Of a stretch of DNA of 29,800 nt, positions 1 through 29,800 are shown in pieces. Position 1 is the first letter of the stretch. Every line of letters begins with the position of its first letter. The stretch is from a virus: positions 1-29,800 of the IMG/VR virus record IMGVR_UViG_3300031951_000872; one strand, 5' to 3'. Below the pieces are notes generated by a model. It worked only from the letters and a program-made list of their open reading frames with translations. It searched no databases and had not been told where the DNA came from. The position numbers and the translations under genes are program-made.

Positions 1-1
1 G

Positions 2-220
2 ATTTATAAAAAAGCTTTGTTTGAACATTTAGACAAGGGATATCCTACTTGTGAAAGAATACAAATGCAATCCATCTATTATGAAATGAAAGACGATTTT
101 TTGGCTTATCTCACGATGAGATGCATTGGTAAAAAATCTACTTTGCAAAAACCAAACCTCGATCACCTCTGTAGTGATCAATTCTGCCTAGAATCCTTTT
201 TAGAAAAAAACGAAAAATAA
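2..220 (+). CDS. C-terminal fragment of an unknown protein
   Basis: The frame is open to the left edge of the window, so the true start lies outside. The TTG at 17 is only an internal Leu codon (the in-frame residues before it read IYKKA). About 72 residues remain. They are mixed charged and aromatic, with three Cys and no motif I recognise. The stop lies one base before the ATG of the exonuclease gene, so the two are probably co-transcribed with the polymerase. The function is unknown; a replication role is only a guess from position. Confidence 0.6.
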   Translation: MYKKALFEHLDKGYPTCERIQMQSIYYEMKDDFLAYLTMRCIGKKSTLQKPNLDHLCSDQFCLESFLEKNEK

Positions 221-221
221 T

Positions 222-872
222 ATGGAAGAACACCTTATCAGGTTTGATAAAAAAATCAAATTACTTTTTATAGATTTTGAAACGGCGAACCTGTGTTTAA
301 ATTTTAGATTCAACCTTCCGTGGCAGATGGCTTTAATCAAAACCGTTGGCGGCGAAATTATTGAAGAAGGCAAAGATATATTGATTAACTGGGGAGATGA
401 CTTCAAGTTCTCAAAGGGCGCGGAAGCAATGGCTCACTCTTATTCTAAAGAAAGAATGGAAAAAGAAGGAGTAAAACCAATAGACGCACTCAAGGTTCTG
501 TCAGAGCATTTAAATTGGTGCGATGGCATTATCGGTCACAACATACTTGGATTTGATATTTATTTAATTAAATGTATATATAATAAGCTTGGAAGAGATT
601 GTCCGGACATCTTGACAAAGAAAAAAGTGTTTGATACCTTTGCCTTGGCAAAGGGCTATTTTAATAATATACCCTATCAAAAAGGAAACGATTTATACTT
701 TTATCAATACAAAGTATTAAATCAAATAATAAAAGGTTCAAAAAATTCGCTTTCTAAGGTTGCGTCAAATTTCAATATACCTTATGATGAAACCAAGCTT
801 CATGACGGCTTGTATGATCTTGGTCTTAACGTCCAAGTTTGGAATAAACTAAAATACCAAATAGAAATCTAA
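222..872 (+). CDS. DnaQ-like 3'-5' exonuclease (DEDDh, proofreading)
   Basis: This 216-residue protein is probably the proofreading exonuclease for the polymerase encoded next to it. All three Exo motifs are visible: D18-F-E20 (Exo I), H106-N-x3-F-D112 (Exo II) and H194-x4-D199 (Exo III). The H-x4-D spacing places it in the DEDDh group that includes the epsilon subunit of DNA polymerase III and RNase T. It has about the size of a bare exonuclease domain, with no BRCT or helicase part. The stop is one base before the polymerase start, which supports a dedicated exonuclease-polymerase pair. The family call is secure; the partnership is inferred from adjacency. Confidence 0.88.
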   Translation: MEEHLIRFDKKIKLLFIDFETANLCLNFRFNLPWQMALIKTVGGEIIEEGKDILINWGDDFKFSKGAEAMAHSYSKERMEKEGVKPIDALKVLSEHLNWCDGIIGHNILGFDIYLIKCIYNKLGRDCPDILTKKKVFDTFALAKGYFNNIPYQKGNDLYFYQYKVLNQIIKGSKNSLSKVASNFNIPYDETKLHDGLYDLGLNVQVWNKLKYQIEI

Positions 873-873
873 A

Positions 874-3471
874 ATGTTCCTAGAAAAGTTCGAAAAAATC
901 AATCTTCCTCTTCACGGGGTAAGGTGTCCTTCTATTTCTCTTTCAAAAAGAGATATGGAGCTTTACAGTATAAAAGCCGGGGCTTCCAACCTAGAAATTC
1001 TACAAACCCTTTGCAATCAGGGCTTCAAAAAGCTGCTTCCAGAGTGGAAAGAGAAAGGTTATGATCTAGACTCTTACAAGATAAGAGTCAAGCAAGAAGT
1101 CGAAACTCTCAACAAACTAGACTTTGTTGATTACATTTTAATCATTTGGGACGTCTTTAATTTTTGCAATAAAAATAACATTCCCACTGGCTTAGGAAGA
1201 GGAAGCGCTGCTGGCAGCTTGGTTTTATACCTCCTCGGGGTTACCGGAATAGATCCGGTTAAATATGGACTTTTCTTTCAAAGGTTCGTTTCTGAAGTAA
1301 GAGCAAAAAAGCAAGTAATCGATGGAATTACCTACCTAGACGGTAAAATGATTGCTGATATCGATAGCGACATTTGTTACTACCGCCGAAAAGAAGTAGT
1401 CAAATATCTTGAAGAGAAATATCCGAACAGAATCTCCAAGATGCTTACTGTTTCTACCTTGTCTGGAAAAGCTCTTATTAAAGATGCCGGAAAAATTATC
1501 GGAGAAAAAGAAGAAACTGAGATGAATAAAATCACAGCTCTTTTTACCTCTAAATACGGCAAGGTCGCCGAGCCAGAGGAAATGTATGAAACCAGCGAAG
1601 AGTTTAAAGACTGGTGCGATGAAAACAAGCTGATCTATGACACGTCTTTAAAGCTTAAAGATCTTATCAGAAATAAAGGCGTTCACGCTTCTGGTATCGT
1701 CGTAAGCTACGACGACCTTAATAAATCAACCCCAACTGAGCTAACCGCCGACAAGGAGACCGTTTCATCGTTTACAATGGATTGGGCTACAAAGATCAAT
1801 ATCAAACTTGATCTTCTCGGTCTAAAGAGTGTATCCGTCATTCATGAAGTTTCAAAACTTGTAGGAATAGATTATAAAAATATCGATCTAGAAAGTTACG
1901 AAAATATATATGCTCATCTTCAAGATTTAAAAAATCCCAAAGGATTATTTCAAATTGAAGCTGATACAAACTATAAAGTATGCAAAAAAGTTCAGCCAAA
2001 AAACCTCGACCAGTTGAGTGCGGTTGTAGCTCTTGCTAGACCTGGTGCGCTAGATTATGCAGATCAATATGCCACTTATGCAAATACTGGGGTAAAACCA
2101 GAAATCGATCCAGTTATTGAATCCGTACTTGAAAAAACTGGCAACATCTGCCTGTATCAAGAACAAGTGATGGCAATGTTTAATAAAATTGGTTTTTCAT
2201 TAACTGACTCAGAAGAAATCAGGAGAGCTATTGGCAAAAAACTTCCAGAGGAAATTGCAAAATGGAAGCCAAAAATTTACGAACAATGTGAAAAACAAGA
2301 TTTGAAGAAAGAAACCGCCGACCAGATTTGGAAGGTTTGTGAAGATAGTGCTGGTTATCAGTTTAACTTATCACACTCAATTTCTTATTCCGCAATGTCA
2401 GCCTTGACTATTTATTTTAAATTTAATCATCCCAAAGAATTCTTTTTAGCTCTCTTAAGAATGGCTAAAAATGAGCAAGATAGTCTTGGAGAAATTTCGT
2501 GTATCAGCCAAGAAATGAAGCATTTCGGAATCAAACTTCTTCCTCCGGATCTAGCAAAAAGCAAAGAAGACTTTGAAATTGAGGGAAACAATATTAGATA
2601 TGGGCTTTCTGCAATCAAAGGAATTAGCAAAAAAGTGATTGAAAAAATGATTAACTTTAGAGGGGTATATAGCTCTAAAATAGATTTATTTATTGCCGCT
2701 AAACAAGCTAAAATTTCAATAGGTGTTCTTTCTGCTCTTATACAAGCTGGAGCGCTTCAAAGCCTAAACACAAAGACTAGAAGCCGAATGGTTTTAGAAG
2801 CCCAAACATGGAACCTATTAAAAGATAAAGAAAAAATTATAATTAAGCAATTCATTGAAGCAGGAAAATATGATGACGTTCTTTCCAGCCTGAAAGCCTT
2901 AAATACAGAAATCAAAGATGACAAAGGAAAGCCAATGCTTAAAGATTCTAGGTTTTCCACAATCAAGAGAGATTATGATAAATTTAAAACTATTTATTTG
3001 TTAAATAGTAGAAACGAAAATCTAGCAAACTTCTTTTATGAAAAAGAATTACTTGGAATGCCTTACAGCGAAAGCCTTAGCGCTATCTTTAAACGTAAAA
3101 ATGAAAATATAAAAAGCATAGAAGAGTGCAACAATGCTAACGAGAAAGCCTCTCTATTTTTTGCTGGAATCGTAACAGACATCACGAAAAGAACATCTAA
3201 GAACGGAAACCCCTATATCAAGTATGAGCTTTCAGACGAAAGCGGCAAAATAGAATGCTTTGTTTTTAGCAGCGACAAAAGAGATAAACTTGAAGAATGC
3301 CGCCAAAATAACGGCGGCAAGCTTCCAGAGGAGGGCGATATACTTGTTGTAAAAGCGAACAAGAAAGATGGAAATGCGTGTTATGCAGAAAAAATAGGCA
3401 TCCAAACAGCTAAAATTTATATGGCTCTTCGAGACTTAAAAGATCAAAAATTAATTGAAGAAGAAGTATAG
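874..3471 (+). CDS. dnaE: DNA polymerase III alpha-like (C-family) polymerase without PHP domain
   Basis: This is an 865-residue C-family replicative polymerase. The palm signature GRGSAAGS is at residues 108-115. The catalytic Asp cluster D162-I-D164-S-D166 matches the bacterial PDIDIDF motif, and the third Asp is D313 in KLDLLG. A C-terminal OB-fold segment (FFAGIVTDITKRTSKNG onward) lies near residues 765-810. Bacterial DnaE has roughly 250 more residues before GRGSAAGS, holding the PHP domain. Here only about 100 residues precede it, so PHP is missing. An insertion of about 13 residues separates the QRF segment from the Asp cluster. The upstream exonuclease probably supplies proofreading. 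The ATG at 874 follows the exonuclease stop by one base, with no clear ribosome site. Confidence 0.93.
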   Translation: MFLEKFEKINLPLHGVRCPSISLSKRDMELYSIKAGASNLEILQTLCNQGFKKLLPEWKEKGYDLDSYKIRVKQEVETLNKLDFVDYILIIWDVFNFCNKNNIPTGLGRGSAAGSLVLYLLGVTGIDPVKYGLFFQRFVSEVRAKKQVIDGITYLDGKMIADIDSDICYYRRKEVVKYLEEKYPNRISKMLTVSTLSGKALIKDAGKIIGEKEETEMNKITALFTSKYGKVAEPEEMYETSEEFKDWCDENKLIYDTSLKLKDLIRNKGVHASGIVVSYDDLNKSTPTELTADKETVSSFTMDWATKINIKLDLLGLKSVSVIHEVSKLVGIDYKNIDLESYENIYAHLQDLKNPKGLFQIEADTNYKVCKKVQPKNLDQLSAVVALARPGALDYADQYATYANTGVKPEIDPVIESVLEKTGNICLYQEQVMAMFNKIGFSLTDSEEIRRAIGKKLPEEIAKWKPKIYEQCEKQDLKKETADQIWKVCEDSAGYQFNLSHSISYSAMSALTIYFKFNHPKEFFLALLRMAKNEQDSLGEISCISQEMKHFGIKLLPPDLAKSKEDFEIEGNNIRYGLSAIKGISKKVIEKMINFRGVYSSKIDLFIAAKQAKISIGVLSALIQAGALQSLNTKTRSRMVLEAQTWNLLKDKEKIIIKQFIEAGKYDDVLSSLKALNTEIKDDKGKPMLKDSRFSTIKRDYDKFKTIYLLNSRNENLANFFYEKELLGMPYSESLSAIFKRKNENIKSIEECNNANEKASLFFAGIVTDITKRTSKNGNPYIKYELSDESGKIECFVFSSDKRDKLEECRQNNGGKLPEEGDILVVKANKKDGNACYAEKIGIQTAKIYMALRDLKDQKLIEEEV

Positions 3472-3482
3472 GTTTTTATAAT
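3455..3482 (+). promoter_or_regulatory. sigma70-like promoter before the 3501 gene
   Basis: TTGAAG at 3455-3460, a 16-base spacer and a perfect TATAAT at 3477-3482. The -35 box lies in the last codons of the polymerase gene. Transcription would begin near 3489, giving a leader of about 12 bases before the ATG at 3501. The -35 match is 4 of 6, so this is plausible but unproven. Confidence 0.45.
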
Positions 3483-3500
3483 ATTCAAACGAATATTACT

Positions 3501-3986
3501 ATGCTTAACAATATACAATTCTATAAACCAAATTCTTTAAATAAAGGAGTTGCGGTATCCTTATCTTATAATCCGGCTGATTCTGGAATATATGTTTCTT
3601 TTATTAAACAATTTAGCTGGAATAATCAAAACAAGACTGGCTCATTTAAAGAAAACAAGGATAACCCAAAGGCAAAGAAAAACATAAAATTTAATGATAC
3701 GGAAATATCTGGAATTATTCGAGCAATAGAAAAAGAAGATAAATGGTCTACATTTCATAAATTCAATAACGAAACCGGTGTTTCTATATCTTTTGCGCCT
3801 TACGTAAAAGACAATATCATGTGTGGATTTGGACTTAGAGTTTCTGACTCGAAAGATAAAGAAAATGTTTTTTCAATTGGATTCACGAACGACGAATCTA
3901 TTAAACTTAGAGAATGGCTTAAGTCAGCTATTCAAGAAGGATTCAAAAAGCAAAAAACTACTGAAAATTTAGACCAGTCATTCTAA
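3501..3986 (+). CDS. hypothetical protein, candidate ssDNA-binding protein
   Basis: This 161-residue protein is not assigned to a family with certainty. Alternating beta-type segments (GVAVSLSYN, GIYVSFIKQF, GVSISFAPY, FGLRVSD, NVFSIGFT) are followed by an amphipathic helix near the C-terminus, a pattern compatible with a PC4/Whirly-like or other compact ssDNA-binding fold. The tail ENLDQSF is mildly acidic and ends in Phe, loosely like the acidic tip of bacterial SSB. Its place just after polymerase and exonuclease fits a replication accessory role. It has its own promoter-like sequence upstream. The stop overlaps the next start (TAATG). The SSB idea is inference only. Confidence 0.7.
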   Translation: MLNNIQFYKPNSLNKGVAVSLSYNPADSGIYVSFIKQFSWNNQNKTGSFKENKDNPKAKKNIKFNDTEISGIIRAIEKEDKWSTFHKFNNETGVSISFAPYVKDNIMCGFGLRVSDSKDKENVFSIGFTNDESIKLREWLKSAIQEGFKKQKTTENLDQSF

Positions 3987-5989
3987 TGAGAAAAAAAAGA
4001 ATATTATTTCATTCGGACTTTGCTTTAGCTAAAACAGGCTTTGGCAGAGTTATGAAAGCCTTATTGTCGTATCTTTATAAAACAGGCAAATATGAATTAC
4101 ATGCGTATTGTTGTGGGACTCGCCAAGGCTCTCCAGAATTAAGCTTGACCCCGTGGCTTAGCCACGGCTGTATTCCAAATGATGAAAGAGTAAATAGTAA
4201 AAATGATAACGACCAAAGAGCCTTAGCGTATGGCTCGGTTTTACTTGATGAAACCGTATCAAAGCTTAAACCTGATATTTATATTGGCGTGCAGGATATA
4301 TGGGGGGTAGACTTTTCAATAGAAAAACCTTGGTTTAATAAAATTACTAGTTGCATATGGACAACTCTAGATTCGCTACCCATTTTACCAACGGCAGTTA
4401 AAAGAGCTAATGATATTAAAAATTACTGGGTTTGGAGCAATTTTGCAGAAAAAGCCCTATCGAAACTTGGATTTAATCATGTAAAAACCGTACATGGCTC
4501 TATAGATATTACTCCATTTTTTAAGTTATCAGACAAAGACAAACAGGAAATAAGAAGAAAAAACAATTTACCAGAAGATTCATTTATTATAGGCTTTGTA
4601 TTTAGAAATCAATTAAGAAAAAGCGTTCCAAACTTAATGGAAGGCTATAAGCTTTGGAAAGAAAGACATCCGGAAGTAAAGAATACTTATCTTTTGCTTC
4701 ATACGTCCCTTTCAGAAGGCTGGAATATTAAATCCCAAGCCGACCAACACGGAATTGACACAAAAGAAATACTTACTACATATATCTGTCACGCCTGTAA
4801 CCAATATGAAGTTAAATCATTTGATGATAGAATTGAAAAATTCCAAAAAAATCAAGACGGATCATACTTATTAGATAATAATAATGAAAAAATAGAAAAC
4901 CCTATCTCTTTAGAGCAAAAAGATTGTCCGTACTGCAATGCAAAAAAAACCCAACACACAACAAATGTTGGAAAAGGAATTTCTGAGCAGCAACTTAACG
5001 AAGTTTATAATTTAATGGACGTATATGTTCATCCATTCACGAGCGGCGGACAAGAAATTCCAATTCAAGAGGCAAAACTTACAGAATTAGTAACCTTGGT
5101 AACCAATTACAGCTGCGGAGAGGAATGCTGTGAAGACAAAGCTAATTCTCTTCCCCTAAGTTGGGCTAAATATATTGAACACGGAACAGAGTTTATTAAG
5201 GCGTCTACTCTCCCTTCTTCAATTGCCGACCAATTAGATTATTTTTTATCCCTCGCAAAAGAAGACAGAGATAAGATGGGCAAAGCTGCTAGAAAATGGG
5301 CTATAGAAAACTTCTCAGTAGAGATGGTTGGTAAATTTTTTGAAGATTTCATAGATAAATCTCCATTTATAGATGAAGACGTTTTCACTAATTTAAATAA
5401 AAAAGATTTAAAAAATCATAATCCAAATGCCGACATAGACGCATCTCTTCCTAACGACGAATGGGTAAAATCTTTATATGAAAAAATATTAGATAGACCA
5501 AACATACTACCGTCAGATGATGGTTTTCTTTATTGGATGAAAGAGCTTTCAAATGGTGTTCCAAAAACACAAATAGAAGATTATTTTCGACATGTCGCTA
5601 AAAAAGAAATAGAAACCGAATCAAGTGATAAAAAAATCTCCATAGAAGATTTACTAGAAAAAAATAACAAAAAAAGATTATTGTACGCTATGCCAGAGTC
5701 ACTTGGGGATTGCTTTTTATCTACTGCAATTTTCCCGTCCTTGCGCGAGATGTACAAGGAGGAGGAATGGGATTTATATGTAGCTTCAAAGCCAGAATAC
5801 AAGGACGTATTTGCTGGAAATAAAAATATTACAAAATGGATTCCGTATGCGAGCCAAATGGATAATCAGTTACTCATGGAGGGAATGGGAAAACATAAGG
5901 GATGGTTTGATATCTGCTTTACGCCATATGTTTCAACTCAAAGAATTATAGATTATGTTCATAACGGAATCAACAAATTATTAATGTAA
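3986..5989 (+). CDS. multidomain glycosyltransferase: GT4-like + DUF4214-like + GT9 N-half
   Basis: A 667-residue fusion. Residues 1-460 form a GT-B glycosyltransferase: the N-terminal Rossmann loop holds AKTGFGRV at 15-22, and the donor-side acidic motif GGQEIPIQEAK lies near 354. A probable zinc ribbon is inserted at about 268-317 (CHAC then CPYC). Residues about 490-545 (SLYEKILDRPNILPSDDG, then YW and L.NGV) resemble DUF4214, common in surface-glycan enzymes. Residues about 562-667 start like a heptosyltransferase (GT9) N-terminal Rossmann half (ESLGDCFLSTAIFPSLRE), then stop. The matching C-terminal half is in the next CDS. The sugar and acceptor cannot be read from sequence. Likely role: modifying virion or host surface glycans. 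Confidence 0.85.
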   Translation: MRKKRILFHSDFALAKTGFGRVMKALLSYLYKTGKYELHAYCCGTRQGSPELSLTPWLSHGCIPNDERVNSKNDNDQRALAYGSVLLDETVSKLKPDIYIGVQDIWGVDFSIEKPWFNKITSCIWTTLDSLPILPTAVKRANDIKNYWVWSNFAEKALSKLGFNHVKTVHGSIDITPFFKLSDKDKQEIRRKNNLPEDSFIIGFVFRNQLRKSVPNLMEGYKLWKERHPEVKNTYLLLHTSLSEGWNIKSQADQHGIDTKEILTTYICHACNQYEVKSFDDRIEKFQKNQDGSYLLDNNNEKIENPISLEQKDCPYCNAKKTQHTTNVGKGISEQQLNEVYNLMDVYVHPFTSGGQEIPIQEAKLTELVTLVTNYSCGEECCEDKANSLPLSWAKYIEHGTEFIKASTLPSSIADQLDYFLSLAKEDRDKMGKAARKWAIENFSVEMVGKFFEDFIDKSPFIDEDVFTNLNKKDLKNHNPNADIDASLPNDEWVKSLYEKILDRPNILPSDDGFLYWMKELSNGVPKTQIEDYFRHVAKKEIETESSDKKISIEDLLEKNNKKRLLYAMPESLGDCFLSTAIFPSLREMYKEEEWDLYVASKPEYKDVFAGNKNITKWIPYASQMDNQLLMEGMGKHKGWFDICFTPYVSTQRIIDYVHNGINKLLM

Positions 5990-6000
5990 AAATAAAAAAA

Positions 6001-7263
6001 ATGCACCTAATAGAAAAATATAGTTTAAATTGCGGTATAAATCCATCCAAGCTGGATAGAGCAGAAATATTTTCTTCTTATTATCCAATTCCATATAATA
6101 AATATATAGTTTTTCATGCAAGCAGTGGAATGCCAGCTAAAAATTATAGCTATTACCAAGATGTAATAGATTTTATATATGAAAGCGCGATAAAGAAAGG
6201 GTATGGGTTCGTACAGATTGGAGGAGCCGATGATAAAAATTTAAATAGATGTCTAAATTTAAATGGAAAAACAAATATTTTTCAAACTAGCTTTATTCTA
6301 AAAAATGCTTCTCTGTTAGTAGCTAACGACAGCTTTTCAACACATATATGTTCCTCGTATAAAACGCCTTCAGTCTCTTTATATTCAGTTATTCAGCCTG
6401 AAGTAGCCGGTCCATACTGGAACAATGGAAATCAATTAACTATTATGGCTCCGCTAAATGGAAACAAACCTAGTTATTCTAGAGAAGATCCAGAAAAAAT
6501 AGTTGATAATATTAAACCAGAAGAAATCATTGAAAATATTAAAAAACTGCTTCCTGATATTTTTACTGAAAATTCTTTTATTCCAAGCACTCTTTTTATT
6601 GGTAAAGGATATAAGTCTCAATCGGTTGATATAGTTCCAGACCACAATTTAAAACCAAATATACCAGACAATTTTCCGATAAATTTAAGATTTGATTTAT
6701 TAAAAAAGAAGGTTTCAGACGAGAATTTTTTATCTGCTATAATAAATACTGAAAATAAAAAGTTTTTTGTTACGCTTTCAAGCGAAGTAGACGTATTTAA
6801 AATCTTAAATAACCAAAATCAGCAAAATTTATTATCTATTCTTGTTAACATAAACGAAGAAAATTATTCAAATAAAAATAATTTAAAAAAACTTTGCGAA
6901 GAAATAAAGAAAAAAGGCGCCCCATTAAGAGTGATATATGAGTCAAGAAACTTATCCGAAAAACAAATAGGAGATCTCAAGCTTGATTTTCTTGATGTTG
7001 CCCCACTAATCGAGAAGAAAGAAGATAAAGAGCAAGAAAAATTATTTTTAGAAGCTTTAAAAGAAGCCAACGACTTGACTTTGTTTAAAAGTTCTCATAT
7101 ACTCTTTTCTTCTGGAAAGATCTTCTTATCAGAAGAGTCATATAGAGAGAATCAAACATCAACATATTCATATCAGTCTTTAAATACTATTAAAAATAAA
7201 TCTCTTCTCGCTAGAGAATGCGATAATTTATATTTATATAATTCAAATTATGCCAAAAACTAA
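6001..7263 (+). CDS. GT9-like C-terminal glycosyltransferase half plus unknown domain
   Basis: This is a 420-residue protein. Residues about 34-175 resemble the donor-binding Rossmann half of ADP-heptose-type GT9 enzymes: YIVFHASSGMPAKNYSYY, then GYGFVQIGG, then LLVANDSFSTHICSSYKTPSVSLY, the analogue of the GNDTGPMHLA motif. Its missing N-terminal half sits at the end of the preceding CDS, 11 bases upstream and in another frame. Residues 195-420 match nothing I recognise; part looks alpha/beta (FFVTLSSEVDVFKIL, LSILVNINEENY). The start follows an A-rich run with no Shine-Dalgarno. The two halves may associate as separate chains, or the gene may be broken. Confidence 0.72.
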   Translation: MHLIEKYSLNCGINPSKLDRAEIFSSYYPIPYNKYIVFHASSGMPAKNYSYYQDVIDFIYESAIKKGYGFVQIGGADDKNLNRCLNLNGKTNIFQTSFILKNASLLVANDSFSTHICSSYKTPSVSLYSVIQPEVAGPYWNNGNQLTIMAPLNGNKPSYSREDPEKIVDNIKPEEIIENIKKLLPDIFTENSFIPSTLFIGKGYKSQSVDIVPDHNLKPNIPDNFPINLRFDLLKKKVSDENFLSAIINTENKKFFVTLSSEVDVFKILNNQNQQNLLSILVNINEENYSNKNNLKKLCEEIKKKGAPLRVIYESRNLSEKQIGDLKLDFLDVAPLIEKKEDKEQEKLFLEALKEANDLTLFKSSHILFSSGKIFLSEESYRENQTSTYSYQSLNTIKNKSLLARECDNLYLYNSNYAKN

Positions 7264-8026
7264 TAAAAAAGAAGAAGAAGCCCAAGAAGAAGCAGTCAAA
7301 GAAATTTTGTTTTCTAGAGATCATAATGGACTCTTAACTGGCAAGAGTTATGAATTTACTGAAGATGGTTTGGTAAATTGGCGCAAAATGATCAATTTTA
7401 AATATCTTGTGCCAAATCTTTCAAAGTTTCCCTCTGGAACAGAAAATAAAGACTTAAACATTCAAGACTTAGATGATTCTCAGTTACTTATCCTTTTAGG
7501 CGGAATAAAGGAGCTTGCTAATATTAGAGGGTACTCTAAAGTTGAATACAAAGTCTTCAACTGTACTCAAAATCATGTAGCTGTATCTTGTAAAATCACT
7601 TGGTTGCCAAATTTTGAAACCTCAAACAAAGAAGTTGAATTCGAATCTCTTGCAGATGCGCACTTGGACAATACTAAAAGCTTTGCAAAAGACTTCTTAA
7701 TGGCAATAGCTGAAAATAGGGCATTTGTACGAGCCGTACGAAATTTTTTAAGAATTAATATTCTTGGAAGTGACGAGCTTGGGGATACAAAAAATCAGAC
7801 AGTTATCCATACGGAATCTGGAACAGAAAATGCCATCGCTGCAAGTCACCCTGCCAATGTCCTAAAAGAAGCCATGTCCAAGGCTAATATTTCTTTTGAT
7901 AAAATAAAAGAGACAATGATCAAAGAGGGAGTAGAAGAAGCCTCTTCATGGAATACTATAAGCGATATACCGCATAAGATGATTTTTTCTCTAATTCAAA
8001 GAATTAAAAAGAAAATTAATAACTAA
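7250..8026 (+). CDS. hypothetical protein, candidate single-strand annealing protein
   Basis: This is a 258-residue protein. The N-terminus is Lys/Glu-rich, followed by a core with a beta-rich stretch (YSKVEYKVFNCTQNHVAVSC) and a helix reading AIAENRAFVRAVRNFLRIN. That helix resembles the A-E-x-R-A-x-x-R-A-x-R signature seen in Rad52/ERF-type phage annealing proteins. A separate C-terminal part (SFDKIKETMIKEGVEEASSW) looks like a small helical domain. The start overlaps the previous gene by 14 bases, and the stop overlaps the next ATG. A recombination role fits the nearby replication genes, but the family call rests on one motif and needs a profile search. Confidence 0.65.
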   Translation: MPKTNKKEEEAQEEAVKEILFSRDHNGLLTGKSYEFTEDGLVNWRKMINFKYLVPNLSKFPSGTENKDLNIQDLDDSQLLILLGGIKELANIRGYSKVEYKVFNCTQNHVAVSCKITWLPNFETSNKEVEFESLADAHLDNTKSFAKDFLMAIAENRAFVRAVRNFLRINILGSDELGDTKNQTVIHTESGTENAIAASHPANVLKEAMSKANISFDKIKETMIKEGVEEASSWNTISDIPHKMIFSLIQRIKKKINN

Positions 8027-8619
8027 TGAAGCTACTAGCTTACTGCTACGGACCAGTTTCCGTAGATAAAACCCGCTTTACTAAAAGTTTCTTAGCAGAG
8101 AATAAAGACTATAAATTTATAGACCTACATAAAGCAAGAAAAAAAATAACAGGTTCAGTAATACCATCTGATAAAGAAACCGAATTAAAACTAAAAAATG
8201 AAATTGAAGAAAAATGCATTTCTTTTCTTATTAAAGAAAAGCCTGTCTTAATAAATGGTCTTTTCTTAAATAAAGAATCTAGAATTAACTTTCTTTCTTC
8301 TATCCAGGAGAAAATAAATACTTCTTTTAAAAAAATTGCAATATCGTTTAAAACTAATAATCTGACCGAATTATTTGAAAACAACAAAAAAGAAAAAATC
8401 TTTAAAGATGTTTCTTTTGACGAGCTAAGAAAACAAGAAGGAATTTTTAATAAGGTCTCCTCAAGCGAGGAAGCCGACCTAATTATAGATGAAATAAATT
8501 TTGAAAATTCATCCTGCATCAAAATAAATACCAAACTTTGGGGGGAAGATAGAATTATTACTTGCGATAATTTTAAAAAACTAGCAGAATATTTTCGCTG
8601 TTCAACCAGCTTCATTTAA
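8026..8619 (+). CDS. P-loop kinase-like protein (polynucleotide-kinase/AAA_33 type), altered Walker A
   Basis: This is a 197-residue protein with the overall pattern of small phage P-loop kinases. The N-terminal strand and loop read YGPVSVDKTRF, where a Walker A motif would be GxxxxGK[ST]; the second Gly is Asp, but Lys and Thr remain. VLINGLFLNKESRINF resembles the segment after the Asp of polynucleotide kinases (usually DATN). IAISFKTNNLTELFENNKK and VSFDELRKQEGIF resemble the lid and late segments. The Gly-to-Asp change may weaken or abolish ATP binding. With RNA ligases elsewhere in the window, RNA end repair is a possible context. The fold call is moderate; activity is uncertain. Confidence 0.7.
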   Translation: MKLLAYCYGPVSVDKTRFTKSFLAENKDYKFIDLHKARKKITGSVIPSDKETELKLKNEIEEKCISFLIKEKPVLINGLFLNKESRINFLSSIQEKINTSFKKIAISFKTNNLTELFENNKKEKIFKDVSFDELRKQEGIFNKVSSSEEADLIIDEINFENSSCIKINTKLWGEDRIITCDNFKKLAEYFRCSTSFI

Positions 8620-8644
8620 TTCAACTAATAAAATAAAAATATAT

Positions 8645-8878
8645 ATGAATATAGCAGTATGGCATTCAAACAAGTCTCTTACAATGCAAGAGATGAGACT
8701 TCTTCTAAAAAAGAAAGCTGAAAAGGGTCAGCCAACCCCATCAAGAAAAGAATCAAATAGAACATGGAGAGAAGAAATCCTTGGGATTCTTTCAGAAGAT
8801 CAAAAGAAACAAAGAAAAGCCGAAAGGCAACAAAGAAGCAAGATCGCCAAGAATTATTCCGAGGATCTTGATGAATAA
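8645..8878 (+). CDS. small basic hypothetical protein
   Basis: This 77-residue protein is rich in Lys, Arg, Glu and Gln, with a long charged helix in the second half (EDQKKQRKAERQQRSK). No family is recognised. Its last 8 bases overlap the start of thyX, so the two are translationally coupled. It could bind nucleic acid, but this is only suggested by charge. Confidence 0.65.
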   Translation: MNIAVWHSNKSLTMQEMRLLLKKKAEKGQPTPSRKESNRTWREEILGILSEDQKKQRKAERQQRSKIAKNYSEDLDE

Positions 8879-9548
8879 AAAAAATTCAGTAGACCTTATA
8901 GGGTATTATGGCTCGGATGAAACAATAGCTTGTTCTGCTTGGACAAGCACTAGCAGAGAGCTTACCGAGGAAAAAAAAACTAGAATCCCCGCGCTAATTG
9001 AAACCCTTTGGTCTAATGGACACGAAACACCCTTCGAGAAGGGGTCTGTCCACTTCTTAATTAACTGCGACATTGCTAGTCATATACATTTGCTAAAGCA
9101 TAGAATAGCAAGTATTAATGCGGAATCCGCTAGATACAAAGAATTAAAGCAAGATAAAACATATATTCCAATTGACTGGCAAGGCGCTAGAGTACTCTCG
9201 TTAAGGGGAGCTGACCCAAGCATGACATGGGATCGTCTTTTAGAAATTTATACAGATCTAGGAAATGTATACTACCATGCCTGTATTAAAGATCTAGAGC
9301 CGCTATTAGGAAGAAAAAGAGCAAAAGAATCTGCTAGATTTTTTAAAACTTATAACTCTCAAATTCAAGCAGACGTCTCATTCAACATGAGATCGTTTGC
9401 AAACTTCTTAAAATTAAGAAAAAGCGAACACGCTCAGCTAGAAATAAAAGAAATTGCATCTAACATGTTAGATGCCGTAAAAAATATAGAAAATAAACCG
9501 TTCAGGCATACAATTTTCGCTTGGGAAAAAGCTGGCACTATTAATTAA
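8871..9548 (+). CDS. thyX: flavin-dependent thymidylate synthase ThyX
   Basis: ThyX makes dTMP from dUMP using methylene-tetrahydrofolate, FAD and NADPH, supplying thymidine for phage DNA. The family signature RHRxxSxNxxSxRY is present at residues 76-89 as KHRIASINAESARY, with Lys for the first Arg. The length (225 residues) is normal for the family. I chose the ATG at 8871 because it follows GAGG by about 6 bases and gives a typical N-terminus (MNKKNSVDLIGYYGSDE). A longer reading from 8781 would lie inside the preceding gene in another frame and adds a low-complexity basic stretch. The stop is one base before the next start. Confidence 0.95.
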   Translation: MNKKNSVDLIGYYGSDETIACSAWTSTSRELTEEKKTRIPALIETLWSNGHETPFEKGSVHFLINCDIASHIHLLKHRIASINAESARYKELKQDKTYIPIDWQGARVLSLRGADPSMTWDRLLEIYTDLGNVYYHACIKDLEPLLGRKRAKESARFFKTYNSQIQADVSFNMRSFANFLKLRKSEHAQLEIKEIASNMLDAVKNIENKPFRHTIFAWEKAGTIN

Positions 9549-9549
9549 C

Positions 9550-10089
9550 ATGGATACAGAATCACTCTCATGGTTCAAAAAAGCAAAAAAAGAAAATGCT
9601 TTAATTGAATATAAAACTCAAAACAACGAAAACACTAATCTTACAAGTTTCAGTCCAGACACTTTATCAAAACTATTTGCCCCATCTTATTTGTATTTAA
9701 AACATATGGAAAAAAAGGGCTTTGGAGTCTTTACAAAGAAAAAAATACAAAAAGGAGAAACGATAGAGACCTGTTATGCAATTATATTGAATTGGAGACA
9801 GAGATATCAAAACGATCCGTCGATATATCAGTATGCTTATTGGCATCAGTGCCCGTGCAACGATTGTAAACAGCATGGATCCATGGGGGTTATAGCACTT
9901 GGATACGGAAGTATTTATAACTGCGCAGACTCTGAAAACGATAGAAATGCAAATTTTATAGTCAATTTAAATACCAGGTCTGTAACTTTTGTTGCTGAAA
10001 AAGATATAGAACCCGATGAAGAAATTTTAATGTGGTGGGGAGAAGGTTATTACAACACATGGTGCAAACCTAAAAATCAAAATACATAA
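9550..10089 (+). CDS. SET-domain protein (putative lysine methyltransferase)
   Basis: This 179-residue protein has the landmarks of a SET domain, which transfers methyl from S-adenosylmethionine to protein lysine. KGFGVFTKKKIQKGETIE is the N-SET start (GxG). GSIYNCADSENDRNANF replaces the usual NHS/NHxxxPN segment. DIEPDEEILMWWGEGYY is the EEL..Y-type end with its Tyr pair. A Cys cluster (CPCNDC) sits in the middle insert. SET proteins occur in bacteria and some large phages, where substrates are mostly unknown. It sits in the thyX string, one base after thyX. The fold is fairly sure; the substrate is unknown. Confidence 0.85.
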   Translation: MDTESLSWFKKAKKENALIEYKTQNNENTNLTSFSPDTLSKLFAPSYLYLKHMEKKGFGVFTKKKIQKGETIETCYAIILNWRQRYQNDPSIYQYAYWHQCPCNDCKQHGSMGVIALGYGSIYNCADSENDRNANFIVNLNTRSVTFVAEKDIEPDEEILMWWGEGYYNTWCKPKNQNT

Positions 10090-10092
10090 AAC

Positions 10093-10479
10093 ATGTTATA
10101 CAAAATTATTTATTCAATTATTTTTTTATTTTTTGTTTCTGGTTGCGAAACAACGCCCTCTAATCCTGAGCCATGGATGGAAATGAAAAAAAATGCTTGC
10201 CTTCCAACTGCGATAGCCTTCAAAGAAGGTCTTACTAAATACGATATATGGTCTGAAGTGGTAATTTATAGTTGGCACGACTCAAAAGACAAAAAACTAA
10301 AAGGACATGCTATAACCGCTTATATGTATCCGAAAGGTAAAAATCAGTTGTGGACATATGATTACTGGGGAAGTTATAGAGTAAGAGCTTATAAAGATGA
10401 CCCAATTGACATTGCCCAAAAAGCGACAAATGCTAGAAACGAAGATAGACAAGTTATATCTGCATCATTTTTAAAATGA
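10093..10479 (+). CDS. lipoprotein with possible papain/transglutaminase-like Cys-His-Asp triad
   Basis: This is a 128-residue protein. The N-terminus is a lipoprotein signal: hydrophobic IIYSIIFLFF, then lipobox V-S-G-C with Cys18 as the predicted lipidated residue. The mature part has Cys in NACLPTAIAF at the start of a helix, His in KGHAITAYMYP and Asp in WTYDYWGS. That order and spacing match small papain/transglutaminase-like hydrolases. If correct, it would be an envelope-anchored hydrolase or inhibitor, perhaps acting in lysis or superinfection exclusion. Those roles are inference. The start lies three bases after the SET gene; the stop overlaps the next start as ATGA. Confidence 0.75.
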   Translation: MLYKIIYSIIFLFFVSGCETTPSNPEPWMEMKKNACLPTAIAFKEGLTKYDIWSEVVIYSWHDSKDKKLKGHAITAYMYPKGKNQLWTYDYWGSYRVRAYKDDPIDIAQKATNARNEDRQVISASFLK

Positions 10480-10664
10480 AAAACATATTCGAATTACTCG
10501 CCGAAGTAGAAGAAGCAATTGATCATATTAAGCATCTTAAAAATAAAGCGCTTGAACATTATCATGAAGATAAAAAAACAGCAAAAGATTTACTTATAAA
10601 TTTAAATCTCCTAGAAAAAGACGCAAATGAGCTTTTGCTTTTTTTTAAAAATGATATAAATTAA
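10476..10664 (+). CDS. small helical hypothetical protein
   Basis: This 62-residue protein is almost all helix-forming residues, with heptad-like Leu/Ile spacing (FELLAEVEEAIDHIKHLKNKALEHY). It has no signal or membrane segment. The ATGA overlap with the lipoprotein gene implies coupled translation. The function is unknown. It is the last protein gene before the tmRNA leader. Confidence 0.65.
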   Translation: MKNIFELLAEVEEAIDHIKHLKNKALEHYHEDKKTAKDLLINLNLLEKDANELLLFFKNDIN

Positions 10665-10669
10665 AAGTG

Positions 10670-10675
10670 TATAAT
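10670..10675 (+). promoter_or_regulatory. -10-like TATAAT upstream of the tmRNA
   Basis: A perfect TATAAT in the context AAAAGTGTATAATGATAT, just after the last upstream stop codon. No good -35 box lies 16-18 bases upstream. It would start a transcript near 10682 and give the tmRNA a leader of about 100 bases. Similar GTGTAT-containing motifs precede two other genes here. Confidence 0.35.
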
Positions 10676-10721
10676 GATATATACCAGTCTCGATTAGGCA
10701 GAGTTAAAGGGTTAATTTCGT

Positions 10722-10763
10722 CCAGCGTGTTAAAAACACGGAAGCCAATGAAAATCCCGCTGG
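10722..10763 (+). ncRNA. structured 5' leader of the tmRNA precursor
   Basis: CCAGCG at 10722-10727 can pair with CGCTGG at 10758-10763. Inside, CGTGTT (10726-10731) and AACACG (10735-10740) form a perfect 6-bp hairpin with an AAA loop. The outer stem and the hairpin share the CG at 10726-10727, so they compete slightly. The region lies between the last stop codon and the tmRNA 5' end and has no open frame. It may be a processing signal, a riboregulator or just a leader fold. Confidence 0.35.
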
Positions 10764-10767
10764 AATT

Positions 10768-10780
10768 TGTTCTTTGAAAT
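10768..10780 (+). promoter_or_regulatory. boxA-like sequence just before tmRNA
   Basis: TTGTTCTTTGAAATTT immediately precedes the mature tmRNA 5' end. It resembles the boxA antitermination motif of bacterial rRNA leaders and spacers (consensus around GTTCTTTGA or GCTCTTTAA). It could recruit NusB/NusE so that RNA polymerase transcribes the structured RNA without stopping. This rests only on similarity. Confidence 0.3.
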
Positions 10781-10782
10781 TT

Positions 10783-11248
10783 GGGGGCGTATTGGTTTCG
10801 ATTTAAAATTGAAATTAAAAACGCATGCCGTGGTTAATCAGTTGGCCACGTAAAAAGCTGATTAAAAAACTAAATGCAGAAGACAATACTTCTGATCTTT
10901 TAGCCGAAGCTGAATACATCTTCAACAATGCTGACGAGTTCCTCGGCGGTATTGAGGAAGAGTCTTACGCGCTCGCCGCTTAAAAGCCTAACGGTAATCC
11001 TCTAAATCCGTTTTGAATTGCAGAGGGGTTGCAGTGAGTAGATGCCGAGCAACAGTAAAGCAAAGAGATCTACCGGCGATGGATGAACGATAAGTATCCA
11101 TAGGCAGACTTTAAATTAGGTTAGTACAACCAAACAGCCTAGAGTCTATGCTACCGAGTATGGTGGCTGAAATGTTCAATGTACTCAAGCATGTGAAGAC
11201 CTTTTAACTTAGGTTTTAAAGACAGGGGTTCGATCCCCCTCGCCTCCA
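10783..11248 (+). ncRNA. ssrA: tmRNA (one-piece) with 35-residue proteolysis tag
   Basis: A full transfer-messenger RNA, which rescues stalled ribosomes and tags the nascent chain. The acceptor stem GGGGGCG (10783-10789) pairs with CGCCTCC (11241-11247); A11248 is the discriminator and CCA is not encoded. The T arm is AGGGG-TTCGATC-CCCCT. A long helix uses AAGACCT and AGGTTTT near 11196-11218. Pseudoknot PK1 is explicit: CGTGG (10829-10833) with CCACG (10846-10850), and AATCAG (10836-10841) with CTGATT (10858-10863). The resume codon is probably GCA at 10876, 12 bases after PK1. The tag begins AEDNTSDLLA, ends EEESYALAA, and stops at TAA 10981-10983. That is 35 codons, far longer than the usual 8-20. 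SmpB is not encoded here. Confidence 0.97.
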
Positions 11249-11249
11249 T

Positions 11250-14200
11250 TTAATTTCTTATTCCAGTTAAGTTTAAGGAAAGTCCCATTTTTAATCTTTT
11301 TCCTTCCACTAAATAATCAAGCTCTAAATTTTGATTAAATGTTAAATTTATTCCTGATGTGTTTTGTCTAAAGAAAACACCAGTTTGGCTTCCAGTAAAT
11401 AAAGTTCTATTTAATCCCGTATAGAATATACCTCTTTGTTCGCCAGAGACGACTCCGGTTACTGATTGAGTTCTAAAGAATACTCCGCTTTGAGAACCGG
11501 CTCCAGAAACCCTACCGCTAGGAACAGTAGTAGGATAAAACACTCCAGTTTGAGCTGCACCACTTCCTATATATCTTCCAGACAAGTAATTAACGCCGCT
11601 TCCTGGCTGGTAAATTGTAAGATTCGAAAGATTAACAACTCCAGGATTTGCAAGAGCAACCTTCCTATAATTTGGATAGTAAGGATTTACTGTAAAATCA
11701 TAAGCATTTGAAATAATATTTCCAGGATATAATTCGACATTCTTTATAGATAATGGAGATCCAGTTGGAACATTCCATGCCCCAGTAGTTCCAGACAAAT
11801 AACTAATCTGAGGAAGAGCGTAAGTTCTTACAGCGCTCGCTCCAATCCCACTGAATGGTATTGCTGGAATATTAAAAGAAATAAAATTATTGGCTATATA
11901 CACAATTTTCTTAACAGACGATCTACAACCATTATAAAGAGTCGTACCAGGATAAGAGCATATATATCTCAAAGCATTATCCGAAATTAATCTATTACTA
12001 GGATCTATTTGAGCTGTCGTTAACGGCATGTCCGCGTCGGGTAAAAGCGTCCTTTGAGGATAAACGTCACAAGTAATCGAAGGAGTTACTCCTGGTAATA
12101 CGCTTGACAGAGCCTTCCATCTATTATCGCTTGGGTCAAAAAATTCTAATGTAGTTTTAAAATTTGCCACAGTATAATTTGTCCCAACATTACTTGGGAT
12201 AGTAAATGTTTGAGTAGGCGTAGGAGTTGGAGTTCTAGTCGAAGTAGGCGTAGGAGCTGGAGTTCTAGTTGGGCTAGCTGTAGCAATAGAAAGAGGCGGA
12301 AGCGTTGCTGCCGCTGTTGTTTTTAATTCGTATGAAACACATCCTCCATGAAACGAACCAAACGCAATAACACTACTATTTTCACTAAAAGCAACTACGG
12401 TTCCCGAAAGCTGATTTCCAGATTCTCCAACAAAACCACTATCCTGCATTAATTGCCAATTGGTTCCACCTTTATATTCATATACGTATACCTTGCCTTG
12501 CTCGCCAGCACCGAACAGAGGCGCCCCAATTATAATTCTATCGCCTTTTCCATTTAACGAAATTGAATAACCAAAAATATCTTCTTGACTTTCACCAGTT
12601 AGCGTCCCTATTAAACCCCATGCGTTATTTTTATACTCATATATTTTAACAATTCCATTTAGATTCTCCGCAGCACTACCGTCTGCTATCGCTACTATCG
12701 TTCCCGATGAATTTATACTTACGTTATTTATATAATACATGAGAGGAAGACCTGATTCGACACCGCCAACTGGCAAAGCGCTTAAAGACGAACCAAGCTG
12801 CGTCCACGAGCCGTTTGCAAACTTAAAAACCTTTGCCCCGTGCATCCCATTCAAAACCCTACACCCGCCTACTATAACAACATCTCCAGCATCATTAAGA
12901 TCTACGCTTCCTCCAAACGTCGCATTGTACGTATTGTCTCCAACAATAACATTTCCTAATAAGTTCCATTTTTTTTGAGTAGAATCATAAGAAAATACCC
13001 TAACTGTCCCGGCGTTATCCTGTTCGCCGGTACTTAGATTCCTATCTTCGTGCATAGAGCCTATCGCTAATCTTGTTCCATTTCCATTTAAAGATATTGA
13101 AGATCCAAAAAGGCTACCAGGCTCATTATTGCCATAAATATCATCGCCAACCTTAACCCACCCTCCCGTTGTATAATTATACACAGTAACTTTTCCAGCC
13201 GCATCAATGTTTCCATCTTTACCTCTACTTTGAATGCTCGAAATTGCTATAAAATTTCCGGTATTATCCATCGAAACAAATGACCCAAATCTAGCACCCC
13301 CCTCATTGCCTAAAATATCAGAACCCATTCTTTCCCATTTTTTAGAAGTGTTATTATAAGAAAAAACTCTAGCAATTCCTTTTGGATTACTGTCTGTGCG
13401 CGGAAGAAGAGTGCCCCCAACTACAATTTTTGTACCGTCTTGATTTATAGCGATTGTTTTTCTATCATATGGCGAAGTTTCAATATCGGCATCATCTGCG
13501 GATTTTTTCCATGGTATTAAATTTTCTCCGCGTTTGGTTTTATAGTTTGACGTAACAACCTGAGTCGGAGTAGGTGTCGGAGTCCTCGTAGGGGTTGCGC
13601 TCGGAGTCGTGGTAGGAGTTCTACTTGGAGTTGTTGTTGGAGTAGAAGTGGGACTTTGTGTCGCCGAAGGAGACGGAGTTGGAGTTGCTTGCCATTTATA
13701 TCTTCCCGTTCTAGATATGTCTATTAAATCATCCGTTTTTGTAATGACAGAGCCAGATGTTCTTTTTCCCATGAAAATAGTACCAGGATCTTCAAAACTA
13801 CATCTTGTTTCGATTTTAGTTATATATTCAAAATTGACAGTATAATAACTACTAAGCAATAAATCATTCGTGGTTTGCGGTCCATTAAGGGATGAACCTA
13901 CTAAACCGTCATAAAAGAAAGTGATTTTAGTATCGCTTGTAGTTAATTGATTTAAATTTAAAACACCGTTATTTAAACTTAAAGTTCTTCCAGACTGCCC
14001 AGTAAGACCGCCCCCTGATTTTACAGTCAATGGATAATTAGCGCTTGGCAAATTAGTCCAACCGCCTACCTTTTTGTATTGTAATGTAGGAGTAAATTGT
14101 ATTGAAGTTGCGCCGCCTGACAAAATAAAATTACCACTTGTATTTTTATATATTTTAATAGTAGCTCCGCCACTTGAACCTAATCCGTTAGTTTGAAATA

Positions 14201-15002
14201 CCCCACCTGGAACTGTTCCATTAATTCTGGTTTCAAATTTTGCCTTAGAAAATATTAAAGCTTTGGAACTTTTTTTCTTTTCCAAGCAAGAAAAACTCCT
14301 AAAAGGATACACGCAAGGACCCTCTTTAAATACTAAATAGTATTCCTCATTTTCAAATCCAAAACTCGAAGCCGGAACCGCACCAAATCTGTCTGTATAT
14401 ACAGTACTAAAACCTCCAGAACTTGCAGTCGGAGTTTTTGCTATAAAAATTTTTCTTTTATTATTTTTTCCCTCTAGCCATAAATTGGAATGTCCTATAT
14501 TTCTTCTACCATTTCCAGAAGTTTGAAACGGGGTAGGTTCAGTCCATATACCAGGAAGATTATCTATGCTTATTAAAAAATCACCCCTTACCTCTCCCCC
14601 TAGAAGTGCAAGTGGTCTTTTCCATTTAAAATTAAAAGGAGGCGAAGCTAGAGTATTAGATCCATTAACAGTTATTGTACCATCAATTGGATCTTTATAA
14701 ACCAAATATTTTGGCGAACTATTGGTGATAAAATCAAGCTCAACACTAACAGAAGTTGCACCAATCGGACACTTGGGGCAAACAAGCGGTGGAAACACTG
14801 GAGGTACGCCTCCACCTCCACCTCCACTACCCGCTGATCCATTTCCAGCTCCCGTATTTGTACCAGAATTAGAACCAGTTCCACCAGTTGGCGGACCAGG
14901 TGTTGGCGTAGGTTGGCTAGGTCCTGGCGTTCTTGTTGGCAGAGGAGCAGGTGTTCGAGTAGGACCATAGGGATTACCAACCATGTAAGTATTAATTGAC
15001 AT
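11250..15002 (-). CDS. giant modular fibre/adhesin-like protein with Pro-Thr linkers and beta-propeller
   Basis: This is a 1250-residue protein and the only clear minus-strand gene. Order of parts: a short start; Pro-Thr linker 1 (about residues 13-41) and a Gly/Ser-rich hinge with CPKC; a beta-rich region to about 435; Pro-Thr linker 2 (about 438-481); a beta-propeller-like region (about 487-890) with six or so repeats of W..lG..i.G....FG.SvslN..G..iaiG; Pro-Thr linker 3 (about 906-931); a beta-rich region; and four C-terminal repeats centred on TGVFF/SGVFF. There is no signal peptide, so a virion tail fibre or surface adhesin is likelier than a secreted protein. The start has no Shine-Dalgarno; Met7 is an alternative. 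Confidence 0.85.
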   Translation of the reverse strand: MSINTYMVGNPYGPTRTPAPLPTRTPGPSQPTPTPGPPTGGTGSNSGTNTGAGNGSAGSGGGGGGVPPVFPPLVCPKCPIGATSVSVELDFITNSSPKYLVYKDPIDGTITVNGSNTLASPPFNFKWKRPLALLGGEVRGDFLISIDNLPGIWTEPTPFQTSGNGRRNIGHSNLWLEGKNNKRKIFIAKTPTASSGGFSTVYTDRFGAVPASSFGFENEEYYLVFKEGPCVYPFRSFSCLEKKKSSKALIFSKAKFETRINGTVPGGVFQTNGLGSSGGATIKIYKNTSGNFILSGGATSIQFTPTLQYKKVGGWTNLPSANYPLTVKSGGGLTGQSGRTLSLNNGVLNLNQLTTSDTKITFFYDGLVGSSLNGPQTTNDLLLSSYYTVNFEYITKIETRCSFEDPGTIFMGKRTSGSVITKTDDLIDISRTGRYKWQATPTPSPSATQSPTSTPTTTPSRTPTTTPSATPTRTPTPTPTQVVTSNYKTKRGENLIPWKKSADDADIETSPYDRKTIAINQDGTKIVVGGTLLPRTDSNPKGIARVFSYNNTSKKWERMGSDILGNEGGARFGSFVSMDNTGNFIAISSIQSRGKDGNIDAAGKVTVYNYTTGGWVKVGDDIYGNNEPGSLFGSSISLNGNGTRLAIGSMHEDRNLSTGEQDNAGTVRVFSYDSTQKKWNLLGNVIVGDNTYNATFGGSVDLNDAGDVVIVGGCRVLNGMHGAKVFKFANGSWTQLGSSLSALPVGGVESGLPLMYYINNVSINSSGTIVAIADGSAAENLNGIVKIYEYKNNAWGLIGTLTGESQEDIFGYSISLNGKGDRIIIGAPLFGAGEQGKVYVYEYKGGTNWQLMQDSGFVGESGNQLSGTVVAFSENSSVIAFGSFHGGCVSYELKTTAAATLPPLSIATASPTRTPAPTPTSTRTPTPTPTQTFTIPSNVGTNYTVANFKTTLEFFDPSDNRWKALSSVLPGVTPSITCDVYPQRTLLPDADMPLTTAQIDPSNRLISDNALRYICSYPGTTLYNGCRSSVKKIVYIANNFISFNIPAIPFSGIGASAVRTYALPQISYLSGTTGAWNVPTGSPLSIKNVELYPGNIISNAYDFTVNPYYPNYRKVALANPGVVNLSNLTIYQPGSGVNYLSGRYIGSGAAQTGVFYPTTVPSGRVSGAGSQSGVFFRTQSVTGVVSGEQRGIFYTGLNRTLFTGSQTGVFFRQNTSGINLTFNQNLELDYLVEGKRLKMGLSLNLTGIRN
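11340..11580 (-). repeat. four C-terminal GVF(F/Y) repeats of the adhesin
   Basis: Near the C-terminus the protein repeats a unit of about 17-22 residues: QTGVFYPTTVPSGRV, QSGVFFRTQSVTGVV, QRGIFYTGLNRTLF, QTGVFFRQNTSGINL. The units are diverged at DNA level. They resemble a short beta-stranded repeat such as a stem or fibre tip. Confidence 0.65.
12209..12285 (-). repeat. Pro-Thr linker 3 in the adhesin
   Basis: Low-complexity codons encode alternating Pro, Thr, Ser, Arg and Ala (SPTRTPAPTPT then STRTPTPTPTQT) between the propeller and the next beta region. It is an extended, flexible, possibly glycosylated spacer. Confidence 0.75.
12330..13545 (-). other. beta-propeller-like (FG-GAP-type) repeat region
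   Basis: About six repeats of 55-65 residues each carry W..lG..i.G....FG.S.slN..G..iaiG......G.v.Vy.Y. Clear copies contain ARFGSFVSMDNTGNFIAIS, SLFGSSISLNGNGTRLAIG, ATFGGSVDLNDAGDVVIVG and DIFGYSISLNGKGDRIIIG. This spacing is typical of FG-GAP propeller blades, which often bind glycans or proteins. Confidence 0.7.
13558..13688 (-). repeat. Pro-Thr linker 2 in the adhesin
   Basis: The longest of three Pro-Thr tracts, about 43 residues of TPT, SPT, SAT and RTP units. It joins the N-terminal beta region to the propeller. The DNA is a run of GGAGT(T/C)G-like triplet variants on the plus strand. Confidence 0.75.
14880..14966 (-). repeat. Pro-Thr linker 1 in the adhesin
   Basis: Near the N-terminus, residues 13-41 read GPTRTPAPLPTRTPGPS followed by QPTPTPGPP. 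A Gly/Ser/Asn-rich hinge with six consecutive Gly follows. It probably separates a virion-attachment end from the folded domains. Confidence 0.75.
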
Positions 15003-15035
15003 ATGCTTTAAAAATTGTTTTTATAATTACCCTTA

Positions 15036-15041
15036 ATAATA
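15036..15041 (-). promoter_or_regulatory. -10-like TATTAT upstream of the adhesin gene
   Basis: On the minus strand the sequence reads TTAAGTGTATTATTAAGG about 35 bases before the ATG. It shares AAGTGTATnAT with the tmRNA upstream region. No clear -35 box is seen. Low confidence. Confidence 0.3.
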
Positions 15042-15057
15042 CACTTAAATTTTTTAT

Positions 15058-15086
15058 TTGACTTTTCTATAAATTTTTTTCATAAT
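15058..15086 (+). promoter_or_regulatory. sigma70-like promoter before the 15102 gene
   Basis: TTGACT (15058-15063), a 17-base spacer and CATAAT (15081-15086); each box matches 5 of 6 consensus bases. The start of transcription would fall near 15094, so the leader before the ATG at 15102 is very short. It sits in the divergent region between the adhesin and the next plus-strand genes. Confidence 0.55.
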
Positions 15087-15101
15087 ATAACAAAATAAAA
15101 A

Positions 15102-16085
15102 ATGAAACAATCGAGCAAAAAAGAAGCAAATATTACCGTAATGTTAGACTTTGCTCTTTTGGATACAATTTTCGGAACACTAAAAAATTCCCATCTTGAA
15201 TCCATCCAAGATTATCCGCAAGTCGAGTTTCTTAAATCCTTTAACTTTCAAAGCCCCCTTTTAGGAATCTTCTTATCTAAGGAAGAATATGAAGCATATC
15301 TAAAACCGTCTTTATCTTTTGGAGATCCTAAAGATATAGAAAACACTCAAATCGATTTCGAGTCATTCATTCAGCTTCTACTTAATAGAGAAGGGGATAA
15401 AAAACATTTCATACTCAGATCATCTTTCTTAGAAAGATTAACCGAAGAAAACGCTCTTCTAATTAAAGAAGTTTTCGAATCATGCGGCTTTAATATTAAA
15501 TTTAAAATAGTAATTGAAAATTTATTCTCTCTCTTAACTAAAGATTTTTCAAGTCTTTTTTATCAAATTCCAACAAGTTTTAGATTTATAAAAATAGAGG
15601 CATTTTTTCAAAATTTTTTTAAAAATAAAATTATAAATTGTATAAATGGAATACAAATACTATTAGATACATTTGACAATCGGTCTGTTTCATTTTTATA
15701 TGACGAACAAGCAGGAGACAAAAATTGTTTAAATATTTTGTATGAATATCTTGGCATAAAAGATCCAGAAAATAATCAGCCACCGTTATTTAATAAAATT
15801 AATCCGCTTTTCATGGGCTATATGAAGTCCAAGCTTTCTTCAAAACAAAACTTAGATATTAGAAAAGAAGCTAAAGTTATAAAAAAAATAACCGACAAAT
15901 TTCAATTAAAGCCCCCATCTCTTTTTAAGAGTCTTAGTTCTGATTCTATAGATAGCTTACAAGAATTAAACGAAAAAATGCATAGCTTTCTATCAAGCGA
16001 AGAGCTACCATTTAAAAAAACCCTTGTAATAAAGTCAAAAACTTGTAATCTTAGACTTTTCATACCATATATCGAAAGCATTTAA
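15102..16085 (+). CDS. hypothetical protein, possible sulfotransferase-like
   Basis: This 327-residue protein has no firm family match. Its order of segments recalls polysaccharide sulfotransferases: HFILRSSFLERLTEENALLIKEVF (compare the SSE..S.L helix), FKIVIENLFSLLTKDFSSLF where the family has a YVR..D...S segment, and SVSFLYDEQAGDKNCLNILYEYLGI, like the late strand and FL..LGI helix. The catalytic P-loop-like GxxKxGT motif is not visible near the N-terminus, so an active enzyme is doubtful. It directly precedes a glycosyltransferase (one-base gap), fitting a surface-glycan role. The family call is weak; a true gene is likely. Confidence 0.6.
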   Translation: MKQSSKKEANITVMLDFALLDTIFGTLKNSHLESIQDYPQVEFLKSFNFQSPLLGIFLSKEEYEAYLKPSLSFGDPKDIENTQIDFESFIQLLLNREGDKKHFILRSSFLERLTEENALLIKEVFESCGFNIKFKIVIENLFSLLTKDFSSLFYQIPTSFRFIKIEAFFQNFFKNKIINCINGIQILLDTFDNRSVSFLYDEQAGDKNCLNILYEYLGIKDPENNQPPLFNKINPLFMGYMKSKLSSKQNLDIRKEAKVIKKITDKFQLKPPSLFKSLSSDSIDSLQELNEKMHSFLSSEELPFKKTLVIKSKTCNLRLFIPYIESI

Positions 16086-16086
16086 C

Positions 16087-16791
16087 ATGGAAGCAATTTT
16101 TGTCCAATCTTTTGATAAAGAAATAAAAAGTAAAAAACTAGAAAGCTTGTTAATTAGAATTTTTGAAAATTTGAAAAACAAGAATATGAAAGTTTTTGTA
16201 TTTCTTAACCTTGAAGCTATCAAGGTAATAGACACTATTTCTCTACCGACAAATGCAAATATCAATTTTATTTATATAGATGAAGAAGAAGTCGCCAATC
16301 CAACCACGAGGATTTTTCAATTCTTAATAAATTATAAGATAGAAGAGTTTGAAAAGATACTTATTCTAGAATCAGATTGCTTTTTATTCAAAGACTTTGA
16401 TGAAAAATTAAACAATTTTATTTCTAGCATTAATAAGCCATGGTATATAATAGGATCTACTTATTATGGACTCATGCCTTGGATGAATGATGAGCAGTAT
16501 GCTCACGAAAGAAAAAGCCACATGAATGGGGTAGCCGTTTATAATAGAGTTGAAGATTTTATTAACTTTATTAATTATATTTTTATTTCTAACGAAATGG
16601 AGCAAGAGCAAACGAATTACGACTTCGCAATGCATCTATACTCTCCGACTTTTGGCATCAAAGACGAATACATAGATTGTCCATATATATTGAATATCTC
16701 TAATGGGGTTTATGATACTGAGCTTACTCATCATGATATAAAGCCAGAGGCGGTTATAGTTCATACAAAAAACGAAAAATATTATACTTAA
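16087..16791 (+). CDS. GT-A-fold glycosyltransferase-like protein
   Basis: This is a 234-residue protein. ILILESDCFLFKDFDE is a DxD-like motif (E-S-D) after a hydrophobic strand, as in GT-A nucleotide-sugar transferases. HMNGVAVYNRVEDF resembles the acceptor-side G-x-x-x-Y/F segment, and HTKNEKYY near the end resembles the late metal-binding His. No signal or membrane segment is seen. It directly follows the 15102 gene and probably shares its promoter. The donor sugar is unknown. Confidence 0.72.
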   Translation: MEAIFVQSFDKEIKSKKLESLLIRIFENLKNKNMKVFVFLNLEAIKVIDTISLPTNANINFIYIDEEEVANPTTRIFQFLINYKIEEFEKILILESDCFLFKDFDEKLNNFISSINKPWYIIGSTYYGLMPWMNDEQYAHERKSHMNGVAVYNRVEDFINFINYIFISNEMEQEQTNYDFAMHLYSPTFGIKDEYIDCPYILNISNGVYDTELTHHDIKPEAVIVHTKNEKYYT

Positions 16792-16810
16792 TTTAGTGTA
16801 TATCATCATT

Positions 16811-17020
16811 ATGAAAGCAAATGAAATGCTTCATATTGAGACTTTATTAATTTATAAAGAGTTTTTAGCTCAAAAAAAAGAGGTCGAGCGCCATAAATGG
16901 CTTGAAAGTGAAAAAGCTGGTAAAGATATTGGATATGACGCGGCTTTAATCGACTGGGTAATGAAACACAAGTCTAAATGGAAAGAAGCTCAAAAATTCT
17001 TCAAAATAAAATTTGACTAA
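16811..17020 (+). CDS. small conserved phage protein (DUF4032-like motif)
   Basis: This 69-residue protein contains EVERHKWLESEKAGKDIGYDAALIDWV, close in pattern to the H-R-W-x-x-SE-x-x-G-x-DVG motif found in DUF4032 proteins and in small phage proteins. No activity is known for the short form. I start at the ATG at 16811; a GTG at 16796 would add five residues, but the upstream GTGTAT looks more like promoter sequence. Confidence 0.7.
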   Translation: MKANEMLHIETLLIYKEFLAQKKEVERHKWLESEKAGKDIGYDAALIDWVMKHKSKWKEAQKFFKIKFD

Positions 17021-17041
17021 TTGATAAAAACATAGTTTCAT
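17013..17041 (+). promoter_or_regulatory. weak sigma70-like promoter before the RNA ligase gene
   Basis: TTGACT (17013-17018) with a 17-base spacer to TTTCAT (17036-17041), just before the ATG at 17050. The -35 match is good but the -10 match is only 4 of 6, and the -35 box overlaps the end of the preceding gene. Confidence 0.25.
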
Positions 17042-17049
17042 ATATCTAA

Positions 17050-18060
17050 ATGAAACTAGCGTCTATTGAAGTTGTAAAAAATATAAGAAAGCATCCAAAC
17101 GCGGATGCTCTTGACTTATGCGAAGTTTTGGGCTGGCAAACGGTAGTAAAAAAAGATACCCACAAGGAGGGAGAGAAGGTTATTTTTATTACTATTGACT
17201 CTCTCGTTCCTAGATACCCATGGGTGGAGTTTCTTGGAGACAAGAACGATCTAAAAAAACCCGTCAGGATAAAAAATATTAAGCTACGCGGTGAATATAG
17301 CTCCGGCTTGGTAGTTCCGCTTTCAGAATTCCCACCCAACTTTCAAGCCTTTGAAGTTGGAGAAAATATCACTGAGCTAATAGGGGTTCAAAAGTATGTT
17401 AAAGAACTTCCAGCAAATCTTTCTGGAGAAAACGAAGGGGACTTTCCTACTCATATTATATCTAAAACAGATGAAGATAATGGATTAAACGATCCTGATT
17501 TAGTTCAAGAAGTTATAGCTTCTAGCTCAGAGCTTACTATTACTCAAAAAATAGACGGAAGTAGTATAACTCTAGTCGTGGAAAACGGAGAGCTTAAAAG
17601 TGTTTGCTCAAGAAATCTTGCAAAAAAAGAAACAGAAAACTCCACTTTCTGGAAAGCGGCAAGAAAACTTAATATACCAAAAGGCTGGACTGGGACAATC
17701 CAAGGTGAATTGGCTGGAAATGGAATCCAAAAAAACCCATTAAAGCTTTCTGACATAAGAATTTTTGTATTTCAAATCAAAGTTGATCATTACTATATGT
17801 CATACGAGGTAATGAAAAACTTTTGCGAAACAGAATTAAAATGCGATGTAGTACCTCTTATTTTAAAGCTCAGCGTAGAAGAGTCTGTCAAACTTTGGAT
17901 TAACCCTCTGCAAAAACTCCAGGAATTGGCAGATAAACAAAAATATAATAGCGGATTGCACGCGGAGGGCATTGTAGTAAGACCTTCTCATTATCCTAAA
18001 TCCAGAGCCTCTAGACGCCCGCTTGGATTTAAATTAATTAATAGAAATTACAATGATTAA
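17050..18060 (+). CDS. RNA ligase, DraRnl (Rnl5) type
   Basis: This is a 336-residue ATP-dependent RNA ligase. An N-terminal OB-like part (residues about 1-110) reads VVKNIRKHPNADALDLCEVLGW and IDSLVPRYPWVEFL, as in the Deinococcus DRB0094 family. The nucleotidyltransferase part has motif I K167-I-D-G, then GELAGNG, AEGIVVRP (motif IV) and GFKLIN (motif V). The length and lysine position match the Deinococcus enzyme well. DraRnl is known to seal nicked duplex RNA with a 3'-OH/5'-phosphate end, so repair of cut RNA is the likely role. The last 8 bases overlap the next gene. Confidence 0.92.
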   Translation: MKLASIEVVKNIRKHPNADALDLCEVLGWQTVVKKDTHKEGEKVIFITIDSLVPRYPWVEFLGDKNDLKKPVRIKNIKLRGEYSSGLVVPLSEFPPNFQAFEVGENITELIGVQKYVKELPANLSGENEGDFPTHIISKTDEDNGLNDPDLVQEVIASSSELTITQKIDGSSITLVVENGELKSVCSRNLAKKETENSTFWKAARKLNIPKGWTGTIQGELAGNGIQKNPLKLSDIRIFVFQIKVDHYYMSYEVMKNFCETELKCDVVPLILKLSVEESVKLWINPLQKLQELADKQKYNSGLHAEGIVVRPSHYPKSRASRRPLGFKLINRNYND

Positions 18061-18334
18061 ACAATACAAGAAGTTACTGTTTGTAATTTTATTGTTAGTA
18101 ATCGATAAATCAAGCGCGTCGGAGTATAAAAGCATAAGTGGCGAAACAAATTATATAAAACATAAAAACGAATCTTTAATATCAACAATCAATTCAGAAT
18201 ATAGCATACCGTTTTATATCAGTCCATGCGAAAGTTGGGCTTTGACAATTGGAGGAAAGCTATCTTTTGACTTTGATCACTTTAGCAACGAAATAAAAAC
18301 AAATGCCTTTACAACCATAGGGTTAGAGTTTTAA
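18053..18334 (+). CDS. small exported protein, possible outer-membrane strand protein
   Basis: This is a 93-residue protein. Residues 1-23 form a signal peptide (KKLLFVILLLVID, cleavage probably after SSAS). The mature part, about 70 residues, has alternating beta-type strands and ends NAFTTIGLEF. A terminal Phe with alternating aromatics resembles the C-terminal signal of outer-membrane beta-barrels. It is too short for a full barrel alone, so it may be a fragment, an oligomer or simply periplasmic. The start overlaps the ligase stop by 8 bases. Confidence 0.65.
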   Translation: MIKQYKKLLFVILLLVIDKSSASEYKSISGETNYIKHKNESLISTINSEYSIPFYISPCESWALTIGGKLSFDFDHFSNEIKTNAFTTIGLEF

Positions 18335-18336
18335 AA

Positions 18337-18672
18337 ATGGATAAAAATCACTTTAAATTCTTTTGTACTCCTAGTAATAGTTTTATACAAGATTACAAAT
18401 ACAATGGATACGTCGATGAATTATTCAATGATTCTATTCTGATTCCTTGTCAATATACTGGAATTAAAGATAAAAATGGTAAAAATGTATACGAAAACGA
18501 TTTAGTAAAAATTGATAAAAACGCGTTTGGGGAAGCGAAACGGGGAAAAGTTGTATTTAAATTTGGAGCATTTTGTATTGAATTTTTAAAACCAATAAAT
18601 ACAATGAATTTTAATTTTATGTATCAACTTGGACCATTTGAGGTTATTGGATGTGCTTTAGAAAAAAAATGA
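18337..18672 (+). CDS. YopX-family protein
   Basis: This is a 111-residue protein. CQYTGIKDKNGKNVYENDLVKI is the hallmark YopX segment (TGLKDKNGKEIYEGDIV), with a following beta-rich half ending in FEVIGCALE. YopX-domain proteins are common in phages and prophages; their function is not established. The stop overlaps the next gene as ATGA. It is one of three YopX-like genes within 3.5 kb. Confidence 0.9.
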   Translation: MDKNHFKFFCTPSNSFIQDYKYNGYVDELFNDSILIPCQYTGIKDKNGKNVYENDLVKIDKNAFGEAKRGKVVFKFGAFCIEFLKPINTMNFNFMYQLGPFEVIGCALEKK

Positions 18673-18935
18673 ATAACGAAACATTCACAGAATATAAATA
18701 CGCAATATATCACAAACCTACTCAAAAATGGGTACAGTTTGGAAATGATGATTCGTTATTTATGACTATTATAGAACTAGTTGAATTCAAAGATTGCTTT
18801 ATTAATGGAAATAAAGATTTTACGGAAAAGTTTTTAAAGAGAAGTGTCTTCAATAACACTCCAAATTATTGCAAAGATAATTTTTTAGAATTTGAATTCG
18901 TAAAAGTCAAAGCAACGTATACAATTGAGTTGTGA
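18669..18935 (+). CDS. hypothetical phage protein
   Basis: This 88-residue protein starts at the ATG at 18669, overlapping the YopX stop. An in-frame ATG at 18651 exists but lies deeper inside the YopX gene. The sequence (YAIYHKPTQKWVQFGND) resembles small phage proteins that follow YopX genes. The function is unknown. The stop overlaps a GTG start of the next gene. Confidence 0.7.
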   Translation: MNNETFTEYKYAIYHKPTQKWVQFGNDDSLFMTIIELVEFKDCFINGNKDFTEKFLKRSVFNNTPNYCKDNFLEFEFVKVKATYTIEL

Positions 18936-19267
18936 GCGAATATATACCAGAAAAATGGGTAGTGGTTAAACTTAAAGGAAAGAATATTCCTTTGACATAT
19001 AAGATATTTGCTAACTGGTATGGCGGTTATCTCAATGGAGATTCTTGGAAGCTAAATAGCGGAATAAAACACGTATCAGAAAGCGAGCATTATTACCTAT
19101 TTGAAGGATTCTCTGGCTCTATATATAAATGCTTTAAAAATAATTACGGAATGAATATGTATGGAATCGGCGTAATACAAGATATTATTAAAAAAGCAGA
19201 AGAATTTAAAGGTAAAATAGAAATAATGCCAGAAGATACGGATTGGAAACAATTGAAATATGAATAA
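18932..19267 (+). CDS. hypothetical phage protein, GTG start
   Basis: This is a 111-residue protein. The GTG at 18932 overlaps the previous stop (GTGA). KWVVVKLKGKNIPLTYKIF, ANWYGGYLNGDSWKLNSGI and YYLFEGFSGSIYKC look like a conserved small phage protein seen in tailed phages. No catalytic motif is recognised and the role is unknown. It overlaps the pilin-like gene by 8 bases. Confidence 0.7.
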   Translation: MSEYIPEKWVVVKLKGKNIPLTYKIFANWYGGYLNGDSWKLNSGIKHVSESEHYYLFEGFSGSIYKCFKNNYGMNMYGIGVIQDIIKKAEEFKGKIEIMPEDTDWKQLKYE

Positions 19268-19691
19268 AAAAGCATTTAGTCTTATTGAGGTAATCGTAGC
19301 AATGAGCATATTCGCTTATATTATAGTAAGTATTTTTGGTTTACTTTCTATTGCTTTATATTCAGTTCGTTCAGTAGAGAATGAAACCATAGCAAACAAT
19401 TTTTGTGAAACTATTTTTGAAATATGGGATGTCTTTCCAAGAGAGCATAGAGATCAGTCTATACCGATACCGTACATGGGAAATTTTACATTATCTCAAA
19501 ACAGAACATTTTTTTTAAATGAAAATGGAGCAATAACGGATGATTCCGCTAAAGCTGCGATAAAGGTAGAATATATCGTAGACAAATCAAACAATTTTAA
19601 TATGATTGATGCTACATTTATTTGGCCACCAAATGCTCCAGATTATTCTCCGGTAAGACGAGAGCTATGGTTTAAGACTGGTTTTTTGTAA
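19260..19691 (+). CDS. type IV prepilin / type II pseudopilin-like protein
   Basis: This 143-residue protein has a type III-style prepilin start: a short basic leader MNKKA, then FSLIEVIVAMSIFAYIIVSIFGLL. Cleavage is expected between A5 and F6, and Glu at +5 of the mature protein is present (Ala replaces the usual Gly at -1). The hydrophobic helix spans about residues 6-31. The rest is a globular, beta-type domain (ALYSVRSVENETIANNFCETI, then VEYIVDKSNNFNMIDATFIWPP). It would need the host prepilin peptidase. It resembles the small pseudopilins of secretion or pilus cassettes. Such genes are rare in phages. It sits in a string of small phage genes and overlaps the previous one by 8 bases. Confidence 0.82.
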   Translation: MNKKAFSLIEVIVAMSIFAYIIVSIFGLLSIALYSVRSVENETIANNFCETIFEIWDVFPREHRDQSIPIPYMGNFTLSQNRTFFLNENGAITDDSAKAAIKVEYIVDKSNNFNMIDATFIWPPNAPDYSPVRRELWFKTGFL

Positions 19692-19694
19692 TAT

Positions 19695-19883
19695 ATGAAA
19701 AAAGAAAAACGATACTTTATTGAAATTCTTATAAAAGATTCAGATACTTTAGAATCGATTCATTCTATTTCTACTAGTTCAGATTATACAAAAAAACAAA
19801 TTAGAAATTTCGAGGCATTAAAAGACATCCAAGACGCTGCCAGCATTTTGTGCTTTTACGCATTTGAACCTATTAAAAAATAA
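19695..19883 (+). CDS. small hypothetical protein
   Basis: This 62-residue protein has pattern FIEILIKDSDTLESIHSIS, then ALKDIQDAASILCFYAF. It looks like one alpha/beta unit without a known motif. It starts three bases after the pilin-like gene stops. Confidence 0.55.
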   Translation: MKKEKRYFIEILIKDSDTLESIHSISTSSDYTKKQIRNFEALKDIQDAASILCFYAFEPIKK

Positions 19884-19893
19884 ATCGCTTCTT

Positions 19894-19899
19894 TATAAT
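19894..19899 (+). promoter_or_regulatory. -10-like TATAAT before the GT61 gene
   Basis: A perfect TATAAT 15 bases before the ATG at 19914. No -35 box with proper spacing is seen (TTGAAC at 19864 is 24 bases away). If active, the transcript would be nearly leaderless. Confidence 0.35.
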
Positions 19900-19913
19900 A
19901 AAGAATAATAATC

Positions 19914-20984
19914 ATGCGCCAATTTCAATTATTAAATCTCAATAACGAAAATCACGAAAATATCAACTGGAATAGATATAGATATAATTTTAGTATAGAA
20001 GATTTTATTAAAAAAACATCAACCAGAATAATCCGCAGAAAAATCAACTTGGTTAAAAATGAATCGTTTTTTACCATAAATCCAATAATAAGCAAATATC
20101 CATATTCTACATATACCAATCTTTCATTATCTTCGATAATGTCTTCACATGCAAATAACTTGCAAGATATAAATAGATTAAATAAAAAAACATTAGTTTT
20201 ATCTATAGAGCACAATAAAAATTATGGACATATTTTATTCGAAGTTCTTCCTCTTTTATTTTATTTTTCAGATCTTGATAAAAATTATTCTAATATTATC
20301 ACCTGTGAAACAGATTTATTGATGAATATAATAAAAGATTTAGATATAAATCTATCAGATAAAATTAAATTTATAAAAAATGATTACAAATTTATATGCG
20401 AAGATGTTACCTTTTTATATACTTCTCCTGGAAATGGCAGCATCAGAGATTTTAAATTAATTAAAAATTTTAAAAATAAAATAGATTCAACAAACACTGA
20501 AAAAACCATCAAAAATAAAATCATTTACTGCGTAAGATCTGCAAAAGCAACAAGACATGGGCGCAGAATGAACGAAAAAAATGAAAAAAAAATAATAGAA
20601 ATTTTACAAAATTTCTGCGTACGCAATAATCAATACGACTTAGTTATTTTTGATTCACTAAATGAAAACGGAACAACGCTAACAGCTAGGCAACAATTAG
20701 AATTGTTTCAATCTGCCAAAATAATAATTGGTCCACATGGAACAGCCATGTATAATTCAATCTTTGCAAAAGACAAAGTAATGATTTGTGAATTTACAGG
20801 TGGATTTGACGGAATAAATGGAGACAGCTCATTTAAAAACTTTGACAGAACTGTTCTATATGACCTTTACGCTTTAAAGGATAAAATAAATTATTATTGT
20901 ATACCATATATTTCAGATTCTTATATTCATGACTCAATTATAGATACGAAAGACCTAGAATATTTTTTAAGTTTAATAAATTAA
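19914..20984 (+). CDS. GT61-family glycosyltransferase (DUF563)
   Basis: This 356-residue protein is a glycosyltransferase. SIEHNKNYGHILFEVLPLLFYF matches the N-x-G-H/E-x-LP segment of DUF563/GT61. Later R-rich RSAKATRHGRRMNEKNEKKIIEIL, then LTARQQLELFQSAKIIIGPHGTAMYNSIFA, match the R...R.NE and Q..LF..A..IIGPHG..L.N..F signatures. GT61 enzymes transfer sugars such as xylose or GlcNAc; the actual donor is unknown. It has its own promoter-like box and is followed four bases later by a YopX gene. Confidence 0.88.
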   Translation: MRQFQLLNLNNENHENINWNRYRYNFSIEDFIKKTSTRIIRRKINLVKNESFFTINPIISKYPYSTYTNLSLSSIMSSHANNLQDINRLNKKTLVLSIEHNKNYGHILFEVLPLLFYFSDLDKNYSNIITCETDLLMNIIKDLDINLSDKIKFIKNDYKFICEDVTFLYTSPGNGSIRDFKLIKNFKNKIDSTNTEKTIKNKIIYCVRSAKATRHGRRMNEKNEKKIIEILQNFCVRNNQYDLVIFDSLNENGTTLTARQQLELFQSAKIIIGPHGTAMYNSIFAKDKVMICEFTGGFDGINGDSSFKNFDRTVLYDLYALKDKINYYCIPYISDSYIHDSIIDTKDLEYFLSLIN

Positions 20985-20988
20985 AAAA

Positions 20989-21453
20989 ATGAACAGACAA
21001 CTTAAATTCCGAGCTTGGGATAAACTAGAAAAACGATTCTTCTATCCAGACAAAGGTTATCAAGGACATTATGTTCTTTATTTGAATGGACAATTTCAAA
21101 ACCTTCAAAATGGTTCTGGTGGTGATGAATATAATGTTCAGCAATGGACTGGATTTGTTGACGCTAAAGGAAAAGACATTTACGAAGGAGATAGAATTGA
21201 ATTTTACTCCAAAGATCGAAAAACTTATTATTTTGGAGAAATACGATTCACAGACGGATCATTTTTAGTTAAAATCGTTGGACACAAAGGAACTCTTCAA
21301 CAGTTTTGGATACACCAGTTGTGTGATTATGGACGAATTAGAGTCGTTGGTAATATATTTCAATTATCTTGCAATCCAGATCATAATGGAGAATGTTTAG
21401 TTTGCGATTGTTGGTTGAGTGATTGCCCTTTTAATAAAAATGAAAAAAAATAA
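20989..21453 (+). CDS. YopX-family protein with C-terminal Cys cluster
   Basis: This is a 154-residue protein. LKFRAWDKLEKRF and WTGFVDAKGKDIYEGDRIEF are the two YopX hallmarks; IRVVGNIFQ ends the domain. A tail of about 25 residues then adds five Cys (C-x7-C-x2-C-x-C-x4-C), possibly a metal-binding knot not present in the neighbouring copies. The function is unknown. The last 14 bases overlap the next YopX-like gene. Confidence 0.9.
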   Translation: MNRQLKFRAWDKLEKRFFYPDKGYQGHYVLYLNGQFQNLQNGSGGDEYNVQQWTGFVDAKGKDIYEGDRIEFYSKDRKTYYFGEIRFTDGSFLVKIVGHKGTLQQFWIHQLCDYGRIRVVGNIFQLSCNPDHNGECLVCDCWLSDCPFNKNEKK

Positions 21454-21763
21454 ATTTAGAGTTTGGAATCAAAAGCTTAAACAATTTCAAGAAACGCATC
21501 TACCGCAAAGCCAGCAGCAGTTCATTGGAATCTTGGACCGTAATATGCGAGAGATCTATGAAAGAGATGTTGTAAAGTTCTTTACCGTTAATGGAGAAGA
21601 ACTTGGAGAAGTTATATATAGCACAGACTCTTGTGCATATTATATTAATGATTATCCAATTATGAATTTAGATCTTGCCTCTTTAGAAATAGTTGGCAAT
21701 ATGATTGAAGATTATATGTGGGATGAAAGTGGAGAAAAACTTGTAAAATTATGGACGAAATAG
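21440..21763 (+). CDS. YopX-like protein
   Basis: This 107-residue protein starts at the ATG at 21440 (a longer reading from 21419 is inside the upstream gene). KFRVWNQKLKQF, QFIGILDRNMREIYERDVVKF and LEIVGNMIED follow the YopX plan, more diverged than the two copies upstream. It overlaps the preceding YopX gene by 14 bases. Confidence 0.82.
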   Translation: MKKNKFRVWNQKLKQFQETHLPQSQQQFIGILDRNMREIYERDVVKFFTVNGEELGEVIYSTDSCAYYINDYPIMNLDLASLEIVGNMIEDYMWDESGEKLVKLWTK

Positions 21764-21900
21764 GTATTACTCTATCTGAGTCCATATTAGACCTCGACCC
21801 TTTCGGGACTGACAGGGTGTGGCGATATACTTGCTTTTTGATGAATGGACTGGAATTGAATTCAAATAGTATAAAAAAGTTTATAATGAATACTTTTTGA
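21751..21900 (+). CDS. small hypothetical protein (49 aa)
   Basis: A short open frame of 49 residues starts at the ATG at 21751, overlapping the previous gene by 13 bases, and reads MDEIGITLSESILDLDPFG, then RVWRYTCFLMNG. The overlap pattern and normal amino acid mix suggest a real gene, but no relative is recognised and no clear ribosome site is present. A short palindrome ACCCT/AGGGT lies inside it (about 21798-21818). Confidence 0.4.
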   Translation: MDEIGITLSESILDLDPFGTDRVWRYTCFLMNGLELNSNSIKKFIMNTF

Positions 21901-21908
21901 GTTATAAT
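21882..21908 (+). promoter_or_regulatory. two -10-like TATAAT boxes before the FkbM gene
   Basis: TATAAT at 21882-21887 and again at 21903-21908, the second 17 bases before the ATG at 21926. TTTATA at 21880-21885 has 17-base spacing to the second box but is a weak -35. It is a plausible start of a new transcript after the YopX string. Confidence 0.35.
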
Positions 21909-21925
21909 TGTAAGAAATAATAAAT

Positions 21926-22585
21926 ATGATATACTACGGACAACATAATATAGACGAGATTACCCATCAGCATTTTATATCTAAACCATTCATTAACGGG
22001 ACTTTTTTAGAGTTAGGGGCCCTTGACGGGGTTAGATTTTCAAATACTAAATTTTTTGAAGACAATATGGGATTCAATAAAGGGGTTTTAATCGAGCCCG
22101 AACCGAATGAGTTTAAACGGTTAGTGAAAAATAGACCAAACTGCCAATGCTTTAATACGGCAATACATTCCTCTCTAGAAGAAGTTATATTTTTAAAGTC
22201 CAAAGAATCTGCAGTTGGATGTATTGAAAACAATGCTTCCGATGAGTTTAAAAACAAGTGGCACAAAAACTCTGAAAAAGTAACTTTACCAGCAACAACA
22301 TTAGCTTCAATTTTAAAACAAAGTGATCTCCAATATATAGATTTTTTTAGCTTAGATGTCGAAGGAGCAGAATATGAATGTTTAAAATCTATGAATTGGG
22401 AAATACCCGTGGGTCTATTTTGCATAGAAATGAATAACGATATCGAGTGTATCGAATCTCTATTGCACGAAAATGGGTTTACTTTAATAAAAAGCCATAA
22501 ATGCGGAGTTACAAATAACTTTTATTTCAACAAAAAATATTTCAGAAAAGATTTTTTCACACTACATGAAAAAACTATCTGTTGA
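21926..22585 (+). CDS. FkbM-family methyltransferase
   Basis: This is a 219-residue SAM-dependent methyltransferase. GTFLELGALDGVRFSNTKFFED is motif I (E-x-G-A-x-D-G-x-x-x-S-N) of the FkbM group. VLIEPEPNEFKRL is the acidic end of strand 2. CFNTAIHSS and YIDFFSLDVEGAEYECL carry the later motifs, including the conserved DVEGAE. FkbM enzymes O-methylate sugars or other small molecules, often in polysaccharide clusters, so this one may cap or modify glycans made by the nearby glycosyltransferases. Its substrate is unknown. Confidence 0.92.
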   Translation: MIYYGQHNIDEITHQHFISKPFINGTFLELGALDGVRFSNTKFFEDNMGFNKGVLIEPEPNEFKRLVKNRPNCQCFNTAIHSSLEEVIFLKSKESAVGCIENNASDEFKNKWHKNSEKVTLPATTLASILKQSDLQYIDFFSLDVEGAEYECLKSMNWEIPVGLFCIEMNNDIECIESLLHENGFTLIKSHKCGVTNNFYFNKKYFRKDFFTLHEKTIC

Positions 22586-22601
22586 AGAGGCCTTTTAGCT
22601 C

Positions 22602-22724
22602 ATGTGGGAAGCCTCTGCTATTCAGCTTAGCGACGCAACGCTTAAACAGCTTTCACAAGATATAGGAAACAGATTTAACGAACGCAAATACTGGGATCAA
22701 AAGCTGTATAATTATTTTAAGTAA
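22602..22724 (+). CDS. small hypothetical protein (40 aa)
   Basis: A 40-residue frame: MWEASAIQLSDATLKQLSQ, ending KLYNYFK. GAAGAGG lies about 11 bases upstream as a possible ribosome site. AGAGGC there can pair with GCCTCT in the early codons, which could limit translation. It sits in the 240-base gap after the FkbM gene. A 15-codon frame overlapping its stop (22724-22771) is too short to call; the rest of the gap to 22825 shows nothing else clear. Confidence 0.4.
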   Translation: MWEASAIQLSDATLKQLSQDIGNRFNERKYWDQKLYNYFK

Positions 22725-22825
22725 TGCCAAGAAGAATTAATAATATACCAAAACTCAAGGCGCAAGAGTAAATTTATTCATGCGGATAAGCTTGCTTTGT
22801 CTAAAAATTATATTATCATTACTAA

Positions 22826-23119
22826 ATGAAGACGCCAACGCTTAAAGAAAAAGTGAAAATGTATGAATTATTTCTACATAAGATTAATTCTTTTATAGTA
22901 TCATGTAATAATGATGGCATTAAAGAGTTGGTAGAGAATGCTGATAATTGGTCATATTCGCACCGAGTCGGCAACGGCGAATATTCAGATAGAGAGCAAC
23001 AACAAATTATTAATAATGCGTTTTGGAAACTTTTGAATACACCTAAAGCAGATAAAGCTACTGAGGAAAGACAGAGAGCATTTACAGCGCTAGCTAAACA
23101 AAAGAACAAGCATTTTTAA
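22826..23119 (+). CDS. hypothetical phage protein
   Basis: This 97-residue protein has pattern LKEKVKMYELFLHKINSFI, then NWSYSHRVGNGEYSD. This style is known among small tailed-phage proteins of unknown role. It is preceded by an AT-rich TATTAT sequence (22811-22816) that may be a promoter. It is the first of a long run of overlapping small genes. Confidence 0.7.
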   Translation: MKTPTLKEKVKMYELFLHKINSFIVSCNNDGIKELVENADNWSYSHRVGNGEYSDREQQQIINNAFWKLLNTPKADKATEERQRAFTALAKQKNKHF

Positions 23120-23120
23120 A

Positions 23121-23396
23121 ATGAGCGACATTCCTGAAACAGATCAATTTAAAATTAAATTTAAAACAGCTTGCGGAGAAAAATATTGGGTGCCGGTAGA
23201 GTTTTCTGAAAAACTTGAAAAAGAAAGAAATGAATTAGCCAGAAGAGCAAATGAGCTACAATCAGAGGTTTACTATTATCAAATGCAGCCATACAAAATA
23301 GAATGCGAAAAGAATAAAATTATTGAAGAATTAGAGTATTACAAAGAAAAGCTAGAAGAATGCGAGAAATCAAAAAATGAGTCCAGAATTAATTAA
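23121..23396 (+). CDS. small coiled-coil hypothetical protein
   Basis: This is a 91-residue protein. After a beta-like start (FKIKFKTACGEKYWVPV) the rest is one long charged helix (EKLEKERNELARRANELQSE, then KNKIIEELEYYKEKLEECEK), a probable coiled coil. The last 20 bases overlap the next gene. The function is unknown. Confidence 0.65.
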   Translation: MSDIPETDQFKIKFKTACGEKYWVPVEFSEKLEKERNELARRANELQSEVYYYQMQPYKIECEKNKIIEELEYYKEKLEECEKSKNESRIN

Positions 23397-23787
23397 ACTT
23401 ACTAAAAAAGTAGATTCTTTTAGAGAAGTTCTAAAAGAACATGGTTTCGAAAAACTTGAATGCTTTTGGTATTCAGATGGTAGTTATTCTAGCAATTGGC
23501 GAGATATGTCTGTCGCCAATGAAAAACCAGACAGGGAGGAATCGATGTCATTTTGGCAATTTGGGTTTAAAAGCCAAAACGAAAAAAATAAAAGAATTCA
23601 TCTTGAAGCATTAATGCCAGTATTTGAAGATTATTTTAGTTTTGATTTAAGATACTACCCCGAAGTCAGGCTACATGATGAGCCTGAATATTCCGGTCCT
23701 ACGGCTAGGTTAGAGGTTTCTAGTATTCAAGAAAAACATTTGACAGATTTACAAAAGTATATAAACTATCTAGTAAACATATCATGA
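23377..23787 (+). CDS. hypothetical protein
   Basis: This 136-residue protein is rich in Trp, Tyr and Phe in the first half (LECFWYSDGSYSSNWRDMSV, MSFWQFGFKSQ), with a helical C-terminus. No family is recognised. The start overlaps the coiled-coil gene by 20 bases and the stop overlaps the membrane protein gene as ATGA. Confidence 0.65.
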   Translation: MSPELIKLTKKVDSFREVLKEHGFEKLECFWYSDGSYSSNWRDMSVANEKPDREESMSFWQFGFKSQNEKNKRIHLEALMPVFEDYFSFDLRYYPEVRLHDEPEYSGPTARLEVSSIQEKHLTDLQKYINYLVNIS

Positions 23788-23957
23788 AACTACTAGCAAT
23801 ACTTCTAACCGTTCTTTTTATAGGGCTTAAATTAACAGATTATGTCGCGTGGTCTTGGATTTTAGTTCTATCTCCGCTACTGATTTGGATAGGCTATATT
23901 ATATTTTTGCTTTTTCTTCTTGGCATATGTGCATTTGTAGCAAATAAATTTCAATAA
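23784..23957 (+). CDS. small phage transmembrane protein
   Basis: This 57-residue membrane protein starts at the ATG at 23784, overlapping the previous stop. It has two hydrophobic segments: LLAILLTVLFIGLKL and WILVLSPLLIWIGYIIFLLF. The pattern F-x-G-L-K-L, then SW-x-x-VL-x-P matches a widespread small phage/bacterial membrane protein often labelled transmembrane Fragile-X-F protein. The role is unknown. Confidence 0.75.
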   Translation: MKLLAILLTVLFIGLKLTDYVAWSWILVLSPLLIWIGYIIFLLFLLGICAFVANKFQ

Positions 23958-23959
23958 AT

Positions 23960-24280
23960 ATGAAATCTAAAAGCAAAACTAGGCTAGAGTGGAAATTAAA
24001 TTGGTGCGACGATAAGTCTGGATGCTGGCACTCAGCTAAAGTTCCCGTTATCGGCTGGGTCTACAATATAGAAGTCGAAGGATGGTATGATTACAAAAAT
24101 GAAGAATTTGTTGAAAATTCTGAATATATACCTGGAGTTTTTTACGATAATCTTAGCTACGACTGCTCTCCGCTTACAAAAAAAGAAATTTATAAAAAAT
24201 TAGATGCCGCTAAAGCCGCATGCGAAAAGCACTTAAAAGACAATACTGAAAAATTCAATAAATGGTTAAAAACTAAATAG
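23960..24280 (+). CDS. hypothetical protein
   Basis: This 106-residue protein is Trp- and Cys-rich at the start (LEWKLNWCDDKSGCWHSAKV) with a helical Lys-rich end. It follows the membrane protein gene by two bases. No family or motif is recognised. Confidence 0.65.
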   Translation: MKSKSKTRLEWKLNWCDDKSGCWHSAKVPVIGWVYNIEVEGWYDYKNEEFVENSEYIPGVFYDNLSYDCSPLTKKEIYKKLDAAKAACEKHLKDNTEKFNKWLKTK

Positions 24281-24282
24281 TT

Positions 24283-24834
24283 ATGTGTAAAAAAATTAAA
24301 AGTTATCTTTCAGAAAAATTTGGAATTTGGGATGTTTGGGACTTGCTGCCTTATCATTTCCGAATGTATTATTACGATCGTTTTAGACCAATCTTTTTTC
24401 CGCAACATAAAAAAGTCCGTGCTGCTGTTCCTAGAACTTGGGCAGATATTACTTCAATGATTGTTGATGTAAACTTTGCAATGATCAAAGAATTTTATGA
24501 AGACGAATATCTTGATGGAATTGTCGATTGGGAAGGCTCTAGTGAGGGTCATAAGAAGTTTGAACAATGGTTGAAGGAAGCTTATGCCTATACGACGCAC
24601 AAGCGTCCTTCATTAGAAGCGGAACGAGACAATTCATATCCTCCTTCTCAGCCATTTGATGAGATGTTTCAACCAGTTGAAAGAGATGGTAAAAAGTTCT
24701 ACCAGATGAAAGATGACGGAGTTCCTTACGAAGTAAAGTATAAAGATGTAATTCGTCTTGAGAAAGAGATTGAGGAAACCGATACAAAATTCCTCAAAGA
24801 AATGATTGATTACAGGGAGTACTTCTGGACATGA
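24283..24834 (+). CDS. hypothetical phage protein
   Basis: This 183-residue protein starts helical and aromatic (SYLSEKFGIWDVWDLLPYHF), followed by a conserved-looking PRTWADITSMIVDVNFAMIKEF. Phage genomes often carry such a protein; its function is not known to me. The base mix is slightly less AT-rich than its neighbours. Its stop overlaps the next ATG. Confidence 0.7.
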   Translation: MCKKIKSYLSEKFGIWDVWDLLPYHFRMYYYDRFRPIFFPQHKKVRAAVPRTWADITSMIVDVNFAMIKEFYEDEYLDGIVDWEGSSEGHKKFEQWLKEAYAYTTHKRPSLEAERDNSYPPSQPFDEMFQPVERDGKKFYQMKDDGVPYEVKYKDVIRLEKEIEETDTKFLKEMIDYREYFWT

Positions 24835-25031
24835 AAAAAAAAGAAGAATGGAGCGATGAAGATTCTATAACAGATCATACTAATCTCTCTAGCAGTTTAT
24901 CTAATAAAATTGAAAACTTAGAAAATGAAAACGAAACTTTAAAAAACGAAAATACCGATCTAATAAGTAGGCTTGAAAAGCTTAGGGCAATCATAAATAA
25001 TTATCGCACAAATCAAATTGATGAACTATAG
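24831..25031 (+). CDS. small coiled-coil protein
   Basis: This 66-residue protein has a disordered acidic start, then a clear heptad helix (LSNKIENLENENETLKNENT, then LISRLEKLRAIINNY), a likely dimeric leucine-zipper-like coil. It overlaps both neighbours. The role is unknown. Confidence 0.6.
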   Translation: MKKKEEWSDEDSITDHTNLSSSLSNKIENLENENETLKNENTDLISRLEKLRAIINNYRTNQIDEL

Positions 25032-25287
25032 ATATAAATTTGTACAAACAACTGGCTGCACTGCGTTCGATTTTACCGTCAACGGGGATTCGCTTTCTGA
25101 TCTTCCAGAAAAAACTCAAGAAGAAATCCTTGATTATCTCTTAATTAAGCTAAAAGAAAGATTTAAAGAAAATAATATTAATTTAGAAAATATTGTAGAG
25201 CTTTTTCACTATGACGATTATGAATATGACGATCACGTATGCGAGCAGTGCGGCGATACCGTTAGTTCCACAACATGGAATTTATGA
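25021..25287 (+). CDS. small protein with single CxxC motif
   Basis: This is an 88-residue protein. The ATG at 25021 is preferred over a TTG at 25018. After a beta/alpha core, an acidic Tyr-rich stretch (HYDDYEYDDHV) leads to CEQCG near the end. One CxxC is not enough for a zinc site alone. The function is unknown. It overlaps the preceding gene by 11 bases and the next by ATGA. Confidence 0.65.
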   Translation: MNYRYKFVQTTGCTAFDFTVNGDSLSDLPEKTQEEILDYLLIKLKERFKENNINLENIVELFHYDDYEYDDHVCEQCGDTVSSTTWNL

Positions 25288-26021
25288 AAAATAAAAACAA
25301 AAAAATTCAAATTGAATTTGATTCAGAACACTTACATATTCTTATCAACGCTCTAGAAACTTACTCCCGTCTTCAGTCCGGACAAGTCAGTATGGCTATG
25401 GACACGGTTTATGCTGATAGAAATCTTAGTTGGGATGAAAGAAATCACATAGAAGCAACTGTTAGGTATATGGCTTTTCCTGCTAACCCTAGAAGAGAAT
25501 ATGATGGTCATGGTGGTTTTTTCGATCAATATAATAATGAGTATGATGAAAAAGGTAATATCGTAGAGGAAAGTGAAGAATGGAAGAATAAAAAAAATAG
25601 ACCACATTTAGATCATGCTAATTCGTCTTTTGGAGTTGGCTGCCCCGAAATGAAAGGCGGAACTATTTCATGGGAGATTAAAAAAGCTATTGAAGAATAT
25701 CTTCACTATCAACGAAACAACGGCTATAGAGACATGGGCGTAGATGGAGATGGCGTTCTTAATATTTCTGGAGTTCCTAGCGCAAAAGTAATAGATCCAG
25801 AAACTAAAGAATACTGGAAGCCAGAAAAGTGGTTTTTGGTTCCCAAGCAATATCAACAAAAAGTAAAGGAAGCCATTAATAATAAAGATTATAATAACGC
25901 CTGGAAATTTGCCGATAAAGCTTTTAAAAAAGAAAATCCGCTTTATTGCGGCTCTAAACGAATAGACCAAAAAAATTTAAATTATTACGTTGTATTAGAA
26001 AAACCATTTAAAATAAAATGA
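25284..26021 (+). CDS. hypothetical phage protein
   Basis: This 245-residue protein starts at the ATG at 25284, overlapping the previous stop; an in-frame ATG at 25275 is also possible. LHILINALETYSRLQSGQVSMAMDTVY near the N-terminus is a pattern seen in a conserved phage protein of unknown function. The later half is rich in aromatics and Lys, ending with Y-V-V-L-E-K-P-F. No enzyme motif is visible. Confidence 0.72.
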   Translation: MKNKNKKIQIEFDSEHLHILINALETYSRLQSGQVSMAMDTVYADRNLSWDERNHIEATVRYMAFPANPRREYDGHGGFFDQYNNEYDEKGNIVEESEEWKNKKNRPHLDHANSSFGVGCPEMKGGTISWEIKKAIEEYLHYQRNNGYRDMGVDGDGVLNISGVPSAKVIDPETKEYWKPEKWFLVPKQYQQKVKEAINNKDYNNAWKFADKAFKKENPLYCGSKRIDQKNLNYYVVLEKPFKIK

Positions 26022-26575
26022 TTAATAAAATTAAAATAACAAATCTAGCTGACGCGGAAAGCTATAGCTTTAATAAAAATAATAAAGACTTCAATATATG
26101 GGTATCAACCGTTGGTCAGGAAGATAGAAAACAAATAAATAGAATGAGAAAAAACTTTCAGGAAAAGAATGTTAAATTCTTCCACCAGTTTTTTGCCGAT
26201 TGGTCGGACGAAGACGGAGCAGAGTGGGGGCACTTAATTCAAGACGCCCCCCAGTTACAACATGTTCAAAATATTATTTCGTTTTTAAAACCATTCGCCG
26301 AGGACGATAAGCCTCATAGTCTTGGAATAAATTGTTTCGCCGGCATTTCCAGATCTACCGCCATCGGAATTACTGCTCTAGTCATGGCTAATAGAACAAT
26401 AGAACAGGCTCTTACAGAAATCTTAAAAGCAAGAGTGGAAGCCTGGCCTAATCTTAGAATATTAAAATTTGCGTCCGAAATCCTAAATATAGACGTTCAT
26501 ACACATGTTAAAAAATGGAAAGATCAGTTTTTTTATTCAGAAGAAATCTTCATTCCACCAGATAGACAACAATGA
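26018..26575 (+). CDS. dual-specificity/tyrosine phosphatase-like protein
   Basis: This 185-residue protein has the Cys-phosphatase P-loop at residues 106-113: C-F-A-G-I-S-R-S, with nucleophile C106 and R112. The usual His before Cys is Asn. An upstream acidic stretch (DWSDEDGAEWG) can hold the general acid Asp. Helical segments after the P-loop (AIGITALVMANRTIEQALTE) are typical. It may remove phosphate from proteins, nucleotides or RNA ends. Overlaps with both neighbours suggest coupled expression with the metallophosphoesterase two genes later. Confidence 0.87.
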   Translation: MINKIKITNLADAESYSFNKNNKDFNIWVSTVGQEDRKQINRMRKNFQEKNVKFFHQFFADWSDEDGAEWGHLIQDAPQLQHVQNIISFLKPFAEDDKPHSLGINCFAGISRSTAIGITALVMANRTIEQALTEILKARVEAWPNLRILKFASEILNIDVHTHVKKWKDQFFYSEEIFIPPDRQQ

Positions 26576-26859
26576 GTGATATTATAGAAGAAATCACAAA
26601 TCTAACAGATGAATGGTACCATTTAATCGGGAAAGATCACCACAAGGATCGTGACTGTCATTGGTATATCGAAACCAAATGGAGCTATGGTTTTCCACCA
26701 AAATATTTAGTTTACCATCATGGATACCTTGTAGATAAAATCGAAGAAGAATGTGATTCGTATGAACTTGCATTGGCTCGTTTAAAAGACATATTGACAG
26801 AAGAGATAAAACAGTATAGAGTATATCAAACTAATGATGACGAAGAAGCTGGATGGTGA
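26572..26859 (+). CDS. hypothetical phage protein
   Basis: This 95-residue protein has pattern HHKDRDCHWYIETKWSYGFPPKYLVYHHGYLVD, like a small phage protein often found near phosphoesterases. No catalytic call is made. It overlaps the phosphatase stop and the metallophosphoesterase start. Confidence 0.7.
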   Translation: MSDIIEEITNLTDEWYHLIGKDHHKDRDCHWYIETKWSYGFPPKYLVYHHGYLVDKIEEECDSYELALARLKDILTEEIKQYRVYQTNDDEEAGW

Positions 26860-27532
26860 TAAACAAATATTATTTTTAGGCGATATCCACGGAAATTGGA
26901 ATGAATTGCTTTTTAAAATACAACTAAAGAAAATTTCAAATGCCAACATTATTTCCGTTGGTGATTTGGGAATGGGATTTAATTCAAATCAAGATAGAAT
27001 AACTTCTGGTTTGCTTGATAAGGAGTTTAAGCAAAATAATATTAAATTTTATGGTATTAGAGGAAATCACGACGATCCTTCCTTTTTTAAAGGAAACGAC
27101 AGAGTATGTTTAGATAATTTCGAGTTGGTCGAAGATTATTCGATTTTAAAATATAATTCTAAAGCTATTCAATTGATAGGCGGCGCAGTATCTGTTGACA
27201 GAACGGGAAGAAGAGTTGGTGTTTCCCATTGGGAAGATGAAGGCGTTGTTTTTAATAGAGATGCCTGTCAAAAAGTTGATATTCTTGTAACTCATACAGC
27301 GCCATCTTATTGTTTTCCTCAACAGTTTAACGAGATAGTGTACGGATGGGCTAGAGAAGATGCTTATTTGATTGAAGACCTAACAGAAGAACGAGCCGTG
27401 ATGGATGAGATTTTCAAACTATGTTCACCAAGTCTACATTTTTATGGGCATTTTCATTCAAGTTGGGCAGAAAAAATAAACGGATGTGAATCTAGACTTC
27501 TTGATATAAACGAAATTTATGAACTAATATAA
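26834..27532 (+). CDS. calcineurin-like metallophosphoesterase
   Basis: This 232-residue protein has all the core motifs of the family: GDIHGN near residues 17-22, VGDLGMG, RGNHDDP, VTHTAP and YGHFH. These bind two metal ions and hydrolyse phosphoesters of proteins, nucleotides or RNA. The start may be the ATG at 26834 or the adjacent one at 26837. The substrate is not readable. It shares a string with the Cys-phosphatase and precedes a sulfotransferase. Confidence 0.92.
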   Translation: MMTKKLDGDKQILFLGDIHGNWNELLFKIQLKKISNANIISVGDLGMGFNSNQDRITSGLLDKEFKQNNIKFYGIRGNHDDPSFFKGNDRVCLDNFELVEDYSILKYNSKAIQLIGGAVSVDRTGRRVGVSHWEDEGVVFNRDACQKVDILVTHTAPSYCFPQQFNEIVYGWAREDAYLIEDLTEERAVMDEIFKLCSPSLHFYGHFHSSWAEKINGCESRLLDINEIYELI

Positions 27533-27536
27533 TTTT

Positions 27537-28412
27537 ATGGAAAAACTTCCTATTTTTTTACATATCCCAAAAAACGCGGGAAACTATGTTTCAAGCTGGT
27601 GTTTTAATTTAATTAGAAAAAGATGGCTTTTAAAATATAAAAATCCCGCACTCGGCTGGAATACCGCGCTAAGACATATTGCTGTTAAATTCAATAACGA
27701 AACTATTCTAGCGCTAATTGCATACGATCCTCTTTTTGCAAAAAAAGAAAAATTTAAACAAAACCCAGATAATCCTTATCTTAGCTCTGTCGAATTGGAA
27801 GATCTTATTTTCGAATTAGAAAATAATGGATTAGACGTTTCTTCTATTCATATTGAATCTAATGGGTTTAAATTTATAAAAACAGAACTATATGAAAATT
27901 TATGCAAGATAATAAATAGGTCGCCTGTTTATTTTTGTATTTTGAGGGATCCCTTTTCTAGAGCCCTCTCAATGTTTCATTATTTGAAAGGAGATACATC
28001 TAGTCACGAGACTACTCATGGGAAAATAGCTTCTAAATCTTTTATTGACTACGTAAAGTCGTACGAATTAGAAGACAGCTGGATAATTAGATGCATTACA
28101 GGGATTAGCGATAATAAAATTATAGATGATAACGATTTTATAATGACTTGTGAATTTTTAGATAAAGTCAGAATAAAAGACATTAAAAATGTAGATGAAT
28201 TATTAAATGAAATCTTTATTGAATGCTATTCGATAGATTTAGATGAAATACGTAAATTAAAAAAGAATTTGCAAATCAAAAATGAATCCGCATCTAGCAA
28301 AGTAAATATTCAGCTGTCTTCTCTAGAAGACGAAGCGAGAAATGTATTTTTAAACCGAACAATATTTGATTATAAGATATATAATAAATATACATCAACT
28401 CTTGTAAATTAA
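27537..28412 (+). CDS. sulfotransferase family protein
   Basis: This is a 291-residue PAPS-dependent sulfotransferase. FLHIPKNAGNYVSSW near the start is the 5'-phosphosulfate loop, and CILRDPFSRALSMFHYL near residue 140 is the 3'-phosphate (R-x-P...R..S) motif. The late part is Lys/Glu-rich helix. The family sulfates carbohydrates, so the target is probably a polysaccharide or glycan. It agrees with the glycosyltransferases in the window. The length is normal for the family. Confidence 0.88.
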   Translation: MEKLPIFLHIPKNAGNYVSSWCFNLIRKRWLLKYKNPALGWNTALRHIAVKFNNETILALIAYDPLFAKKEKFKQNPDNPYLSSVELEDLIFELENNGLDVSSIHIESNGFKFIKTELYENLCKIINRSPVYFCILRDPFSRALSMFHYLKGDTSSHETTHGKIASKSFIDYVKSYELEDSWIIRCITGISDNKIIDDNDFIMTCEFLDKVRIKDIKNVDELLNEIFIECYSIDLDEIRKLKKNLQIKNESASSKVNIQLSSLEDEARNVFLNRTIFDYKIYNKYTSTLVN

Positions 28413-28419
28413 AACAATT

Positions 28420-29010
28420 ATGGGAATGTACGATACTATAAAAATAAAAAAACAACTTTCCTTACCTGAAGAAGTTAAAAATTTAAATATAAACTGGCTT
28501 GATATTGAATATCAAACAAAAAGTTTTGATAACTGTTTGTCCGAATTCATTTTAACCGAAAATGGTGAATTATTTGAAATACTAATTGAAAGAGAATATA
28601 TACAATGGAGTGAAGAAGAAAAAAAATCCGCGCCAAAATATTCCTTTTTTAAAGATGTCATAGAAAAGAAAAGGGAAGAAAAAAAACTGAACTACCATGG
28701 CGTTGTAAGATTTTATTGTTATGAACGCTTTGACGAGGAAAATGATTTTTTTATAGACTACGATGCGTTTTTTATTTATGGAAAGCTAGACAAAATAGAA
28801 ATAGCAGAATTTAAAAAATACAAAGTCAATAGAAATAACTTACAGGATATGCTTTTAGAGCATAATAAGTTTAAAAACAAACTTAAAAGATTAATTGCTA
28901 AATACTCAGGATGGAATTGGCTTTGGGTATCGGTGGCAAAATCATTACATAAGATGTCGTCTCTTATTGAAAAGATGCGCGTTATAATTTTTAATTACCT
29001 AATCATATGA
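28420..29010 (+). CDS. conserved phage hypothetical protein
   Basis: This is a 196-residue protein. The start MGMYDTIKIKKQLSLPEE, then DIEYQTKSFDNCLSEFILTENGEL, match a widespread phage protein (MGMFDTI... QTK...). The function is unknown. The C-terminal third is Lys-rich and helical. The stop overlaps the next start (ATGATGA). Confidence 0.8.
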   Translation: MGMYDTIKIKKQLSLPEEVKNLNINWLDIEYQTKSFDNCLSEFILTENGELFEILIEREYIQWSEEEKKSAPKYSFFKDVIEKKREEKKLNYHGVVRFYCYERFDEENDFFIDYDAFFIYGKLDKIEIAEFKKYKVNRNNLQDMLLEHNKFKNKLKRLIAKYSGWNWLWVSVAKSLHKMSSLIEKMRVIIFNYLII

Positions 29011-29800
29011 TGAAGGTTGCATTTCCTTCAGAGGAAGGATGTTTTAATATTATTCGGAATAAGTTTTGCGGATTAGATTGTTATTTGATAACTCCGCAAA
29101 TCGATGCAAAATGGAATAAAAACAATTTATTTTATCGTTCTTTAGTTACAGATAAAGAAGGCAACGTTTTATCTTCTGGATTCCCAAAGTTTTTCAACTA
29201 TGGAGAAAAACTAGAATGCTATCCGAATCCAGAGGATTTTAACGATTGGAAACTGGAAGATAAGATAGATGGTTCTCTTCTTATAGCAGACTATGTTAAT
29301 AATCAGTTCTCTATGAGAACAAGAGGCACGGTTTCTTATTCTCTTCAAGAGAATTCTAAAGATTTCGAATTGTTGCCAGAAAAATACCCAAAGATAATCG
29401 AGTTCTTAAAAGAAAACTCGCACCTTAGCCTTCTATTTGAAATTGTAACTCCAAATAATGTTATAGTTGTTAGGCCTCAACAAATAGAATTTTATTTTAT
29501 CGGTGCTATAAATAAAAATGGAATGTGCGTAATATCATCATCTGACTTGGTCGATATATGGAGAAAGATTGGTCAGATGCCAAGTCCGCAATCATATAAC
29601 TTTCTAAATACCAATAATCTTTCCACAATAGCGGAAACTATTAAACACTGGAAGGGTAAAGAAGGAATTGTTATATCATATAATAATGGACAAAATAGGA
29701 TCAAATTAAAGTCAGACTGGTATTTGTTTTGTCATAGAGTTAAGTCGCAATTAAACTCGCAAAATAATTTAATTGAATATTATGTCGATTCTGAAATGCC
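29007..29800 (+). CDS. T4 Rnl1-like RNA ligase (partial, cut by right edge)
   Basis: 264 residues are visible and the frame stays open at the window end. SSGFPKFFNYGEK leads to motif I K86-I-D-G-S, then MRTRGTVS, LLFEIVTPNNVIVV (motif III-like), KEGIVISYNN (motif IV) and IKLKSDWY (motif V). The order and spacing match T4 RNA ligase 1, which repairs cut tRNA anticodon loops together with polynucleotide kinase. The ATG at 29007 overlaps the previous stop; the second codon is also ATG. It is the second RNA ligase in the window and belongs to a different family from the one at 17050. Confidence 0.9.
   Translation, partial: MMKVAFPSEEGCFNIIRNKFCGLDCYLITPQIDAKWNKNNLFYRSLVTDKEGNVLSSGFPKFFNYGEKLECYPNPEDFNDWKLEDKIDGSLLIADYVNNQFSMRTRGTVSYSLQENSKDFELLPEKYPKIIEFLKENSHLSLLFEIVTPNNVIVVRPQQIEFYFIGAINKNGMCVISSSDLVDIWRKIGQMPSPQSYNFLNTNNLSTIAETIKHWKGKEGIVISYNNGQNRIKLKSDWYLFCHRVKSQLNSQNNLIEYYVDSEM

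Follow-up and report, generated by a model that had tools for sequence, protein, structure and literature searches.

A 29.8-kb IMG/VR virus record, the whole of which we call the window, carries a phage tmRNA (ssrA) gene whose resume codon opens a 35-codon tag, and comparison with related sequences establishes that this tag is under selection as protein. The gene is probably functional, its tag likely combining a Clp-type degron with a second, helical recognition element. Other genes in the record encode a DnaE-type DNA polymerase, an exonuclease subunit, ThyX, an RNA ligase and glycosyltransferases. The covariance model RF00023 matches positions 10783-11251 end to end (model positions 1-374; 109.7 bits, E 2.6e-42; gathering score 47); positions here and below refer to the window and its plus strand unless marked otherwise. 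The one-piece gene occupies 10783-11248 (466 nt), with 5' and 3' ends as in 35 other complete relatives, and CCA is not encoded at its 3' end, 11248. The 5' strand of the acceptor stem, GGGGGCG with G3 (10783-10789), pairs with 11241-11247, the 3' strand CGCCUCC that holds U70; discriminator A73 follows, closing the element at 11248. Relatives display compensatory changes in this stem (GCG/CGC, GUG/CAC, AUG/CAU and AAG/CUU) while keeping U70 of the G3.U70 pair, and 33 of the 36 complete family genes have A as discriminator. The T arm, AGGGG-UUCGAUC-CCCCU, lies at 11224-11240, as read from the sequence and RF00023. Pseudoknot PK1 spans 10829-10863 (10829-10833 with 10846-10850; 10836-10841 with 10858-10863); among 35 distinct sequences, two-sided changes occur at 9 of the 13 pairs counted, and the structure is lost if the alignment is shifted by 1-3 columns. 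With the tag hairpin described below included, the covariation score is 0.311, against 0.123 in shuffled and at most 0.044 in slid alignments. The middle region, PK2-PK3, aligns to RF00023 at low posterior, and the PK2/PK3/PK4 part varies in length among relatives. An earlier note on this DNA had placed a tmRNA at 10783-11248 with an acceptor stem, T arm and PK1, and the present analysis supports that placement.

The 5' leader of the mature tmRNA (10683-10782) is partly conserved in the alignment with contigs L010, L008 and L003. Upstream, the sequence TATAAT (10670-10675) is a possible but weak -10 element of the tmRNA promoter; no good -35 was seen near it, and a consensus promoter scan did not return the site. 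Two neighbouring genes are of separate note. One, at 9550-10089 (+), encodes a SET-domain protein of the lysine methyltransferase type (PF00856, E 1.6e-10), unusual in a phage. The other, at 11250-15002 (-), encodes a 1250-aa protein, perhaps a fibre, with a weak FG-GAP repeat match; its stop codon adjoins the tmRNA 3' end.

The covariance model, proposed earlier as a check, returned a high score and put the resume codon at GCA 10876, not later. From there the tag reading frame, which has no start codon, runs for 35 codons to TAA at 10981-10983 (10876-10983), and translation of 10876-10980 gives AEDNTSDLLAEAEYIFNNADEFLGGIEEESYALAA. The GCA follows PK1 at a distance of 12 nt and the tmRNA 5' end at 93 nt, and in 36 of 36 complete genes the resume GCA falls 90-95 nt from that end. 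In E. coli the distance from PK1 to the resume codon, G90, is also 12 nt, and A86, four bases upstream, determines the frame (PMC2481249). Family comparison identifies U(-5) A(-4) at 10871-10872 as the equivalent of the frame-setting E. coli U85 A86: each of the 56 distinct members of the family has UAA at -5 to -3 ahead of GCA, without an unresolved case. The PK1 distance, the invariant U(-5)A(-4) and the selection on all 35 codons lead us to take GCA 10876 as the true start, which, together with the RF00023 match, supports the resume codon and 35-residue tag first read from the sequence. The description of this tag as unusually long holds against the commonest length of 10 residues given in PMC11915505, though published tags are already said in a review to span 8-35 residues (PMC8012679). 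Two other readings of the region were rejected: ATG 10874 as an ordinary start, whose frame ends after nine codons, and a small independent gene read in the tag frame, which lacks a start codon and is always positioned after PK1. Tag codons 1-7 carry both a protein and an RNA-hairpin layer. The hairpin, a CAGAAG/CUUCUG stem at 10877-10894, is present in most members and missing in some, and its pair 10881/10890 appears among relatives as A-U, C-G, G-U and U-A.

ARAGORN, the other program suggested at the outset, reported nothing in the window; confirmation of the structure and resume codon came from the Rfam model. We attribute this silence to the program's reach. When the E. coli ssrA tag was lengthened in silico, ARAGORN was correct up to 33 residues and never from 34 up. 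Of the 36 complete family genes, 12 escaped it and 23 were given truncated tags, and it was right for a single one, with a 32-residue tag; the tags it gives in relatives mostly start EAEY..., and some even read ADEEMLLAA. These outputs would fit a real tag of only 25 residues beginning at GAA 10906 (EAEYIFNNADEFLGGIEEESYALAA), the first ten codons being an untranslated spacer, and the site UUAGCC/GAA indeed has U(-5)A(-4), similar to UAGUC. However, a program that cannot handle more than 33 residues must search further in, and roughly 16 of the 53 distinct coding sequences lack A(-4) at this site (L9 codon TTG or other), whereas the UAA before GCA never fails in the 56 distinct members. The site is also some 42 nt past PK1, compared with 12 for GCA, and codons 1-10, the supposed spacer, evolve at a dN/dS of 0.28; we therefore regard the shorter tag as very improbable. 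ARAGORN is also wrong on eight family genes with 33-residue tags, which the ceiling alone does not explain, and we propose that the UUAGCC/GAA site may act as a decoy inside the tag in these genes. Phage tmRNA surveys lean on ARAGORN and BRUCE (PMC4131195, PMC9004378), and phage or metagenome surveys relying on ARAGORN will therefore have missed such genes or logged false short tags.

The proposed comparison with related phage genomes revealed a long-tag tmRNA family that is widespread in phages. Relatives were gathered by their DNA polymerase, by a degenerate DLLAEAEYI pattern and by a tmRNA 5'-end pattern blind to the tag. At least 56 distinct IMG/VR sequences have long tags, of 32-45 residues; the scans used exact patterns, and the count is a lower bound. 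The polymerase search yielded 13 related contigs; in six of these a tmRNA passes the Rfam threshold, and in a seventh the contig end interrupts it. All 48 DLLAEAEYI-coding stretches in IMG/VR fall inside such tmRNA tags. The 45-residue tags, in L032 (1-462, +) and L033 (9671-10141, -), both Rfam tmRNAs, exceed the 8-35 range of PMC8012679. These two have an unusual T loop and a second segment, DVVDSVVDFF, similar to the VVEFF tags found in L111 and L113. Two close polymerase relatives have a tRNA-Gly(UCC) in the place of the tmRNA (L004, 8386-8459, +; L005, 18084-18157, +), and no tmRNA was found in one further polymerase relative; the tmRNA gene is thus dispensable in the group, and the tRNA-Gly replacements suggest that small RNA genes are swapped at one locus. 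INPHARED, searched by tag and by DNA, contained no relatives except short tRNA-like stretches, and TerL, compared with a view to the host, has only distant relatives (about 35% identical), in phages of Rhizobium/Agrobacterium and of Synechococcus, too remote for a host assignment.

Partial forms also came to light. L080 (7535-7613, +) contains what appears to be a tmRNA tRNA-like domain alone, of about 76-80 nt and with no tag, and L097, L106 and L144, close to their pattern matches, seem to hold similar domains of this size, likewise tagless. Mycobacteriophage DS6A reportedly has a tRNA-like domain alone, a molecule that is said to inhibit tmRNA. L143 (3858, +), L098 (17, +) and L086 (327, +) have the tmRNA 5' part and a tag but, within the stretch inspected, lack an evident tRNA-like half on the 3' side, and are perhaps split or truncated tmRNA forms.

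The 35-codon frame is kept in relatives through silent changes, and tag lengths differ by whole codons, which argues that the tag is more than a chance reading frame. Because most relatives had been fetched through DLLAEAEYI, a source of bias, selection was retested on 25 motif-independent sequences, those to which the 5' tmRNA pattern or the polymerase alone had led. In this sample dN/dS is 0.28 for codons 1-10 (95% bootstrap over sequences 0.22-0.37), 0.065 for codons 11-23 (0.047-0.085) and 0.32 for codons 24-35 (0.28-0.39); across the full set, pN/pS in the two alternative frames is 1.4-1.5. Taken together, these values indicate that the whole tag is selected as protein, and its middle more strongly than the degron end. 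The suspicion raised in the earlier note, that the extra residues matter, gains weight accordingly: conservation within the tag peaks at codons 11-23, which include EYIFNN.

From the dN/dS profile and AlphaFold we delimit a conserved core, DLLAEAEYIFNNADEFL, at tag codons 7-23 (10894-10944), predicted to be a helix. AlphaFold2, given 30 aligned tags, predicts helices at residues 5-17 and 19-34, but its confidence is high at about residues 11-20 alone (mean pLDDT ~91); helices this short are easily over-predicted. Judged against shuffled sequences, the core is amphipathic (p 0.02). It has no Pfam match, its best PDB hit has an E-value of 0.6, and its motif is absent elsewhere in the 17 phage records. 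A search of 84,980 cellular species (one genome per species) with the strict pattern AEAEYI.N.A gave five matches, none of them in a tmRNA, and a host source of the tag was rejected on this result, although a diverged host tag could escape so strict a pattern.

At its C-terminus the window tag has an ALAA-like end of the Clp-type ssrA degron, YALAA (10966-10980), of the ClpX/ClpA type by its sequence. Other family ends include YELAA, LLAA, YEYAA, ALVA, ALEA and LLTA; leucine is third-last and alanine second-last in 49 of 53 distinct coding sequences each, and the final alanine is present in 53 of 53. YALAA is thus not typical of the family as a whole, and its normal recognition by ClpXP/ClpAP is no more than plausible. 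Neither SmpB nor SspB was found in the phage records, so that host SmpB is presumably used, and ClpP occurs in only 2 of the 17, too few to carry an argument. This ClpP-like peptidase gene, in L251 (1414-2082, -) and L252 (records G028 and G026), shares its strand with the long-tag tmRNA, some 5.4 kb away, and adjoins a gene resembling a polymerase exonuclease subunit; by eye, the residues of a Ser-His-Asp triad are apparently present.

We infer from these features that the tmRNA is active and uses SmpB. Host AlaRS would charge it with alanine, given G3.U70 and A73, and host SmpB and EF-Tu would bind it and bring it into stalled ribosomes. Translation would then resume at GCA 10876, giving the nascent chain an alanine and the 35-residue tag. 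This tag would have two modules: a core, DLLAEAEYIFNNADEFL, that is conserved and probably helical, and a C-terminus that is ALAA-like but variable. The core would serve a host protease or adaptor as a second recognition element alongside the C-terminal Clp-type signal, and products tagged during infection would be routed by the phage's own signal. Conservation, predicted helicity and amphipathicity, with the precedent of Lon recognition in Mycoplasma, suggest such an element; whether its partner is the host degradation machinery, as protease or adaptor, we judge to be about evenly balanced.

Other roles for the extension have to be weighed against this one. It might be a mere linker, indifferent to sequence, that extends into the protease or offers it a place to initiate: tag length does range from 32 to 45 residues, and longer, less structured C-terminal segments can help AAA+ proteases engage. 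A linker should nevertheless vary in sequence, whereas codons 11-23 have a dN/dS of 0.065, below that of the C-terminus, and the region is predicted to be helical, which makes this reading unlikely. A better case can be made for a use other than degradation, in which the core might, for example, have a protein partner of phage or host origin, hide the degron or yield a bioactive peptide, and rescue is a shared benefit. In favour are the stronger conservation of the core than of the degron end and the altered ends ALEA, LLTA, YEYAA and ALVA of several members; on the other hand, most ends are still x-L-A-A with an invariant final alanine, and no other protein with the core motif was found in the 17 phage records. 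We give such a use a real but minor chance. Integration at ssrA is frequent among phages and islands, which then bear fragments of the gene (PMC9004378, PMC11915505), and this might recommend a fossil without function or what is left of an attachment site in a host ssrA; but the gene is complete, its structure covaries, its codons are selected across 56 sequences and the strict motif is in none of the tmRNAs of the cellular species tested, so that a fossil is hardly credible.

The reading that we prefer thus remains a Clp-type degron joined to a second recognition element. A bolder form of it, which we offer tentatively, is that the tmRNA of these large phages of an uncultured group would write a phage-specific, folded helical domain on stalled proteins, and that this domain rather than the ALAA end would be the main signal, diverting them from their usual fate in the host to a protease, adaptor or other use of the phage's choosing. 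tmRNA tags are usually viewed as short, simple degrons. A long tag with an interior conserved beyond its degron end suggests that tags can hold a second functional module, and provides a setting in which the rewriting of a host protein quality-control mark by a phage can be tested directly.

Different long tags are present in other viral contigs. The tag AESNFDFAPSVAEADAFLKASGFVDAELLAA and its variants, of 30-31 residues, are found in L107, L211, L231, L234, L247 and L249; L021 probably holds a relative of these tags, and L108 another that has 34 residues. L113 and L111 carry AKAITSAVEAVKSAWSNVVEFFAPEENYCLMAA and a variant of it, and L109 has an unrelated 34-residue tag; these tags were read from the sequence. 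L021, L107, L108, L109, L111 and L113 are Rfam tmRNAs, and AEA(D/E) is common to the AESNFDFAPSVAEADAFLKASGFVDAELLAA group and the window family. Long tags therefore seem to exist in more than one phage lineage.

The window gene resembles E. coli ssrA and RF00023 in its G3.U70 acceptor stem, T arm, PK1, ALAA-like tag end and stop, and in resuming 12 nt beyond PK1 at a codon preceded by U(-5)A(-4). It differs from E. coli ssrA in being phage-borne, in a tag of 35 rather than 10 codons and in the hairpin within the first tag codons, and from the RF00023 standard in its poorly aligned, low-posterior PK2-PK3 region. Phage tmRNAs are known from mycobacteriophages Bxz1, Cali, Catera and Wildcat, from Bacillus phage G and from Melnitz, and from 402 of 18,146 phages in one survey; the window gene is likewise carried by a phage and presumed to use host SmpB, but no tag of its type was found in INPHARED. 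The nearest functional precedent appears to be the extended tags of Mycoplasma and Mesoplasma, which carry Lon signals (Ge and Karzai 2009, as cited in PMC3985003 and PMC9382460). No similarity of the core to these tags was seen, and the AFA end of the Lon-type Mycoplasma tag is replaced in the window family by ALAA-like ends. The Mycoplasma and Mesoplasma tags belong to cellular genes, end in AFA and operate in hosts without ClpXP/ClpAP, in contrast to the phage-borne, ALAA-like window family, which they nonetheless resemble in being long, with protease-recognition determinants added to the tag.
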